This document shows, piece by piece, positions 1-64,000 of a stretch of DNA of 64,000 nt. Origin of the DNA: Faecalibacterium hattorii (GTDB lineage Bacteria; Bacillota; Clostridia; Oscillospirales; Ruminococcaceae); the NCBI RefSeq assembly GCF_003287455.1, contig NZ_PRLC01000013.1:1-64000 (forward strand), read 5' to 3'. Positions within the stretch are counted from its first letter, which is position 1. Every line of letters starts with the position of its first letter. Made by a program: the position numbers and the translations under genes. Below the pieces are notes generated by a model, which worked only from the letters and a program-made list of their open reading frames with translations, did no database searches and was not told the origin of the DNA.

Positions 1-4
1 ATAT

Positions 5-80
5 GCACCTCTAGCTCAGTTGGTAGAGCAACTGACTCTTAATCAGTGGGCCCAGGGTTCGAGTCCCTGGAGGTGCACCA
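5..80 (+). tRNA. tRNA-Lys (anticodon CTT)
   Basis: Full cloverleaf: acceptor GCACCTC (5-11) pairs with GAGGTGC (70-76), discriminator A77 and an encoded CCA at 78-80. The anticodon loop reads CTCTTAA, giving anticodon CTT (lysine). The T arm GGGTTCGAGTCCC is intact. It is the only complete tRNA-Lys in the window and serves as the attachment gene: its 3' half from base 36 recurs at 10938 and 27444. Confidence 0.97.
36..80 (+). repeat. att core, left end of the island (3' half of tRNA-Lys)
   Basis: The 45 bp from the anticodon loop to the CCA end are repeated exactly at 10938-10982 and 27444-27488 and approximately at 42527-42571. Each copy has a leftward integrase gene just to its right. This is the usual geometry of tyrosine-recombinase elements that restore the tRNA 3' end on integration. 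Confidence 0.93.
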
Positions 81-87
81 GATATTG

Positions 88-122
88 AACGTCAAATCGT
101 AAGATTTGGCGTTCTTTTTTGT
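88..122 (+). terminator. Rho-independent terminator after tRNA-Lys
   Basis: AACGTCAAATC (88-98), loop GTAA, GATTTGGCGTT (103-113), then a T run. A related hairpin follows every att core in the array, so each element carries its own replacement tRNA terminator next to its att core. Confidence 0.85.
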
Positions 123-147
123 TATGTAACCCCGAAAAATCGGGGAT

Positions 148-176
148 TGCACGGTCAATGCACGGCTTTTGCACGG
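148..176 (+). promoter_or_regulatory. Integrase arm-type sites, left end of element 1
   Basis: Three direct copies of TGCACGG start at 148, 159 and 170, exactly 11 bp apart, so all lie on one helix face. The same triplet with the same spacing occurs at the right end (10768, 10779, 10790). Position next to int and att suggests integrase arm-binding sites; binding itself is inferred. Confidence 0.6.
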
Positions 177-242
177 TCGTGATTTTCGCCAGCAGATTTT
201 GCAAGGGGCGAAATTGCTTGAAAATGTGTGTCGGATTCTGCA

Positions 243-1631
243 TCAGGTCAGCAGAGCCAGACGGAGCTGCGCCTTTACTTCGGGGTCTGCGTTCTTCAGA
301 AGTTCCAGCAAAGCGGTCATAGAGATGGTCGGTTCGCCTTCGGTGGGCACAGCCTGCGGGCTGGGGGTTTCCTGTTTGGCGTAGAACCCTTCCTCAAACT
401 TCTTGCCCAGTTCTACACGAGAGGACTGCTGGATATGGGCGTAGGTGTTTACCAGCATATCTGCCGTAGCGTGTCCAGTAGTTCCCTGAACAGCTTTCAC
501 ATCGCCGCCGGAGATCATCAGCTGATAGGTCGCACTGGAATGACGCAGACCGTGAAACACGATACGAGGGAACTCCGGGTGTGCATCCTGCCATTTGAGG
601 AACTTCTTGCGGATCAGTACAGGCTCCACAGCCAGACCGTTGGGCAGACGGAACAGCATTCCGCTGTCACGGTAGCGTGTCGGGTCTTTCATCTCGTCTG
701 CCGCCAGCTGACTCAGCCACTTCTTCAATTCCTCTTTCAGTGCAGAGGTCATAAAGATGGTGCGGCAGGAGGACGCCGTTTTGGTGCTTTTCAGGATGAG
801 AGAAGTGGTGCTGCGCTCCAGCTTGTCCGGGAATACCTTAATGATACAGCCATCGTCTACTTGGTTCAGTGCTTCTTTTCGCACCCGCTGCATGGACTTG
901 TTGATACGGAACGTTCCGATGCCATCCGCTGCGTCAAAGTCAATATCTTCCGGGGTCAGACCTACGATTTCGCCCTCTCGCAGTGCGCCTACCAGCGTGA
1001 GATGGACTGCCAGATGCAGGATGGGGTCCTCCATGCTGTCCAGTGCTGCCCGCATTTCCTCTACCGTCCAGATGGTACGCTCCTGCGTGGACTTCTTGGG
1101 GCTGTCCACAGGAACAGGACTTTTGATCAGGATACCCCACTCCACGGCATACTGGAACGCTGTACCCAGCAGCCGATGAACCTCATGGATGGTTGTGCCA
1201 GAAAGAAACCGCTGCTTCTGCTTTTCGGTCAGTTCCTGCTTCTTTCCCTCGATATACGAACCGCAGGGTGTTTTACTCAGGGTCGTGTAGAGGTTCTCCA
1301 TGTGGTAGGGCTTGAGTTTCTGCATCTCCATGCTGCCGATATAGGGGATAATCAGGTTCTGGATGGTGGAAAGGTTGGATTCGTAGGTTTTGGGTGCCCA
1401 CTTGTGCTTGCTGCACTGCTTGGGCAGCCAATCCATGAGGAACTCTGCCACCGTCACCGAGGACGGAATCAGGAATGTGCCAGCTGCCAGTTCATGCTCG
1501 ATTTGCTTCTTTCGGTTCGTTGCCTCCTCTTTTGTGGGAAAACTTTCCCATTTGTCGCAGCTCTTGCCGTGTTCATCTTCGTAGGTGTATCGGACGCTGT
1601 AAGAGTTGCCGCGCTTCGTAATATATGCCAT
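243..1631 (-). CDS. int: Tyrosine recombinase / integrase of element 1
   Basis: A 462-residue site-specific recombinase that should integrate and excise element 1 at the tRNA-Lys 3' end. The N-terminal 60 residues (MAYITKRGNSYSVRYTYEDE onward) resemble the AP2-like arm-binding domain of Tn916-type integrases, followed by a SAM-like core-binding domain and a catalytic domain. Visible catalytic positions are Arg in LREGE near residue 215, HGLRH in the C-terminal third, and the final GHATADMLVNTYAH carrying the last His and the nucleophilic Tyr. The start at 1631 is preferred because AAGGAGG lies just upstream; the open frame runs further 5' without a better site. It lies 17 bp downstream of the excisionase-like gene, likely in one transcript. 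It is closely similar to the integrase at 27639-29027 and more distant from that at 11139-12536. Confidence 0.95.
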   Translation of the reverse strand: MAYITKRGNSYSVRYTYEDEHGKSCDKWESFPTKEEATNRKKQIEHELAAGTFLIPSSVTVAEFLMDWLPKQCSKHKWAPKTYESNLSTIQNLIIPYIGSMEMQKLKPYHMENLYTTLSKTPCGSYIEGKKQELTEKQKQRFLSGTTIHEVHRLLGTAFQYAVEWGILIKSPVPVDSPKKSTQERTIWTVEEMRAALDSMEDPILHLAVHLTLVGALREGEIVGLTPEDIDFDAADGIGTFRINKSMQRVRKEALNQVDDGCIIKVFPDKLERSTTSLILKSTKTASSCRTIFMTSALKEELKKWLSQLAADEMKDPTRYRDSGMLFRLPNGLAVEPVLIRKKFLKWQDAHPEFPRIVFHGLRHSSATYQLMISGGDVKAVQGTTGHATADMLVNTYAHIQQSSRVELGKKFEEGFYAKQETPSPQAVPTEGEPTISMTALLELLKNADPEVKAQLRLALLT

Positions 1632-1647
1632 ACTGTTTGCCTCCTTA

Positions 1648-1962
1648 TCAAGCTGCTCGGTAGAGCCACGCATCGAAACTGTCTTTCGGTACACGGATGC
1701 TTCCGCCTACCCGCAGGACACGGAATTCGGTGGTGCTGTTGCACAGGTTGTAAGCAGAGCGCAGGCTGATGGCCAGCATTCGTGCGATCTCTTCCACCGT
1801 GTACACCAGTTTCGTGGTTGCCGGGCTGTCAGTCGGAGACTTGACGGCATTGGTTTGAGTGACCACTTCCATTGTAGTGGGATTCGAGTCCTTTTGCAAG
1901 AACTTTTTCGTATAATCGGAAGATTGCACAGGGACGGTCATAGAATTACGGTCAAAATCCAT
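1648..1962 (-). CDS. Excisionase-like small HTH protein of element 1
   Basis: A 104-residue protein whose C-terminal half (YTVEEIARMLAISLRSAYNL, then RVLRVGGSIRVPKDSFDAWL) is a MerR/excisionase-type winged helix (helix-turn-helix_17 style). The N-terminal half is low-complexity and contains FLQKDSNP, shared with the other two xis genes of the array. Position immediately upstream of int indicates a directionality factor; regulation of the element is an alternative. Two ATGs follow the Shine-Dalgarno AAGGAGC; the second (1962) has normal spacing. Bases 1840-1864 inside this gene recur in the right-end region of the same element, see findings. Confidence 0.8.
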   Translation of the reverse strand: MDFDRNSMTVPVQSSDYTKKFLQKDSNPTTMEVVTQTNAVKSPTDSPATTKLVYTVEEIARMLAISLRSAYNLCNSTTEFRVLRVGGSIRVPKDSFDAWLYRAA

Positions 1963-2004
1963 AAGCATTGCTCCTTATATTGTCATATCATCTAAAAATT
2001 CAGC

Positions 2005-3270
2005 TTAAAGTTCTACATCTTGCCCACGCTTACGGTTTTGCTGCGGCACATTCATGGTGTGCTCCTGCTTGGGGGCAAGAATCTTTTCCAGAAAGCCACG
2101 CACCAGTTCAGGAGCACGGTGGAGAGCATCCAGATAGGGCTTTACATCGTACCACAGGTCGTGGTACTTGTTGCTCCAATGAATGGCTTCCTTCTTGGCG
2201 GTGGAAAGTTCTTCTTTCAGGCGGCGGTTCTCCACGTCCATCATATAGCCGTGGTCAGCCTGTTTTTTCAGTTTGGAAAATTCTTCTTCGGTCAGCGAGT
2301 AGTTGCCGAGAAAGGTGCGCTTGCCGATATAGTCCAGATCACGCGCATGAATGAGGGCTTCTTTTGTGAGCGTGGCCTTTTTCTGCACAGCGGCAAGTTC
2401 CTTTTCGGTCTTGGAGAGGGTTTTGTTGGTTTGGGTGAGGTGCTGCTCTTTCTGGTCAATCTGGGCGGTCAGGCTGTCCAGCCGTTCCTGCTCCCGTTGA
2501 ACTTTGAACTGTGTGACGGTCAGGTGTTCTTCGGTGCTGCCACGTTCGCCGCGCTCTATATCGGTGTACCCGGCAGCGCGCATAAAATTGAAGAAGTTGT
2601 CCTGCAAGATGCTGTACGACTTCTTCAGGACTGGCTTGCCGTTCTTTTGCAGGATAGGCTTTCCAGCATCGTCCAGCAGGGGCTTGGAAGCCCACTTCTT
2701 GCTTCGGCTGACCTGCATGACGGTCTCCTTGACGGTGCCGACCAGTGCCTTGTCCTTGCAGCGTTTCGACCAGAGGATCTGCTTTTCCACCACAGGTACA
2801 TAGACCACGTGGAGATGGTAGTGGTAGACCTCCCGGCCCAGTGCTTCGGTCATGGCACGGTTGATCTCATCGGCGTGCATGACAGCCGAGAGGATATACT
2901 GCTCACCACCCACGATTTGCACAGCAGCTTTGTAGGCATCCGCATAGAACTGCTTGGCGAACTCGTAGCCACCGTGATTGTCAAAATAGGCCGAGTTGAC
3001 ATCAAAGACAAGTTCACAGTAGTGGGTAGCATCCGGCTTCAAGCCGCGCGTGGAGATGGTTTCGGCGGCTTCCAGTTGGGCGAATAGGTCGGTGTAGCTG
3101 GCGGTTGGCTTTTTGAAGTGGACGTTCCATGAGGTGCGCTGGGGGATAATGTCGGGGTTCCGATAGCTGTCCTTTTCACGCTCATTGTGCTGCTGGGTGT
3201 TGCCAACGGCCTTGTCCGAAACGGCGAGATTTCGGACACTGGTGCGGTCAACGCTATCGTTTCTTGCCAA
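2005..3270 (-). CDS. MobV/Pre-family relaxase of element 1
   Basis: A 421-residue plasmid mobilization relaxase. The N-terminus carries the MobV signature HNERE followed by NPDI, and the central motif HADE...YHYHLHVVYVP supplies the metal-binding histidines. The C-terminal half (after about residue 255) is a long coiled coil (LTAQIDQKEQHLTQTNKTL onward). The best start is a TTG at 3270, seven bases after GGAGGG. It should nick the oriT-like site at 3332-3357 just upstream and lead the strand into a recipient through a helper system. The sister element at 27444 carries a different MobV relaxase at the same position. Confidence 0.88.
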   Translation of the reverse strand: MARNDSVDRTSVRNLAVSDKAVGNTQQHNEREKDSYRNPDIIPQRTSWNVHFKKPTASYTDLFAQLEAAETISTRGLKPDATHYCELVFDVNSAYFDNHGGYEFAKQFYADAYKAAVQIVGGEQYILSAVMHADEINRAMTEALGREVYHYHLHVVYVPVVEKQILWSKRCKDKALVGTVKETVMQVSRSKKWASKPLLDDAGKPILQKNGKPVLKKSYSILQDNFFNFMRAAGYTDIERGERGSTEEHLTVTQFKVQREQERLDSLTAQIDQKEQHLTQTNKTLSKTEKELAAVQKKATLTKEALIHARDLDYIGKRTFLGNYSLTEEEFSKLKKQADHGYMMDVENRRLKEELSTAKKEAIHWSNKYHDLWYDVKPYLDALHRAPELVRGFLEKILAPKQEHTMNVPQQNRKRGQDVEL

Positions 3271-3331
3271 AGGGCATCCCTCCTTTCGGGGTTCAGAGGA
3301 AGGTGACGGGGACGGGGATGCACTTCCCCGG

Positions 3332-3357
3332 AAGTGTAATAACCCACTATAACACTT
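3332..3357 (-). other. Putative origin of transfer (MobV type)
   Basis: Read on the minus strand this is an imperfect inverted repeat AAGTGTT...AACACTT arms around TAGTGGGTTA. The core closely matches the TAGTGNGTTA nick region known from the pMV158 MobM oriT family. It lies about 60 bp upstream of the relaxase start, the usual place. A second half-site AAAGTGTAGTGGG occurs near 3374. Nicking is inferred. Confidence 0.6.
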
Positions 3358-3441
3358 TCATCCCTATGGGCTGCAAAGTGTAGTGGGCTCTTCGAGGACT
3401 CTCCGAGGGGGAACGTCTCCTGCGGGAGAGCTAATCAAGTT

Positions 3442-3532
3442 CACGTTTGCGAAGCAATGAAAGCCCCAGTGGGGCTTTTAAGTGACCGAACGGTCTTGCG
3501 CCAGCAAGATGGAGGGGCCTCGCCCCGACAAG
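3442..3532 (-). repeat. Multi-hairpin palindromic repeat, copy 1
   Basis: About 90 bp built of four small hairpins (for example AAGCCCCAGTGGGGCTT and CTTGCGCCAGCAAG). Its reverse complement matches 5484-5574 and 32277-32367, which lie inside the two CHC2 primase genes. This intergenic copy is more diverged. It behaves like a small dispersed palindromic repeat (REP/MITE-like). Confidence 0.65.
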
Positions 3533-3559
3533 TTCGCACAATGCGAACTTGATTGCTCC

Positions 3560-3708
3560 GTACGCATCTGAAAAAATTGCGTACGGACTTCAAATAACCT
3601 GTACGGTTCGTACGGTGTACGGAAACCCGAAATATAAACGATAACACGCATTAATTTATCCCGATTTGCCGTACAGGTGCGTACAAGTACAGACCGTACA
3701 GGTTGTAC
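3560..3708. other. Putative replication origin of element 1 (GTAC iterons)
   Basis: Ten GTAC-centred repeats (mostly CCGTACAG or CTGTACGG forms) lie in 149 bp, five on each side of an AT-rich stretch with ATATAAACGATAA. The same layout stands at 30361-30501 in element 3. Iterons around an AT-rich unwinding region beside a helicase gene are typical of a replication origin; function is inferred. Confidence 0.6.
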
Positions 3709-3736
3709 GAACTTCTTCCGTGAAAAAATGCACTTT

Positions 3737-5053
3737 TTACGGACAGGGGTGGACAAGCGGCTCGATGCCCACGAATCCTCGCACCCTGCGACCACCGGGC
3801 AGGTAGATGTTGTTGGTGGCTTCAAGGTTGTAGCGACGGTCATTCTGGCGCAGTTCTGCGCTGAAACGGATCGCCGATACGCTGTGACAGGCGTTATCTT
3901 CGCACCACAGTTTGTAGATTTCATAGAAATCTTTGGAACTGATGGAGTAGTCTGCCTTAAAGCGGAAGTAGCCCTCGGATTCCATGAAGTCAATGACATT
4001 GTTGCTGCTGCGCTTGATGGTGTCCACGTTGGCAGCGGCACGTTCGCTGACCGTGAAACGGAAGTTGTTCTGCACCAGCCGGTGCAGCCCTTCCAGACAC
4101 CACAGCAGGATGCCTTCCAACTCGGCGCACATCTTCTCCACGAGGAAAGGGTCATCCGTGCGGTCGGCAGGCTTGTCCTTGGTGGTCAGGATGAGCTGGC
4201 GGCGAAAGAAGCCATCCGAATGGTCGTACAGTGAGGTCAGCGCACCGTTGCCAAAGCAGAGGAACCGGGCGTAAATATCCCGCTGGTAGCTCTGGACACC
4301 CTTGCGCTCCAAGTCCAGCTTGGCTTCGGCGGTCACGATGGTCTTGATATAATTGGTCTTGGGCAGGGCGTTCATGTCCATGTCATCGTCGATCATCAGC
4401 AGGCGGCGTTCCAGATCGGCACGGGCAAAGCGGTTGTTTTCCACTTTCTGGACGCTGCCGTTGCTGGCGGCATCTCCCATGAGTCGCTTGAGCACCAGCC
4501 CGATGCGGGACTTGCCCTCGCCGCCCTTGCCGACAATGAGCATCATCTTCTGCCCCTTGGTGCTGGGGATGAGGCAGTAGCCCAGATACTCCTGCAAGGT
4601 GGGGATGTCGGCATCGTCCAGCAACTCGTGCAGGAAAGTTAGCCAGCGGTCAGGGGTGGCGGCTTTGGGGTCATACCTCACAGGCAGGCGGTTCTGGCAG
4701 AACAGGCGGCTCTCCTGAAAAGAGCCGTCCGGCAGATGGTACACGCCGTTCTGGAGGTGGATGCAGTCTTGCTCGATGGGGAACGGGTCGGAAAAGGCCA
4801 GCAGCTTGATGGTCTCCAGAATGTTGGTGACCTTTTTGGACAGGCCGGAGGTGACATATTCCTCGATGTTTTCCAAAATCTGCTGCTTGATCTCGCTTTC
4901 GTCCTCCACCGGACCGTCCAGCGTGTACAGCGTACCGTTGACGCATTTCAGCGGCCGCTGTTCCAGAAAGGCGCGGCCAAACTGGACTTCATCGATCTTC
5001 TTGCCGTTGTACCAGTCCGGCCATAAGGGGTTGCGGGAAATGTTTTTCTTCAT
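3737..5053 (-). CDS. P4-family SF3 replicative helicase of element 1
   Basis: A 438-residue phage/plasmid replication ATPase of the P4 alpha/D5 family. Walker A is GKGGEGKS (near residue 175), followed by the Walker B-like LLMIDDDMD and the SF3 motif C region LCFGNGALT. The C-terminus contains a winged-helix region (YISSKDFYEIYKLWCEDNA-like). It lacks an N-terminal primase domain; that role probably belongs to the CHC2 protein encoded just upstream at 5127. Start at 5053 follows AAAGGAG. It ends next to the GTAC iteron cluster, its likely target. The protein at 30530-31846 has the same length and is almost identical. Confidence 0.9.
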   Translation of the reverse strand: MKKNISRNPLWPDWYNGKKIDEVQFGRAFLEQRPLKCVNGTLYTLDGPVEDESEIKQQILENIEEYVTSGLSKKVTNILETIKLLAFSDPFPIEQDCIHLQNGVYHLPDGSFQESRLFCQNRLPVRYDPKAATPDRWLTFLHELLDDADIPTLQEYLGYCLIPSTKGQKMMLIVGKGGEGKSRIGLVLKRLMGDAASNGSVQKVENNRFARADLERRLLMIDDDMDMNALPKTNYIKTIVTAEAKLDLERKGVQSYQRDIYARFLCFGNGALTSLYDHSDGFFRRQLILTTKDKPADRTDDPFLVEKMCAELEGILLWCLEGLHRLVQNNFRFTVSERAAANVDTIKRSSNNVIDFMESEGYFRFKADYSISSKDFYEIYKLWCEDNACHSVSAIRFSAELRQNDRRYNLEATNNIYLPGGRRVRGFVGIEPLVHPCP

Positions 5054-5126
5054 AGGGTGGTTCTCCTTTAGAAAAGTGAAGTGGCGGGTCTCACGGTGAG
5101 ACCTACCACTTCAGGTGAATAAATTA

Positions 5127-5828
5127 TCAGGCGCACTTCGCCAGAGCAAGGCGGTCGGTGCGCTCTTCCAGCATCAGCAGGTACGACCCGGACAGCAGCC
5201 GTGCAGCGGCATCGGCCTTCTGCTGGGGCGTCCCAAATGCAACGCAGTCCGTCAGGTGCTCGACGGTCTCGGTCATGTGGAAGGCTTCCACGAACCGCTC
5301 GTCCAGCGGTTCTTCCGGGCTAGTAGGCTTGTAACACTCTCGCCAGTCGTGCAGCAGGTCGAGATAGTCGGTCAGCACCCGCAGACAGTAGGCGATGTCT
5401 GCCCACTGCTCGTCCGTCAGGCCACGCTTGGGCGGCGGCAGGGCGATGGCATTGGCGGGCGGCTTGTCCGGGTTAAGCCAGAGCTTGTCGGGGCGAGGCC
5501 CCTCCATCTTGCTGACGCAAGACCGCTCTGTCACTTGCAGTCCCCACTGGGGACTGCATTGCTTCGCAAACGCGAAGTCATTTATCAGCTTCTCGGCGGC
5601 TTGCCGGGGGTTCAGGTCGAACAGCTTGGCGGTGAGGTCGATGGCATCTCCATTGGCCCCGCAGCCAAAGCAGTAATAATAGGTGTCGTTCAGCTTCATG
5701 CTGGGGTCGCTGTCAGAATGGAACGGACAGCACACCATGCCATGGCGGTCGGGTCCCATGCCGTACATCTCTCCCACCTGCCGAACGGTGATGGCGGACT
5801 TGACAGTTTGATACAGGCTCAAGGGCAT
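5127..5828 (-). CDS. CHC2 zinc-finger primase-like protein of element 1
   Basis: A 233-residue DNA primase-related protein. The N-terminal 80 residues form a CHC2 zinc finger: MVCCPFHSD followed by YYCFGCGANGD, as in DnaG. No TOPRIM catalytic domain follows, so it is not a complete DnaG; the C-terminal part (from LTDEQWADIAYCLRVLTDYL) is an unassigned helical domain. It is upstream of, and probably co-transcribed with, the P4-type helicase. Residues about 85-115 are encoded by a copy of the multi-hairpin repeat (5484-5574), apparently inserted in frame. Start at 5828 follows AAAGGAGAA. Confidence 0.82.
   Translation of the reverse strand: MPLSLYQTVKSAITVRQVGEMYGMGPDRHGMVCCPFHSDSDPSMKLNDTYYYCFGCGANGDAIDLTAKLFDLNPRQAAEKLINDFAFAKQCSPQWGLQVTERSCVSKMEGPRPDKLWLNPDKPPANAIALPPPKRGLTDEQWADIAYCLRVLTDYLDLLHDWRECYKPTSPEEPLDERFVEAFHMTETVEHLTDCVAFGTPQQKADAAARLLSGSYLLMLEERTDRLALAKCA
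5484..5574 (+). repeat. Multi-hairpin palindromic repeat inside the primase gene (element 1)
   Basis: Contains GGGGCGAGGCCCC, CTTGCTGACGCAAG, GCAGTCCCCACTGGGGACTGC-type and CTTCGCAAACGCGAAG hairpins in a row. It matches the reverse complement of 3442-3532. It keeps the primase reading frame open. Confidence 0.65.
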
Positions 5829-5899
5829 TTCTCCTTTGTTTCGTGCGTTGCACCAGAGTCCCTAGCGTGGGAACTCTGGTGTTTTTTGCTTCCTGCCTG

Positions 5900-6017
5900 A
5901 ATATACGGAAAATTTTGCAGGAAAGGCGAAAAAGCGGCAGAACTGCAACGGAAAAAGAAAAAAGCCCTTACTGGTTGCAGATTTGCAACAGCAAGGGCAG
6001 AGGGGAAACCGTATATT
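5900..6017. promoter_or_regulatory. Inverted operator pair between primase and repressor genes
   Basis: AATATACGG at 5900-5908 and its exact inverse CCGTATATT at 6009-6017 face each other about 100 bp apart. The right copy touches the -35 box of the repressor promoter; the left copy contains a possible leftward -10. This suits binding by the adjacent XRE repressor. Inference from position only. Confidence 0.45.
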
Positions 6018-6044
6018 GAACAAAACGGCAGAGCGTATTATAAT
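6016..6044 (+). promoter_or_regulatory. Sigma-A promoter of the repressor gene
   Basis: TTGAAC (6016-6021), 17-bp spacer, TATAAT (6039-6044), ending 32 bp before the start codon at 6077. Confidence 0.75.
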
Positions 6045-6076
6045 GAGGAAAAAGCTCAAAAAGGAGGGCCGACCAC

Positions 6077-6907
6077 ATGGCACAGGAATATCTGCCCGCA
6101 CCATCCAACATCCGTCTTGCGGACTTGATGAAAGAACACAACATCAGCCAACCAGAGCTTGCCAAGGAGATCGGCTGCTCCAAGAGCACCATCAGCCGCT
6201 TCATCAGCGGTGCGAAAGGAACCCTGACCCATGAGCAGGTGCTGAGGATTGCAAGGCTGTTCAACGTGTCCACGGATTTTCTGCTGGGAGAAACCAACAT
6301 CCCCGACCGCAAAAATTACGACATTGCCGAACTGGGCTTGTCCGTAGAAGCCGCAAAGAACCTCTACACAGGGCGCATCAATGCAGAGGTGGTCAACCTG
6401 CTGCTGGAAAACGCCCGGTTTGCAGAGCTTACGTACCGCATAGCGCAGTATTTTGATGATACCTTTGCATCCGGCATCGCAGCACAGAACGCTATGCTCA
6501 CGACATTGAGTACCCTTCTGCGCACAAAGGTCAAGACCCCGGAAGCAGCCAAGGCTGCAAAGGACATCAGCCTTCGGAGAAAGCCTGTGTACCAAGGCGA
6601 CCTTGATGACATTGAGATGTATTTCATGGCAGCGGTCAAGGAGATCAAAAAGGGTATCGGGAGCCATTACGCCAAACAGGAAGCCATGAGCAAGAAAGTG
6701 GCAGAGAAGATGTTCACCGAATTAACCAAAGGGCAGGATGTGCAGCACCCAACGATTACGGCAGAGCAGCTGACAGACGCAATGTTGGGTAGCGTTTCGG
6801 GCATGGAGGGAGCTACGCCGGAAGCACTGGAACAGCTGCGGAACGGTCTGCTGGGAATCTTGCAGTCTGCCGCAGAGCAGGAAAACGCCCATGAAGCAGA
6901 CGAATGA
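6077..6907 (+). CDS. XRE-family transcriptional regulator (element repressor)
   Basis: A 276-residue protein with an N-terminal Cro/CI HTH (IRLADLMKEHNISQPELAKE, then GCSKSTISRFISGA) in residues 12-70. The rest is a helical domain without a recognisable family. It is transcribed away from the int-mob-rep block from its own promoter and overlaps the sigma-like gene by 17 bp, so it is the likely master regulator of element 1. AAGGAGG precedes the start. Element 3 has a different XRE protein (33067-33882) in the equivalent place. Confidence 0.85.
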   Translation: MAQEYLPAPSNIRLADLMKEHNISQPELAKEIGCSKSTISRFISGAKGTLTHEQVLRIARLFNVSTDFLLGETNIPDRKNYDIAELGLSVEAAKNLYTGRINAEVVNLLLENARFAELTYRIAQYFDDTFASGIAAQNAMLTTLSTLLRTKVKTPEAAKAAKDISLRRKPVYQGDLDDIEMYFMAAVKEIKKGIGSHYAKQEAMSKKVAEKMFTELTKGQDVQHPTITAEQLTDAMLGSVSGMEGATPEALEQLRNGLLGILQSAAEQENAHEADE

Positions 6908-7556
6908 ACGGCTTTGTGCGCTGGCGCAGAAAGGGGACGCCGCCGCACTGGACAGCCTGATCGAAAACAACAAGTCCTTTATTGGCAAGGCGGCAAACGA
7001 CCTCTTCCGCAGCATGAATCTGGCACAGTCCGGCCTGAACCTTGACACGGACGATTTGAAACAGGCGGGCAATCTGGGCTTGTGGAAGGCTGTGCCAAAG
7101 TTCGAAGCAGCGCGCGGCATGAAGTTCCTGACCTACGCGGCTCCTGCCATCCGCAACGCCATGATGGACATGGTACGGGATGCCTTTGCCGCTTTTGAAC
7201 AGCGGATGGTAACGGAGGACAAGGACGGCGTCTGCTACCAGCGCGTTTCGCTGGACGATGTTCTGCCGGGAGAAGAGCAGCTGCGGCGCATCGAAGCCAT
7301 AGCCGACCCCTATGCTATGCAGCCGCAGAGCATTATGGAAGAGCAGGAATCGCGCCGGGAACTGTACGATGGCCTGAAACGGCTGACCCAACGGGAGCAG
7401 ACCTATCTGCTGTACCGCTATGGCTTTACTGATGGCAAGAAACATCCTTTGATCGGCACGGCGATATACTTTCACCTGACGAAAGGCCGCGCCAAAAAGA
7501 CCGAGGAACAGGCCATGGATAACCTGTGGCTGGAACTGCCGTGGTGGTTTGATTGA
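6891..7556 (+). CDS. Sigma-70-like factor of element 1
   Basis: A 221-residue protein with a sigma region 2: LDTDDLKQAGNLGLWKAV, then KFEAARGMKFLTYAAPAIRNA, the classical core-binding and -10 recognition block. A degenerate region 4-like segment (LKRLTQREQTYLLYRYGF) follows near residue 165. It starts inside the end of the repressor gene, so the two are translationally coupled. It may direct RNA polymerase to element promoters. Its last 14 codons and the DNA after the stop are duplicated at 9791-9950. Element 3 has no counterpart in this window. Confidence 0.78.
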   Translation: MKQTNERLCALAQKGDAAALDSLIENNKSFIGKAANDLFRSMNLAQSGLNLDTDDLKQAGNLGLWKAVPKFEAARGMKFLTYAAPAIRNAMMDMVRDAFAAFEQRMVTEDKDGVCYQRVSLDDVLPGEEQLRRIEAIADPYAMQPQSIMEEQESRRELYDGLKRLTQREQTYLLYRYGFTDGKKHPLIGTAIYFHLTKGRAKKTEEQAMDNLWLELPWWFD

Positions 7557-7675
7557 ATGAAAAGAAAAATCGTGATTGTGCTACAAGTTTTCTGGAAATT
7601 TATGTGCAGCTATACGATTTTGAAAAATTTTGTGGACAAACGAAATAAATCAGGCTTAAATTTCGTTATCTAAAC
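7515..7675 (+). repeat. Direct repeat copy A (end of the sigma-like gene and 3' flank)
   Basis: This 161-bp stretch recurs with small changes at 9791-9950. It covers the last codons of the sigma-like gene and about 120 bp downstream. The DNA between the copies (7676-9790) holds unrelated, AT-rich small genes, so the pair marks a cassette insertion or tandem accretion. Confidence 0.85.
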
Positions 7676-7786
7676 AAAAAAGCAAGGCGGGAAGGTTTGA
7701 TGATTTGTAAAAAATGAGGGCATAAAAATAAAGTAGGCGTTTGATATTTCCAGCAATGTGGGCAGTAGTGAAAGAAGGTATAGAAA

Positions 7787-8176
7787 ATGAAGAAAACTTT
7801 ATATACATTTTTGGTTTGGAATTTTCTGTTGTTTGTAGCTGGTTTAAGTGATATTGTTTTTTATAGAAATCTTACATCGGTAGAAGGTATGACAATAAGC
7901 TGGACCCAGCCAGCGCTTGTAAGTATTACTTCATTTTTAATATTGCTTTCAATATATTATGGGATGCACCAGCTCCTTTTCGGGAAAAATTTTTATTTGA
8001 AACTGGAAATCAAGCAGGAAGACATAGATAAATTGCGAAATTCAATTTATGATTTTCTGAAAAAAGGCGAAATTGACCCCGAAAAATTGCAGCAACACTT
8101 GAAGTGTTTGATAATTGCTGAAGTTGTTTTGTGGGGTGGATTCATCGTTTACTTATTTATATCAAAGGGCTACTAA
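7787..8176 (+). CDS. Unknown small membrane protein
   Basis: A 129-residue protein I do not recognise. Hydrophobic segments lie at about residues 5-25, 42-62 and 106-125; a charged helical stretch (KQEDIDKLRNSIYDFLKKGE) separates the second and third. Start follows GAAGG. Codon use and AT content differ clearly from the backbone genes of element 1, which suggests separate acquisition. It lies in the cassette between the 160-bp direct repeats. Confidence 0.6.
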   Translation: MKKTLYTFLVWNFLLFVAGLSDIVFYRNLTSVEGMTISWTQPALVSITSFLILLSIYYGMHQLLFGKNFYLKLEIKQEDIDKLRNSIYDFLKKGEIDPEKLQQHLKCLIIAEVVLWGGFIVYLFISKGY

Positions 8177-8200
8177 TTTTCAATTCTAATAATGGGGTAA

Positions 8201-8311
8201 AGTGGTACGAATGAAAAAGATACAGAACTTTTTCTCGACGATTTTGCAAAAGCTGTGGAAAAGTTCGATAACTATCGTTTAGCATTAAAAACTACGGAAG
8301 CTTTACGCTGA
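8201..8311 (+). pseudogene. Orphan coding remnant without a start codon
   Basis: An open frame with no ATG or ribosome-binding site reads as a protein-like segment (NEKDTELFLDDFAKAVEKFD) ending in TGA at 8309-8311. It looks like the 3' tail of a lost gene. Short, so only tentative. Confidence 0.3.
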
Positions 8312-8364
8312 AAGCTGTAACTTTAAGCAGACCGGAAAGCTTATAATGAGGGTAGAACAGAAAT

Positions 8365-8775
8365 ATGACCAACGAAGATACCACTGATTTTGACGAGCAC
8401 TTCGCTAAAATTTCGTCCTATATTGTGGACACATTGCACGGCGTTCCACTTGAGATGACCGAGGATGAAAAAGAACAATTTCGCATACAGGTTATTTCAA
8501 ATCAGTATGCAGAACGGTTGCTAAGTGAAGCCGAAAAGACAGAAACGTATAGAGGTTTATCAAAAATTGATATTCTCCATACAGTTTCTATCCCTCAACT
8601 GGCTAGAACAATCCCACTTAAAGGTTTGAATCTCAGTTTAGAAAAATACAGAATGCCGGATGGTGTAATAATAGAGGTTGAGAGTTCGTCACATTATTTG
8701 GGGTCATTTAGTGAGAAAAATGATTCTTCCACAAATTGGATAGAAAAGATCATGGAGGGTGTCGGTATTCACTAG
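8365..8775 (+). CDS. Unknown soluble protein
   Basis: A 136-residue acidic protein of unknown family (begins MTNEDTTDFDEHFAKISSYI). No signal peptide or membrane segment. The first half is predicted helical by eye. The upstream Shine-Dalgarno is weak (GAGGGTAGAAC). It belongs to the same AT-rich cassette as the neighbouring genes. Confidence 0.5.
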   Translation: MTNEDTTDFDEHFAKISSYIVDTLHGVPLEMTEDEKEQFRIQVISNQYAERLLSEAEKTETYRGLSKIDILHTVSIPQLARTIPLKGLNLSLEKYRMPDGVIIEVESSSHYLGSFSEKNDSSTNWIEKIMEGVGIH

Positions 8776-9213
8776 ATGGATTCTCAAGAAGCATAAACAG
8801 CCCGCTATTTGCAGAGAATTCTGGAAGAAAATTGAAGAAAGCATCCTTCCGGCAACAGCACCCCGGACGTTTGTGAACTCTCACAACAGAGATCAAGAAC
8901 CAATCCCTGCTTTGCGCTTACACCGTTTTGGTGACATTTTTTCTCCGTCTTGCTACAATATTGTGGATTTTTTCTATTTGTGCTTTGCTATTATCAACAT
9001 CTAAAATGGAAACCGTGATGGAGGTGATTCCAATGCAGATAATTTCCTTGAAAACAAATTGAATGCTTTGGCAAACGGTGGCCAGTTCTCCATTTCCTAC
9101 GACATCACGATTCCGTAATAAAAGCATTAGATAATGGGTATAAAAGCCACGATTCTTTAGAGTCGAAAGAAAAGAATCGTGGCTTTGTACGTTTGAATTA
9201 AGGAGCAAGCCAA
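8776..9213. other. Intergenic stretch with a gene remnant
   Basis: No complete gene seen. An open frame from about 9005 to the TAA at 9116-9118 without a start codon reads ADNFLENKLNALANGGQFSI and probably is the tail of a lost gene. The strong hairpin at 9143-9186 closes the stretch. Confidence 0.4.
9143..9186 (+). terminator. Strong hairpin, probable terminator
   Basis: Perfect 16-bp stem: AAAGCCACGATTCTTT (9143-9158) with its inverse at 9171-9186, both arms ending in an A/T run, so it may work in both directions. Confidence 0.65.
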
Positions 9214-9654
9214 ATGAATAAGAAATTGGAATTTTTTAGCAGTATGGCGGTTGCCTTTATAGTTTTGATATTGGTCTTTCTTTGCATTCGTTTTTCAGGT
9301 CAGGGAAAATTTGCTACACATGGAGGAACCAATCCGTCTGATGTAAAATGTATTTATACTTCAGTTTGGCCGGATAATGAATACACTAGGCTTATTTGTG
9401 AGCCGGAAAGTGGAACGATAGAATATATATTGGATGGTTCTAATGCTGGGTATTATGCAATCTTTTATAATAATATCTCTGAAGAAGAAATACAAAAATA
9501 TATTGACCAATTGAAAACCTTAGGATACGCTGAAGAGGCATCGGCTTCAGAAAGCGTTTCGACAGGCGTTTTGCTAAGAAAAGATGAAACATGGATAAGC
9601 ATTGCATACTCAGAGGGAGGATTTGGAATCCGGATTTCAGTAGAAAAATCATGA
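9214..9654 (+). CDS. Unknown membrane-anchored protein
   Basis: A 146-residue protein with one N-terminal membrane helix (MAVAFIVLILVFLCIRF, residues 11-27) and an extracytoplasmic domain of unknown family. The start follows AAGGAGC with normal spacing. It is AT-rich like the rest of the cassette and stands directly before the 48-bp repeat at 9736. Confidence 0.6.
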   Translation: MNKKLEFFSSMAVAFIVLILVFLCIRFSGQGKFATHGGTNPSDVKCIYTSVWPDNEYTRLICEPESGTIEYILDGSNAGYYAIFYNNISEEEIQKYIDQLKTLGYAEEASASESVSTGVLLRKDETWISIAYSEGGFGIRISVEKS

Positions 9655-9735
9655 ATAAAAGAGATGCTGGGGAATTCCGGTTATCCCTATGATGCAGTGG
9701 AAAGAAAATGGATTGCTCAATATGCGAGCCTCCAT

Positions 9736-9783
9736 GACTTGATTTTGATGTTCGGTCACTCAAACCAATGCCGTCAAGCCGGT
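9736..9783 (+). repeat. 48-bp direct repeat copy 1 (contains the xis-matching 25-mer)
   Basis: Begins GACTTGATTTTGATG and ends CAAGCCGGT. The same 48 bp stand at 10685-10732 with one or two differences. Bases 9754-9778 are identical to the reverse complement of 1840-1864 inside the xis gene. Confidence 0.85.
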
Positions 9784-9790
9784 GGGGGAT

Positions 9791-9950
9791 ATGGATAACC
9801 TGTGGCTGGAACTGCCGTGGTGGTTTATCTGAGTGAAAAGAAAAATTGTGATTGTGCTACAAGTTTTCTGGAAATTTATGTGCAGCTATACGATTTTGAA
9901 AAGAATTGTGGACAGATGAATAAAGCAGGCTTAAAATTCGTTATTCAAAC
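9791..9950 (+). repeat. Direct repeat copy B (duplicate of the sigma-gene tail)
   Basis: Diverged copy of 7515-7675. Here it is not attached to a sigma gene: it starts at the ATG within ATGGATAACCTGTGG and ends before AGAGAAGCC. Confidence 0.85.
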
Positions 9951-10062
9951 AGAGAAGCCAATAATCATGATACCATTGATGTGATTCTTATAGCTGCAAT
10001 CGTTCGGAAAAAATGTGACGTTCAGAAAATTCAAATGGAGCTATGATGAAGAGGTGCTTAAA

Positions 10063-10401
10063 ATGACGAAATCAAGTAAGAAATTGACTGCTTTTGGTAT
10101 AGCTTTGGCCCTAGCAATTCTTATAGGCGGTTTCCTGTTGCATCCGTGGGAGAGGACAAAATCGGAACTTACTGTAACAAAGGTGGATTTAAGCGATAAT
10201 TCTATCTATGCAACCGCTCCCAATCAACTGTACGGTACAAATGATTACTATCTCATTCAGGGAGCTTCGGAATACTTAAAAGGAAATATTCAGCTATCGC
10301 AAATTGAAGAAGGCGAAAATATTGTGGTAGTTTCCAATGGAAAGGTTTTGTTATCTGACCCCTATCAGTTTGATACGATATACAGTATTCGATTGCAGTA
10401 A
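10063..10401 (+). CDS. Unknown small membrane-anchored protein
   Basis: A 112-residue protein with an N-terminal membrane helix (FGIALALAILIGGFLLHPW) and a short extracytoplasmic domain (from TKSELTVTKVDL) of unknown family. The start at 10063 is chosen for GAGGTG upstream; an upstream in-frame start at 10015 lacks one. It follows the duplicated sigma-gene tail and may be another cassette gene. Confidence 0.55.
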   Translation: MTKSSKKLTAFGIALALAILIGGFLLHPWERTKSELTVTKVDLSDNSIYATAPNQLYGTNDYYLIQGASEYLKGNIQLSQIEEGENIVVVSNGKVLLSDPYQFDTIYSIRLQ

Positions 10402-10420
10402 TCCTATTTTTCATTAAAGG

Positions 10421-10669
10421 TCAATCTTCCAGTCTGCCATGGTCGCAGCCAAGTGAGAGGTAATGTTCAAGCTCCCCACCCAGTACAAGCTGGGCGTACT
10501 CCAAGGGCTTATTGTAGAGCAGCCAGTCCAGTTCTGCCCGCTGTGCCGGGGTGCTGCCGTATTCGTCCTCAATGGCGATGCAGTCAATGGCAAGGGTGGT
10601 GCCATCCTCAAATCGGGCTTCTACCCGGTTGGTGTCCATGTTAAAGCGACAGGAAAGCAGTTTCATCAT
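10421..10669 (-). CDS. Small conserved protein at the right end of element 1 (DUF6061-like)
   Basis: An 82-residue protein, MMKLLSCRFNMDTNRVEARF onward, ending in LSLGCDHGRLED. A protein about 85% identical by eye is encoded at the same place in element 3 (42007-42255), so the gene is part of the shared backbone. It resembles small clostridial DUF6061-type proteins, but that label is from memory. Start follows AGGAGGAT. Its leader would include the reverse complement of the 25-mer at 10703-10727, hence be complementary to the xis mRNA of the same element. Confidence 0.7.
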   Translation of the reverse strand: MMKLLSCRFNMDTNRVEARFEDGTTLAIDCIAIEDEYGSTPAQRAELDWLLYNKPLEYAQLVLGGELEHYLSLGCDHGRLED

Positions 10670-10684
10670 AGTAATATCCTCCTA

Positions 10685-10732
10685 GACTTGATTTTGATGT
10701 GCGGTCACTCAAACCAATGCCGTCAAGCCGGT
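10685..10732 (+). repeat. 48-bp direct repeat copy 2 (right-end copy of the xis 25-mer)
   Basis: Second copy of 9736-9783. The 25-mer at 10703-10727 equals the minus-strand xis coding sequence at 1840-1864. Confidence 0.85.
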
Positions 10733-10767
10733 AGGGAATAGGGCGATTTTGTTTGTCAGAGAGTAAG

Positions 10768-10796
10768 TGCACGGTTTCTGCACGGATTTTGCACGG
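10768..10796 (+). promoter_or_regulatory. Integrase arm-type sites, right end of element 1
   Basis: TGCACGG at 10768, 10779 and 10790 with 11-bp steps, mirroring the left-end triplet at 148-176. Inverted half-sites (ACGTGCA, GGGTGC) follow up to about 10855. Confidence 0.6.
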
Positions 10797-10937
10797 TTTC
10801 AAAACGTGCAGAGGGTGCTTTTCGCTGCAAAATCCGACAAAGGGTGCAGAAATTGCTGGGTGAAAAATCACGTTGATTTGATTAAAAATAACGATGGCTC
10901 GAAACTTCCATAAATTGAGACGAACCGGCGGCTTGCT

Positions 10938-10982
10938 CTCTTAATCAGTGGGCCCAGGGTTCGAGTCCCTGGAGGTGCACCA
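10938..10982 (+). repeat. att core between elements 1 and 2
   Basis: Exact 45-bp copy of 36-80. The tRNA 5' half is absent, so this copy is not a functional tRNA. Confidence 0.95.
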
Positions 10983-10989
10983 GATTTTG

Positions 10990-11023
10990 AACGCTAAATC
11001 GTAAGATTTGGCGTTCTTTCTTT
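10990..11023 (+). terminator. tRNA-type terminator carried by element 2
   Basis: AACGCTAAATC, loop GTAA, GATTTGGCGTT, then CTTTCTTT. Homologous to 88-122. Confidence 0.75.
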
Positions 11024-11038
11024 ATGTAAGAAAGCGGC

Positions 11039-11067
11039 TGCACACTTTCTGCACACCGTTTGCACAT
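11039..11067 (+). promoter_or_regulatory. Integrase arm-type sites, left end of element 2
   Basis: TGCACAC, TGCACAC and TGCACAT start at 11039, 11050 and 11061 (11-bp steps). A similar but less regular set lies at 27276-27303. Confidence 0.55.
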
Positions 11068-11138
11068 TTGCCCGAATCGGGGGCTTTTCTGCGCAAGGTT
11101 TGCACAGCCTGCTTTCCTTTGCATAAAAAGAAGAGAAG

Positions 11139-12536
11139 TTAGGCGAACAAGGCTCTCGTCAATTCTCTGCGTTCGTCTGCGTCCATCAGCCGGATGGCTT
11201 CAAGGATCTCCCTACCGGAGATTTTTGTTGCCGCCGGCTTTTCGTTTTGCCGGGGCTGGGATGCTGCCGAGGTCAGGTCTTGGGAGTAGAAGTTTGCTTC
11301 GATCTTCTCGGTCAGCTCCAACCGGGGCTTGTCCTGCGTGTGGGCATAGGTGTCCATCAGGACAGATGCGGTAGCATGGCCTGTGTTGCCCTGCACCGAC
11401 TTGAAGTCACCATCCGACTGCAAGAGCTGGTAGGTGGCACTGGAGTGCCGCAGACCGTGGAACACGATCTGCTCAAACTCTGGATGCTCGGCTCTCCACA
11501 GGCGGTACCATTTTGTCAGCAACTCCGGCGCGATGGGCAGACCATCCGGGAGCCGGAACAGCTGCCCGCAATTGCTGTACTTTTCCGGGGCGTTCTGCTC
11601 GTTCTGTTTGAGCTTTTCAAGCCATGCTTGAAGTTCCTCTTTCAGAGGTTTGGTCATATACAGGACACGGTTGGACTTCTTGGTCTTAGGCTTTTTCAGG
11701 ATGAGAGAGGACTTGCTGCCCTCACGCCTGTCCGGGAAGGTGTGGTAGATCTGATTGGGGTCGAGCTTTTCCAAAGCGTCCTTGTTGGCTCGCTGCATGG
11801 TCTTGCTGACTGAGATGGTGCCACGCCCATCGGCGGCATCGAAATTCAGATCACTCGGCTGCAAGCCGAGAATTTCGCCCTCACGGAGCGAAAGGATCAT
11901 GCTCATGTGCACCGCCAGATGCAGGGCGGGGTTTTCGATGGTCTGCAAGGCTGCCAGCATGGTTTTCTCGTCCCAGATGGTGCGTTCCTCGATATTGACC
12001 TTGGGGGCATCACGGGGCAGGGGAATCTTGTGGATCAAGTCCCATTCCACCGCATAGGAAAAGGCGGTTTTCAGCAGGGTGTGGACTTCGTGAATAGAGG
12101 TGCTGGACAGCAGCCGCTTCTTCTGCTTCTTGGACAGGTCCTGCTTCACACCGTGCACATATTGCCCGCAGGGGGTCTTGGCAAGGGTGGCATAGAACTT
12201 CTCAATGTCGTAGGTGCGCAGCTCCTGTACCTTCCGTTTCCCGATATACGGCACGATAAGGTTCTGCACCATCGCTACGGACTGAGTGTAGGTCTTGGGG
12301 GACCACTTGTGCTTTGTGGACTGGATCGGGATCCACTTGTACAGCATTTCCTCCACCGTCATGGTGTCGGGGACGAGGAATGTGCCGTCCAGCAATTCCT
12401 TTTCGACCGTGATCTTTCGCTCCTGCGCCTCCTTCTTGGTCTTAAAACTTTCCCATCCCTCGCAGGGTTTGCCGGAATGGTCTTTGTACTTGTAACGGAC
12501 GGAGTAGGAATCTCCGCGCTTCATAATAGATGCCAT
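11139..12536 (-). CDS. int: Tyrosine recombinase / integrase of element 2
   Basis: A 465-residue integrase with the same domain order as the element 1 enzyme: N-terminal arm-binding domain (MASIMKRGDSYSVRYKYKDH), core-binding domain, catalytic domain with LREGE, HGLRHSSATYQLL and GHATASVLMDTYAH (terminal His and Tyr). The C-terminal tail is unique. GGGAGG precedes the start. It lies 12 bp downstream of its excisionase-like gene. It targets the same tRNA-Lys site although its sequence and arm sites have diverged. Confidence 0.95.
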   Translation of the reverse strand: MASIMKRGDSYSVRYKYKDHSGKPCEGWESFKTKKEAQERKITVEKELLDGTFLVPDTMTVEEMLYKWIPIQSTKHKWSPKTYTQSVAMVQNLIVPYIGKRKVQELRTYDIEKFYATLAKTPCGQYVHGVKQDLSKKQKKRLLSSTSIHEVHTLLKTAFSYAVEWDLIHKIPLPRDAPKVNIEERTIWDEKTMLAALQTIENPALHLAVHMSMILSLREGEILGLQPSDLNFDAADGRGTISVSKTMQRANKDALEKLDPNQIYHTFPDRREGSKSSLILKKPKTKKSNRVLYMTKPLKEELQAWLEKLKQNEQNAPEKYSNCGQLFRLPDGLPIAPELLTKWYRLWRAEHPEFEQIVFHGLRHSSATYQLLQSDGDFKSVQGNTGHATASVLMDTYAHTQDKPRLELTEKIEANFYSQDLTSAASQPRQNEKPAATKISGREILEAIRLMDADERRELTRALFA

Positions 12537-12548
12537 AGATTACCTCCC

Positions 12549-12863
12549 TCAGACCGCCGCAAACCAGTTGTCGAAGCTCTGCTTGTTTACCCGGATACTG
12601 GTGCCGATGCGCAGCACCCGAAAATCCTTCGTGGTGTTGCACAGGTTGTACGCAGCGCGAGGAGAAATCGCCAAAAGCTGGGCGATTTCCTCCACCCGGT
12701 AAACAAGAGGTTCGTGCTTGGCTGCTTTGGTCTGGTCAGAAGATTCAATGGCAGGGGATTTAGACGCTTTCATTGTAACCGGGTTCGAGTCCTTTTGCAA
12801 GAACTTATTCGTATAATTTTCGGATTTCACAGTTTCGGTCATGTCAGGCCGATTCATATTCAT
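12549..12863 (-). CDS. Excisionase-like small HTH protein of element 2
   Basis: A 104-residue protein with the C-terminal HTH YRVEEIAQLLAISPRAAYNL followed by RVLRIGTSIRVNKQSFDNWF. It shares the segment FLQKDSNP with the xis gene of element 1. The start at 12863 follows GGAGG; the open frame continues upstream without a site. The DNA for FLQKDSNP contains GGGTTCGAGTCC (12781-12792, plus strand), identical to the T arm of tRNA-Lys. Confidence 0.78.
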   Translation of the reverse strand: MNMNRPDMTETVKSENYTNKFLQKDSNPVTMKASKSPAIESSDQTKAAKHEPLVYRVEEIAQLLAISPRAAYNLCNTTKDFRVLRIGTSIRVNKQSFDNWFAAV

Positions 12864-12882
12864 AGGCAGACCTCCAATTCCT

Positions 12883-13055
12883 TGTAACCGAACGCCTGTA
12901 ACCGGGCAGGAAAACTCTCTTTTTCTGCACACAGGCTGTCCGATGCACTTTATACTTTTTCTTATTCTTTTAAGGTTACATGGTTACAGAAAGAGGAAAA
13001 CGCAGCGGTCATGCGGCTTTTGCGCCGTAACTGAGGTGTAACCGAATCTGTAACC
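12883..13055. other. Putative replication origin of element 2 (TGTAACC iterons)
   Basis: TGTAACC stands at 12883, 12897, 13037 and 13049 and its inverse GGTTACA at 12974 and 12982, around an AT-rich stretch (12910-12972). It lies just downstream of the VapE-like helicase gene, parallel to the GTAC cluster of elements 1 and 3. Function is inferred from layout. Confidence 0.5.
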
Positions 13056-13075
13056 AGACGTGTGACCGCTGCTCG

Positions 13076-14425
13076 TCAGAAGGGAAAGCCCAGCTGCTGG
13101 GCTTCCGCATCCGTTATTTCGGAGAAATCTTCAGCCCCGGTTTCGGGGCTGGTTACGCGCTCCCAGCCTTTCTGAACGCCGTACTTCGGGTAACGCTTGG
13201 CGATCTTGTGCGCCTGCCAGCCTTGGATATCGCCGCGCGAAATTCCTGTGTTCATGATCTCGCAGATAGCGCGGGTCTCCCACTCTGCCGGGATGTTGGT
13301 GTTGCCCAGTGCCTCCGCATAGAGCTGCTTGGAACACACCCGGTCACCCGTGTAGTCCTCCAGAAAGGCATAGATCATGCCCGCCTGCGCGTCCTCCTGC
13401 ATGAAGTCCTGTTGATGGGCTTGCAACGTTTCCTGCATGGCAGGGCTGAACGCCAGCTTGTAATTACCGCTGTTGTAAATCGTCATGGCTTCTGCCCAGA
13501 GCTGGTCGATATAGGCGCGAGATTCCTCCTCGTTGTCCAAAATGTGGGTCTCAGCCAGTTCCGCATCCACCGGGACGGGGATGAAGCGGCGGTTGCCTGT
13601 ACGGTCACGGGGCAAAAAATCCTGCCGATTGGTCGTGCCAGCAAAAATACACTGGCGCAGACGGTCGGCAGGATGGGTCTCATAGGGGACTTTATAGGTC
13701 TCCTTCTGTTTACTGAGAAAACTTTTGATCTCCTCGATGCTCTTGGCATTGGCGGTGGCGATCATCTCCGACATTTCAATGATCCAGTGCCCCTGCAGCT
13801 TGCGATATACGTTGTCATCGTCCAACCGCCGCAGGTCGTCCGAGAACCATTCGTCCTTGACCGCCAGCAGCCGGAAGAAGGTGGACTTTCCTGCACCTTG
13901 CCCGCCCACCAGACAGAGCATGGTTTCAAATTTGCATCCCGGCTGGAACACGCGCTTAATGGCTCCCAGCAAGAAAATCTTCATGGCTTCGCAAGTGTAC
14001 TCGTCCTCCGCAGCACCGAGAAAATGATGCAGGACATGGGGAATCCGTTCAGTCCCATCCCATTTCAGACTGTTTAGATAATCCCGGATGGGGTGGTAGC
14101 GATTCTCGTTGGCAACGATGCGGATGGCGGATTCGATCTTCTTCTCGCTGGAAATACCGTATTTCTCCATTCTCCGCAGGATATACTTCATGTCGGTGTC
14201 GTTCAGGGGCTTGCCGGAGCGGGGCCAGCCTACGGTCTTCACAATGTCGATGCGCTCACTCAACAAGTTCAGCCGGATGGCATCGGCAAGCACATGGTCG
14301 TTCTGCAAAATCGTGATACAGTTCTGAATCGTCCGCTGAATTTCGCCATTGGAGTGCTTGGTCAGCATTTCTTTCACATCGGTAACGGTTCGGGGAGCAC
14401 GTTCTTCGTTGACTTCTTTGCTCAA
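13076..14425 (-). CDS. VapE-like replication ATPase of element 2
   Basis: A 449-residue virulence-associated protein E family ATPase (SF3-type helicase). An N-terminal helical domain of about 100 residues is followed by NRYHPIRDYLNSLKWDGTER, a VapE hallmark, Walker A GGQGAGKST (near residue 178) and the acidic HWIIEMSEM stretch. RNRRFIPVPVDAELAETH-like text marks the arginine-finger region (TGNRRFIPV). The start is TTG at 14425 after AGGTGA. It ends beside the TGTAACC cluster. It probably replicates the excised element. No partner primase gene is seen in element 2. Confidence 0.88.
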   Translation of the reverse strand: MSKEVNEERAPRTVTDVKEMLTKHSNGEIQRTIQNCITILQNDHVLADAIRLNLLSERIDIVKTVGWPRSGKPLNDTDMKYILRRMEKYGISSEKKIESAIRIVANENRYHPIRDYLNSLKWDGTERIPHVLHHFLGAAEDEYTCEAMKIFLLGAIKRVFQPGCKFETMLCLVGGQGAGKSTFFRLLAVKDEWFSDDLRRLDDDNVYRKLQGHWIIEMSEMIATANAKSIEEIKSFLSKQKETYKVPYETHPADRLRQCIFAGTTNRQDFLPRDRTGNRRFIPVPVDAELAETHILDNEEESRAYIDQLWAEAMTIYNSGNYKLAFSPAMQETLQAHQQDFMQEDAQAGMIYAFLEDYTGDRVCSKQLYAEALGNTNIPAEWETRAICEIMNTGISRGDIQGWQAHKIAKRYPKYGVQKGWERVTSPETGAEDFSEITDAEAQQLGFPF

Positions 14426-14444
14426 TAAACATCACCTCGTACTA

Positions 14445-15674
14445 TTATTGAAAGCGATTTTCTGACTTTTCCGCAGTTGAAAGTACAGATGGATTCCGCT
14501 GCGCCTGTTCTGCCTGCAAGCGGCTCAGCAGTTGCAGAACAGAATCCCGTGCTTTCTCCTTGACCTGTTCCTTGCCTTTCTGCCGGACTTCCGGTTTCAG
14601 CATCTTCTCTTGCAGACGTGCAGCAGTGGTCTGCATGGTCTTGAGGAACTTGTCCAGCACGCCATCCAAACGGTGAGCGACATACTCTCTCGTGGCCTGC
14701 GGAGCCTTTCTCTCCGGGGACAGCACCCACTTCTTCGTGTCCTCGATCATCCGCATATCCTCTTTCCGGGTCTCGGTGCGCACTACGTCCGTCACGACCT
14801 CCACCGCCTTGTCATAGGCCGCAGCCGAAACTTCATCGATCAGCGTTTCCATGTCGTTGACCCTGAGGGTCAATTCGTCCAGCTTGGTCTGCTGGGCGGT
14901 GAGCTGCTCCTTCTGCTTGGCGAGGATGAAGTCCTGCTTTTCCAGATACTGCCGGTTACCGTACTCCGCTTCTTCCTCCAATTCCAGCCCGTGCCGCTTT
15001 GCAATCTCGAACAGCATCTTCCGGCAGGCGGCATCAAAGGTGATTTTGCGGTTGTTGCGGCGGCTGAGGGGCTTGTCCGGGTCGGGCAGCTCGAAGCCCA
15101 GTGTTTCCAATGCCTTTTCCTGCTGGGGAGCAACCTCGCCGTACTTGTTCTCACAGTCGAACACATGGCGCTCGTGGATGTGGGGCGTGCTTTCATCCAG
15201 ATGCAACGCCCAGTCCAGCACATGAACATGGTCGCCGAATTTAGCCTTGAACTCCTCGATGAACTCGGTGACGATGTTCAGCAGATCCTCCGCCGAAGCG
15301 TGTTCATCTAGCGTTCCCAGTTGGTAAATCGTCTCTTCCGGGCAGGTCTTGCGGCTGGACAGCAGGTCAGGAATGGAGCGGTTGCGTTCCGTGTGCCGGA
15401 TCTTGGCGTTGCGCTCGTTCTGGCTTTCCACAAAGTTGGAATAGCGGCTCTCATAGAATTGCCGTTCCACATCTGAGAAGGTCGCCGCCAGATCATCCGG
15501 GTCGGGTGGAGCAAGAGCCGAGCGGAAACCGTGGAAGCAGTCCCAGTAGATGTTGCCCTTGGCTCGTTCCGAGTCGATGTGTTCACTGTTGGCAAGGTTG
15601 AAACTGCGGTCGTTGTGCTTGGGGTTGTAAGTGCCGTGGGTTCCGGCTCGTCCGTTGTGTCGTGTTAATTTCAG
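14445..15674 (-). CDS. Relaxase / plasmid recombination protein of element 2
   Basis: A relaxase of about 409 residues with the metal-binding motif HLDESTPHIHERHVF (HxDExTPHxH). Upstream the protein shows HNGRAG...NPKHNDRSFN and downstream long coiled coils (LAKQKEQLTAQQTKLDELTL). It resembles MobV-type proteins annotated in Faecalibacterium relatives, but is distinct from the relaxases of elements 1 and 3. The start is uncertain: a CTG at 15674 has GGAGGG eight bases upstream, while the frame stays open to 15800. It is 19 bp upstream of the VapE gene, so co-transcription is likely. Confidence 0.8.
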   Translation of the reverse strand: MKLTRHNGRAGTHGTYNPKHNDRSFNLANSEHIDSERAKGNIYWDCFHGFRSALAPPDPDDLAATFSDVERQFYESRYSNFVESQNERNAKIRHTERNRSIPDLLSSRKTCPEETIYQLGTLDEHASAEDLLNIVTEFIEEFKAKFGDHVHVLDWALHLDESTPHIHERHVFDCENKYGEVAPQQEKALETLGFELPDPDKPLSRRNNRKITFDAACRKMLFEIAKRHGLELEEEAEYGNRQYLEKQDFILAKQKEQLTAQQTKLDELTLRVNDMETLIDEVSAAAYDKAVEVVTDVVRTETRKEDMRMIEDTKKWVLSPERKAPQATREYVAHRLDGVLDKFLKTMQTTAARLQEKMLKPEVRQKGKEQVKEKARDSVLQLLSRLQAEQAQRNPSVLSTAEKSENRFQ

Positions 15675-15822
15675 ATAGACATCCCTCCGTTTCAACAGCT
15701 TGGTGGGGAGAACGCAGCAGCGAAGCTGCTGGATCTGCCGCCTTTTTGCGCCAGATAATACCCAGTAGGATATGACGCACAGCATCATATCACTGGGCAA
15801 GGCGTTCCCCCTTGACTCCCTT

Positions 15823-17116
15823 CAACGGGCCATTTTGGCCCGTTGATTTTGGCAAGCTGGCGGGCAAAGATTTGCGAATCCCTGCCCACAGCTCGTCCGG
15901 CTTTTTCAGTGGGCCATTTTGACCCACTGATTCTGTTACGGGTAGAATCAAGTGCCGGGTGGCGGCACCTGATTTTCAGCCAACCTTGAGTCGTTACAGG
16001 TAGAATCAAGTGCTCATTTTGATCACCTGATTTTTACGGAGTGGGCGCGACGCGTAACAGATAAAACCGAAGTTCTCAAAATGATAACGCCGGTGGCTTC
16101 GTTGCAGATGAAATCAAGTTATCATTTTGACAACCTGATTTTGATACGGCTACAATCAAGTTCCCAAAGTGGGAACTTGATTCGGCAGGAGTTACAAATC
16201 AAGTTACGGAAAGCGTAACCTGATTTCAGATGACAGCCCAAATTCCCACTTTGGGGATTTGGGAGTGAGCGATTAAGAGTTACGGTATTTTGGCACTTCC
16301 CAGAATGGGAAGTGCCACTTTACTAAATAAAAGTATCACCGATAAGGAACTTGACAAACTTTGTCAAGTTCCTAAAAGAGAAGTGTGTGCGGCTGTTTTA
16401 CGATGGCGGTAGTCTTTCTGACGACAGGCATTGCTGCAATATCTGGCATCCGCCCGAATTGGTAAGAACTGCTTCCCGCAGCAAGCGCAGGTATACTTTC
16501 CTCGCTCAACGCGCTTTTTAAGGCTTTTCCGCAGATTCAGCATCTTGTGACCGCAAGTCTGGAAGCTGCAATATTTTCGGTTCCGGGTCTGGGTGTAGAT
16601 GACCTTGCGGCAGTATTCACATTGGATTCTGCGCACACTGGGGTCGCCATCAATGAAATATTCCATTAAGGTGTCCTGATTTTCGCGTTCCCATTGTTCT
16701 GTTGTCATAGGCATTCTCCTTTGGCTGTTACGGATATATGGTGGTTATCAAAATGGTAACCACCACTTTTACACAATAAAGCGTTACGATTGTCTGGTTG
16801 GTGATCAAAATGATCACCAACTAAAATCTGTGCGTTATGGCTGGGTGGTAAGTGGATATTTTGTCCATTTACCACTTCCAAGTGGTGAGTTACGGTTTTC
16901 GTAACCCACCATGGGGTAATCGTGTTACAGTAATCTGGCAAATACCGGAAAGCGACACTTACCAGATTTCACCGTGGCTTGACAAAATGTCAAGTCGAGG
17001 TTAAGCGTAGCACGAACAGAATCAATGTGGACAATTTGTCCACATTGATTTCTCCTACCTCAACGAGTAGATAAACGTCCGTTTCGCCTCATGTGCTCAT
17101 TTTGAACACATGAGGC
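15823..17116. repeat. Array of about 20 non-identical hairpins with GTTAC linkers
   Basis: Perfect or near-perfect inverted repeats follow one another at 15823-15845, 15907-15929, 15946-15974, 16004-16032, 16066-16094, 16111-16141, 16154-16182, 16196-16226, 16237-16263, 16291-16317, 16345-16373, 16739-16765, 16797-16821, 16845-16875, 16884-16910, 16932-16968, 16978-16994, 17020-17050 and 17086-17116. Stems are 7-15 bp and differ between units, with matching changes on both arms. Many stems read AATCAAGT...ACCTGATT and many loops read CATTTTG or CAAAATG. Between units the linker GTTACRG recurs about every 50 bp. A zinc-finger gene (16364-16708) sits in the middle. No known repeat class fits. 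Confidence 0.85.
16364..16708 (-). CDS. Small double zinc-finger protein within the hairpin array
   Basis: A 114-residue protein of unknown family. Two cysteine clusters suggest two zinc-binding knuckles: CEYC...YCSFQTC (near residues 33-55) and CACC...YCSNACRQKDYRHR (near 75-100), separated by a basic stretch (LRKSLKKRVERGK). Such YCSNACRQ fingers occur in small DNA-associated proteins. Start at 16708 is the second ATG after AAAGGAG. Its stop codon lies inside the 13-bp-stem hairpin 16345-16373. Placement inside the array makes a role in binding these hairpins plausible, but that is only inference. Confidence 0.7.
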   Translation of the reverse strand: MTTEQWERENQDTLMEYFIDGDPSVRRIQCEYCRKVIYTQTRNRKYCSFQTCGHKMLNLRKSLKKRVERGKYTCACCGKQFLPIRADARYCSNACRQKDYRHRKTAAHTSLLGT

Positions 17117-17565
17117 TGAGCGCGCCGTTCTCCCTGCATGGCTTTCCTGCCCCCTTCCGGCGGCGTTTTCCGGCTCTCCCTTGCGGGGTCATCGCCGGGT
17201 ATCCCATGCAGACGGTCATACGGTTTTCAAGGTGCGGTGCTGGATTTGGCAATAAAAAATCGCCACACAACAACCTGAACCTGACCATCCCTTCTGGGAT
17301 GGCCTTGGTTCGGGTTTGCTATGTAGCGATAAGAAAGTTAAAAACTTGCTCCGGCTGCTTCGGGAGCTGAGCTGGAACTCTAAGTAAATATGTTATATTA
17401 AATTGTTGGGATAGATTACCACAAAAATTGAGTTGTGTCAACAAAAAGTTTTGAAAACATGCCACTTTCGGCAGCTTGCAAGAAAACACAAGGAAAACTT
17501 TAGCAAAAAGAGAGAGGGCCGGACGATGCCAACCCTCTTGACAAGTTTTTTAAATCAGAAACAGG
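17117..17565. other. Non-coding stretch between hairpin array and kdp
   Basis: No convincing gene. It contains GACGGTCATACGG followed by TTTTCAAGGT (17211-17233), a motif also present at 32819-32841 in element 3. A long two-stage hairpin lies at about 17274-17322 (outer AACCTGAACC with GGTTCGGGTT, inner CCATCCC with GGGATGG). Confidence 0.5.
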
Positions 17566-17670
17566 TTATCGTACCATGCTCTCAAACCGTTTCTGCAAGC
17601 GTTCAAACGTTTCGTCATCCACGGTCAGAAAGGTTCGCAGCGACCGCAAATTCAAACGGTGATTCGGCAT
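17566..17670 (-). CDS. Possible 34-residue ORF
   Basis: The minus strand reads MPNHRLNLRSLRTFL and then TVDDETFERLQKRFESMVR, a protein-like, charged helical sequence with no family I recognise. No good Shine-Dalgarno is visible, and the frame remains open a few codons upstream, so it may be a remnant of a larger gene downstream of kdpE. Confidence 0.35.
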   Translation of the reverse strand: MPNHRLNLRSLRTFLTVDDETFERLQKRFESMVR

Positions 17671-17732
17671 GAGCTTCAATTTGGTATGTTGAACATCTGA
17701 TGCATCTGTGAACACTGGCCGACCGCATAGTA

Positions 17733-18434
17733 TTATTCTACTTTTATCATACGGTAGCCCACACCAATATGTGTTTGGATGTATTGCGGGGATTCCTCTG
17801 TTGGCTCCAGCTTTTTCCGCAGTGTTGCCATAAATACCCGCAGGGAAGCCACATCGTTATCCCAACTGCGGCCCCAGATATTTTGTGTGATAAAGGTATG
17901 GGTCAGTACCTTGCCGACATTCTTGGACAGCAGACACAACAGCTTATACTCAATGGGTGTCAGGTGAAGTTCGTTTTCATCCAGATAAGCGCATCCCCCG
18001 GCATAATCCACTTTCAACTTACCATTCACAAATACAGAACTGGCAGTAAACATCTCTGCCGTCATCAGAGAGAGTCTTCGCTGCGTCACCCGAAGTCGAG
18101 CCAATAATTCTTCAACAGAAAAAGGTTTTGTCAGATAATCGTCAGCTCCGGCATCCAATGCATGAATCTTGTCATTATCTTCACTTCTGGCGCTAATTAC
18201 AATGATGGGGGTATTGGACCAGGAGCGTACCGTTTGAATGACTTGAACGCCATCCATATCCGGCAAGCCCAAATCCAGCAAGATGATTTCAGGATGGTGC
18301 GATGTGGCCTCCATAATGGCTGTCGAGCCACTGGGCGCTACCACATAACGATAATCATTTGTTTTCAATGTGGTTGTAATGAGATTTCGTATAGATGGAT
18401 CATCCTCAACCACTAATATCAAAGGTTTATTCAT
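17733..18434 (-). CDS. kdpE: KdpE response regulator
   Basis: A 233-residue OmpR-type response regulator. Receiver domain in residues 1-120 with the acidic pair in VVEDD, phospho-acceptor Asp in LLDLGLPDMDG and Lys in TKPFS; the C-terminal winged helix ends YIQTHIGVGYRMIKVE. It is the partner of KdpD and overlaps its gene by 8 bp. Expected role: activation of the kdp operon at low potassium or high osmolarity. Confidence 0.95.
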   Translation of the reverse strand: MNKPLILVVEDDPSIRNLITTTLKTNDYRYVVAPSGSTAIMEATSHHPEIILLDLGLPDMDGVQVIQTVRSWSNTPIIVISARSEDNDKIHALDAGADDYLTKPFSVEELLARLRVTQRRLSLMTAEMFTASSVFVNGKLKVDYAGGCAYLDENELHLTPIEYKLLCLLSKNVGKVLTHTFITQNIWGRSWDNDVASLRVFMATLRKKLEPTEESPQYIQTHIGVGYRMIKVE

Positions 18435-21120
18435 GAAGTTCTACCTCCCCGGCGGGTAATGTGAATGTGAACACAGTGCCGGTTGGCTGATTGTCTGATA
18501 CGGAAATCGTGCCGCCGTGGGCGGTCACAATGGACTTACAGAGGGACAGCCCCAATCCAAGGCTTCTGCGGCTGTCGACCACTTTATTGGCCCCACTATA
18601 AAACATATCGAAAATACGGGGTTTCTGCTCATCGGGAATCCCAGGGCCGTTGTCGGAAACGGAAACCGTGACCCATTGCTCTTTTTGATCGGTATGTATT
18701 TCAATTACTGAACCGGCAGGGGTATATTTGATGGCGTTGTCAACCAAATTTATAATCACCTGAACGATCAGCTTCGCATCAATGTGGGCAAGGATAAAGT
18801 CTTTCCCGCTGGTTACACGAATGGTGTGTTCTTTACTCTTTCTGTTGATGTGCTTCAGTGCTTCAGAAACGACCTCATCCATGAGTTCGATACTCCGAGT
18901 TAGATTGACCTGTCCGCCCTCAATTCGTGTGACTGCCAACAGGTTTTCAACGAGATTGATCAGCCACATGGAATCGTCATAAATATCGGTAAAGGTCTGC
19001 TCCCGCAATGCATCATCCATCTTTTTATAATTTGCAAGCAAATTGTCTGCGCTGCCAGAAATCGCTGTCAAAGGGGTTCGAAGATCATGAGAGATTGCCC
19101 GCAGCAGGTTAGCACGAAGCTGTTCATTTTGCGCCAGAACAGCCGCTTCCTCTTTTTCTTTGGCGTTTTTGATGTTTTCAAGAGCCAAAGCGCACTCGCC
19201 CAGAATAGAGAGGAGTACGCTGTTTTCGAAAGAGTCCAGCGGAATACCGTTCACCGCAATACCAGCCACTCCATATACATGCTGGTTGACCCGAATCGCA
19301 AGGTATAAACACTTTGCACTGGATAATGTATCTGTTGTGGCACCGGCGTGTTTATTGTTTCGGAAGACCCAATCGGCGACTGCTTTCTCGTTCTCAGAAA
19401 TTAAATCTTCCTGAATGCTATTAACAGCACGAAAAACGTTAGGGGTGGCAAGTTCTTTACCATCAGATAGGTAGACGACAATATCTTTTTTCAGCAGCTT
19501 CATGAGCTGCCCTGCCGTAGCGGTGATTACCGCATTCTCATCCTGCTCTTTTTGCAGAAGCTGGTTGGTTTCAAAAAGAATCTTTGTACGGTAAGCTGTA
19601 TGGGCAGATTGTTTCGCATTTTCTTTCAGCCGGGTAGCGAGAGATCCGGAAAGCAGTGTTACTATAAACATAATGGTAAAGGTAACAATATAGTTCGGAT
19701 CGTCAAAATGGAATGTCAGTCTCGGAGTGGTAAAGAAGAAATTGAAAACCAGCACACTGACAACCGAGGTCAGAATCCCGCACAGTCGGTTGGTTGTGAT
19801 TACAGCGGCCACAAGTACGCCTAATATGTAAACTGCGATAATATTACTCTCTGTGAACCCAAAAGCGTCAAAGCCACAGCCAATTAGTGTAGCTACCAGC
19901 AATACGACGATACTCTTCAGAACATCACGCAGGGGCATCGCATCTGCCTGCGCCTTACTCTTTTTTTCCTGATAGCTGGTTCCTGCGCTGGCATCCGGTA
20001 TCACATGAATATCCAGATTAGGTGCGCTGGAAATCAGGCGTTCCGTCAAGGTGGGCTTGCTGAAAATATTCTTTCGTGCAATGGTACTTCGTCCAATTAC
20101 GATTTTTGAGATGCCGGAAAGACGGGCAAATTCCGCAATCTGATAAGGCACGTCATCGCCATAACTTGTCTCAATCGTAGCGCCAAGTTGCTGGGCCAGA
20201 CGCTTATTATCCTGCAAACGCTTTTTATCATCGTCACTCATCGCCGCTGTATTTGGCGTTTCCACATAAAGAGCGGTAAATGTTCCCCGAAAGGCTCTTG
20301 CCATCCTTGCAGCAGTCCGAATGATTTTTGCGTTGGATGGCGACGAGGAAAGACATGCCAGAATGCGCTCGTCTGTATGGTAATCGCCTCGGCTCTGTAC
20401 TCTGGCGCTTTCCGTCAGCAAGTTCACCCGGTCAGCGCACCGACGGAGGGCGATTTCCCGCAATGCGGTGAGATTTTCCAGCGTGAAAAAATTAACTGTT
20501 GCCCGCTGCGCCTGATCTTCCCGGTACACATTTCCACTTGCCAGTCGTTCCAGCAACTCCGCAGGCTCAATATCCACCAGTTCTACCTGATCTGCTTGAT
20601 CAAAGGTGGAATCCGGAATGCGCTCCCGCACAAGAATTCCGGTGATAGAGGCTACTGTATCGTTGAGACTCTCGATATGTTGGACATTTACAGTCGTATA
20701 GACATCAATTCCAGTATTTAGCAGTTCCTGAATATCCTGATACCGCTTCGTGTGCCGACTGCTTTCGGCGTTGGTATGGGCCAACTCATCCACCAGTATG
20801 AGCTGGGGATTTCGCTTGAGCGCAGCATCAATATCAAATTCACGAAGGGTCATTCCTTCGTAAGCAACTTGTTTCACAGGAAGCTGCTCCAAGCCGTCCA
20901 GAAGTGCCATCGTCTGGGGTCGGGCATGGGGTTCTATGTATCCAGCAACCACATCGATGCCACGCTCCTTAGCCTGATGAGCCGCCTGAAGCATGGCATA
21001 GGTCTTTCCGACACCTGCGGCATAACCGAAAAAGATTTTGAGTTTTCCGCTTTTCTTAGTGGATGCATCGTTACGGATCGCACGAAGAAGCTGATCCGGA
21101 TCTTGTCTTGGCAGTTCCAT
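18427..21120 (-). CDS. kdpD: KdpD sensor histidine kinase
   Basis: An 897-residue potassium/turgor sensor with the full KdpD layout: N-terminal KdpD domain with Walker A GYAAGVGKTYAML and Walker B LILVDELAHTN, a universal stress protein-like domain (about 250-370), four membrane helices around residues 400-500, a GAF-like region, then HisKA (ALRAISHDLRTPLTA-like, phospho-His) and HATPase (NLVDNAIKYTP, DNGPGIP, GLGLSL). Length matches E. coli KdpD (894). AGGAGG precedes the start. It is transcribed with kdpE, and 186 bp separate it from the structural operon, where a separate promoter is visible. Confidence 0.96.
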   Translation of the reverse strand: MELPRQDPDQLLRAIRNDASTKKSGKLKIFFGYAAGVGKTYAMLQAAHQAKERGIDVVAGYIEPHARPQTMALLDGLEQLPVKQVAYEGMTLREFDIDAALKRNPQLILVDELAHTNAESSRHTKRYQDIQELLNTGIDVYTTVNVQHIESLNDTVASITGILVRERIPDSTFDQADQVELVDIEPAELLERLASGNVYREDQAQRATVNFFTLENLTALREIALRRCADRVNLLTESARVQSRGDYHTDERILACLSSSPSNAKIIRTAARMARAFRGTFTALYVETPNTAAMSDDDKKRLQDNKRLAQQLGATIETSYGDDVPYQIAEFARLSGISKIVIGRSTIARKNIFSKPTLTERLISSAPNLDIHVIPDASAGTSYQEKKSKAQADAMPLRDVLKSIVVLLVATLIGCGFDAFGFTESNIIAVYILGVLVAAVITTNRLCGILTSVVSVLVFNFFFTTPRLTFHFDDPNYIVTFTIMFIVTLLSGSLATRLKENAKQSAHTAYRTKILFETNQLLQKEQDENAVITATAGQLMKLLKKDIVVYLSDGKELATPNVFRAVNSIQEDLISENEKAVADWVFRNNKHAGATTDTLSSAKCLYLAIRVNQHVYGVAGIAVNGIPLDSFENSVLLSILGECALALENIKNAKEKEEAAVLAQNEQLRANLLRAISHDLRTPLTAISGSADNLLANYKKMDDALREQTFTDIYDDSMWLINLVENLLAVTRIEGGQVNLTRSIELMDEVVSEALKHINRKSKEHTIRVTSGKDFILAHIDAKLIVQVIINLVDNAIKYTPAGSVIEIHTDQKEQWVTVSVSDNGPGIPDEQKPRIFDMFYSGANKVVDSRRSLGLGLSLCKSIVTAHGGTISVSDNQPTGTVFTFTLPAGEVELHE

Positions 21121-21232
21121 TTTAACCCTCCTATCAAAGAAATCTTCCGACCGGAAATCATTGCAAAGGATGTGGCTATGGTAATAACCCCCATACCTGC
21201 AATCCTCCTTTATACCCCTTTATGTGCCCTTA

Positions 21233-21238
21233 ATTATA
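21233..21238 (-). promoter_or_regulatory. Possible -10 box for kdpDE
   Basis: The minus strand of the 186-bp gap reads GATTTATAATTAAGG, a good TATAAT about 110 bp upstream of kdpD. The -35 element is weak (TTTACC-like). A short out-of-frame ORF with a good GGAGG starts at 21194 and runs into kdpD; it could be a leader peptide but is not supported further. Confidence 0.4.
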
Positions 21239-21306
21239 AATCAAAGGGATTAAAAAAGGTAAAAGAGAATGCGTATCTGTATTAAGACCGTCTAAAGATG
21301 CAGGAC

Positions 21307-21717
21307 TTATTCTTTTTTATCACGAGCTTGTGCCAGAAATTCAATCAGCCGTTTCCTTGTCAGAATCCCGCATAGAGCATTCCGGCCATCAACGATGGGG
21401 ACAAAATTCTGATTCAGCATTGCAGTTACAACCTGCTCGGAATCTGCATCTATTTGTAACGCAGGGCAAAAATCTCTGCGAACAATGCTGCCAAGTTGGT
21501 ATCCCTCCTGTACTTTCAAGTCTGTTGTCTGGCAAGCAAGAAGGTGGCGGAGGAAATCTCCCTCCGTCACGCTTCCAATATACTGTTCCTGATCATTCAG
21601 TACCGGGACAGCGGTATAGCCATGTACCATAAACCGTTCCAATCCCTGACGAATCGTATCCTTTTCATAAAGAAATACAGTGGAGATTTTGGGAATCATG
21701 ATTTTAGCTATGTTCAT
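21307..21717 (-). CDS. CBS-domain protein of the kdp operon
   Basis: A 136-residue protein made of a CBS pair: first IMIPKISTVFLYEKDTIRQG with TAVPVLND...GSVTEGDFLRHL, second with VPIVDGRNALCGILTRKRLI. CBS pairs bind adenine nucleotides, including c-di-AMP in potassium systems of Firmicutes. The gene starts one base after the kdpC stop, so it is co-translated with the pump. A role as a nucleotide-responsive regulator of Kdp is inferred from this position. Confidence 0.82.
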   Translation of the reverse strand: MNIAKIMIPKISTVFLYEKDTIRQGLERFMVHGYTAVPVLNDQEQYIGSVTEGDFLRHLLACQTTDLKVQEGYQLGSIVRRDFCPALQIDADSEQVVTAMLNQNFVPIVDGRNALCGILTRKRLIEFLAQARDKKE

Positions 21718-21718
21718 T

Positions 21719-22327
21719 TCACTTCTCCAGAATACCGTCCAGCATCAGATTGACTTCCAGCACATTGACGGTCTCTTCACCAAAGATGCCAAGGAATCGT
21801 CCGTCGGTGCAGTTTTGGATGATCTCACGCACTTCATCTTCGGTCATATCATTTGCCTTTGCAATGCGTGCTACCTGATATTCCGCTGCTGCCGGGGAAA
21901 TATGGGGATCAAGCCCACTGCCGGAACAGGTGACAAGGTCCACCGGAACAGCTGTTTCATCCATATCCGGATCGGCAGCCCGGAGCTTTTCCACCCGCTC
22001 TGCCACGAGCTGTGCATACTCCTCGCTTGCCGGAGAGAGGTTGGAGGGAGCGGCGTACATCAGTGCCTTTCCGTTTTCATCCGTATAGGTTGAAACATCA
22101 ATATTCATAATGCGCCCCCACATATGAGCTTCATCTGTATATTGCTGCCCCAGCAACTCACAGCCATATTTTTTTCCGTCTACTTCAATGATGCTTCCGT
22201 TTGCATTATCCGGGAAAATAAGCTGAGCAATTCCTGTGACAACACCCGTATAGATTACGCCGCACAGCAGCGTAAAGATTAAAAAGATCATACCTGCCTT
22301 TGGCAGTACACTTTTCATTGTTTTCAT
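21719..22327 (-). CDS. kdpC: KdpC, potassium-transporting ATPase subunit C
   Basis: A 202-residue KdpC with one N-terminal membrane helix (AGMIFLIFTLLCGVIYTGVV) and the extracytoplasmic domain typical of KdpC, including YAAPSNLSPAS and TCSGSGLDPHISPAAAEYQV. It helps assemble the KdpFABC pump and supports potassium binding. The start at 22327 follows AAGGGGG; an upstream extension of the frame overlaps the small ORF before it and is not used. Confidence 0.94.
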   Translation of the reverse strand: MKTMKSVLPKAGMIFLIFTLLCGVIYTGVVTGIAQLIFPDNANGSIIEVDGKKYGCELLGQQYTDEAHMWGRIMNIDVSTYTDENGKALMYAAPSNLSPASEEYAQLVAERVEKLRAADPDMDETAVPVDLVTCSGSGLDPHISPAAAEYQVARIAKANDMTEDEVREIIQNCTDGRFLGIFGEETVNVLEVNLMLDGILEK

Positions 22328-22340
22328 AATATATACCCCC

Positions 22341-22484
22341 TTATCCGAAGATGGTGAGAAAAATTTTCTGAAGCAATTCCGGCGCCCACAGGGCGAAACG
22401 CAGGGTGGTCGCACATAGAACGGTGAAGCTTATTCCAAGCATTCCTTCAAAGTACGAGATCGTTTTCTTTGTTACTGCATTCAT
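22341..22484 (-). CDS. Small membrane protein between kdpB and kdpC
   Basis: A 47-residue ORF, MNAVTKKTISYFEGMLGISF then TVLCATTLRFALWAPELLQ, with one hydrophobic helix. GGAGGATGCATCC-type spacing (AAGGAGG then ATCCT) precedes the ATG. It fits exactly between kdpB (14 bp upstream) and kdpC (13 bp downstream). It is not KdpF, which lies before kdpA. I do not recognise the family; an accessory Kdp subunit is possible. Confidence 0.65.
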   Translation of the reverse strand: MNAVTKKTISYFEGMLGISFTVLCATTLRFALWAPELLQKIFLTIFG

Positions 22485-22498
22485 AGGATGCATCCTCC

Positions 22499-24568
22499 TT
22501 ACATCAGACCGGTAAATACAAGCAGAATATCGATTAGTTTCACAAAGATAAAGGGAGCAGCCAGACCACCCAGCCCATAAACCAGCAGATTCCGTGACAG
22601 CAGCTTTCCGGCAGAGACCTCACGGTATTTCACACCTTTCAGCGCCAACGGAATGAGCGCGATAATGATGAGTGCATTATAAATGATCGCAGAGAGGACA
22701 GCACTCTGCGGGGAGTGCAGCCCCATAATATTCAGAGCAGACAGACCCGGATAAAGTCCCACAAACAGCGCCGGAATAATGGCAAAGTATTTTGCCACAT
22801 CGTTAGCAATGGAGAAGGTGGTCAGGCTGCCTCGTGTCATCAAAAGCTGTTTGCCGATGCGTACAATGTCGATCAGTTTTGTGGGTGAAGAGTCCAGATC
22901 CACCATGTTACCTGCTTCTTTTGCTGCTTGTGTGCCGCTGTTCATGGCAACTGCAACATCTGCTTGTGCCAAAGCCGGAGCGTCGTTGGTGCCGTCGCCT
23001 GTCATGGCGACCAAATGACCCTTGGCCTGAAAATCACGAATCATTGCCAGCTTTCCTTCCGGCGTTGCTTCCGCAAGGAAGTCATCCACACCGGCCTCGG
23101 CAGCAATGGCCGAAGCAGTAATCGGATTGTCGCCGGTGATCATAATGGTCTTGATGCCCATTTTCCGCAGATCTGCAAATTTCTCCTTCACACCCTGCTT
23201 GATAATATCCTTCAAATAGATAACGCCGAGAATCTTGTGGTTCTTAGCCACAACCAGAGGTGTGCCGCCCTTGGACGCAATAGACTTGACAACTCGATCA
23301 CAGTCTGGAGAATACATTCCGCCTGCATGGGTCACATAACTCTGCATGGCATCTGCTGCGCCTTTTCGGATTTCGTTGCCGTCAAAGTCGACGCCGCTCA
23401 TACGAGTCACGGCAGTAAATGGGACAAAGTGCATATTCTTGTCCTGAAGGCTTCTGCCACGAATTCCAAACTGCTCCTTTGCCAGCACAACAACGCTTCT
23501 GCCCTCGGGGGTTTCATCGGCCAGAGAAGAAAGCTGAGCGGCGTCCGCCAGTTCCTGAATATCAACACCATCTACCGGAATGAACTCCGATGCCTGTCGA
23601 TTGCCCAGGGTGATTGTTCCGGTTTTGTCAAGCATCAGAATGTCTACATCACCGGCGGCTTCAATGGCACGACCACTCATGGCCAGAACATTTGCCTGGT
23701 TCAGTCGGGACATACCGGCAATACCGATGGCGGAAAGCAAGGCACCAATGGTAGTAGGCGCAAGGCACACCAACAGCGCTACCAGAGTTGTTACAGAGGT
23801 GGGATTCTCAATTCCCGCCAGCTTTGCAGAAAAAATGGAATAAGTGTAGAGAGAGACTGTCACCAAGATAAAGATAATGGACAAGGCTACCAGAAAAATC
23901 TGCAAAGCAATTTCGTTGGGCGTCTTCTTCCGGGCAGCACCTTCTACCATCGCAATCATCTTGTCCAGAAAGCTCTCTCCGGCTTCGTTGGTCACTCTGA
24001 CAACGATCCAGTCCGACAGTACAGTGGTGCCGCCGGTCACAGCGCTGCGGTCGCCGCCTGCCTCACGAATTACAGGAGCGGATTCGCCGGTGATGGCGCT
24101 TTCATCCACAGATGCCGCCCCTTCTACGACTTCGCCGTCTGCCGGAATCTGCTCTCCGGCTTTGACGATCACCAGTTCCCCCTTTTTCAGCAGAGCGGAG
24201 GGAACCACGGTCACGCTGTCCTTCTCCGAGACAGAGGAAATCTTATGCGCGTCTACGTCCTTACGGGATGCCCGGAGAGAATCAGCCTGTGCCTTGCCTC
24301 GGCCTTCTGCAATGGCCTCGGCAAAATTGGCAAATAGCACGGTAAACCAAAGAATCACCGCAATCGCCAGCGTATATCCGCTTGGAGCGTCTTTTAAGCC
24401 GAACAGGGACACCACCCAAAGAATGCTGGTCAAAATAGCAGCCACAAAAACCAGAAACATGACCGGATTTTTTGCCTGTGTTTTCGGGTTCAATTTCACA
24501 AAAGAATCTTTAATTGCCCTGCCGAGCATTTTCCGGTCGGCAAAAGCAGTTTTCTGTTTTGTACTCAT
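22499..24568 (-). CDS. kdpB: KdpB, P-type ATPase subunit of the potassium pump
   Basis: A 689-residue catalytic subunit. Visible motifs: actuator [19 protein letters not shown] (with the inhibitory-phosphorylation Ser of TGES), phosphorylation site [13 protein letters not shown], nucleotide-binding KGAADAM, and hinge [20 protein letters not shown]. About seven membrane helices. It couples ATP hydrolysis to potassium import through KdpA. Order F-A-B-(small)-C matches the classical operon. Confidence 0.97.
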
Positions 24569-24583
24569 ATCTGTAACCCTCCG

Positions 24584-26398
24584 TTACGCAATGCTTCCAA
24601 AGAACTCAGCAAGTGGACCAAGAGCAAGCGCCGGGAAGAAGCTCAGCGCACCGATTAGCAATACCACAACAATCAGCAGGAAAACAAATATTCCATTTGT
24701 GGTAGACAAGGTGCCCGCAGTCGTGGCAATTTTCTTTTTCCCAGCCAGGCTGCCTGCGATTGCAAGTGTGCCGATGATGGGCAGGAACCGGGCAAAGAGC
24801 ATCGCCAGTCCCAGGCTTACATTCAGAAATACGGTATTCGCATTGAAACCTGCAAAGGCAGAGCCGTTATTGCCGCCACAGGATGAGTAGGCATACAGCA
24901 TTTCAGAGAAACCGTGGGCACCGCCGTTATGCAGGCTATCCATGACAGAGGGTACTACAGCGGCAAGGCCGCTGCCGACCAGAATTGCAATGGGTGTTGC
25001 AAGGCAAACCAGTACCGACCATTTCATCTCATAAGGCTCAATTTTCTTGCCAAGGAATTCCGGTGTACGGCCTACCATCAGACCGGCAATGAACACCGTC
25101 AGAATAGCAAAAGCAAGCATACCGTAAAGGCCGCAGCCCACGCCGCCGAAAACAACCTCGCCAAGCTGCATCAGCAGCATAGTCACCATGCCGCCAAGAG
25201 GCGTGTAGCTGTCATGCATGGAGTTTACAGAGCCGTTGGAGGCTGCTGTGGTGAAGGCTGCCCATGTAGAGGACCCTGCAATGCCAAAGCGAGTCTCCTT
25301 GCCCTCCATATTGCCGCCTGCCTGTTCGGCCATTGACATATTGACTGCGCCGTTTTGTGCAAGCTGGGGGGTGCCAACCTGTTCAGTGACGGCGATACAG
25401 CTCAAGGCAACAACCAGGCAGAGAAACATTGCCATAAAGATCGCAACACCCTGCTTCTTGTTCTTTACTGCAGAACCGAATGTGAAACACAGTGCCGCCG
25501 GAATCAGCAGAATGGAAATCATTTCGATCAGATTGGTAAAGGCATTGGGATTTTCCAAAGGATGTGCGGAGTTGACGCCCATATAACCGCCGCCGTTGGT
25601 GCCGGTCTGTTTGATTGCGACCTGGCTGGCCGCAGGACCCATCGGTACGAACTGCTCGGTAACGATCTGTGCATTCGAAACGATTTCGCCATCTACAGTG
25701 ACGGTTTCGGTGTCTAAGTCAATTACCGCATCCTCAAGGATTTCGCCTTCTGCACTGACGGCAATCGGTTCTACAAGGGATACTGTTTCTGCACTTTTCA
25801 GGTTCTGAATCACGCCGCCGCCTACCAGCAACAGAGAAATGACCAGATTCAGCGGGAGTAGGATGTGAACCACAATGCGGGTCAAGTCCACCCAAAAGCT
25901 TCCTAACCCGGAGGATTTCACCTTGATAAAGCCACGGATCAATGCAAATAGAACGGCGATACCTGTAGCTGCGGAAACAAAGTTCTGAACAGTCAGACCT
26001 AAAGCCTGAGTGAGATAACTCAATGTGGATTCACCGGAATATGCCTGCCAGTTTGTATTGGTAATGAAACTTGCAGAAGTGTTAAATGCCAAATCCCACT
26101 TCACACCGGAAAGATTCTGCGGGTTTCCGGGAAGAACTCCCTGCAGAAGTTGAAGCAGGAACAGAAAAACAAGCCCGATACCGGAAAAAATCATTACACT
26201 TACCGCATATTTTTTCCATGTCATCTGTTCTTCTCTGTCTACACGCGTAACCTTGTAAATCAGGTTTTCGCATGGTGTCAGAACTTTGGACAAAAAAGTT
26301 TTCTCGCCGCTCATGACGTTTTTTATGTATGCGCCCAGCGGAATTGCCAAAACAACCAGAATGGCAAGATATAAAACATACTGAATCATGGTGCTCAT
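24584..26398 (-). CDS. kdpA: KdpA, potassium channel-like subunit
   Basis: A 604-residue membrane protein of the SKT superfamily with about ten helices. Selectivity-filter-type loops are visible: NTNWQAYSGE, NGGGYMGVNSAHP, and CGGNNGSAFAG. Length and order are normal except for an extended acidic loop (SAEGEILEDAVIDLDTETV) around residues 215-250, longer than in E. coli. It binds and translocates potassium. Its ATG overlaps the stop of kdpF. Confidence 0.97.
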   Translation of the reverse strand: MSTMIQYVLYLAILVVLAIPLGAYIKNVMSGEKTFLSKVLTPCENLIYKVTRVDREEQMTWKKYAVSVMIFSGIGLVFLFLLQLLQGVLPGNPQNLSGVKWDLAFNTSASFITNTNWQAYSGESTLSYLTQALGLTVQNFVSAATGIAVLFALIRGFIKVKSSGLGSFWVDLTRIVVHILLPLNLVISLLLVGGGVIQNLKSAETVSLVEPIAVSAEGEILEDAVIDLDTETVTVDGEIVSNAQIVTEQFVPMGPAASQVAIKQTGTNGGGYMGVNSAHPLENPNAFTNLIEMISILLIPAALCFTFGSAVKNKKQGVAIFMAMFLCLVVALSCIAVTEQVGTPQLAQNGAVNMSMAEQAGGNMEGKETRFGIAGSSTWAAFTTAASNGSVNSMHDSYTPLGGMVTMLLMQLGEVVFGGVGCGLYGMLAFAILTVFIAGLMVGRTPEFLGKKIEPYEMKWSVLVCLATPIAILVGSGLAAVVPSVMDSLHNGGAHGFSEMLYAYSSCGGNNGSAFAGFNANTVFLNVSLGLAMLFARFLPIIGTLAIAGSLAGKKKIATTAGTLSTTNGIFVFLLIVVVLLIGALSFFPALALGPLAEFFGSIA

Positions 26399-26487
26399 GC
26401 CTGATCATCTCCCTTCATTAAAATATAGACATACCACAGCAGCATTGCTGCCGCACATACACCTATGAGTGCAATTAGCATTTGCAT
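26395..26487 (-). CDS. kdpF: KdpF-like stabilising peptide
   Basis: A 30-residue hydrophobic peptide, MQMLIALIGVCAAAMLLWYV then YILMKGDDQA, consisting of one membrane helix. The stop TGA overlaps the kdpA ATG (ATGA), the standard kdpF-kdpA coupling. Too short for routine gene callers. GAGGATG upstream serves as ribosome-binding site. Confidence 0.8.
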   Translation of the reverse strand: MQMLIALIGVCAAAMLLWYVYILMKGDDQA

Positions 26488-26585
26488 AAGATTCATCCTC
26501 CTTTTTTGCTGTCCCCAATATCATAAACCCTTTCCTCTAAAAATGGCATTAGTGATCTTTTGTGCGTTTAAAGATGAAATAAAGA

Positions 26586-26777
26586 TTACAACCAACCCAA
26601 AAGCCATGCCATAGGAAAGGCGATAACGATCGTACTGATACAGACACACGCCAAAACCAGTAAGGGCATTCCAACAAAGATGGAGATGGAGCCAAGTAGC
26701 GGATGATGCCAAATAAAGCGCTCCGCTTTTGCGTCAAATCTCTGTTCAAATCTTCTAGTTGCATTTGTAATACTCAT
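26586..26777 (-). CDS. Small membrane protein heading the kdp operon
   Basis: A 63-residue protein starting MSITNATRRFEQRFDAKAER, then WHHPLLG and two hydrophobic stretches ending FPMAWLLGWL. GGGGGTGA precedes the ATG. It is the first gene of the leftward kdp transcript, about 100 bp before kdpF. Family not recognised; a role linked to Kdp is only suggested by position. Confidence 0.6.
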   Translation of the reverse strand: MSITNATRRFEQRFDAKAERFIWHHPLLGSISIFVGMPLLVLACVCISTIVIAFPMAWLLGWL

Positions 26778-27443
26778 AACTGTTCACCCCCATTTCTTTC
26801 TTGCAAAGTCATAATACCGCTAAAAGTATTAAGAGGGGAAAAGGGTCCTGCAATCGAAACTAAGATTGTATAAGTCTTTGTCGATCCAGAAAGTGATCTT
26901 ACGGCTTTGTTCAAGCCTTGTGCGCTTTTGTCTGAAATCCATCACGCTTTATAACGAGTTGTGATCCTTCAGGGTTTTGCTGCCAAATAGATGTCAAAAC
27001 AGCAGTATAGCCCGGATGGAGGCGCTGTCGATAAAATAAAAAAAGTGAACCCTCTGGGTATTTCCGCCCAGAAAAGTCCACATAGAAAGAGCTGCTTTGG
27101 GTTTATAAGAGATCGCAGTTGTCCAAATCCCTGCCATGAATCGTAGTTGTTGATGTACATTTGATGCTTGGTCTAAACAGGCAAGATTTCAGCTGCTGTT
27201 TTGGGCTCGAACCCGACCGTTTTCCCGGCTTTGAATAAAAATCCGATACCCGTTTTAAGGGGCTGATTTTGGCTCTGCACATTTTCGCACACTTTTTGCA
27301 CACCGGAACGGCTGGATAACGGATGCAAGAGGGGATGGCGGGTGCAAAGAATGCAGCAGATGCAAAATGTTAATTTACGACAAAACGCTAAAAACGACGA
27401 ATTTACGTAATTCCGGAAATTGACGATTGTTGCACGTTGGTTT
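26778..27443. other. Right flank of element 2 without genes
   Basis: About 670 bp with no credible gene. A minus-strand TATTAT -10-like box near 26810 and an inverted repeat AATAC...GTATT (26815-26832) lie before the kdp operon and may form its promoter/operator. No c-di-AMP riboswitch was recognised. TGCAC-type arm sites occupy 27276-27303. Confidence 0.45.
27276..27303 (+). promoter_or_regulatory. Integrase arm-type sites, right end of element 2
   Basis: TGCACAT (27276), CGCACAC (27286) and TGCACAC (27297), spaced 10-11 bp, resembling the left-end triplet at 11039-11067. Confidence 0.45.
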
Positions 27444-27488
27444 CTCTTAATCAGTGGGCCCAGGGTTCGAGTCCCTGGAGGTGCACCA
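27444..27488 (+). repeat. att core between elements 2 and 3
   Basis: Exact 45-bp copy of the tRNA-Lys 3' half (36-80). Confidence 0.95.
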
Positions 27489-27494
27489 GAAAAT

Positions 27495-27526
27495 GCCGTG
27501 AAATCGAAAGATTTCATGGCTTTTTT
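27495..27526 (+). terminator. tRNA-type terminator carried by element 3
   Basis: GCCGTGAAATC, loop GAAA, GATTTCATGGC, then TTTTTT. Same layout as 88-122 but with co-changed stem bases. Confidence 0.8.
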
Positions 27527-27543
27527 GTTTTGTAAGCCATGAG

Positions 27544-27572
27544 TGCACGGTTTCTGCACGGTTTTTGCACGG
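27544..27572 (+). promoter_or_regulatory. Integrase arm-type sites, left end of element 3
   Basis: TGCACGG at 27544, 27555 and 27566, 11-bp steps, as in element 1. Confidence 0.6.
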
Positions 27573-27638
27573 TCGGTGTTTTCCATGTCCGATTATGTAG
27601 GGCGCTGTATTGCTTTGCAATCAGTGCCCTTTTTTGCA

Positions 27639-29027
27639 TCAGGTGAGCAGAGCTAAGCGGAGCTTTGCCTTCATTTCCGGGTCGGCATCCTTGAGCAATT
27701 CCAAAAGAGCCGTCATGGAGATGGTGGGTTCGCCTGCGGCGGGTACAGCCTGCGGGCTGAGAGCGTCGGGCTTGGCATAGAAGCCGCTTTCAAACTTCTT
27801 GCCCAGCTCCACACGGGAGGACTGCTGGATATGGGCGTAGGTGTTCACCAGCATATCCGCACTGGCGTGTCCTGTGGTCCCCTGCACCGCCTTGATGTCA
27901 CCGCCGGAGATCATCAACTGGTAGGTGGCACTGGAGTGTCGCAGACCGTGGAACACGATGCGCGGGAACTCCGGGTGTGCATCCTGCCATTTCAGGAACT
28001 TTTTGCGGATGAGCACCGGCTCCACCGCCAGACCGTTGGGGAGCCGCAGCAGCATCCCGCTGTTGCGGTACCGCTCCGGGTCGAGGGCTTCTTCCCGCTT
28101 CAGCCGTTCCAGCCACTGCTTCAGTTCCTCCCGCAGGGCGGCGGTCATAAAGATGGTGCGGCAGGAGGCTTCGGTCTTAGTGTCCTTCAGGATAAGAGAG
28201 GTCTTGCTGCCCTCCAGCTTGTCCGGGAAGATGCGGAGGATGCAGCCCTTGTCCACCTGTGCCAGCGTGTCCTTCTGCACCCGCTGCATGGAACGGTTGA
28301 TCGTGAAGGTGCCCATGCCGTTGGCAGCATCAAAGTCGATGTCCTCCGGGGTCAGACCTGCCACCTCCCCTTCCCGCAGTGCGCCCACCAGTGTGAGGTG
28401 GACTGCCAGATGCAGGATGGGGTCCTCAATGCTGTCCAGAGCCGCCCGCATCTCCTCTACCGTCCAGATGCTGCGCTCTTGGGTGGTCTTTTTGGGGGCT
28501 TCCACCGGGACGGGGCTTTTGATGAGGATGCCCCACTCCACCGCCAGCAGAAAGGAATTGTGCAGCAGTTGGTGGACCTCATGGAGGGTAGTGCCGGAGA
28601 GGGTACGCTTCTGCTGCTTGGGCGAGAGGTCTCGCCGCTTGCCACCCACATACTGTCCGCAGGGGGTCTTGCTCAGGGTGTCGTACAGGGCTTCGATGTG
28701 GTAAGGCCGCAGCTTCTGCATCTGCATCTCTCCGATATAGGGGATGATGAGATTCTGGATGAGGGCCAGATTGGACTGGTAAGTCTTGGGTGCCCACTTG
28801 TGCTTGCTGCACTGCTTGGGCAGCCAGTCCATCAGGAACTCTGCCACCGTCACGGTGGACGGGATCAGGAAATTACCGGTCGCCAGCTCGTGTTCGATCT
28901 GTTTCTGGCGTTTCACCGCCTCCTCTTTGGTGGGAAAGCTCTCCCATTTGTCGCAGCTCTTGCCGTGCTCGTCCTGATAGGTGTAGCGGACACTGTAAGA
29001 GCTGCCGCGTTTCGTGATATATGCCAT
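27639..29027 (-). CDS. int: Tyrosine recombinase / integrase of element 3
   Basis: A 462-residue integrase of the same length as, and very similar to, the element 1 enzyme (both begin MAYITKRG and end LRLALLT). Catalytic features: LREGEVAGL, HGLRHSSATYQLM, GHASADMLVNTYAH. AAGGAGG lies upstream of the ATG. GC content is higher than in the element 1 copy while the protein is conserved, indicating long separate evolution. It should use the TGCACGG arms present at both ends of element 3. Confidence 0.95.
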   Translation of the reverse strand: MAYITKRGSSYSVRYTYQDEHGKSCDKWESFPTKEEAVKRQKQIEHELATGNFLIPSTVTVAEFLMDWLPKQCSKHKWAPKTYQSNLALIQNLIIPYIGEMQMQKLRPYHIEALYDTLSKTPCGQYVGGKRRDLSPKQQKRTLSGTTLHEVHQLLHNSFLLAVEWGILIKSPVPVEAPKKTTQERSIWTVEEMRAALDSIEDPILHLAVHLTLVGALREGEVAGLTPEDIDFDAANGMGTFTINRSMQRVQKDTLAQVDKGCILRIFPDKLEGSKTSLILKDTKTEASCRTIFMTAALREELKQWLERLKREEALDPERYRNSGMLLRLPNGLAVEPVLIRKKFLKWQDAHPEFPRIVFHGLRHSSATYQLMISGGDIKAVQGTTGHASADMLVNTYAHIQQSSRVELGKKFESGFYAKPDALSPQAVPAAGEPTISMTALLELLKDADPEMKAKLRLALLT

Positions 29028-29042
29028 AGATTTGCCTCCTTA

Positions 29043-29348
29043 TCAAGCTGCCCGGTAGAGCCACGCATCGAAGCTGTCTTTCGGGATGCGGATGCTTCCG
29101 CCTGCCCGCAGGACACGGAACTCGGTGGTGCTGTTGCACAGATTGTAGGCGGCACGCTGGCTGATAGCCAGCATCTGCGCGATTTCCTTCACCGTGTACA
29201 CCAGCTTTGTGGTTGCTGGGCTGTCAGTCGGAGACTTGACGGCATTGGTTCGAGTGACCACCTCCATTGTAGCCGGATCAGAGTCCGACTGCAAGAACTT
29301 TTTCGTATAATCCAAAGATTTCACATTCTCGTACATTTTATTACACAT
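29043..29348 (-). CDS. Excisionase-like small HTH protein of element 3
   Basis: A 101-residue protein with HTH YTVKEIAQMLAISQRAAYNL and RVLRAGGSIRIPKDSFDAWL. It closely matches the element 1 xis. The second ATG after AAGGAGC is taken as start. Bases 29235-29259 inside it match 42290-42314 at the right end exactly in inverse orientation, including the base by which this element differs from element 1. Confidence 0.8.
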   Translation of the reverse strand: MCNKMYENVKSLDYTKKFLQSDSDPATMEVVTRTNAVKSPTDSPATTKLVYTVKEIAQMLAISQRAAYNLCNSTTEFRVLRAGGSIRIPKDSFDAWLYRAA

Positions 29349-29360
29349 AGGCATTGCTCC

Positions 29361-30338
29361 TTACTTATCATGGCGCATCGCAGGCTCCTGCGTGCTGCGG
29401 TTCTCATAAAATCGAATGACCTCCGGCGGGATGCTGTCCAGCGTTTTCAGGGCGGCTTCATAGTCCTGCCGCAGCTTGGCATCCTCCAGACGCTTCAAGA
29501 CGCTCACTTCCGTCGCTTTGTCCAGCGAGGCAGAGAGCGTCTTGTTCTTCTCTTTCAGCTTTTCGTTTTCGGCGGCGGTCTTGGTGAAGGCTACGTTGTA
29601 CTTTCGCAGCTGGTCCCTCATCCGTGCCACGTTGGGAATATAGCTGTCCAGCACCTTGCTGATTTCCGCCGCACGGCTCTTGCCATTGAAGGGATTGATA
29701 CCCACCAGCAGGGCATCCAACTGCTCCTTCTGCTTGGTCAGTTGGGTCATCTCTTTGAAGATACGAGGCGGGATATGCTCCCGTCCAGTCTGGCTGGCGC
29801 TTTCGCCCCGTTCCAACTCCGGGTACTGCTTGACCATGTGCTGCCAGAACTCGTCCTGCCACTTCACAAGGTTCTTGCGGTTGCCGATGATCTCCTTGGC
29901 GCTCAGCCGTCCGTCAGCAGTCAGGGGCACGAAGCAGAGGTGCAGGTGGGGCGTTTTCTCGTCCATGTGGACAACAGCAGAGAGAAAGGTATCCGGGCAC
30001 TGTCTGCCCTCCAAAAATTTCAGGGCGTACGCAAAGTACGCCCTGATCTCCCGGTTGTTTTTATCCTTGAAAAACTCCGGGCTGGCGGTGACAAGAGCCT
30101 CTACCACCCGCACGCTGTCCTTGCGGACACGGCAGTGGGCGGCAGCTATCATGCGGTCAGCTTCTTCCCGGTACCTGCCCTGCGGCTGCACCAGATGGAG
30201 GTTGTATCGGCTCCGGCTCGTGTCGATATCCGGGTTGCTGGCGTACTGCTCCTTGGTGCGCTCGTTGTGGGCTTCGATGGGGCTGATGGCAGGCCCCTTG
30301 TACTTTTTGAACCTTAAAATGCCGTATTGGGCTTTCAT
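29361..30338 (-). CDS. MobV-family relaxase of element 3
   Basis: A 325-residue relaxase with the canonical MobV motifs: IEAHNERTKEQYASNPDI near the N-terminus and VVHMDEKTPHLHLCFVPL (HxDEKTPHxH) near residue 125. A coiled coil occupies residues 200-300. It is clearly different from the element 1 relaxase (421 residues, HADE variant) although the neighbouring genes are almost identical, so the mobilization gene has been swapped. Start follows AAGGAGC. No oriT matching that of element 1 was recognised nearby. Confidence 0.9.
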   Translation of the reverse strand: MKAQYGILRFKKYKGPAISPIEAHNERTKEQYASNPDIDTSRSRYNLHLVQPQGRYREEADRMIAAAHCRVRKDSVRVVEALVTASPEFFKDKNNREIRAYFAYALKFLEGRQCPDTFLSAVVHMDEKTPHLHLCFVPLTADGRLSAKEIIGNRKNLVKWQDEFWQHMVKQYPELERGESASQTGREHIPPRIFKEMTQLTKQKEQLDALLVGINPFNGKSRAAEISKVLDSYIPNVARMRDQLRKYNVAFTKTAAENEKLKEKNKTLSASLDKATEVSVLKRLEDAKLRQDYEAALKTLDSIPPEVIRFYENRSTQEPAMRHDK

Positions 30339-30360
30339 AGATCACGCTCCTTCTTGGGGT

Positions 30361-30501
30361 GTACAAAAAATCTGTACGGACTTCAAATAACCCGTACGGT
30401 CTGTACGGTGTACGGAAATTCGAAATATAAACGATAATTCGTTTTAATTTGTTTCAATTCGCCGTACAGATGCGTACAAGTACAGACCGTACAGGTTGTA
30501 C
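30361..30501. other. Putative replication origin of element 3 (GTAC iterons)
   Basis: Ten GTAC-centred repeats flank the AT-rich ATATAAACGATAATTCG stretch, five on each side, as at 3560-3708. Outer parts are almost identical between the elements; the AT-rich core differs. Confidence 0.6.
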
Positions 30502-30529
30502 GAACTTCTTCCGTGAAAAAATGCACTTT

Positions 30530-31846
30530 TTACGGGCAGGGGTGGACAAGCGGTTCGATGCCTACAAAACCCCGCACCCTGCGGCCACCGGGCAGATAGA
30601 TGTTGTTGGTGGCTTCAAGGTTATAGCGGCGGTCGTTCTGTCGCAGTTCTGCGCTGAAACGGATGGCCGATACGCTGTGACAGGCATTGTCCTCGCACCA
30701 CTGCTTATAAATGTCGTAGAACTCCTTGGAACTGATGGAGTAGTCCGCCTTGAAACGGAAGTAGCCCTCGGACTCCATGAAGTCGATGACATTGTTGCTG
30801 CTGCGCTTGATGGTGTCCACGTTGGCGGCGGCTCGTTCGCTGACCGTGAAGCGAAAATCGTTCTGCACCAGCCGGTGCAGCCCTTCCAGACACCAGAGCA
30901 GGATGCCTTCCAACTCGGCGCACATCTTCTCCACAAGGAAGGGGTCATCCGTGCGGTCAGCAGGCTTGTCCTTGGTGGTCAGGATAAGCTGGCGGCGAAA
31001 GAAACCGTCCGAATGGTCATACAGCGAGGTCAACGCACCATTGCCGAAGCAGAGGAACCGGGCGTAAATGTCCCGCTGGTAGCTCTGGACACCCTTGCGC
31101 TCCAAGTCCAGCTTGGCTTCGGCGGTGACGATGGTCTTGATATAGTTGGTCTTGGGCAGGGCGTTCATGTCCATGTCATCGTCGATCATCAGCAGGCGGC
31201 GTTCCAGATCGGCACGGGCAAAACGGTTGTTCTCCACTTTCTGGACGCTGCCGTTGCTGGCGGCATCCCCCATGAGCCGTTTCAGCACCAGCCCGATGCG
31301 GGACTTGCCCTCGCCGCCCTTGCCGACAATGAGCATCATCTTCTGCCCCTTGGTGCTGGGGATCAGGCAGTAGCCCAGATATTCCTGTAAGGTGGGGATG
31401 TCGGCATCGTCCAGCAGTTCGTGCAGAAAGGTCAGCCAGCGGTCAGGGGTGGCGGCTTTGGGGTCATACTTTACAGGCAGGCGGTTCTGGCAGAACAGGC
31501 GGGTCTCCTGAAAAGAGCCGTCCGGCAGATGGTACACGCCGTTCTGGAGGTGGATGCAGTCCTGCTCGATGGGGAACGGGTCGGAAAAGGCCAGCAGCTT
31601 GATGGTCTCCAGAATGTTGGTGACCTTTTTGGACAGGCCGGAGGTGACATATTCCTCGATGTTCTCCAAGATGCGCTGCTTGATCTCACTTTCGTCCTCC
31701 ACCGGGCCGTCCAGCGTGTACAGCGTTCCGTTGACGCATTTCAACGGCCACTGCTCCAGAAAGGCACGGCCAAACTGGACTTCATCGATCTTCTTGCCGT
31801 TGTACCAGTCCGGCCATAAGGGGTTGCGGGAAATGTTTTTCTTCAT
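30530..31846 (-). CDS. P4-family SF3 replicative helicase of element 3
   Basis: A 438-residue helicase almost identical to that at 3737-5053 (same GKGGEGKS Walker A and C-terminus LVHPCP). The start at 31846 is chosen by homology and AAAGGAG; the frame is open further upstream. It lies directly beside the GTAC iteron cluster. High identity to the element 1 copy makes homologous recombination between elements 1 and 3 possible. Confidence 0.9.
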   Translation of the reverse strand: MKKNISRNPLWPDWYNGKKIDEVQFGRAFLEQWPLKCVNGTLYTLDGPVEDESEIKQRILENIEEYVTSGLSKKVTNILETIKLLAFSDPFPIEQDCIHLQNGVYHLPDGSFQETRLFCQNRLPVKYDPKAATPDRWLTFLHELLDDADIPTLQEYLGYCLIPSTKGQKMMLIVGKGGEGKSRIGLVLKRLMGDAASNGSVQKVENNRFARADLERRLLMIDDDMDMNALPKTNYIKTIVTAEAKLDLERKGVQSYQRDIYARFLCFGNGALTSLYDHSDGFFRRQLILTTKDKPADRTDDPFLVEKMCAELEGILLWCLEGLHRLVQNDFRFTVSERAAANVDTIKRSSNNVIDFMESEGYFRFKADYSISSKEFYDIYKQWCEDNACHSVSAIRFSAELRQNDRRYNLEATNNIYLPGGRRVRGFVGIEPLVHPCP

Positions 31847-31919
31847 AGGGTGGTTCTCCTTTAGAAAAGTGAAGTGGTGGGTCTCACGGTGAGACCCACC
31901 ACTTCGGGTGAATAAATTA

Positions 31920-32615
31920 TTAGGCGCACTTTGCCAGAGCAAGGCGGTCGGTGCGCTCTTCCAGCATCAGCAGGTACGACCCGGACAGCAGTTGTGCGGC
32001 GGCAGCGGCCTTCTGCTGGGGCGTCCCAAAAGCAACGCAGTCCGTCAGGTGCTCGATGGTCTCGGTCGTGTGGAGGGCTTCCACGAACCGCTCGTCCAGC
32101 GGTTCTTCCGGGCTAGTAGGCTTGTAACACTCTCGCCAGTCGTGCAGCAGGTCGAGATAATCGGTCAGCACCCGCAGGCAGTAGGCGATGTCTGCCCACT
32201 GCTCGTCTGTCAGGCCACGCTTGGGCGGCAGCAGGGCGATGGCATTGGCGGGCGGCTTGTCCGGGTCAAGCCAGAGCTTGTCGGGGCGAGGCCCCTCCAT
32301 CTTGCTGACGCAAGACCGCTCTGTCACTTGCAGTCCCCACTGGGGACTGCATTGCTTCGCAAACGCGAAGTCATTTATCAGCTTCTCGGCGGCTTGCCGG
32401 GGGTTCAGGTCGAACAGCTTGGCGGTGAGGTCGATGGCATCTCCATTGGCTCCACAGCCAAAGCAATAATAATAGGTGTCGTTCAGCTTCATGCTGGGGT
32501 GGTTGTCGGAGTGGAACGGACAGCACACCATGCCATGGCGGTCGGGCTCCATGCCGTACATCTCTCCCACCTGCCGAACGGTGATGGCGGACTTGATCTT
32601 TTGATATAAACTCAA
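31920..32615 (-). CDS. CHC2 zinc-finger primase-like protein of element 3
   Basis: A 231-residue homologue of 5127-5828 with the same CHC2 finger (MVCCPFHSD, YYCFGCGANGD) and no TOPRIM domain. The likely start is TTG at 32615, placed like the Leu codon of the element 1 gene, after AAAGGAGAA. It carries the same multi-hairpin repeat insertion (32277-32367). It probably supplies priming for the adjacent helicase. Confidence 0.82.
   Translation of the reverse strand: MSLYQKIKSAITVRQVGEMYGMEPDRHGMVCCPFHSDNHPSMKLNDTYYYCFGCGANGDAIDLTAKLFDLNPRQAAEKLINDFAFAKQCSPQWGLQVTERSCVSKMEGPRPDKLWLDPDKPPANAIALLPPKRGLTDEQWADIAYCLRVLTDYLDLLHDWRECYKPTSPEEPLDERFVEALHTTETIEHLTDCVAFGTPQQKAAAAAQLLSGSYLLMLEERTDRLALAKCA
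32277..32367 (+). repeat. Multi-hairpin palindromic repeat inside the primase gene (element 3)
   Basis: Nearly identical to 5484-5574, at the homologous place in the gene. Confidence 0.65.
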
Positions 32616-33066
32616 AATTTCTCCTTTGGTCAAAGGTTTTGGCACGGATCAATTTGATCCCTGCCACGTTCAAAGTCACCGGGGTTCCCCCAATGGGAAC
32701 TTCGGTGAAGCCGGTCTCCCTTGCTGCCTCCCGACAGGAAATCTTTTTGGACTCTGTGTCGGCCCCATGCAGGGCGCTCGCTCCCCCGATGGGAGGTCTT
32801 GGCGGTCTGGGCAGTTCGGACGGTCATTCGGTTGTCAAGGTTCTGGTATGAAAGATATTTCAGAGGGCTTTCGCGGGAAGCCCTTAATATGTTCGCTGCT
32901 GGGGAGTTAATATGTTTTCTTTCTGTCTATAGGATAGCACTGCAATGGCCGCTGTGCCGTATATCCATAATGTCGGAAAACAGGTGCAGAAACTGCAAAA
33001 TTCCACGTTTATGGACAGAAACCGCCGGAAGTGGTATACTGTGCAAAAAACATCGGAGGTGCGACC
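32616..33066. other. Non-coding divergent region of element 3
   Basis: No convincing gene. Short hairpins are visible (GGATCAATTTGATCC near 32646; GTTCCC...GGGAAC near 32683), and the motif GACGGTCATTCGG plus TTGTCAAGGTTC at 32819-32841 recurs at 17211. A TATACT box at about 33036 precedes the repressor. Confidence 0.45.
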
Positions 33067-33882
33067 ATGAACATCAAGCTGACACTGGGAGAACGGCTCA
33101 AAGACCTGCGTGTGGAGCGGAATCTGAAGTTGGAAACGCTGGCAGAACAGACGGGTCTGTCCAAATCGGCGCTGTCGAAATACGAGAGCGACGATGTGAC
33201 CGACCTCAGCATTTATGCGGTGACAACGCTGGCTGAGTTCTATGGCGTGACCACCGACTACCTGCTGGGTGTGACGGAAAACAAAAAACGCCCAGATGCA
33301 GTCCTTTCGGACTTGCATCTGAGCGATGGCGCAGTGGACGTATTAAGGAATGGAAAATTCAATCATCGGCTGCTGTGCGAACTGATCGTGCATGAGAATT
33401 TCCGGCGGTTCATGACCGATCTGGAAATCTATGTGGATGGATATGTCAGCGCAAACATTCAAAACCTCAATGCTGGTCTGGAAGCGACCCGGCAAATGCT
33501 GAAAAAGAAGTATGCAGCAGATGAAAACGATCTGTACATGAGCACCTTGAAGCTGGGGCAGATCGATGAAGATGAGTACTTTGGTCAGGTCTTGTATGAC
33601 GAGTTGGTGGCTATCCTGAAGAACATCAAGACGGAACACCGCAAGGACAAGACCACTTCGGATGGTTCAATGATCGACAACCTGATGAAGGAACTGGAGG
33701 ATGCACAGAAACTTGAAGGGTCTGCGGATGAAAAGAAGATCCGAACAGCATTGAAGGCAATCGGCATCAACTACGATAAGCTGACAGAGGATGAAAGAAA
33801 GCTGATAAAGAAGATTCTTTATAAAACGGCAATGCTGAAACCGGGGACACTTGCAGGCAACCGGGGAAAGCACAGACGCTGA
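33067..33882 (+). CDS. XRE-family transcriptional regulator of element 3
   Basis: A 271-residue protein with an N-terminal Cro/CI HTH (LGERLKDLRVERNLKLETLA, then GLSKSALSKYESD). The C-terminal 200 residues are helical and unassigned. Start at 33067 follows GGAGGTG. It occupies the place of the element 1 repressor but is not its close homologue, and no sigma-like gene follows. Confidence 0.85.
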   Translation: MNIKLTLGERLKDLRVERNLKLETLAEQTGLSKSALSKYESDDVTDLSIYAVTTLAEFYGVTTDYLLGVTENKKRPDAVLSDLHLSDGAVDVLRNGKFNHRLLCELIVHENFRRFMTDLEIYVDGYVSANIQNLNAGLEATRQMLKKKYAADENDLYMSTLKLGQIDEDEYFGQVLYDELVAILKNIKTEHRKDKTTSDGSMIDNLMKELEDAQKLEGSADEKKIRTALKAIGINYDKLTEDERKLIKKILYKTAMLKPGTLAGNRGKHRR

Positions 33883-34261
33883 TCATTTGCCTTGCGGCTT
33901 ATAGGAGAAACGCTGCTGCGGCAGGAAGGAGAACGTACACCATTGGTTCTTCTGAAAGCCTGCGCTGGGTGGGCGGAGATCGTCAACTGCCACGCCCATC
34001 CGCGCATCCTTCTGCCACAGAACAGGTGCTTGCCGGAGCCTTTCGCAGCCCCTTTTCCGCATCAGCCGGAACCAAGGTGTAACACACTAGACTTTGCAGG
34101 CAAAGTCGTGTGCCAACGAGCGTTCCGCCGCTCTTTGGATTCTTCCCGGCAGGGCACTGGAAAATGGGGTGCCCTGATGAAAACGGTGGATGGTACACAT
34201 TCACAAACCCCGAAAGGTGTGTTATTATAGTACCATCAATAAATGGAAGGGAGGGCGGCGG
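33883..34261. other. Intergenic stretch before the defence cargo
   Basis: No gene supported; short open frames on both strands look random. A -10-like TATTATAGT near 34211 and GGAGGG near 34250 precede the methylase-like gene. Confidence 0.4.
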
Positions 34262-35158
34262 ATGTTCAGCATTGCAGGGATTGACCTGTTGGAGCAGGAA
34301 CTTTTGGACCATGAACGCACCCTCCTTGAGATTTTGCTTCAGGACAAGACCACCAAGAAAAACATCATCTGGGCAACCGATGATTACGCTGAACTGGGCG
34401 AACGGTACAGCTTCAAAAAAGAAATCCTGCCGGAACTGGTTACAGGCGAACAGGACAGCCTGATTCAGCCCAGAGTGGAAAAAGCACTGGAGCACCAGAC
34501 CAACCGCACCCGTGACAAAGCAGAGGTATTTACCCCCAGTTGGATCTGCAACGCACAGAACAATCTGGTGGATGAGCAGTGGTTTGGCAGGAAGGATGTT
34601 TTCAACATCCAGAAGGAGATGTCGTGGAAAGCAACGGCTGACAAAATCGCTTTCCCGGACGACCGTCAGCACACATGGCAGAAATATGTGGATGCACAGC
34701 GGCTGGAAATCTCCTGCGGCGAGGCTCCCTATCTGGTAAGCCGCTACGACACCGTAACGGGCGAAACCATTCCCATTTCCCAGCGAATTGGCCTGCTGGA
34801 CCGCAAGCTGCGTGTTATCAGCGAAAACACGGACACCGAAGAAGAATGGTTCACATGGACGAAGCGGGCATTCCAGAGCGTGTACGGCTTTGAGTATCAG
34901 GGCGACAGCCTGCTGCTGGCACGGGAAAACCTGTTTGTGACCTTCGTGGAGGTTTACCGGGAACGCTTTGGTAAACTTCCCCACCTGCGGCAGATGAAGG
35001 TGATCGCTAACATCATTGCGTGGAACCTCTGGCAGATGGACGGCACAAAGTATGTAGTTCCGGGCAGCTGTAAGGAAAACAAAATTGAAATTATCAGCTG
35101 GTTCGGCAGTGAGGAACAAATTGACCTCTGCCCCGGATGCAAAAAGATAGCAGCATGA
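34262..35158 (+). CDS. Adenine-methylase-like protein (R-M subunit M type)
   Basis: A 298-residue protein with parts of an N6-adenine methyltransferase fold. DKAEVFTPSWICNAQNNLVD resembles motif X, and LEISCGEAPYLVSRYD resembles the SAM-binding motif I region. The catalytic (D/N)PPY motif is not evident: at its place stands NIIAWNLWQMDG. It may be a methylase-derived partner subunit rather than an active enzyme. In related genomes such proteins precede a large helicase-methylase gene; here the DpnI homologue intervenes. Start at 34262 follows GGAGGG. Confidence 0.65.
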   Translation: MFSIAGIDLLEQELLDHERTLLEILLQDKTTKKNIIWATDDYAELGERYSFKKEILPELVTGEQDSLIQPRVEKALEHQTNRTRDKAEVFTPSWICNAQNNLVDEQWFGRKDVFNIQKEMSWKATADKIAFPDDRQHTWQKYVDAQRLEISCGEAPYLVSRYDTVTGETIPISQRIGLLDRKLRVISENTDTEEEWFTWTKRAFQSVYGFEYQGDSLLLARENLFVTFVEVYRERFGKLPHLRQMKVIANIIAWNLWQMDGTKYVVPGSCKENKIEIISWFGSEEQIDLCPGCKKIAA

Positions 35159-35232
35159 GGTTCTAATATTTACAGTGCCTGACCAACGTGGTACAATAAA
35201 AAAAGCGATATCCGGTGTGAGGATTTTTGACT

Positions 35233-35997
35233 ATGAACTTGTGTTTTGACCAATCGCTGGGACTTGGATATAAAAGCAATTCACAGAAAATCCGTGTAAT
35301 GAGTGAAAGCTGGGTCAATGATAACATTTTCTGCCCGGTATGTGGAAACGCTCGAATTTCAAAATTGGAAAATAACCGCCCTGTTGCAGACTTTCAGTGC
35401 CCATCCTGTGGGGAAATCTTTGAGTTAAAAAGTAAAGATGGAAGAATTGGAAGAAAAATATCGGATGGCGCATACGATACTATGATAAGTCGCATAACCA
35501 GTATGACAAATCCTGATTTATTGGTTATGCACTACTCCTCGTTACAGGTTGTCGATTTAACGGTTGTTCCCAAATTCTTCTTTACGCCTATGGTGATCGA
35601 AAAGAGAAAACCGTTATCGCCAACTGCCAGACGTGTTGGATGGGTCGGTTGCAATATTTTGTACGGGGATATTCCAGAACAAGGGCGAATCCCTATTATT
35701 GAAAATCAGAATTTCCGCAGTAAGGATCGTATCGTACAAGACTATGCAAGAATCAAACGTCTGCAAACGGGATCTATTGAAAAGCGTGGATGGCTGTTTG
35801 ATATACTCAACTGTGTAAACGTTATCCCGACGAAAGATTTTTATCTGAAGGATATTTATGTGTTTGCAGACAAACTGAAGATTCAGCATCCCGACAATCA
35901 AAACATTGAAGCGAAGATTCGCCAACAGATGCAATTTCTTCGGGATAAAGGGATGATCGAATTTCTGGAACGAGGTCATTACCGAAAACTTTTGTAG
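35233..35997 (+). CDS. dpnI: DpnI homologue (restriction of methylated GATC)
   Basis: A 254-residue type IIM restriction endonuclease, the same length as DpnI of Streptococcus pneumoniae. From memory of DpnI, the zinc cysteines (C34, C37, C56, C59) and the catalytic D53, E64 and K66 are at identical residue numbers (VADFQCPSCG, FELKSK). The C-terminal winged-helix (IRQQMQFLRDKGMIEFLERG) is also kept. DpnI cuts GATC only when adenine-methylated, so the host should lack Dam-type methylation. Start ATG at 35233 by alignment. The gene is AT-richer than both neighbours and has its own TACAAT -10 box near 35193. Confidence 0.93.
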   Translation: MNLCFDQSLGLGYKSNSQKIRVMSESWVNDNIFCPVCGNARISKLENNRPVADFQCPSCGEIFELKSKDGRIGRKISDGAYDTMISRITSMTNPDLLVMHYSSLQVVDLTVVPKFFFTPMVIEKRKPLSPTARRVGWVGCNILYGDIPEQGRIPIIENQNFRSKDRIVQDYARIKRLQTGSIEKRGWLFDILNCVNVIPTKDFYLKDIYVFADKLKIQHPDNQNIEAKIRQQMQFLRDKGMIEFLERGHYRKLL

Positions 35998-36026
35998 ATC
36001 CGGCAGGAGCAAAGACGCAAGCGGGA

Positions 36027-38825
36027 GTGGGAGACCCTGCACGGGATTTTCGTCCTCTGCCTGCTGGCGCACAGGTGGGCGATTTTGTCCACGAGGCCGA
36101 TGTGCGCAGCTTTCTGGACCTGATTTCTTCGGAGAACCCGGAGAGCAACTACCCCTACTCCACGCCGGAGTACCGGGAGATGTTCCGGCATACCCTCTGG
36201 ATGGTTCCGGGCGTGAAAGAAGCCAGTGCCCTGAGCAGGCTGCTGAAAGACCACCCTGTGTTTGGAGCCTATAAAATCGCTAACGTTGCAGGTGACGGCG
36301 ATGCCGAAATGCCTTACGACAATGCCCTGACGCTGGTAAAGCAGGTCATCAAGGCGAACCGCTACACCATTACCATTTCCTGCGGCAAGCTGACCACCGG
36401 CGTGACGGTGCCGGAGTGGACGGCTGTGATGATGCTGACCGGGTCGGCAAGCACGGCTGCGTCCGGCTATATGCAGACCATCTTCCGGGTGCAGTCGGCA
36501 GGAGTGCTGGACGGCAAGCAGAAGGAACGCTGCTACGTCTTTGACTTTGCCCCGGACCGTGCCCTGAAGGTGATTTCTGAGGTCAATCGCATTACCAAGC
36601 GGGGTCGAACTAACGAGGAGCAGAACCGGGCGGCACTGGGCGAGTTTTTGAACTTCTGCCCGGTGATTGCGGTGGACGGCACCCAGATGACTGCATACAG
36701 CGTCTCCAGAATGATGCGGCAGATCAAGCGTCTGACGGTGGATAGAGCCATCAAGAGCGGCTTTGACGATGAATCGGTCTACAAGCAGGACACCGGCATC
36801 GTCATGGACGAGGACGATGTGCAGCTGTTCCATACCCTGTCGGACAAGCTCAGTGAGCAGAAAGCCGCCAAAAAGGAAACCAAAGTCCACATCAACCATC
36901 AGGGGCTGACGGGCGAGGAATACGAAAAGGCAGACAAGATTTCCAACAAGCCCAAGCGGGAGCGCACCAAAGAGGATGATGACCTGCTCAAGAAACTGCA
37001 AGAGCAGAAAAAGGAACGGGAGAAGGTCATCCGGCTGCTGCGGAATGTGTCCATCCGCCTGCCCCTGCTGATTTACGGTGCCAAGGTGGATCTGACCGAG
37101 AGCATCAAGATGGCAGACTTCATCACGCTGGTGGATGAGGAATCCTGGCAGGAGTTTATGCCCAAAACCGTGGACAAACCCCTGTTCCGCAAGCTGCTGA
37201 AATACTACGACGAGGATGTGGTCAGCGGGGCGGGTCTGCGCATCCGCCGCATGGCAAAGGCTGCGGACGAACTGCCGCCCACCGAGCGTGTGAAGCGCAT
37301 TGCCGAGATCTTCAGCCACTTCCGCAACCCCGACAAGGAAACCGTTCTGACCCCGTGGCGGGTGGTGAACCTCCATCTGAGCAACATGGTGGGCGGCTAC
37401 TGCTTCCTCAACGAGCAGTTCGATCCGCAGGAGGTTCTGGAGGAGCCTCGTCTGGTGGATCAGGGGCAGGTCACCGAGGACATCTTCCTCAACCCGGAGG
37501 CACGGATTCTGGAAATGAACTCCAAATCCGGCCTGTATCCCCTGTATATGGCATACAGCCTGTACGCCATGAAGCTGCCCGGCCCGGAGGACAAGCTGCC
37601 ACTGGAGCAGACACAGGCTCTCTGGCAGGAGACCGTGGAGCAGCAGATCTTTGTTCTGTGCAAGACCCGGATGGCAGAAAGCATCACCCGGCGGACGCTG
37701 GTGGGCTATCAGGATTGGACGGTCAACACCACCTACATTCCGCACCTGCTGGAACGAATGGAAAAAGACCCGCAGCGTCTGGCAAAGAAGCTGCAGCGAA
37801 CCGATACATGGGGAAAGGAGGGACAGCCCATGAAATTTGATGCCATTGTGGGCAATCCGCCGTATCAGGAGGATACAGGCGGCGGAAGCGCAGCCAATGT
37901 GGCGGCGAAACAGGCACGCCCGGTTTATAACCTGTTTGTGGATCAGGCAAAAACCATGCAGCCCCACTATATCTCCATGATTATGCCGGCACGCTGGTAT
38001 GCTGGCGGCATCGGACTGAACGATTTCCGCAATGAGATGCTGAACGATCCGCATCTGATCAGGCTGACGGATTTTGTGAACTCCAAAGACTGCTTCAGCA
38101 CCGTAGATATTGCTGGCGGCATCTGTTATTTCCTGTGGGATCGGGACAAGGAGGAGGTCTGCGAGGTTACAAACGTCAGCGGTCTGGAACGTCATACCAT
38201 GCGGCGCAACCTCAATGAGTTTGGGGAGATCTTCATTCGGTCGAATGAATCGCTGTCCATCATCCATAAGGTTCTGAACCGTTCGGAACACTTCCTGACC
38301 GATCGGGTGCAGCCCATTGATGCCTTTGGCTTCCCCTCTGCGGCTCGTGGCGAAAAAGAACCCTTTGATGGTTGCATTTCCCTTATTCACAGCCAAGGCA
38401 CCGGCTATATTAAGGGAAGCGATGTCAAGAAAAATGCGGAGCTGATCGACAAGTACAAGGCAACGATCTCCATTCTGGTTCCCTGCAATGGTGAGGTTGG
38501 CATTGACCCGTCCAAGGGCTATAAGGCCATCACAACACCCCGGATTGAGGTTCCGGGTGAGGTGAACACCTTCTCCTATCTGGTTCTGGGCGTATTTGAT
38601 ACTGAAAAAGAAATCAAAAACTACAAGCAGTATCTGATGTGTAAGTTTACTCGCTTCATGTTGCGCTTGACCTACTCTTCCATGCACATTGCAAGAGCAA
38701 ACTTTATCTTTGTGCCCGATCAGGATTTTACAGAAGAATGGACGGATGAAAAGCTGTACAAGAAGTACGAGCTGACGGAAGATGAAATTGCGTTTATTGA
38801 GAGTACGATTCGGGTGATGGAATAA
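36027..38825 (+). pseudogene. N-terminally truncated helicase / adenine methylase (Eco57I-like)
   Basis: A 932-residue open frame that begins in the middle of a superfamily 2 helicase C-terminal domain (TISCGKLTTGVTVPEW, then GYMQTIFRVQSAG) and continues into an N6-adenine methylase with FDAIVGNPPYQED (motif IV NPPY) and a C-terminal target-recognition region. The helicase N-terminal half with Walker A is missing. The frame is open back into the end of the DpnI gene and has no good ribosome-binding site (GTG at 36027 only). It appears to be the 3' part of a single-chain restriction-modification enzyme cut by the DpnI insertion. Residual methylase activity cannot be excluded. Confidence 0.75.
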
Positions 38826-39000
38826 GAAAAACCAGAAGATTAAAGATGAACGGAATATCTGTTAAAAATATTGATGGAGAGATAAAATTATATTATATCA
38901 CGATTGGATGTAAAAAATCAATAACCGTTTTCTTATGAAATATGTAGTGGATTTCAAACATCGTGTTGTGGTATGATGAAATCGGAAAGGGGTGAGAATC
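38826..39000 (+). promoter_or_regulatory. AT-rich promoter region before the DUF3800 gene
   Basis: TATGAT at 38972-38977 is a plausible -10 box. The stretch is far AT-richer than its left neighbour, marking a boundary between separately acquired blocks. Confidence 0.45.
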
Positions 39001-40170
39001 GTGGAGAAAATTTACGCTTTCACGGACGAATCTGGTTCTTTTGGCTGGGAATTGGACAATGAAAACACTTCTACTCATTTTATCATTACAGCCATCATTG
39101 TAAGAGAGTCGGATGTTGATGCTGTTAGAACAGCCGTGGCGGATATTCGAGATCGTTATTTTCCAAAAGGCGAAATAAAGTCGTCTAAAATTGGAAAAAA
39201 ACATAATCGCCGGAAGAAGATACTCGAAGAAACTTTGGATATTCCATATCGAATTTTTGCAGTTGTTGTAGATAAAAAGCTTCTGAAAGATTCTCGTGGA
39301 TTGAGATTTAAGCCTCCATTCTATAAATTTATGAACAATATTGTTCATAAAGAACTTCGTGCGGCTTTCAAAAATTTGGTAGTTGTTGCAGACGAAATTG
39401 GCGGAAGTGATTATATGCAGAGCTTCTGCAAATATGTTGAAGAACATTCTGAAATTCCCAATTTGTATGGAGAGAGTGAATTCTCCTTTGAAAATAGCAA
39501 AGCAGAAGTTGTCGTCCAATTAGCGGATTTAATTAGTGGAACATTATCTTTCTTATATGATGAGCATAAGAAAGATGCATCTGTTCCAGATTACCAAGAA
39601 ATTCTTAAGGATAAGATCATCAGAATAGAACAATATCCGAAGACATTTTATAATTATGATTTGGAAAAGAGTGCACTTGCATCAGAGTATGATAAAGACA
39701 TTGCTGAGATTTGTCTTCATCAGGCTATCAATTTTATTCGTAAGCACGAGGATGACGAGAGCGAACTTTGTCAGGCACAGTTAATTGTTCTTAAATATCT
39801 TTTGTTCCGGTTTATGAATAATGATACGAGAGCTTATATTCCGACGAGTGAACTTATTCACCAACTTGAGTGGACGAAATACGGAAAAATTAAAGAGCAA
39901 CCATTTAGAACAAATATAATTGGTGGACTAAGGGATGCTGGAGTTATTATTTCTGGATCACATCATAAAAAGGGATATAAAATTCCATCAAAAAAATCCG
40001 AGATCGAAGATTTTTTGAATCATGATGTTTCAATTATTTTGCCGATGCTGGGACGTTTGAAAAAATGTCTTGATACAGTGAAATTAGGAACTTGTGGCGT
40101 GGTAGACTTGTATCAAGCAGATGCGTATAAAGAACTGAAAGCGTTTATTGAAAAAGATATGGCTGAATGA
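39001..40170 (+). CDS. DUF3800-domain protein
   Basis: A 389-residue protein. The N-terminal 230 residues are a DUF3800 domain (RNase H-like fold): YAFTDESGSFGWEL at the start, VVADEIGGSDYMQ in the middle and VVQLADLISGTLS towards its end supply the expected acidic residues. The C-terminal 150 residues look like a winged-helix region (IPTSELIHQLEWTKYGK). A GTG start at 39001 follows AAAGGGG. DUF3800 proteins are often found in defence islands; function is unknown. The AlbA-type gene follows 25 bp later, so the two form one transcript. Confidence 0.8.
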   Translation: MEKIYAFTDESGSFGWELDNENTSTHFIITAIIVRESDVDAVRTAVADIRDRYFPKGEIKSSKIGKKHNRRKKILEETLDIPYRIFAVVVDKKLLKDSRGLRFKPPFYKFMNNIVHKELRAAFKNLVVVADEIGGSDYMQSFCKYVEEHSEIPNLYGESEFSFENSKAEVVVQLADLISGTLSFLYDEHKKDASVPDYQEILKDKIIRIEQYPKTFYNYDLEKSALASEYDKDIAEICLHQAINFIRKHEDDESELCQAQLIVLKYLLFRFMNNDTRAYIPTSELIHQLEWTKYGKIKEQPFRTNIIGGLRDAGVIISGSHHKKGYKIPSKKSEIEDFLNHDVSIILPMLGRLKKCLDTVKLGTCGVVDLYQADAYKELKAFIEKDMAE

Positions 40171-40195
40171 GTTTTAGAGGAAGGAGGCCCCCACC

Positions 40196-41842
40196 ATGAC
40201 CGAACAAGCACTCCGCAAAATGATTGCTGCCGGGGAGAGCACACGGCAGGAGTTTAAGTCGTGGGTGAAGTGCAAGGACTACCGGCAGCGGAAAGACCTT
40301 GCGGTGAAAAGTGCGGTTGCGCTGGCAAACACAAAGGGCGGCGTTTTGCTGTTTGGCGTGGAAGATGACGGCACCATTACAGGCTGCCCTAAAAGCGACC
40401 CGCAGGCACTGATGGAAGCCATCTACGATATGACCCGGCCCAGCCTGTTTACCGAAATCGAGCCGGTGGAAACCTCTGACGGTGTGGTGCTGGTGGTATC
40501 AGTGGAGAAATCCAATTCTCATGTTGCCACCACCGGCGGCATCTATTACAGGCGGCTGGGGAACGTGACAAAACCTTACTACCCGGCAAATGATGTGTAC
40601 TCCCCTGCCGATAACCCGGATTTTTCGGCAAAGATCGTGGAAGGCGCAACCGAAAGCGACATTGACCTGCTGGAAGTGTACCGCCTGAAAGAGAAGCTGC
40701 GGATTCGGGATGCAGGCTCTGCCCTGCCGGACTTGGCAGATACCACCTTTCTGGACAACCTGAACCTGATCCGCATGGATAAGGATGAAGTGCGTGTGAC
40801 GGTGGCAGGGCTGCTGTTTGTGGGCAAGGCAGCGTCTATTGCACGGCTGCTGCCGCAGGCAGAGGTGATCTACCTGCATTACAGCGATGAATCACAGACA
40901 GAATACGACAACCGCATGGATATGCAGGAGCCGCTGATCTCGATTTTGGATAAGCTGACGGAACGCATCCGCACCTATAACCACCTGACCAATGTGCAGG
41001 TGGGGCTGTTCCGGCTGGAGGTGTACGATTTCTCCGAGGCGGTTTTTCAGGAGGCTTTGCTGAATGCACTGGCGCACCGCTCCTATGAGGATATGGCACC
41101 GGTCTACGTCAAGCACTACCCCACAAAGATCGTGATTGAGAACCCCGGTGGTTTTCCGGGGGACATCAACGAAAGTAACATCATCACCCACCAGTCCATT
41201 CCCCGGAATAAGCTGATCGCAATGACTCTTCAGCACCTGAAGTATGTGCAGCGTTCCGGGCAGGGCGTGGACATCATGTTCCAGAGTATGCTCACCGAGG
41301 GCAAGCCCTACCCGGAGTACGCCAGCACGGCCAACTCCGTCCGGCTGACCCTTCGTAGCACGATGGAAAACCAGAACTTCGTGCGTTTCATCGCAGAAAC
41401 GCAGGATAAGCGTTCCAAGATGTTCACGCTGTCAGAGCTGATGACCCTGCACTATCTGCGGGAACATCAGAAAATCACCCTGAAACAGGCCGCAAAGACG
41501 ATTCAGGAAACCGATGACAATGCCCACAAGGTTCTGAACAGTCTCCGGGACGAAGGGCTTCTGGAACTCAACGGCAAGACCTATATGCTGTCCCTCAAGG
41601 TCTACGAAACGGTGAAAACCGATGTGGCCTATGTGCAGGACAAGACGGTCAGCCAGATTCAGGCAAAGGATCGGATTCTTGAATATCTGAAGCATAAGCC
41701 GTCGATTACGAATCAGAAAGCTCAAGAGCTGTGTGGGTTTAACAAGAATCAAACCTATTATATCCTGCACCAGATGTGCAAGGACGGCATCTTGCAGCCT
41801 GATGGCATAGGCCGGGGAACGAAGTACAAGAGCGTGAAGTGA
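40196..41842 (+). CDS. AlbA_2/Schlafen-type ATP-binding regulator
   Basis: A 548-residue protein. N-terminal AlbA_2 (Schlafen-like) domain in residues 5-130: GESTRQEFKSWV, then AVALANTKGGVLLFGVEDDG. A GHKL-like ATP-binding module follows (FQEALLNALAHRSYE, IVIENPGGFPGDINESN, QRSGQGVDIM), then two winged helices at the C-terminus (ITLKQAAKTIQETDDNAHKV and ITNQKAQELCGFNKNQTYYI). Start follows GGAAGGAGG. Its high-GC codon use matches the element backbone, unlike the preceding gene. Degenerate TTTACGCTGA repeats begin right after the stop. Confidence 0.85.
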   Translation: MTEQALRKMIAAGESTRQEFKSWVKCKDYRQRKDLAVKSAVALANTKGGVLLFGVEDDGTITGCPKSDPQALMEAIYDMTRPSLFTEIEPVETSDGVVLVVSVEKSNSHVATTGGIYYRRLGNVTKPYYPANDVYSPADNPDFSAKIVEGATESDIDLLEVYRLKEKLRIRDAGSALPDLADTTFLDNLNLIRMDKDEVRVTVAGLLFVGKAASIARLLPQAEVIYLHYSDESQTEYDNRMDMQEPLISILDKLTERIRTYNHLTNVQVGLFRLEVYDFSEAVFQEALLNALAHRSYEDMAPVYVKHYPTKIVIENPGGFPGDINESNIITHQSIPRNKLIAMTLQHLKYVQRSGQGVDIMFQSMLTEGKPYPEYASTANSVRLTLRSTMENQNFVRFIAETQDKRSKMFTLSELMTLHYLREHQKITLKQAAKTIQETDDNAHKVLNSLRDEGLLELNGKTYMLSLKVYETVKTDVAYVQDKTVSQIQAKDRILEYLKHKPSITNQKAQELCGFNKNQTYYILHQMCKDGILQPDGIGRGTKYKSVK

Positions 41843-41846
41843 AAAT

Positions 41847-41965
41847 TTACGCTGACTTTTACGCTGAAAGTTTGATTTGCGCTGAATTTACGCTGACTTT
41901 CCGGGATTTACGCTGAAAATACGCTGACTTGGCATGGTTTGCGCTGAATTTACGCTGAGAAATGC
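41847..41965 (+). repeat. Degenerate tandem repeat TTTACGCTGA
   Basis: Eight copies of WWNRCGCTGA-type units (TTTACGCTGAC, TTTACGCTGAA, TTGCGCTGAA and others) in about 120 bp directly after the AlbA-type gene. The frame is not open throughout. A single TTTACGCTGA occurs also at about 8302. Confidence 0.8.
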
Positions 41966-42006
41966 GCGCTGCGCGATTAGCGATTTTGCCGCGCGTTTTC
42001 TATGGC

Positions 42007-42255
42007 TCAATCCTCCAGTCTGCCATGGTCACATCCCAGCGACAGGTAGTGCTCCATCTCCCCTCTCAGCACCATCTGTGCATACTCCAAGGGCTTGTTC
42101 CACAGCAGCCAGTCCAGCTCCGCCCGCTGCGCTGGTGTGTTGCCGTACTCGTCCTCAACGGCGATGCAGTCGATGGCAACAGTAGAGCCATCTGCGAACC
42201 GGGCTTCCACCCGGTTAGTGTCCATATTGTAGCGGCAGGAAAGCAATTTTGTCAT
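42007..42255 (-). CDS. Small conserved protein at the right end of element 3 (DUF6061-like)
   Basis: An 82-residue protein, MTKLLSCRYNMDTNRVEARF onward and ending LSLGCDHGRLED, the counterpart of 10421-10669. The third ATG of the open frame (42255) has the GGAGGAT site at the right distance. The 25-mer at 42290-42314 lies 35 bp upstream, as in element 1. Function unknown; conservation in both sister elements argues for a real backbone role. Confidence 0.7.
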   Translation of the reverse strand: MTKLLSCRYNMDTNRVEARFADGSTVAIDCIAVEDEYGNTPAQRAELDWLLWNKPLEYAQMVLRGEMEHYLSLGCDHGRLED

Positions 42256-42289
42256 AGTCATATCCTCCAAGACTTGATTTATGGTGTGC

Positions 42290-42314
42290 GGTCACTCGAA
42301 CCAATGCCGTCAAG
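42290..42314 (-). promoter_or_regulatory. Right-end copy of the xis 25-mer, element 3
   Basis: Reverse complement of 29235-29259 inside xis, perfect over 25 bases. A minus-strand leader of the small gene at 42007 would be antisense to xis mRNA. Confidence 0.6.
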
Positions 42315-42356
42315 TCATTGTCGGATGAAGTGGTTTTTAGTTTGTCCGGGAGTAAG

Positions 42357-42385
42357 TGCACGGTTTCTGCACGGTTTTTGCACGG
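42357..42385 (+). promoter_or_regulatory. Integrase arm-type sites, right end of element 3
   Basis: TGCACGG at 42357, 42368 and 42379 in 11-bp steps, then inverted half-sites up to about 42440. Confidence 0.6.
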
Positions 42386-42526
42386 TTTCAAAACGTGCAA
42401 AGGGTGCAAATCGTTGCAAAATCGGACAAAGGGTGCAGAAACTCGAAGCTCAAAACCTGCGATGTATCGCTTGGAAATGACGATGAAACGTAACTTCCAA
42501 AAATTGAGTGAATCGCCCGGCGTGCG

Positions 42527-42571
42527 CTACGAATCAGTAGGCCGGGGGTTCGAGTCCCTTCCATCGCACCA
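42527..42571 (+). repeat. Right border att core: 3' half of tRNA-Arg (ACG)
   Basis: CTACGAATCAGTAGGCC followed by GGGGGTTCGAGTCCC and CCATCGCACCA aligns base for base with the tRNA-Lys core, but the anticodon reads ACG and the acceptor strand CCATCGC differs. It is the 3' half of another tRNA, most likely Arg(ACG); the 5' half is absent. Confidence 0.8.
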
Positions 42572-42578
42572 GATATTG

Positions 42579-42611
42579 AACGTCAAATCGAAAGATTTGG
42601 CGTTCTTTTTT
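42579..42611 (+). terminator. tRNA-type terminator at the right border
   Basis: AACGTCAAATC, loop GAAA, GATTTGGCGTT, then CTTTTTT. It is nearly identical to the hairpin at 88-122, including flanking bases up to TTATGTAACCCC. Confidence 0.85.
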
Positions 42612-42637
42612 GTTATGTAACCCCTAAAAATTTCCAC

Positions 42638-42666
42638 TTGACAATCCAATATTGCCTTGCTATAAT
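42638..42666 (+). promoter_or_regulatory. Consensus promoter of the zinc transporter operon
   Basis: TTGACA (42638-42643), 17-bp spacer, TATAAT (42661-42666): a perfect sigma-A promoter 46 bp upstream of the first gene. Confidence 0.9.
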
Positions 42667-42668
42667 CC

Positions 42669-42691
42669 AATTCGCAACTAAGTTGCAAATT
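42669..42691. promoter_or_regulatory. Palindromic operator overlapping the transcription start
   Basis: A 23-bp inverted repeat, AATTCGCAAC-TAA-GTTGCAAATT, with one mismatched pair. Its place right after the -10 box indicates repression; a metal-dependent (Zur/Fur-type) regulator is the natural candidate given the genes controlled. The regulator is not in the window. Confidence 0.7.
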
Positions 42692-42711
42692 CGAGAGGGG
42701 AGGGCAATGGA

Positions 42712-43014
42712 ATGAACTGCACTGTAAAACAACGCCGCGCTGCGTGGATTCTGCTGGTTGGTTTTCTGCTGGCCATTTTGGTTTCATTGACGTTCTGCGC
42801 GGAAGAAGTCAACCACGACTGTACCGGGGCAGACTGCGCCGTCTGCGCACAACTGAAACTTTGCGAGAATATCCTGCACGCCGGAAAAGATGGTTCCGAG
42901 CAGTTCATTCGGACATCCACGCCGCATTTTGTGCTGGCGGCTTTGCTGTCGCTTTGCTCTCCGCTTTTGCTGATAAAAACACCGATTCGACTAAAGGTAA
43001 AGCTGTCGGATTAA
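42712..43014 (+). CDS. Small cysteine-rich membrane protein of the zinc operon
   Basis: A 100-residue protein with two membrane helices (AAWILLVGFLLAILVSLTFC and FVLAALLSLCSPLLLI) and a cysteine-rich loop between them (HDCTGADCAVCAQLKLCEN) that could bind metal. It is the first gene behind the promoter and operator at 42638-42691. Family not recognised; a role in zinc handling is inferred from the operon. Confidence 0.7.
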   Translation: MNCTVKQRRAAWILLVGFLLAILVSLTFCAEEVNHDCTGADCAVCAQLKLCENILHAGKDGSEQFIRTSTPHFVLAALLSLCSPLLLIKTPIRLKVKLSD

Positions 43015-43064
43015 GAAATGCCTGTCCGTATGATTCTTGAGATCAAACAATGGAGAGCATTTCT

Positions 43065-44075
43065 ATGAAAAAACTCAAACGTATATTCGCTGTATTTTTT
43101 TGCCTTTTACTGGCTTCTGGCATTTTGGGTGGCTGTGGGAAGGCCGCATCTTCGTCCGCTCCTGCACTGTCTGCATCGCAGAGTGGCAGCAAGCCGCTGA
43201 AAATCGTCACGACTATTTTCCCGGAGTATGACTGGGTGCGCGAAATCCTCGGCGATAAGGCCGATCATGCCGAGGTTACCATGCTTCTGGACAACGGCGT
43301 GGATTTGCACAGCTATCAGCCCACCGCAGATGATATCATTAAGATCTCGGACTGTGACTTGTTCATCTATGTTGGCGGCGAATCGGATGGCTGGGTGGAG
43401 GATGCCTTGAAGGAAGCCGCCAATAAGGATATGCAGGTCATCAACCTGCTGGATGTGCTGGGTGAGTAGGTAAAAGAGGAAGAAGTCGTAGAAGGCATGG
43501 AGGCCGAGGAAGAAGAATCCGAGGATGAAGATGAGCCGGAGTACGATGAACACGTCTGGCTGTCCCTGAAGAACGCCGAGACCCTCTGCAGCGCCATCAC
43601 CGATGCACTGAAAGAAATCGACCCGGCCAACAAAGATGCCTATGCTGCCAACGCTGCATCCTATCTGGAAAAGCTGGCCGCTCTGGATGGCGAATATCAG
43701 ACGGTGGTGGACAATGCCGCCCGGAAAACCGTGCTGTTCGGCGACCGTTTCCCGTTCCGCTATCTGGTGGACGATTATGGTCTGAGCTATTATGCCGCGT
43801 TTGCGGGCTGCTCTGCGGAAACGGAAGCCAGCTTTGAGACCATTTCTTTCCTTGCTGGCAAGGTGGATGAACTGGGGCTGCCCTGTGTGCTGACCATTGA
43901 GGGCGCACAGCATAAAATCGCTGAAACCATCGTGCAGAATTCTGCCGCCAAGAACCAGTTCATCCTGACGCTGGATTCCATGCAGTCCACCACATCCGCC
44001 GATGCGGCAAACGGCACGACCTATCTTTCCGTGATGGAAAGCAACCTTGACGTGCTGAAACAGACTCTGAACTAA
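43065..44075 (+). pseudogene. znuA: Zinc-binding lipoprotein of ABC transporter, interrupted by a stop
   Basis: A ZnuA/AdcA-type solute-binding protein (cluster A-1). Lipobox LLASGILGGCG, then IVTTIFPEYDWVREILGD and LLDNGVDLHSYQPTADDI with the first ligand His. An in-frame TAG at 43467-43469 (GGTGAGTAGGTAAAAG) stops the protein after 134 residues; the same frame continues from there to 44075 with the remaining domains (EYDEHVWLSLKN, FGDRFPFRYLVDDYGLSYYA). A single CAG to TAG change would explain it. The loop before EHVW is acidic rather than His-rich. With the damaged ATPase next door, the import system is most likely dead. Confidence 0.85.
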
Positions 44076-44089
44076 AGGAAGGAACCGTT

Positions 44090-44724
44090 ATGTCTCAGCT
44101 CATTTGTAAGAACCTTCTCGTTGGCTATGAGGGAAAGGCCATTCTGGATCCTCTGAATTTTGAGATCCACGCAGGTGACTATCTTTGCGTGGTCGGAGAA
44201 AACGGTGCGGGCAAAAGCACCTTGATGAAAACGCTGCTCGGTTTGCAGCAGCCTGTTTCCGGGCAGATCGAGATGGGTGATGGTCTGCGCCAGAACGAGA
44301 TCGGCTATCTGCCCCAGCAGACCATCGTGCAGAGAGATTTTCCGGCGTCGGTGCAGGAGATCGTGTTGTCTGGCTGCCAGAGTCGCTGCGGTCTGCGTCC
44401 GTTTTACAGTCGTGAAGAAAAGCAGCTTGCGCAGAATGCCATGCGCAAAATGCAGATCGAACCGCTGGCAAAACGCTGCTTCTGGACGAGCCTGTTTCCG
44501 GACTTGACCCAAAGGTGACTGCGGAGATGTACCATCTGATCGAAACGCTGAACCGACAGGAGGGCATTACTGTCCTGATGATCTCCCATGACATTCGGGC
44601 TGCGGTTTGCTATGCCAGCCACATTCTCCATATCGGCGAAAGCGTCTTTTTCGGCACACGGGAAGAGTATCTGCAAAGCCCGCAGGGGCGGCTGTTTGCG
44701 GCTGGGAAAGGCGGTGCCGTATGA
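44090..44724 (+). pseudogene. znuC: Zinc ABC transporter ATPase with internal deletion
   Basis: The first part (44090 to about 44480) is a normal ABC ATPase: Walker A GENGAGKSTLMKTLLG and the Q loop YLPQQTIVQRDFP. Then the signature LSGGQ region is missing: after EPLAKRC the DNA jumps to sequence that in another frame reads LLLDEPVSGLDPKVTAEMYH (Walker B) and continues to ISHDIRAAVCYA. The deletion removed an estimated 30-40 codons and shifted the frame, so the first frame ends at 44518. The junction GCAAAACGCTGCTTC would suit either side, suggesting deletion between short direct repeats. Confidence 0.85.
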
Positions 44725-45569
44725 ACATGTTGGAAAAGCTGGCCTTTTACTGGAACTATCCTTTTGTCCGCTATGCGCTCATTGTGGGTGTTCTGATTGC
44801 CCTGTGTTCTTCGCTGCTGGGCGTGACGCTGGTGCTGAAGCGGTTCTCCTTTATCGGAGATGGCCTTTCTCATGTGGCGTTCGGCGGCATGGCCGTTGCG
44901 ACGGTATTGGGAATGTCCGACCATATGCCGCTGACGCTGGCCGTGACTGTGGCGTGTGCAGTCCTGCTGCTGCACACCGGGCAGAACACCCAGATCAAAG
45001 GCGATGCTGCCATTGCGATGGTGTCCGTTGGCGCGCTTGCAATGGGCTATCTGCTGATGAATCTGTTCTCGACCTCGGCAAACCTGTCCGGCGATGTGTG
45101 CAGCACCTTGTTCGGCTCTACCTCGATTCTGACCCTGACAAAATCAGAGGTCTGGCTCTGCATCGGGCTGTCCATCGTTGTAGTTCTGGTGTTTGTGTTG
45201 TTCTACCATAAGATATTCGCTGTCACTTTTGACGAAACCTTTGCAAAGGCGGTCGGAACCAATGCGAACGGATACAATCTGCTGATCGCCATTGTCATTG
45301 CCGTCATCATTGTGCTGGCCATGAACCTTGTCGGCTCGCTGCTGATTTCTGCACTGGTGATTTTTCCGGCTCTTTCGGCCATGCGCCTGTGCAAAAATTT
45401 CTGCGCCGTCACCATCTGCTCGGCGGTACTGTCCGTGAGCTGTGCCTTTGTGGGCATCGTGGCTTCCATCCTAGCCGGAACGCCGGTTGGCTCGACCATT
45501 GTAGCGGTTGACATGGCGGCGTTTGGTTTGTGCTGTCTGGCCGGAAAACTGCTGGGGAGGGCATCATGA
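44721..45569 (+). CDS. znuB: Zinc ABC transporter permease
   Basis: A 282-residue ABC-3 family permease with about eight membrane helices; typical segments are RFSFIGDGLSHVAFGGMAVA and MNLVGSLLISALVIFPALSA. Its ATG overlaps the stop of the ATPase gene (ATGA), and its own stop overlaps the next start. The reading frame is intact although both partner genes are broken, so it may simply not have decayed yet. Confidence 0.9.
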   Translation: MNMLEKLAFYWNYPFVRYALIVGVLIALCSSLLGVTLVLKRFSFIGDGLSHVAFGGMAVATVLGMSDHMPLTLAVTVACAVLLLHTGQNTQIKGDAAIAMVSVGALAMGYLLMNLFSTSANLSGDVCSTLFGSTSILTLTKSEVWLCIGLSIVVVLVFVLFYHKIFAVTFDETFAKAVGTNANGYNLLIAIVIAVIIVLAMNLVGSLLISALVIFPALSAMRLCKNFCAVTICSAVLSVSCAFVGIVASILAGTPVGSTIVAVDMAAFGLCCLAGKLLGRAS

Positions 45570-46099
45570 AACGATTCTTGAAAGGGCTTCTGCTGCTGGG
45601 TATCGCCGCTGCGTTGACCGCCTGCGGTGCAAAATCTGAAACAGCATCTTCTGTGGTGACGGTCCTGCCGGAACCCGCATCCTCCAATGCTGCTACTGCG
45701 CCCGCCCCGGAACATTCTATGCAGCTCCCGGAAAGCAGCACTGCTGATGCAAGCGATATTCACGCCGGGATGGATGCAGAGATTGACCTGACCTTACTCA
45801 GTGATACGGTTGTGAACGCAGAAGTTTACAATATGCTCGTTACCCCGGAGAACTACACCGATAAAATTGTTCGTATGACGGGCGAATATCAGGAGTACAT
45901 AGATGAGCAGACCGGGGAGCTGTATCACTCCTGTGTCATCTACGATGCGCTTGCCTGCTGCCAGCAGGGAGTGGAGTTCGTGCTGACCGATGGCGATTAC
46001 CCGGAAGAAGGCGCACCCATTACCGTGGTGGGGCGGTATGAAACCTATACAACACCGTACTATGATTACTTTCATCTGGTGGATGGAGTAAGAGAGTAA
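45566..46099 (+). CDS. Lipoprotein with OB-fold-like domain (zinc operon)
   Basis: A 177-residue lipoprotein: signal peptide with lipobox ALTAC at residues 16-20, a low-complexity linker, then a domain of about 90 residues (NYTDKIVRMTGEYQEYIDEQ through APITVVGRYETY) that looks like a small OB fold. Conserved cysteines (CCQQG) may bind metal. It is translationally coupled to znuB. Its 3' end overlaps the convergent ogt gene by 28 bp. Confidence 0.75.
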   Translation: MKRFLKGLLLLGIAAALTACGAKSETASSVVTVLPEPASSNAATAPAPEHSMQLPESSTADASDIHAGMDAEIDLTLLSDTVVNAEVYNMLVTPENYTDKIVRMTGEYQEYIDEQTGELYHSCVIYDALACCQQGVEFVLTDGDYPEEGAPITVVGRYETYTTPYYDYFHLVDGVRE

Positions 46100-46617
46100 T
46101 TGATTGGCGGAAAGAGGTGCTCCATGCGGATCTTTTCCAGTGTCAGCAGCTTTGCCTTTTTGTCGATGCCGCCTGCGTAGCCGGTCAGGCTGCCGTTGGT
46201 GCCGACGACCCGGTGGCAGGGGATGATGATGGAGATCTCGTTGTGCCCGACCGCCCCACCCACGGCCTGTGCCGACATCCGGGGAAGACCGTGCATCGCC
46301 GCCAGCTGCTTTGCCAGTGCGCCGTAGGTCGTGGTCTGGCCGTAGGGGATCTGGAGCAGAAGCGCCCAGACTTCCTGCCGGAAGGGGGAACCAATGGGGT
46401 GGAGCGGCGGAGTGAAGTCCGGCTCCTGCCCGCGGAAGTAAACATCCAGCCAGCGCTTTGCTTCGCGGAGGATGGGCGTTTCCTGCGCCTTATGCTCCGG
46501 GTCCAGCGTATCGGCGAAATATTTTTCGCCATCGAACCAGAGTCCGGTCAGGCCGACCTCATCCGCTGCCAGCAGGATGCCGCCCAGCGGGGAATCGTAG
46601 TGCAGCGTGTACATCAT
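46072..46617 (-). CDS. ogt: Methylated-DNA-protein-cysteine methyltransferase
   Basis: A 181-residue O6-alkylguanine DNA alkyltransferase. It shows FRQEVWALLLQIPYGQTTTY, the recognition helix, and the active-site PCHRVVG with the acceptor cysteine near residue 133, followed by GYAGGIDKK. It repairs O6-methylguanine by suicide transfer. The start at 46617 follows AAAGGGGGA; the frame is open upstream without a site. Confidence 0.94.
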   Translation of the reverse strand: MMYTLHYDSPLGGILLAADEVGLTGLWFDGEKYFADTLDPEHKAQETPILREAKRWLDVYFRGQEPDFTPPLHPIGSPFRQEVWALLLQIPYGQTTTYGALAKQLAAMHGLPRMSAQAVGGAVGHNEISIIIPCHRVVGTNGSLTGYAGGIDKKAKLLTLEKIRMEHLFPPINYSLTPSTR

Positions 46618-46692
46618 GGCGGGTCCCCCTTTCCTTTTCTTGGAGGTCAAGCGTAGCAGATTTTGCACGCAGTGTCAAGAAAAACGGAGTGA

Positions 46693-46721
46693 TTGAAAAG
46701 CCTTGCGTAATTTTGTATAAT
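46693..46721 (+). promoter_or_regulatory. Promoter of the LytTR two-component operon
   Basis: TTGAAA (46693-46698), 17-bp spacer, TATAAT (46716-46721), 46 bp before the GTG start. Confidence 0.8.
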
Positions 46722-46766
46722 AAAACTGGATTTTGCCGAACATGGAAAACAGGGGAGGTGCGGGGC

Positions 46767-47477
46767 GTGATCCGAGTGGCCATCGTGGAGGACGAAGAGG
46801 CGGTGCGGGAGCAGCTGCTGGGCTATGTGCAGCGCTACACCCGGCAATACGGCACGACCTTTGAAGTACGAACATTTTCGGACGGGGTGGAGATCTTGGA
46901 GGGGTACCGCCCGGTTTTCGATCTCATCCTGCTGGATGTGGAGATGAAGCATCTGGACGGCATGGAAACGGCCCAGCGCATCCGGGCGCTGGATTCAGAC
47001 GTGATGATCGTCTTCATCACCAACATGGCGCAGTATGCCATCAAGGGCTATGCGGTGGGGGCACTGGACTACGTGCTGAAGCCGGTGCCCTATTTTGCGT
47101 TCTCCCAGCAGCTTCAAAAGGCGGAGGAGCAGCTGCGCCGCCGTACCCGGCACTATCTGGCTGTGCCGGTGGAGGGTGGTCTGCGGCGGCTGGACACCTC
47201 CCGCATTTACTATATAGAAAGCGAGGGCCACCGGGTGCGTTTTTACACCGAAGAGGGCGACTTTGCGGCCCCCGGCGCGCTGAAGGCACTGGAAGAAAAG
47301 CTGGCCGACCGCCCCTTTGCCCGCTGCAACAGCGGCTACCTTGTCAATCTGGCACAGGTACAGGCCGTGCAGCAGAACACGGTGCAGGTTGGGCCCTATG
47401 AGCTGCAGGTCAGCCGCCCCAAGCGGAAGAGCTTCCTTGCGGCGCTGACCGACTACATCGGGGGTGACGGCTTATGA
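46767..47477 (+). CDS. LytTR-family response regulator
   Basis: A 236-residue AgrA/LytR-type regulator. Receiver domain: IVEDEEAVREQ, phospho-acceptor in LILLDVEMKHLDGME, and KPV near residue 107. LytTR DNA-binding domain from about residue 130 (IYYIESEGHRVRFY, FARCNSGYLVNL). Start is GTG at 46767 after GGGGAGG. LytTR proteins bind pairs of short direct repeats two helical turns apart; such a pair lies before the GH3 gene at 48852-48883. Coupled to the kinase gene by ATGA overlap. Confidence 0.92.
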   Translation: MIRVAIVEDEEAVREQLLGYVQRYTRQYGTTFEVRTFSDGVEILEGYRPVFDLILLDVEMKHLDGMETAQRIRALDSDVMIVFITNMAQYAIKGYAVGALDYVLKPVPYFAFSQQLQKAEEQLRRRTRHYLAVPVEGGLRRLDTSRIYYIESEGHRVRFYTEEGDFAAPGALKALEEKLADRPFARCNSGYLVNLAQVQAVQQNTVQVGPYELQVSRPKRKSFLAALTDYIGGDGL

Positions 47478-48760
47478 TTGAGCTACCCAATATCCCGCGC
47501 CTCTATACGGCGCTGGCGGAGGTGCTGGCCGTCTGCCTGTACGCCGACCGTCTGCCGCTGCGGTGCGGAAAGACCGCCACAGGGGCGATCACCGTGGTCT
47601 GGGTGATCGTGCTGGGGGCTTTTCTGAAATGCACCGGCTTTGTGCCGCTGATGTGGTGGATCCCCTGTATGCTCTGTGCGGTGAGTCTGCTCTACATCTA
47701 CCTTTGGGGCACCCGGTGCGTGAACTGGCTGGAAGCGCTGTATACCACGGCGCGGGCCTTTATGCTGGCCGAGCTGGCCGCCAGCGTGGAGTGGCAGCTC
47801 CACTGCTGGGTCTTCCCGCACCGCAGGGGCGGCGACCCGCTGGCACTGCTGCTGTTGGTGGTCGTGTACGGTGCGGTGTATGGGGAGATGTACTGGCTGG
47901 AGACCAGCCGCCCCCAGCCCAGCGGACATCTGGACATCAGCAACAAAGCGGCGCTGGTGGCGGTGGTCATGGCCGGGACCGTCTTTGCGGTGAGCAACCT
48001 GCTGTTTTTGGGCAGCGGCAAGGTCACGATGATGCTGTACTATGTTCGCACGCTGGTGGATATCTGCGGCGTGCTGATCTTGACGGTCCAGCAGGACCAG
48101 CTGCGGGAAGCGGCCCTGCACAAGGAGCTGACCGCGCTGGACAGCGTGCTTCACCGCCAGTATGAGCAGTACAAGCGGAGCAAGGAGGGCGTCAAGCTCA
48201 TCAACCGGCGCTACCACGAGCTGAAAGTTCAAATCGCCGACATCCGCGCCGAGCGGGACCGCGCCAAGCAGGACGCGGCCTTGGCTCGGATGGAGTCGGG
48301 CATCCTGCAATATGAGGCCGAGAACAAGACCGGCAACCCGGTGTTGGACACCCTGCTGACGGCCAAGAGTATGGACTGTCAGGAAAAACACATCCAGATG
48401 ACCAGCGTAGCCGACGGCCGGGCGCTGAATTTCCTGACCACGCGGGAGATCTGCACCATCGTGGGCACCGCGCTGGACAACGCCATTGAGAGCTGCGCCG
48501 CTGAGCCGGACCCCGAAAAGCGGCTCATCCGAACGGCGGTCTATGTCCAGAACGGCTTTGTCATGTTCCGGTTTGAAAATTACTGCGCTGAACCCGTAGA
48601 ACTGGGCCCGGACGGTCTGCCCGCCCGGAGCGCCCACGGCGGCTACGACCTGAAAAGCCTCCGTGCGCTGGCCCAGCAGCACGGCGGCAGCATGACCGTC
48701 CACTGGGAGAACCAGTGGTTCACGGTGCGGATGCTGCTGCCGCTGCCGAAAAAAGCATAA
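47474..48760 (+). CDS. AgrC-type sensor histidine kinase
   Basis: A 428-residue sensor with six or so N-terminal membrane helices (residues 1-205), a helical linker, H-box region RRYHELKVQIAD, and a GHKL ATPase domain with N box GTALDNAIESC and a glycine-rich GGYDLKSLRALAQQHGG. This is the HPK10/AgrC layout. It should phosphorylate the regulator encoded just upstream. The stimulus is unknown; a peptide or sugar-linked signal is possible. Confidence 0.9.
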   Translation: MIELPNIPRLYTALAEVLAVCLYADRLPLRCGKTATGAITVVWVIVLGAFLKCTGFVPLMWWIPCMLCAVSLLYIYLWGTRCVNWLEALYTTARAFMLAELAASVEWQLHCWVFPHRRGGDPLALLLLVVVYGAVYGEMYWLETSRPQPSGHLDISNKAALVAVVMAGTVFAVSNLLFLGSGKVTMMLYYVRTLVDICGVLILTVQQDQLREAALHKELTALDSVLHRQYEQYKRSKEGVKLINRRYHELKVQIADIRAERDRAKQDAALARMESGILQYEAENKTGNPVLDTLLTAKSMDCQEKHIQMTSVADGRALNFLTTREICTIVGTALDNAIESCAAEPDPEKRLIRTAVYVQNGFVMFRFENYCAEPVELGPDGLPARSAHGGYDLKSLRALAQQHGGSMTVHWENQWFTVRMLLPLPKKA

Positions 48761-48764
48761 ACGA

Positions 48765-48809
48765 GAGGGAGCATTTTGCAAATTGCACAAATGCTCCCTC
48801 CTTTTCTTT
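48765..48809 (+). terminator. Terminator after the kinase gene
   Basis: GAGGGAGCATTT (48765-48776) pairs with AAATGCTCCCTC (48789-48800), followed by CTTTTCTTT. Confidence 0.85.
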
Positions 48810-48851
48810 GTATATTAGCACAATAGAAATTGAAACCGATTTGAAACTTTT

Positions 48852-48883
48852 GACAGATTATGTTTCCAAAACGACAGATTATG
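48852..48883 (+). promoter_or_regulatory. Direct-repeat operator, probable LytTR site
   Basis: GACAGATTATG occurs at 48852-48862 and 48873-48883, start to start 21 bp, two helical turns. LytTR regulators (AgrA, VirR) use such paired direct repeats upstream of the -35 region. A TATCCT -10-like box follows near 48917. Confidence 0.65.
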
Positions 48884-48991
48884 AAGAAACTGAAAAATTT
48901 CTGTGTGGATTTGTTATCCTATAGATCAGTTCGGCGGAGTTGTGCGCTCCGCCATCCGTTTATTAACCCCATAAGAAGGAGGAGAAACATT

Positions 48992-51943
48992 ATGCTGTCC
49001 ATCAATTTGGATGACGTGATGCAGGTTCTGACGAACGTTCGCAGCTACCTCATCGCGTTTGGCGTAGTTCTCGCTCTGGCGATCATTGTGATGGTTGCGG
49101 TGCGGAAGCTGCCCAAAGCAAAAAAGAAGATGATCCGTGCACAGTCTGGCCTTGCCATTCTGCTGGCGCTGACCATCGTTGTCAACCTGATCTGCACCGG
49201 CCCCATGTCCACCATGCTGGACCTCGTTTCCGGCAGCGGCACCATCAACGAGGAGACCTCTGCAAAGGCCACGGAGCTGGTCAATGAGATCACCGCAGAG
49301 GGCGTCGTTCTGGCAAAGGACGAGGACAATGTTCTGCCGGTGGCTTCTGGCTCCAAGCTGAACGTCTTCGGCTGGTCTTCCACCAACCCCTGCTATGGCG
49401 GCACCGGTTCCGGTGCGCTGAACACCGCTTACCCTGTCACCGATCTGCTGACCGGTCTGCACGATGCCGGCATCGAGACCAACGAGGAACTGAGCAAGTT
49501 CTACACCGATTACAAGGCGGACCGCCCCAGCGTTGGCATGGTGGAGCAGGACTGGACCCTGCCCGAACCCAATGTCAACCTGTACACCGATGAGATGATG
49601 GAGAACGCCAAGGCATTCTCTGACACGGCAATGGTCGTCATCACCCGCGTCGGCGGCGAGGGCGCTGACCTGCCCACCGATATGGCTTCCGTCGTGGACG
49701 GCAGCTGGATCCGCCGCGTGGCACAGGCTTACGGCTCTGAGCGCGGCACCGCTTACTACAATGGTACTTACGACGATTCCCTGAACGAGGGCAACGACTG
49801 GGATAAGGGCGACCACTTCCTGCAGCTGTCCAACCGCGAAGAGGATCTGCTCGATCTGGTCACTTCCAACTTCGACAACGTCATTCTGGTCTACAACGGC
49901 GCAAACGCTTTCCAGATGGACTTCCTGAAGGATTATCCTCAGATCAAGGGCGTTCTGCTCTGCCCCGGCACCGGTCAGTCCGGCTTTGAGGGCTTCGGCA
50001 AGGTCGTTTCCGGCGAGGTCAACCCCTCTGGCCGTACCGCGGATACCTATGTTTCGGATCTGACCGCTGCTCCTTGGTGGAACAACTTCGGCGACTTCAA
50101 GTACACCAACACCGAGGATCTGAACTCGGATGCAAGCTTCTTTGACCCGGAAGGCGCCACTCCTTCCTTCGTCAACTACGTGGAAGGCATCTACGTCGGC
50201 TACAAGTTCTATGAGACTGCTGCGGACGAAGGCCTGATCAACTACGACGATGAAGTCGTGTTCCCCTTCGGCTATGGCCTGAGCTACACTTCCTTCACCA
50301 AGGAAATGAGCAGCATCACCTCCGACGGCACCAACCTGAACTTCACCGTCACCGTTACCAACACCGGTTCTGCTGCCGGTAAGGATGTTGTGGAGATCTA
50401 CAGCAATCCTCCGTACACCAATGGCGGCATCGAGAAGGCCTCTGCAAATCTGCTGGACTTCGCCAAGACCAATGAGCTGGCTCCCGGCGAGTCTCAGACC
50501 ATGGAGTTCTCCATCCCGGTGGAGGATCTGGCTTCCTATGATTACCAGACCAACGGCTGCTATGTGCTGGAAGCTGGCGACTATATCATCAGCGCCAACA
50601 ACGATTCCCACAATGTGGCTGATTCCGAGACCTACACCGTTGCATCCGACATCGTTTACAACGAGTCCAACAAGCGCAGCAGCGACGCTGTGGCCGCTAC
50701 CAATGAGTTCGATTTCGCAGAAGGCGAGGTCACCTATCTGTCCCGTGCCGACGGCTTCGCAAACTATGCCGAGGCTACCGCTGCTCCCGCAAACTATGAG
50801 ATGTCCGATGCGGACAAGGCTGTGTTCTACAACGCGCACAGCTACACCGAGTCTGGCTATGAGGCTGACGACGACGCAAATGCTGAGGACATCACCACCG
50901 GCGCAAAGAACGGCCTGAAGCTGGTTGACCTGCGCGGCGTGGATTACAACGACCCCAAGTGGGATGACCTGCTGGATCAGATGACCATTGAGGATATGCA
51001 GCAGCTCATCGGCTTTGGCGGCTACCAGACCGCTGCGGTCTCCAGCATCGAGAAGGTCCGTACCAATGACTGCGACGGCCCTGCTTCCATCAACAACAAC
51101 TTCACCGGTGTCGGCTCCGTCGGCTTCCCGGCTGCTACCCTCATCGGTATGACTTGGAGCAAGGAGCTGGCCCACGCCTTCGGCGACAGCATCGGCGAGA
51201 TGGCCAATGAGATGGACACCTCCGGCTGGTACGGCCCCGCTATGAACATCCACCGCACTGCATTCGCTGGCCGTAACTTCGAGTATTACTCTGAGGACGG
51301 CGTCCTGTCCGGCGTCATGGCTTCCAACGCCATCAAGGGCGCTCAGGAACACGGCGTCTACGCTTACATGAAGCACTTCGCCCTGAACGATCAGGAAGGC
51401 AACCGTACTTCCATGGTGGCTACTTGGTCCAACGAACAGGCCATCCGTGAGATCTACCTGCGTCCCTTCGAGATGTCGGTCAAGGATGCGGACAGCCACG
51501 CAGTCATGTCCTCCTTCAACTACATTGGCAACCGCTGGGCTGGCGGCTGCTCCGAGCTGCTGAAGAATGTCCTCCGTGGGGAGTGGGGCTTCGTGGGCTT
51601 TGTTGAGACCGACTACTTCGGTGTCTACGGCTACATGACCGCAGATCAGGGCGTCCGCAACGGCAGCGACCTGATGCTCTGCACCACCGGCAACGATTTC
51701 AATACCGTTACCGTGCTGACCAACAGCAGCAAGCAGGCTCTGCGCGAGGCTTCCAAGAACATCCTCTACACCGTGGTCAACAGCCGCGCTTATGCGGAGG
51801 AGAACCTGAACCCCGGTATGCCCAAGTGGAAGATCATCATGATCGGCGCTGACGTCATCGTCGCCCTGCTCATCGTTGGTCTGGAGTACACTGCCATCAA
51901 GGGCTACAAAAAGCGCAAGGAAGAGGAAACCGAGAACGCCTGA
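48992..51943 (+). CDS. Membrane-anchored GH3 glycosidase with reversed domain order
   Basis: A 983-residue family 3 glycoside hydrolase. Two membrane helices at the N-terminus (residues about 18-40 and 52-72) are followed by the domain normally at the C-terminus (EGVVLAKDEDNVLPVASGSK, GYGLSYTSF, FN3-like TNTGSAAGKDVVEIY). Only from about residue 650 comes the TIM-barrel domain (MTIEDMQQLIG, GPAMNIHR, YMKHFALNDQE, and GFVETDYFGVYG with the nucleophile Asp). The protein ends in a third membrane helix and a basic tail. Start follows AAGGAGGAG. The active domains would face outside, suggesting hydrolysis of beta-glucosides or oligosaccharides at the cell surface. Confidence 0.9.
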   Translation: MLSINLDDVMQVLTNVRSYLIAFGVVLALAIIVMVAVRKLPKAKKKMIRAQSGLAILLALTIVVNLICTGPMSTMLDLVSGSGTINEETSAKATELVNEITAEGVVLAKDEDNVLPVASGSKLNVFGWSSTNPCYGGTGSGALNTAYPVTDLLTGLHDAGIETNEELSKFYTDYKADRPSVGMVEQDWTLPEPNVNLYTDEMMENAKAFSDTAMVVITRVGGEGADLPTDMASVVDGSWIRRVAQAYGSERGTAYYNGTYDDSLNEGNDWDKGDHFLQLSNREEDLLDLVTSNFDNVILVYNGANAFQMDFLKDYPQIKGVLLCPGTGQSGFEGFGKVVSGEVNPSGRTADTYVSDLTAAPWWNNFGDFKYTNTEDLNSDASFFDPEGATPSFVNYVEGIYVGYKFYETAADEGLINYDDEVVFPFGYGLSYTSFTKEMSSITSDGTNLNFTVTVTNTGSAAGKDVVEIYSNPPYTNGGIEKASANLLDFAKTNELAPGESQTMEFSIPVEDLASYDYQTNGCYVLEAGDYIISANNDSHNVADSETYTVASDIVYNESNKRSSDAVAATNEFDFAEGEVTYLSRADGFANYAEATAAPANYEMSDADKAVFYNAHSYTESGYEADDDANAEDITTGAKNGLKLVDLRGVDYNDPKWDDLLDQMTIEDMQQLIGFGGYQTAAVSSIEKVRTNDCDGPASINNNFTGVGSVGFPAATLIGMTWSKELAHAFGDSIGEMANEMDTSGWYGPAMNIHRTAFAGRNFEYYSEDGVLSGVMASNAIKGAQEHGVYAYMKHFALNDQEGNRTSMVATWSNEQAIREIYLRPFEMSVKDADSHAVMSSFNYIGNRWAGGCSELLKNVLRGEWGFVGFVETDYFGVYGYMTADQGVRNGSDLMLCTTGNDFNTVTVLTNSSKQALREASKNILYTVVNSRAYAEENLNPGMPKWKIIMIGADVIVALLIVGLEYTAIKGYKKRKEEETENA

Positions 51944-51991
51944 TGCGCACTCTGGGTTCTGAACCGATGCAGCACCTGAACTGAACCAACG

Positions 51992-52027
51992 GCAAAGGCC
52001 CGCTGCGCAAAAACAGCGGGCCTTTGC
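51992..52027 (+). terminator. Hairpin between the two GH3 genes
   Basis: GCAAAGGCCCGCTG pairs perfectly with CAGCGGGCCTTTGC (14 bp). No long T run follows, so it may attenuate rather than end transcription. Confidence 0.6.
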
Positions 52028-52056
52028 CCTGCTCAGGAAACAAAGAGGAAAATGCG

Positions 52057-54474
52057 ATGAAACACGCAGACATCATTCAAACACTGGATCTGGAACAGAA
52101 ATGCGCCCTGCTTTCCGGCGGGACGGTGTTCGACACCCGCGCGCTGCCGGGCAAAAACGTCCCCTCCATCACCCTGTCGGACGGCCCCAACGGCGTGCGC
52201 AAACAGGCGGGCGCGGCGGACCATCTGGGCCTGAACCCCAGCGTGCCCGCAACCTGCTTCCCGACGTCCGCCACCGTGGCAAACAGCTGGGACCCCGCCT
52301 TGGGCGAGGCCGTCGGCGAGGCCATGGGCGAGGAAGCCGCCGCGCAGGAAGTTTCGGTCCTGCTGGGCCCCGGCCTGAACATCAAGCGCAGCCCGCTGTG
52401 CGGCCGCAACTTCGAGTATTTCTCTGAGGACCCCTATCTGGCCGGTAAAATGGCGGCGGGCTATGTCCGCGGCATCCAGAAGAACGGCATCGCGGCCTGC
52501 CCCAAGCACTTCGCGGTGAACAGTCAGGAGCTGCGCCGGATGGCCAGCGACTCCATCGTGGACGAGCGCACCCTGCGGGAAATCTACCTCACCGGCTTTG
52601 AGATCGTGGTCAAAGAGGCAAAGCCGAAGACCATCATGTCCTCCTACAACCTCATCAACGGCACCTATGCCAACGAGAACGCCCATCTGCTCAAGGACAT
52701 CCTGCGGAAGGACTGGGGCTTCGAGGGTGCCGTCGTCACCGACTGGGGCGGCTCCAACGACCACGCCCTCGGCGTGAAGAACGGCTCCACGCTGGAGATG
52801 CCCTTCCCCGGCGACGACTCCGTCCGGGAGCTGATGAAGGCCGTGGAGAGCGGCAAAATTTCGGAAGCGGACGTGGACGCCCGGCTGGACGAGCTGCTGG
52901 AGCTGGTGCTGGACACCAAGGCCGCCGTCGAAGCGGCCCCCCGCACCTTTGACGCCGACGCCCATCATGCGCTGGCCCGCCGCGCGGCGGGGGAGAGCAT
53001 CGTTCTGCTCAAGAATGAGGGCGGCATCCTGCCTCTGAAAGCGGGCGAGAAGGTGGCCGTCATCGGCGACTTCGCCAAGACGCCCCGGTATCAGGGGGCC
53101 GGTTCCAGTGCCGTCAACTCCATCAAAGTGGATTCCTTCCTCGACTGTCTGACCGAGAGCGGCCTTGTGAGCGCGGGTTATGCGCAGGGCTTTGAGCGGC
53201 AGGGCAAGGCAAACGACACCCTGAAGCAGGAAGCCGTGGCGCTGGCGCAGAACGCCAACGTCGTTCTGCTCTGCATGGGTCTGGACGAGATCAAGGAGAG
53301 CGAGGGCATCGACCGCTCCAACATGAAGCTGGCGCAGAGCCAACTGGACCTGCTGGCAGCCGTTGCCGCCGTCAACCCGAACGTCATCGTCCTGCTCAGC
53401 GCGGGTTCTTCTCTGGAAACGGAGTGGCTGCGGGACTGCAAGGCGCTGGTCTACGGCTGCCTCGGCGGTCAGGCGGGCGCGGGCGCTCTGGTGGACGTGC
53501 TCACCGGCGCGGTCTGCCCCAGCGGCAAGCTGGCCGAAACGTGGGTGAACGGCTACGACGATTCCCCGGTGAAGGATCACTTCGCGGGCGAGGGCCGCAC
53601 CGTGCAGTACCGCGAGGGCCTGTATGTGGGCTACCGCTACTTTGAGACGGCGGGCAAGCCTGTGGCCTTCCCCTTCGGCTACGGCCTGAGCTACACTACC
53701 TTCGCCTACAGCGGCCTCAAAGCCGCTGCCGACGGCGTGACTCTGACCGTGACCAACACCGGCAGGTGCGCCGGTGCCGAGATCGTGCAGCTCTACGTGG
53801 CCAAGCCCGACGCCAAGATCTTCCGCCCCGCACAGGAGCTGAAGGGGTTTGCAAAGGTCTGGCTGGAGGCTGGCGAGAGCAAGACCGTCACCATCCCGCT
53901 GGACGATAAGGCGTTCCGTTATTGGAATATCACCACCGATGGCTGGGAGGTCGAGGGCGGCAAGTACCTGATCCGTGTGGGCGCTTCCAGCGATGACATC
54001 TGCCTGACCGGCGAGATCACGGTGCTGGGCACCGGGGCCCCGAACCCCTACCAGAGCGTCGAGCTGCCCCACTACCGGACCGGCGAGGTCACGCAGGTCT
54101 CCGATGAGGAGTTTGCCGCCCTGCTGGGCCGCCCCATCCCGGAGGATAAGATCAAGATCGACCGCAATATGACGCTGGGCGAGCTGGGCCACGGCCGCAG
54201 CCCGCTGGGCTGGATCGTTGCGGCGGTGCTGGGGCAGCTGCTGCGGCGGAGCATTCAGCGCGGCAAGCCGGATCTGAACATCCTGTTCCAGTACAATATG
54301 CCGCTGCGTGCCTTGGCCAAGATGACCAACGGTGCCATCAGCATGGGCATGGTGGACGGCATCGTGATGGAAGCACAGGGCTTCTGGATCATCGGTCTGC
54401 TGCGGGTCATCGTGGAGGCCGTGAAGAACATCGTCCTCAACGCGCAGATGGAAAACCGCCTGAAAAACAGCTGA
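52057..54474 (+). CDS. Beta-glucosidase-like GH3 enzyme
   Basis: An 805-residue GH3 protein with the usual order: TIM barrel (KRSPLCGRNFEYFSEDPYLA, KHFAVNSQE, nucleophile in GAVVTDWGGS near residue 240), C-terminal sandwich (ESIVLLKNEGGILPL, GAGSSAVN), and a fibronectin-like domain (LTVTNTGRCAGAEIVQLYV). No signal peptide, so probably cytoplasmic. An extra C-terminal 115 residues (from LLGRPIPEDKIKIDRNMTLG) with a hydrophobic stretch is unusual. Start at 52057 follows AGAGGAAA. Likely cleaves glycosides imported or released by the neighbouring surface enzyme. Confidence 0.92.
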   Translation: MKHADIIQTLDLEQKCALLSGGTVFDTRALPGKNVPSITLSDGPNGVRKQAGAADHLGLNPSVPATCFPTSATVANSWDPALGEAVGEAMGEEAAAQEVSVLLGPGLNIKRSPLCGRNFEYFSEDPYLAGKMAAGYVRGIQKNGIAACPKHFAVNSQELRRMASDSIVDERTLREIYLTGFEIVVKEAKPKTIMSSYNLINGTYANENAHLLKDILRKDWGFEGAVVTDWGGSNDHALGVKNGSTLEMPFPGDDSVRELMKAVESGKISEADVDARLDELLELVLDTKAAVEAAPRTFDADAHHALARRAAGESIVLLKNEGGILPLKAGEKVAVIGDFAKTPRYQGAGSSAVNSIKVDSFLDCLTESGLVSAGYAQGFERQGKANDTLKQEAVALAQNANVVLLCMGLDEIKESEGIDRSNMKLAQSQLDLLAAVAAVNPNVIVLLSAGSSLETEWLRDCKALVYGCLGGQAGAGALVDVLTGAVCPSGKLAETWVNGYDDSPVKDHFAGEGRTVQYREGLYVGYRYFETAGKPVAFPFGYGLSYTTFAYSGLKAAADGVTLTVTNTGRCAGAEIVQLYVAKPDAKIFRPAQELKGFAKVWLEAGESKTVTIPLDDKAFRYWNITTDGWEVEGGKYLIRVGASSDDICLTGEITVLGTGAPNPYQSVELPHYRTGEVTQVSDEEFAALLGRPIPEDKIKIDRNMTLGELGHGRSPLGWIVAAVLGQLLRRSIQRGKPDLNILFQYNMPLRALAKMTNGAISMGMVDGIVMEAQGFWIIGLLRVIVEAVKNIVLNAQMENRLKNS

Positions 54475-54487
54475 AAGGGAAGTAAGT

Positions 54488-55042
54488 ATGAACTTCTGGA
54501 ATGATTTTGCCGCCAAGCACCCGGCGGCTGCCAAATGGGTGCGTGAGGGCGGTCTGTTCGTCATCGTGTCGAACCTCATCACCGTCTTCAAGTATCTGCT
54601 GCTGCAGTTCCTGCCTGCAGCGTTCAAGAGTCTGCCGGTGGTGGACTTCGGCTGGCCGGGCATCGACATCACCCTGTTCGGCGAGACCTTCAAGTGGAAC
54701 ATCCTCGGCTATGACGCCGCTCACGGCGGTCTGCCCTACTTCTGCGCTTACATGATCGCTATGGTCATCGGCGAGTGCATTAACTTCCCGATCCAGCGCA
54801 GCTTCGTCTTCCGCAGCAAGGGCAACCTCGGCAAGCAGATCGCATGGTATGTGCTGGCCTTCTGCGTCATCACCTGCATTGTCAACTCCATCAACTGCAT
54901 CTGGGTCGCGGTGGCCGGTCTGCTGGTGCCCGACTTCATCTACAACATCGGCACCACCGTCCTGAACGGCGGCATCTCGATGATCATCTTCTTCTTCGTC
55001 AATAAGATCATCTTCCCCGAAGGCGAGGCCAAGAAGAACTAA
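54488..55042 (+). CDS. GtrA-like membrane protein
   Basis: A 184-residue protein with four membrane helices. Position of the FPIQRSFVFRSKG motif between helices 2 and 3 and the overall length fit the GtrA family of small membrane proteins linked to lipid-linked sugar transfer. It is 13 bp after the GH3 gene and ends before a strong terminator, so it closes that operon. Confidence 0.75.
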   Translation: MNFWNDFAAKHPAAAKWVREGGLFVIVSNLITVFKYLLLQFLPAAFKSLPVVDFGWPGIDITLFGETFKWNILGYDAAHGGLPYFCAYMIAMVIGECINFPIQRSFVFRSKGNLGKQIAWYVLAFCVITCIVNSINCIWVAVAGLLVPDFIYNIGTTVLNGGISMIIFFFVNKIIFPEGEAKKN

Positions 55043-55083
55043 ACAGTGCGTTTCTCCTTCATCATTATCATTTCTCCATAGAA

Positions 55084-55124
55084 CAAAACGCCCGGTACCG
55101 TGCAGGAACCGGGCGTTTTGTTGT
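55084..55124 (+). terminator. Terminator of the GH3-GtrA operon
   Basis: CAAAACGCCCGGT pairs with ACCGGGCGTTTTG (55108-55120), then TTGT. Confidence 0.85.
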
Positions 55125-55192
55125 CGTTTTGCGGATTTTTTGTCCGCCCATCGCGGACTTTTTGCGGATAGGGCCGAAGTTTCCAAAAAGGC

Positions 55193-55222
55193 TTGCACTT
55201 CTGTGCTTTAGTGTGGTAAAAT
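55193..55222 (+). promoter_or_regulatory. Promoter of putP
   Basis: TTGCAC (55193-55198), 18-bp spacer, TAAAAT (55217-55222), 34 bp before the start. Confidence 0.7.
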
Positions 55223-55255
55223 CAGAGCAACCTTATATGGGAAAGGGGAAAGTAT

Positions 55256-56773
55256 ATGAGCAACATCTGTATCATTGTTACCATCGTTGTCTATCTGGTG
55301 GCAATGCTGCTCGTCGGGTTTGCGTACAGCAAATCCAACAACGACAGCACCGACTTCTACCTTGGCGGCCGCAAGATGGGCCCGCTGGTCACGGCCATGA
55401 GCGCCGAGGCCAGCGATATGTCCAGCTGGCTGCTGATGGGGATGCCCGGCCTCGCGTACCTGACCGGCATCGCCTCGCCCGGCTGGACGGCCATCGGCCT
55501 TGCGGTGGGCACATGGCTGAACTGGCTGATCGTGGCCCGGCGGCTGCGGCGGTACTCGGCCAATCTGGACGCCATCACGGTGCCGCAGTTCTTGTCGCTG
55601 CGATTCCATGACCAGCGCAACCTGCTCAACGCGCTGGGCGCGGTCATCATCATCGTCTTCTTCGTGCCCTACACGGCCTCCGGCTTTGCGGCCTGCGGCA
55701 AGCTGTTCCACAGCCTGTTCGGGGTGGACTACATGGCGGCGATGCTGGTGTCGGCCCTCGTCATCGTGGGTTATACGATTCTGGGCGGTTTCCGCGCCGT
55801 GACCACCACCGACCTTATCCAGTCCATCGTCATGTCGCTGGCGCTGGTGGCTGTGCTGGTGTACGGCATCGGCGCGGCGGGCGGCTGGGACGCCGTGGTG
55901 ACCAACGCCCAGAGCCTGACCGGCTACCTGACCATGATGGCCAGCCACGACGCGGCCGCCAACACAGCCACCTCCTACAGTCTGCTGGACATCGTCTCTA
56001 CGATGGCGTGGGGTCTCGGCTATTTCGGAATGCCCCACATCCTGCTCCGTTTCATGGCCATTGAGGATGAGAAGAAGCTGGTCCTCAGCCGCCGCATCGC
56101 CTCGGTGTGGGTGGTCATCGCGATGACGGCCTCCATCGTCATCGGTGTGGTGGGCCTCGGCATGACCAAGGCCGGTGCGCTGGAGTTCTTGGGCGGTTCG
56201 TCCAGCGAGACCCTCATCGTCCGCATCGCCAGCCTTATCAGCGGCCACGGCATGCTGGCGGCCGTTCTGGCGGGCCTGATCTTGGCGGGCATTCTGGCTG
56301 CGACCATGTCCACCGCCGACAGTCAGATGCTGGCGGCAGCGTCCAGCGTCTCCCAGAACATCCTGCAGGAGTTCGCCCACCTCAAGCTCAGCGAGAAGCA
56401 GAGCCTGTTTGCCGCCCGCCTGACCATCATCTGCGTCAGCGTGGTGGGCGTGGTGCTGGCCCGCGACCCGGATTCCAGCGTCTTCGGCATCGTCAGCTTC
56501 GCGTGGGCCGGTTTCGGCGGCGCGTTCGGCGCGGTCGTCCTCTGTGCGCTGTTCTGGAAGCGCTGCAACTGGCAGGGCGCTCTGGCTGGGATGCTCTGCG
56601 GCGGCCTGATGGTCTTCGTCTGGAAGTACCTCATCAGCCCGCTGGGCGGCATTTTCGGCATCTATGAGCTGCTGCCCGCCTTCCTGACCTCGCTGGTCGT
56701 CTGCTTTGTCGTCAGCCTCGTCACCCCGGCACCTTCCGAGGAGATCGAAGCGGAGTTCGAGGCAGCGAAGTAA
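55256..56773 (+). CDS. putP: Sodium/proline symporter (PutP type)
   Basis: A 505-residue sodium:solute symporter with about 13 membrane helices. Early motifs STDFYLGGRKMGPLVTAMSA and ASDMSSWLLMGMPGLAY, then SAEASDMSSW sodium-site residues and the later GILAATMSTADSQMLAAASS are typical of PutP. It imports L-proline with sodium. AAGGGG precedes the ATG. Monocistronic between a promoter at 55193 and the terminator at 56791. Confidence 0.94.
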   Translation: MSNICIIVTIVVYLVAMLLVGFAYSKSNNDSTDFYLGGRKMGPLVTAMSAEASDMSSWLLMGMPGLAYLTGIASPGWTAIGLAVGTWLNWLIVARRLRRYSANLDAITVPQFLSLRFHDQRNLLNALGAVIIIVFFVPYTASGFAACGKLFHSLFGVDYMAAMLVSALVIVGYTILGGFRAVTTTDLIQSIVMSLALVAVLVYGIGAAGGWDAVVTNAQSLTGYLTMMASHDAAANTATSYSLLDIVSTMAWGLGYFGMPHILLRFMAIEDEKKLVLSRRIASVWVVIAMTASIVIGVVGLGMTKAGALEFLGGSSSETLIVRIASLISGHGMLAAVLAGLILAGILAATMSTADSQMLAAASSVSQNILQEFAHLKLSEKQSLFAARLTIICVSVVGVVLARDPDSSVFGIVSFAWAGFGGAFGAVVLCALFWKRCNWQGALAGMLCGGLMVFVWKYLISPLGGIFGIYELLPAFLTSLVVCFVVSLVTPAPSEEIEAEFEAAK

Positions 56774-56790
56774 AGAGGAAAAATAAGAAA

Positions 56791-56824
56791 TGAGCCTTTG
56801 CAGAAAACGCAAAGGCTCATTTTG
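56791..56824. terminator. Bidirectional terminator
   Basis: TGAGCCTTTGC pairs with GCAAAGGCTCA (56809-56819) followed by TTTT on the plus strand; it separates the convergent putP and XRE genes. Confidence 0.8.
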
Positions 56825-56836
56825 TATCCGGAAAAA

Positions 56837-57502
56837 TCAATTCATCACGATCAGGAGGACCTCACAAAACGGCACCGTCAGCCCGCAGCAGAAAAAGAAG
56901 AAATAATCCAGTGCGAACTTTACAAGGCAGACGCCGGGGGAGAGAAAATCAAGCGAATTTGTAAGGACTGCATCCCACTCGCCCCAGTGGCGAAAATATC
57001 CGGTCTGTTCAAAGAGACGCCAAAGGTTCAGAGAGAAACACTCCAGCGCCAGAAGTAGCGGAAAGATCAGGAGGGACTGCATCCAGCCGTCCGCTCGGAA
57101 ATCTCCATTGCCAAGGCCGTGCCAGTGAACGACAAGAACACCGGGGTGGAAGCATACGCCCCAGACGGCCAGCAGGATGCTCAGGCAGAGCAGCGCGGCC
57201 CGGATGGAGTGCCAGTCGATGTGATGCGGACGGCGGAGCATGGTCAGGAAATCTTCCAGTGTGGGTTCGGCGTCCGGCAGAGACGTTTCCTGCGGGTCGC
57301 GGCAGTGCATCAGGTCGGAGAGCGTCAGGCCCAGTGCATCTGCTAGTGGTTCCAGCGTGTTGATGTCCGGCAGACCGACGCCCCGCTCCCAGCGGCTGAC
57401 GGCTTTGTCGGTCACATGCAGCTGTGCGGCCAGATCGGCCTGCGTCAGCCCGCAGGCCTTGCGGGTCCGGGCCAGAAAGGCCCCGAAATCTTTGGCGTTC
57501 AT
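56837..57502 (-). CDS. XRE-family regulator with membrane domain
   Basis: A 221-residue protein with a clear N-terminal HTH (FLARTRKACGLTQADLAAQL, then HVTDKAVSRWERGVGLPDI) followed by a linker and three or four membrane helices (for example LCLSILLAVWGVCF and SLLIFPLLLALECFSL). Such HTH-membrane proteins are common in Firmicutes and of unknown signal. Start at 57502 follows AAAGGATG. Confidence 0.85.
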   Translation of the reverse strand: MNAKDFGAFLARTRKACGLTQADLAAQLHVTDKAVSRWERGVGLPDINTLEPLADALGLTLSDLMHCRDPQETSLPDAEPTLEDFLTMLRRPHHIDWHSIRAALLCLSILLAVWGVCFHPGVLVVHWHGLGNGDFRADGWMQSLLIFPLLLALECFSLNLWRLFEQTGYFRHWGEWDAVLTNSLDFLSPGVCLVKFALDYFFFFCCGLTVPFCEVLLIVMN

Positions 57503-57582
57503 ACGGTTCACATCCTTTGAGGACAGGATAGCATACCCGGCTCCAAAACGCAACCGACGCTTCGTTTACCAGCGTCGTCACG

Positions 57583-57628
57583 CAAAAATCCCCGCCTTGT
57601 GCTCGGTCAATGAACACAGGGCGGGGAT
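57583..57628 (-). terminator. Terminator of pckA
   Basis: ATCCCCGCCTTGTG (57588-57601) pairs with CACAGGGCGGGGAT (57615-57628); the minus strand ends in TTTTTG. Confidence 0.8.
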
Positions 57629-57668
57629 CGTTTTATATGGAGTTCAGAAGAAAAATGCTGGGTTCAGC

Positions 57669-59273
57669 TTACAGCTGGGGGCCGGCGGAGACCAGAGCCT
57701 TGCCGTGCTCGTTGCCTTCGTACTTTGCGAAGTTCTTGATGAAGCGGCCAGCCAGATCCTTTGCCTTCTCCTCCCACTGGGAAGCGTCAGCATAGGTGTC
57801 GCGAGGATCGAGGATCGCGGGATCGACGCCGGGCAGCTCGGTGGGAACTTCGAAGTCGAAGTAGGGGATCTTCTTGGTGGGAGCCTCGTTGATGGCACCG
57901 CTCAGGATGGCATCGATGATACCACGGGTATCCTTGATGGAGATGCGCTTGCCGGTGCCGTTCCAGCCGGTGTTGACCAGATAAGCCTTTGCGCCGCTCT
58001 TCTGCATCTTCTTGACCAGCTCCTCAGCATACTTGGTGGGGTGCAGCTCCAAGAAAGCCTGACCGAAGCAAGCGGAGAAGGTGGGGGTGGGCTCGGTGAT
58101 GCCGCGCTCGGTGCCGGCCAGCTTTGCGGTGAAGCCGGACAGGAAGTAGTACTGGGTCTGCTCCGGGGTCAGGATGGAGACCGGGGGCAGAACGCCGAAT
58201 GCGTCAGCAGACAGGAAGATGACGTTCTTGGCTGCGGGTGCAGAAGAGATCGGGCGGACGATGTTCTGGATGTGGTTGATGGGGTAGGACACACGGGTGT
58301 TCTCGGTCACGCTCTTATCGGCGAAGTCGATGTGGCCCTCAGCGTCCAGCGTGACGTTCTCCAGCAGAGCGTTGCGCTTGATGGCGTTGTAGATGTCGGG
58401 CTCGGACTCCTTGTCCAGATTGATGACCTTTGCGTAGCAGCCGCCCTCGAAGTTGAAGACGCCGTTGTCATCCCAACCGTGCTCGTCGTCGCCGATCAGC
58501 AGACGCTTCGGGTCGGTGGACAGGGTGGTCTTGCCGGTGCCGGACAGACCGAAGAAGATGGCGGTGTTCTTGCCCTCCATATCGGTGTTGGCGGAGCAGT
58601 GCATGGAAGCCATGCCCTTCAGCGGCAGGAAGTAGTTCATCATGGAGAACATACCCTTCTTCATCTCGCCGCCGTACCAAGTGTTGACGATGACCTGCTC
58701 CTTGGTGGTGATGTTGAACATGACAGCAGTCTCAGAGTTCAGGCCCAGCTCCTTGTAGTTCTCGACCTTTGCCTTGGAAGCGTTGTAGACCACGAAATCA
58801 GGCTCGAAGTGCTCCAGCTCCTCAGCGGTGGGCTTGATGAACATGTTGGTGACAAAGTGTGCCTGCCATGCCACTTCCATGACGAAGCGGATCGCCATGC
58901 GGGTATCCTTGTTTGCGCCGCAGAAAGCATCCACGACGTACAGGCGCTTGTTGGACAGCTCCTTCTTTGCAATCTCCTTCACGGCAGCCCAAGCTTCCTG
59001 AGAAGCGGGGTGGTTGTCGTTCTTGTATTCGTCGCTGGTCCACCACACGGTGTCCTTGGAGTTCTCGTCCATGACGATGAACTTATCCTTGGGGGAGCGG
59101 CCGGTGTAGATACCGGTCATAACGTTGACGGCACCCAGCTCGCTGACCTGACCCTTCTCGTAGCCTTCCAGACCGGGCTTGGTCTCCTCTTCAAACAGCT
59201 GCTCATAAGAGGGGTTATACACGATCTCAGTCGTGCCGGTGATACCATACTTGCTCAGATCTACCTTTGCCAT
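57669..59273 (-). CDS. pckA: Phosphoenolpyruvate carboxykinase (ATP)
   Basis: A 534-residue ATP-type PEPCK. Visible motifs: [33 protein letters not shown] loop [11 protein letters not shown], metal-binding [10 protein letters not shown] and [10 protein letters not shown], plus RTSYPI-like [11 protein letters not shown]. It interconverts oxaloacetate and phosphoenolpyruvate; in anaerobic gut Firmicutes it often runs towards oxaloacetate with ATP gain. Monocistronic with own promoter and terminator. Its base composition and codon bias suggest strong expression. Confidence 0.97.
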
Positions 59274-59386
59274 GATACTTATACCTCTTCTTTCAGATTC
59301 AATTCTGATCGCACAGCGCGTACATCCTCAGCCAAAAGGGCCGCGCAGACGATGAAGAAATACAGATGCGTATTCTCCTGTTTATC

Positions 59387-59414
59387 ATTATACATAAAAC
59401 ACGCCCAAAATCAA
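59387..59414 (-). promoter_or_regulatory. Promoter of pckA
   Basis: On the minus strand TTGATT (59414-59409), 16-bp spacer, TATAAT (59392-59387), leaving a leader of about 105 nt. Confidence 0.75.
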
Positions 59415-59924
59415 CCAGATAAAACAAATCCTTCGGTTAGAAACAACAAATTTCATTAAGAATCTGAGACGTTTGCGGTAATTTCATGAAAAAAACCGGG
59501 GTTTGGGATGAACAAAATAAAGATATTTTGCCAAAAACAAAATTATGATAAAACTTTAACGAACTGGGATACTAGGTAAGGGGTCCCACCATTGCGGGAC
59601 AGCACCTTTTGGGCTTTTCGTTATGCCCGTTTTGAACGTGTTGTCAAGGGTTTTGCCTTATCTTACGCTCGCTGTGCGAAGCAAAGGTGAAGTGTTCCCG
59701 CTGCCGTCCTTGCCCTCTCCGTCATCGCTTCGCGATGCCACCTCTCCCAAAGTGAGAGGCCTTGGCAGTCCGCCAAAAACCGCGGGGCATCTTGTGTTAC
59801 GCCAAACTTTCACCGCCTTTTCGCGCGATTTCACTGGCAAAGAACTTTAACCTGTGGTATACTGGTAAAAACGACGTAAAATCAGAAAACCCGCGCATCG
59901 CGCTTTTATGGAGAATCCTGCTTT
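59415..59924. other. Intergenic region with palindromic repeat remnants
   Basis: No gene. The first 160 bp are AT-rich. Hairpin GTCCC...GGGAC lies at about 59583. At 59714-59760 CCTCTCCGTCATCGCTTCGC and following bases match the inverse of the right end of the MITE-like repeat at 61025-61069. A TATACT box near 59856 may serve the next gene. Confidence 0.6.
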
Positions 59925-60548
59925 ATGAAGACCCTCTACATCTTCCTGACCCGTTCGGGCACCTTGGTGTCGAATTTGGTGTACGCACTGACCGGGGCGG
60001 AGTATACCCACATCTCCCTCGCGTTTGACGAGGATCTGAATACCCTGTACAGCTCCACCCGGAAGAACGGCTACACCATGTTTCCGGCGGGGCCGAGCCG
60101 GGAATACCTGAACAAGGGCGTCTTCCGGCTGCGGGAGAACATCCCCTGCGCGCTCTATGCGCTGGAAGTGTCGGACGAGGCCTACGCCCGCGCCAAGCGC
60201 CGCGCCGAACATATGATGACCCACGGCGAGCTCTACCGCTTCAACTCGCTGGGGCTGCTGCTCTGCGCGTTTCATATCCGCTGGAACCGCCGCCGCCATT
60301 ATTTCTGCTCCCAGTTCGTCAGCGAGGTGCTGCAGAAGAGCGGCTCGCTGGACCTGCCCAAGCACAGCACCCTCATGCGCCCCAACGATTATGCCGCCCT
60401 GCCCCAGCTGAGATGTCTGTATCAAGGGAGGCTGGCCGGTCTGCCCCAGCGGCAGAGCATGGAGATGGGCGAGGTGGAAAGCGTCATCGGGCTGTATCTG
60501 GAGGTCTTCTTCGGCGCAGTCAAGAGCGGGGCGCAGAAGATGTTCTGA
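59925..60548 (+). CDS. Permuted NlpC/P60-like (YiiX-type) amidase fold protein
   Basis: A 207-residue protein without signal peptide or membrane segment. Early GAEYTHISLAFDEDLNTLYS holds the putative catalytic His, and later HYFCSQFVSEVLQKSGSLDL the nucleophilic Cys: a circularly permuted papain-like order known from YiiX/LRAT-type NlpC/P60 proteins. Substrate unknown; peptidoglycan or lipid amides are possible. Confidence 0.75.
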   Translation: MKTLYIFLTRSGTLVSNLVYALTGAEYTHISLAFDEDLNTLYSSTRKNGYTMFPAGPSREYLNKGVFRLRENIPCALYALEVSDEAYARAKRRAEHMMTHGELYRFNSLGLLLCAFHIRWNRRRHYFCSQFVSEVLQKSGSLDLPKHSTLMRPNDYAALPQLRCLYQGRLAGLPQRQSMEMGEVESVIGLYLEVFFGAVKSGAQKMF

Positions 60549-60575
60549 TTTTTTGAAAAAACTTGAAATTTCCTG

Positions 60576-60604
60576 TTGACAAAACGCGGCCGATGTGCTA
60601 AAAT
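60576..60604 (+). promoter_or_regulatory. Promoter of the tRNA-Glu/tRNA-Asn unit
   Basis: TTGACA (60576-60581), 17-bp spacer, TAAAAT (60599-60604), 41 bp before tRNA-Glu. Confidence 0.88.
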
Positions 60605-60645
60605 AATCGAGTCGGGAGCGAACGCCCGATGCAAAATGGACGTAT

Positions 60646-60720
60646 GGCCCGTTGGTCAAGCGGTTAAGACAGAGGCCTCTCACGCCTTTAACATCGGTTC
60701 GATTCCGGTACGGGTCACCA
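60646..60720 (+). tRNA. tRNA-Glu (anticodon CTC)
   Basis: Acceptor GGCCCGT pairs with ACGGGTC (60710-60716), discriminator A, encoded CCA. Anticodon loop CCTCTCACG with anticodon CTC. T arm CGGTTCGATTCCG. Confidence 0.93.
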
Positions 60721-60761
60721 TTTTTTAGTAGTAAAACGGCTCTGTGCCGTTTTATATAGAT

Positions 60762-60838
60762 GCCTCTTTAGCTCAGTCGGTTAGAGCACCTGACTGTTAA
60801 TCAGGGTGTCGCCTGTTCGAGTCAGGCAAGAGGCGCCA
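60762..60838 (+). tRNA. tRNA-Asn (anticodon GTT)
   Basis: Acceptor GCCTCTT pairs with AAGAGGC (60828-60834), discriminator G as expected for Asn, encoded CCA. Anticodon loop CTGTTAA, anticodon GTT. Confidence 0.95.
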
Positions 60839-60840
60839 GC

Positions 60841-60875
60841 AAAGCGATGGATATTTTTCCGTCGCTTTTTTCTTT
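60841..60875 (+). terminator. Terminator of the tRNA unit
   Basis: AAAGCGATGG (60841-60850) with CCGTCGCTTT (60859-60868), then TTTTC. Confidence 0.8.
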
Positions 60876-60891
60876 TGTTTCCACCCTTTTG

Positions 60892-60920
60892 TTGACAGAA
60901 AATTGGACTGGGGCTATACT
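60892..60920 (+). promoter_or_regulatory. Promoter of trpS
   Basis: TTGACA (60892-60897), 17-bp spacer, TATACT (60915-60920). The leader of about 180 nt contains the MITE-like repeat; no T-box is recognised in it. Confidence 0.85.
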
Positions 60921-60936
60921 TATTAGCAAAGGAAAA

Positions 60937-61069
60937 AACCTCTCGGGCCGCCTGTCGGCGTCCAGCTCCCCTAATAGGGGAGCCCTTGGCAAAACCGGGA
61001 ACTGGATGGATACGCCAGAGCCTCCCCTACAAGGGGAGGTGGCATCGCGTAAGCGATGACGGAGAGGTT
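60937..61069. mobile_element. MITE-like palindromic repeat in the trpS leader
   Basis: A 133-bp element with terminal inverted repeats AACCTCTC (60937) and GAGAGGTT (61062-61069) and inner hairpins (GCTCCCCTAATAGGGGAGC; CCTCCCCTACAAGGGGAGG). The right half recurs inverted at 59714-59760. No coding capacity. Confidence 0.75.
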
Positions 61070-61105
61070 GTACGAAGGTGAGCCTGAAAGAGAAGGAGAT
61101 TATTT

Positions 61106-62167
61106 ATGAAGCAAATTATCCTGACCGGCGACCGCCCCACGGGCCGTCTGCATGTGGGCCATTACGTTGGCTCCCTGAAGGAGCGCGTCCGGCTGCAGAA
61201 CACCGGCAAGTTCGATGAGATCTACATCATGATCGCTGATGCACAGGCGCTGACCGACAACGCCGACAACCCGGAGAAGGTGCGCCAGAACATTTTGCAG
61301 GTGGCGCTGGACTATCTGGCCGTGGGCATCGACCCCGCCAAGGCCCACATCTTCATTCAGTCCATGGTGCCGGAGCTGACCGAGCTGAGCTTCTATTATA
61401 TGAACCTCGTCACGGTGTCCCGCTTGCAGCGCAACCCCACCGTCAAGGCGGAGATCCAGCAGAAGAACTTTGAGACCAGCATCCCGGTCGGCTTCTTCAC
61501 CTACCCCATCAGTCAGGCCGCCGACATCACAGCGTTCCGCGCCACTACCGTCCCGGCGGGCGAGGATCAGATGCCCATGCTGGAGCAGTGCCGCGAGATC
61601 GTCCACAAGTTCAATTCCGTCTACGGCGAGACCCTGACGGAGCCTGAGATCATGCTGCCCCAGAACGCCGCCTGTCTGCGTCTGCCGGGCATTGACGGCA
61701 AGGCCAAGATGAGCAAGTCGCTGGGCAACTGCATCTACCTCTCCGACGAGCCGGAGGACATCAAGAAGAAGATCATGTCCATGTACACCGACCCCGGCCA
61801 CCTGCGGGTGCAGGATCCCGGCAAGGTGGAGGGCAACCCCGTCTTCACCTATCTGGACGCCTTCAGCCGCCCGGAGCACTTCGCCGAGTTCCTGCCGGAG
61901 TACCAGAACCTCGACGAACTCAAGGCCCACTATCAGCGCGGCGGTCTGGGTGATGTGAAGATCAAGAAGTTCCTCAATGCCGTCATGCAGGCCGAGCTGG
62001 AGCCCATCCGCACCCGCCGCAAGGAGTGGGAGCAGCGTCTGCCGGAGGTCGTGGAGATCCTGAAGGAAGGCAGCGCCGTGGCCGAGAAGACCGCCGCCGC
62101 CACCCTCGCCGATGTCCGCAAGTCCATGAAGATCGATTACTTCACGGATAATAACTTGCTGAAGTAA
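61106..62167 (+). CDS. trpS: Tryptophanyl-tRNA synthetase
   Basis: A 353-residue class I synthetase. The HIGH-type motif is in TGDRPTGRLHVGHYVGSL and the KMSKS loop in GKAKMSKSLGNCIYL; GEDQMPMLEQ and IDYFTDNNLLK at the end are typical. It charges tRNA-Trp. AGGAGAT precedes the ATG. Single gene with own promoter and a strong terminator. Confidence 0.97.
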   Translation: MKQIILTGDRPTGRLHVGHYVGSLKERVRLQNTGKFDEIYIMIADAQALTDNADNPEKVRQNILQVALDYLAVGIDPAKAHIFIQSMVPELTELSFYYMNLVTVSRLQRNPTVKAEIQQKNFETSIPVGFFTYPISQAADITAFRATTVPAGEDQMPMLEQCREIVHKFNSVYGETLTEPEIMLPQNAACLRLPGIDGKAKMSKSLGNCIYLSDEPEDIKKKIMSMYTDPGHLRVQDPGKVEGNPVFTYLDAFSRPEHFAEFLPEYQNLDELKAHYQRGGLGDVKIKKFLNAVMQAELEPIRTRRKEWEQRLPEVVEILKEGSAVAEKTAAATLADVRKSMKIDYFTDNNLLK

Positions 62168-62192
62168 CAAATTGTAAAATATAAATGCAAGA

Positions 62193-62238
62193 AAACAGCG
62201 CCGCTCTCCCGGTCACGGGAGAGCGGCGCTGTTTGTTT
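62193..62238. terminator. Terminator between convergent trpS and thrS units
   Basis: AAACAGCGCCGCTCTCCC pairs perfectly (18 bp) with 62217-62234, then GTTT; A/T runs on both sides allow both directions. Confidence 0.88.
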
Positions 62239-62389
62239 AACGTTTCAAATCTGCAAATAGTTCATCCAAATCCGCAGAATGCTTTACATTGGGGTCTCGC
62301 GCAATGCGCTCGGCTTCCAACATGGCAGCAATGGTTTCTTCGTTTGGATGCTCTTCACTTTGCAGCTCTATTTTTACAATATCAGGCAT
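62237..62389 (-). CDS. Small RelB/DinJ-antitoxin-like protein
   Basis: A 50-residue protein, MPDIVKIELQSEEHPNEETI then AAMLEAERIARDPNVKHSAD and DLDELFADLKR. The second half is the conserved C-terminal part of RelB/DinJ-type antitoxins (the toxin-wrapping region), but the N-terminal ribbon-helix-helix is absent and no toxin gene follows. Its ATG overlaps the thrS stop (4 codons overlap in another frame), so it would be translationally coupled to thrS. It may be a decayed antitoxin or a small protein with an independent role. Confidence 0.6.
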   Translation of the reverse strand: MPDIVKIELQSEEHPNEETIAAMLEAERIARDPNVKHSADLDELFADLKR

Positions 62390-64000
62390 TGTAGCTGCGG
62401 TTCTTGATCTCGTCGGTGACCTTTGCGATGAAGGCGTCGAGGTCCATCGTGGTGGTCTCGCCCTTGCGGTCACGGACGGAGATGTTGCCGGCCTCGGCTT
62501 CCTTGGCGCCCAGAACCAGCATATAGGGCACGCGGTCCACCTGCTGTGCGGCGCGGATCTTGTAGCCGATCTTCTGGTTGTCGTCGTCCAGAGCTACGCG
62601 GATACCGGCCTCCACCAGCTTCTCGGTGACGGCCTCAGCGTAGTCCAGCGTCTTTTCAGAGACGGGCAGGACCTTGACCTGCACAGGAGCCAGCCAAGTG
62701 GGGAACTTGCCCTTGGTCTCCTCGATCAGGTAGGCCATGAAGCGGTCCAGAGAGCCGAGGATCGCGCGGTGCAGGACCACGGGGGTCTTCTCGGTGCCGT
62801 CCTTGTCCACATAGGTCAGGTGGAACTTGGCGGGGAGGCAGAAGTCCAGCTGGCAGGTGGAGAGGGTGTACTCGGCACCAACGGCGGGCTTCACGTTGAC
62901 GTCCAGCTTCGGGCCGTAGAAGGCGGCCTCGCCGATCTCCTCGGTGAAGTGGATGCCCAGCTCGGTCAGCACCTCACGCAGGGCGTTCTCGGCGTGGTTC
63001 CACATGGCGTCGTCGTCGTGGTACTTCTTCTTGTCGGCGGGGTCACGCAGGGACAGCACACAGCGGTAATCGGTGATGTTGAAGTCCTTGTAGGTCTCGA
63101 AGATCAGGTTGCAGACATCGGCCACCTCACTCTTGATCTGCTCCGGGGTGCAGAACAGGTGGGCGTCGTTCTGGCAGAAGTGACGGCCGCGCTCGATGCC
63201 CTTCAGGGTGCCGGAGGACTCGTAACGGAAGTCGTGGGCGATCTCACCGATGCGCATGGGCAGGTCACGGTAGGAGTGGGGATGATTTGCGTAGATCATC
63301 ATGTGGTGGGGGCAGTTCATGGGGCGCAGCACGTAGCTCTCGCCCTCCATCTCCATGGCGGGGAACATGTTCTCGCGGTAGTGATCCCAGTGGCCGGAAG
63401 TCTTGTACAGGTTCACGGTGCCGATGCAGGGGGTCATGACGTGCAGGTAGCCGCGGGCACGCTCCTTGGCCTTGATATAGTTCTCCAGCTCCTGCCAGAC
63501 GGTGTAGCCGGCGGGCAGGAACATGGGCAGACCACGGCCCACCAGATCGTCGGTCATGAACAGGCCCATCTCCTTGCCGATCTTGCGGTGATCGCGCTCG
63601 CGGGCCTCCTGCTGCTCCTTCTCCCAAGCTTCCAGCTCTTCCTGATTGCGGAAGGCCACGCCGTTGATGCGGGTCAGCATCTTGTTCTCTTTGTCGTTCT
63701 TCCAGTATGCGCCGGACTGCTGGGTGATCTTGAAGGCCTTCAGCGCCTTGGTGTAGGTCAGGTGAGGTCCGATGCACATATCGACATACTCGCCCTGCTG
63801 GAAGAAGCTGAACTCGGTCTCGTCGGCCAGATCCGCCATGTGCTCGATCTTGTAGTTCTCGTGACGCTCTTCCATCAGCTTCACGGCCTCGTCGCGGGGC
63901 AGAATGAAGGGCTTGATGGCCAGATTTTCCTTGGTGATCTTGCGCATCTCTTTTTCGATGTTGGCAAGATCTTCGTCGGTGAGCTTGGTGTCGCCCAGAT
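62382..64000 (-). CDS. thrS: Threonyl-tRNA synthetase (5' part outside the window)
   Basis: The C-terminal 539 codons of a class II synthetase; the frame stays open to the window edge (LGDTKLTDEDLANIEKEMRK just inside it). Present are the second editing/SAD domain (YVDMCIGPHLTYT), motif 2 (FRYESSGTLKGIERGRHF), zinc ligand Cys in MNCPHHM, motif 3 (HRAILGSLDRFMAYL) and the anticodon-binding domain. The final residues are DEIKNRSYNA. The true start lies beyond base 64000. Confidence 0.97.
   Translation of the reverse strand, partial: LGDTKLTDEDLANIEKEMRKITKENLAIKPFILPRDEAVKLMEERHENYKIEHMADLADETEFSFFQQGEYVDMCIGPHLTYTKALKAFKITQQSGAYWKNDKENKMLTRINGVAFRNQEELEAWEKEQQEARERDHRKIGKEMGLFMTDDLVGRGLPMFLPAGYTVWQELENYIKAKERARGYLHVMTPCIGTVNLYKTSGHWDHYRENMFPAMEMEGESYVLRPMNCPHHMMIYANHPHSYRDLPMRIGEIAHDFRYESSGTLKGIERGRHFCQNDAHLFCTPEQIKSEVADVCNLIFETYKDFNITDYRCVLSLRDPADKKKYHDDDAMWNHAENALREVLTELGIHFTEEIGEAAFYGPKLDVNVKPAVGAEYTLSTCQLDFCLPAKFHLTYVDKDGTEKTPVVLHRAILGSLDRFMAYLIEETKGKFPTWLAPVQVKVLPVSEKTLDYAEAVTEKLVEAGIRVALDDDNQKIGYKIRAAQQVDRVPYMLVLGAKEAEAGNISVRDRKGETTTMDLDAFIAKVTDEIKNRSYNA

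Follow-up and report, generated by a model that had tools for sequence, protein, structure and literature searches.

What a 1.3-kb run of mutually different palindromes does beside a putative transfer origin is the question raised by positions 15822 to 17116 of the window, a 64,000-nucleotide stretch of Faecalibacterium hattorii (contig NZ_PRLC01000013.1). A preliminary description of this DNA had counted about 20 hairpins, with loops reading CATTTTG or CAAAATG and a recurring linker, and had proposed selection on a folded RNA or on single-stranded DNA hairpins. The count and the loops held: 16 non-overlapping strong hairpins (stems of 7 to 14 bp, loops of 3 to 11 nt) lie in 15822-17116, looser fits at 16005-16032 and about 16066-16100, placed by eye and from repeat and fold outputs, bring the total near 20, and both loop sequences are present. 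For loops of at most 7 nt, the array contains 15 hairpins of net at least 7, compared to a mean of 0.6 and a maximum of 4 in 200 dinucleotide shuffles, and 13 of net at least 9, compared to 0.05. When the window was tiled as 47 segments of 1,340 bp, the tile over most of the array held 11 hairpins of net at least 9, and the other 46, one of them overlapping the array's left end, held 0 to 3 each. Folded as single-stranded DNA, 15822-16380 had a z score of −13.7 and 16725-17116 one of −9.0 (100 shuffles per block), and folding as minus-strand RNA was also strong (z = −11.8). The palindrome array is real, and a zinc-finger-like open reading frame splits it into two blocks. Homologous arrays occur in two other Faecalibacterium genomes (G310 and G320), whose differences are given with the units below.

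15822-17116, no strand assigned: array of 16 strong hairpins (palindromes), divided into two blocks, from the pairing search, shuffles, and DNA folding
15822-15846, no strand assigned: unit TCAACGGGCCA-ttt-TGGCCCGTTGA
15906-15930, no strand assigned: unit TCAGTGGGCCA-ttt-TGACCCACTGA
15946-15974, no strand assigned: unit with a 5-nt loop; inner stem and loop replaced at the same place in G310 and G320
16111-16182, no strand assigned: two units (16111-16141 and 16154-16182), missing as a block with linkers in G310 and G320
16196-16263, no strand assigned: two units (16196-16226 and 16237-16263)
16291-16373, no strand assigned: two units (16291-16317 and 16345-16373), the second missing in G310 and G320
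16364-16714, minus strand: zinc-finger-like open reading frame of 116 amino acids within the array, with weak Pfam and PHROG matches only
16739-16821, no strand assigned: two units (16739-16765 and 16797-16821)
16845-16911, no strand assigned: two units (16845-16875 and 16883-16911)
16978-17050, no strand assigned: two units (16978-16994 and 17020-17050), the second with its loop inverted (att/aat) in G310 and G320
17086-17116, no strand assigned: last unit

Read along the minus strand, the element runs from an array block through the zinc-finger open reading frame, the other array block, a putative oriT, a relaxase-like gene, VapE, and an excisionase-like gene to an integrase, with the array starting about 25 bp from the putative oriT.

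15749-15797, minus strand: putative oriT, in which TACTGGGTATTATCTGGCG follows an inverted repeat, with the upstream-region 10-mer
14445-15800, minus strand: relaxase-like protein with the motif HLDESTPHIH, its true start probably near 15683
13076-14425, minus strand: VapE-like helicase of the same element
11139-12932, minus strand: integrase (11139-12536) and HTH_17 excisionase-like gene (12549-12932)

Recurrent motifs and an inverted repeat suggest the putative oriT. Of the 31 upstream regions examined, 29 contain the 10-mer TACTGGGTAT and 17 contain CCTTGCCCAG, and by eye the two flank an inverted repeat both in the window and in locus L054. The relaxase-like protein had no match in Pfam, PHROGs, or NCBIfam and aligned weakly with MobV relaxases at the HLDESTPHIH motif (E = 0.01, probability 4%), most residues of which are invariant among five aligned homologs; at 84 to 92% it matches ten loci of Faecalibacterium records (L037 to L046). 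On the far side of the array, a leader at 17120-17540 is shared at least partly with elements in G310, G320, and L002 and has a terminator-like hairpin at 17513-17538; up to 17400, the end of the stretch searched, the leader had no Rfam match.

The consensus unit, about 30 bases long, is a centered dyad, approximately GTKNNCA-NNN-TGNNMAC, extended by pairing arms of variable sequence. The loop is 3 nt long in 77 of 95 hairpins from nine arrays, homologous arrays included, and, in a separate tally, 77 of 95 are closed by CA...TG. Base frequencies were taken from 137 unique hairpins found by pairing alone, which yielded 66 distinct 5′ arms with 3-nt loops. Next to the loop these arms have C in 94% and A in 95%, and further out they have G or T in 93% at −5, T in 76% at −6, and G in 62% at −7. 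At matching distances from the center, 25 hairpins with 5-nt loops, drawn from a slightly smaller set and including some other palindromes, have G in 56%, T in 60% (G in 40%), and G or T in 96%; such spacing may reflect descent from one ancestral unit and not selection. Allowing at most one mismatch, the dyad, whose consensus derives partly from the same units in which it was counted, has 8 occurrences within the array's 1,340 bp and 7 in the other 62,660 bp of the window; with two mismatches, the counts are 11 and 118, respectively. Loops on the coding strand read TTT in 25 cases and AAA in 14 (p = 0.11), a possible strand bias.

The proposed linker GTTACRG is enriched, with 7 exact plus-strand copies in the array and 20 in the whole window compared to 7.9 expected. 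Its proposed spacing of about 50 bp, however, appears by eye only when degenerate copies are counted, and two of the seven exact copies (16203 and 16889) fall within hairpin stems rather than between them. The attC sites of integrons also have variable stems recognized by structure and a GTT-type motif nearby, their R′/R″ boxes being RYYYAAC/GTTRRRY, and go with an IntI. The analogy drawn in the preliminary description fits poorly at this motif, with GTTACRG differing from GTTRRRY at two positions (compared by eye), and unlike an integron the array showed no cassettes. Iteron and operator clusters are also repeated dyads near an origin with a common core, and their shared half-site at fixed spacing is present here (GTKNNCA-NNN-TGNNMAC); iterons and operators, however, keep sequence and not the complementarity of variable positions. 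Classic iterons were rejected: the GGTTACA repeats at 12774-13055, to which the linker had been tied, have only a short core in common with it. These seven repeats, in mixed orientation around the excisionase-like gene, are perhaps candidate binding sites of its product.

Palindromes of this kind are not confined to one locus. The pattern GTNNNCAWWWTGNNNAC matches 20 places in the own genome compared to 2 for a reversed control, and 18 of the 20 fall in three element clusters: 7 in the array, 8 at C2:97.6-98.6 kb, and 3 at C52:114.9-115.4 kb. At least one match occurs in 30 of 31 genomes of the genus, for a total of 234 compared to 57 for the control (summed by hand). Across 243 genomes of other genera, 1,117 matches compared to 885 are only slightly above the control. 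In seven of these (G222, G239, G154, G113, G238, G083, and G008), the hits were dispersed repeats or scattered, with no cluster among the places listed, which do not include those in G222. Single dispersed palindromes in other genera, such as GTGCTCAAAATGAGCAC in G154 and GTCATCAATTTGATGAC in G239, stand mostly one per contig region and do not form arrays.

Within Faecalibacterium, a different element of the own genome carries an unrelated array ahead of a MobV relaxase. A second array type (array B), unrelated to that of the window and its homologs (array A), lies ahead of MobV-type relaxases in G000, G236, G287, G302, G299, and G297. The relaxase downstream of array B in G000 is named MobV by NCBIfam, and the array-bearing stretch of G297 is nearly identical to that of G000 (1 difference in 823 flank sites). 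Between the hairpins of array B (L184 7560-8560 and homologs), an imperfect palindrome around CTATGTACGTATGTAC...GTACGCACGTACATAG is repeated. Smaller hairpin groups precede zinc-finger or D5-type genes. In the window, D5 and CHC2 genes of the first and third elements have single hairpins immediately ahead of their ribosome sites, for example:

31871-31905, minus strand: single palindrome immediately before the ribosome site of the third element's D5-type gene

A homologous copy lies at 5078-5112 in the first element; the D5 proteins of the two elements are 98% identical and are preceded by similar hairpins. The CHC2 primase genes (5127-5828 and 31923-32615), whose proteins are 95% identical, have wholly different hairpins at the same place. 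In L188 and L186, a distance of 680 to 730 bp separates a hairpin of the array class from a NikA/MobC-like gene. When 30 more loci encoding relatives of the relaxase were examined, 28 of them not labeled or placed as Faecalibacterium, such hairpins were found in L054 only. Of its three hairpins, two share their stem, though not their flanks, with a unit of array B; L053 and L012, within the genus, were without such hairpins. Palindrome arrays are a recurrent class of Faecalibacterium mobilizable elements, found in related and unrelated elements, and not a lone curiosity. A phage origin of the array was rejected: in 81 viral stretches with the single search pattern GTGGTCAWWWTGACCAC (L086 to L166), none had more than 3 hairpins of net at least 9 per 1.3 kb (loops of at most 5 nt). 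Plasmid matches were limited to two records, both from Campylobacter, which match a stretch outside the hairpin block.

Orthologous arrays differ by whole units. In the alignment of array A with its orthologs, units are present or absent as blocks together with their linkers, as in G310 and G320, confirming gain and loss between strains. Internal changes include the replaced inner stem at 15946-15974 and the inverted loop at 17020-17050. The unit before the putative oriT (15906-15930) has an orthologous hairpin with compensatory changes at the same place in 11 of 12 distinct sequences; L042 lacks a hairpin there and was excluded. In these 11 sequences 94.2% of cells pair compared to 87.9% in shuffles, and 7 cells are double changes compared to 2.3 (reached in 0 of 500 shuffles). 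Weaker measures were not unusual (3 double-change pairs compared to 1.7, reached in 76 of 500; further pair types, 75 of 500). For the unit before zinc-finger/D5 genes, represented by 12 of 22 stretches picked by common flanks, 96.4% of cells pair compared to 88.9%, with 14 double-change cells compared to 3.4 and 6 pairs compared to 2.6 (0 of 500 each), and further pair types were again not unusual (105 of 500); kinship of the sequences can exceed shuffles in this way without structure. Covariation, and arrays in related elements, on which the preliminary description had staked its reading, were thus both found within Faecalibacterium.

Covariation has a second possible source. Template switching in replication homogenizes arms and inverts spacers, as described in the available parts of PMC8604942 and PMC8794818, and exact reverse complements account for 20 of 40 loop differences in array B, a tally from 104 pairwise hairpin comparisons that are not independent, and 2 of 8 in array A. 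Covariation and loop inversion alone are therefore no proof of selection on folding, because template switching leaves the same marks. The palindromes might on these grounds be nonfunctional or selfish, multiplying through duplication and recombination while template switching keeps them perfect, an explanation we consider unlikely. The arm homogenization and loop inversion expected of template switching (PMC8604942, PMC8794818) fit it, as do the whole units gained or lost between strains and the homologous elements with few or no units. It would also fit that in L189 a hairpin of the array class (1499-1529) sits inside an open frame without a Pfam match and that in L192 (1519-1551) a related open reading frame changes sequence right at the palindrome, as at a recombination point. 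The L189 frame may be ParB-like. Divergence speaks against this explanation: stem sites differ by 4.3% compared to 16.6% in adjacent 12-bp flanks in array A (33 of 76 ordered hairpin comparisons, the rest being gapped) and by 4.8% compared to 21.1% in array B (41 of 138, with two of six rows left out), about four times less, and template switching alone would be expected to equalize the two rates, so constraint on the palindrome stems is likely. The concentration of the class at intergenic transfer and replication sites, and several array-bearing genomes without the transposase that moves REPs, also argue against it.

The available part of PMC8604942 cites earlier work of its authors in which short inverted repeats were more conserved than their surroundings. 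In the stem and flank comparisons described above, changes that break a pair are more frequent than compensated ones (25 versus 4 in array A, 30 versus 8 in array B); pairing is kept mainly by scarcity of changes, not by many matched ones. Units do each differ with matched arm changes, as had been reported, though the diversity is mainly between units, and orthologous units are more conserved than their flanks in the comparisons that were feasible. Selection on structure, also suggested earlier, keeps as its basis the covariation at two orthologous sites and the conservation of stems over flanks, but the covariation loses its force as proof by itself.

Mismatches within stems can indicate which strand is read. 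A G·T pair on one strand is an A·C pair on the other, so a function of one strand, whether mRNA or transferred DNA, should favor one kind. On the coding strand there were 39 G·T, 32 A·C, and 21 other mismatches (p = 0.48; 95% limits of the G·T share, 0.43 to 0.67), counts that include homologous units and so are not independent; earlier partial G·T:A·C counts were 26:18 for array A and its relatives and 7:8 for array B. Near parity favors a role in duplex DNA, as dyad or cruciform, and goes against a folded mRNA.

An RNA role, in which hairpins in polycistronic leaders would shield the mRNA or guide its processing, cause transcription attenuation, or regulate how replication and transfer genes are translated, is improbable on these counts, which lack a clear excess of G·U-type over A·C mismatches (39:32). 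The position of hairpins directly ahead of ribosome sites, at D5, CHC2, and zinc-finger genes alike (unit 16739-16765 lies, by eye, slightly 5′ of the site of the zinc-finger open reading frame), together with the strong minus-strand RNA folding, nevertheless keeps it alive. Other evidence goes against it. Loops are frequently inverted (20 of 40 loop differences in array B), whereas loop changes are rare in rRNA hairpins, according to the available text of PMC8794818. No Rfam family fits: over the array region up to 17400, the two matches scored 19.9 bits compared to a gathering score of 40 and 25.2 compared to 100 (E = 0.006 and 0.013), and a known RNA family was rejected. Most hairpins have no T tract after them, and intrinsic terminators were likewise rejected, with 4 terminator-like sites compared to 2.8 expected.

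In rolling-circle and mobilizable plasmids, known sso/ssi sites comprise a single hairpin or a few, near oriT and the relaxase. By analogy, the array could start the complementary strand, its hairpins folding on the transferred or displaced strand and recruiting RNA polymerase or primase, though we doubt that it does. On the strand that encodes the relaxase, the array is 5′ to the putative nick and would therefore be exposed late, where the polarity of the nick is presumed by analogy with MOBV oriT. Very strong single-strand folding of array A (the two z scores given above), good folding of array B, scored without a shuffle control, and the primase/helicase genes encoded by the elements all fit such a role. 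A strand-specific structure, however, should tolerate G·T over A·C mismatches, whose counts do not differ significantly from parity (39:32, p = 0.48). Sixteen units exceed what such origins are known to need, and, unlike sso/ssi sites, units also lie ahead of other genes. Promoter-like matches in the region are near chance (3 compared to 2.6), one of them, on the plus strand, matching at 11 of 12 positions. Priming at ssi/sso sites and lagging-strand synthesis in recipients are described in the available part of PMC5714925. Single-strand promoters of the F leading-region type were rejected, the orientation of the genes being unsuitable and the promoter-like matches near chance.

Ranked above complementary-strand initiation, an RNA role, and absence of function, though still tentative, is the interpretation that the array consists of palindromic duplex-DNA dyad or cruciform sites for replication, transfer, or silencing of the mobilizable element. 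The array would be a cluster of palindromic DNA sites in the replication/transfer region of an integrative mobilizable element, acting in duplex DNA as dyads or extruded cruciforms. A putative dimeric or hairpin-binding protein would bind these sites and, once bound, organize the origin region for replication start, relaxosome formation, or element silencing. Purifying selection, with help from template-switch repair, would preserve the identity of the arms. In favor of duplex-DNA sites are the position of the array near the putative oriT, the class members ahead of replication and transfer genes, the common dyad, the constraint on stems, the restriction to elements, and the enrichment in the genus. 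Against them, no binding protein was found, complementarity at variable positions is not required for a protein to read duplex DNA, many units lie just 5′ of ribosome sites, which also fits an RNA role, and most relaxase relatives outside Faecalibacterium are without units (1 of 28 loci has them).

Two further described repeat systems resemble the array. REP/BIME elements, mobilized by RAYT (TnpA_REP), are short imperfect palindromes of about 20 to 40 bp, often clustered and mostly intergenic (PMC8266576 and PMC3733652, in the parts available). Copies within a REP family have stems of one consensus, are marked by an unpaired GTAG (or CGTC) tag, and are scattered across the genome, whereas here the arms differ between units, no GTAG tag was noticed at the foot of the hairpins, 18 of 20 matches lie in mobile elements, and the commonest 7-mers outside hairpins, CCGTAAC in array A and TATGTAC in array B, are not of the GTAG type. 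The Y1_Tnp domain (PF01797) had no match in the own genome, G310, G320, G287, G302, or G299 (84% complete), all of them array-bearing; it matched in 11 of 31 genomes of the genus, including the array-bearing G297 and G236. REP/RAYT was rejected on the lack of Y1_Tnp in the own and five other array-bearing genomes and on stems that are not shared among copies. TIGR-Tas systems also have variable palindromes arrayed with short conserved motifs, one of them from a gut microbiome (PMC12045711, in the part available), but require a Nop-domain Tas protein, and TIGR-Tas was rejected when none of the 31 genus genomes had a Nop-domain match, compared to 4 of 14 control genomes. Searches of an open-licence library, judged by titles and the starts of abstracts, turned up no description of such arrays.

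F. prausnitzii has considerable numbers of integrative and mobilizable elements and no classical transposons; its relaxase groups reach 8 copies in a genome, and ICE/IMEs are numerous (PMC6295017, in the part available); in the main text of that paper, as far as available, no word begins with “palindrom.” In the literature searched, nothing was found on how Faecalibacterium elements start transfer and replication. A palindrome class that is real, recurrent, and apparently constrained, and that probably acts at the DNA level near the start of transfer and replication, offers a concrete handle on how mobilizable elements start both. It is also a warning case, in that its covariation would pass a routine screen for structured RNA, yet template switching can produce it. 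Because covariation is ambiguous, strand-wise mismatch counts and stem-versus-flank divergence are needed before such a locus is called RNA.

More speculatively, and we regard this as doubtful, Faecalibacterium mobilizable elements with several unrelated types of relaxase might share a DNA-structure code in which center and spacing are read and arms are free to vary provided that they pair. One protein common to them, from the host or the element, would read it at transfer origins and replication genes, and unit number would tune activity. A separate, near-identical palindrome, GAACGYYAAATC-..-GATTTGGCGTTC, occurs in the window at 87-114, 10989-11016, and 42578-42605. Two of them follow closely on integrase genes (246-1631 and 11139-12536) and may be att sites or terminators; similar palindromes occur in L040, L045, and L070.
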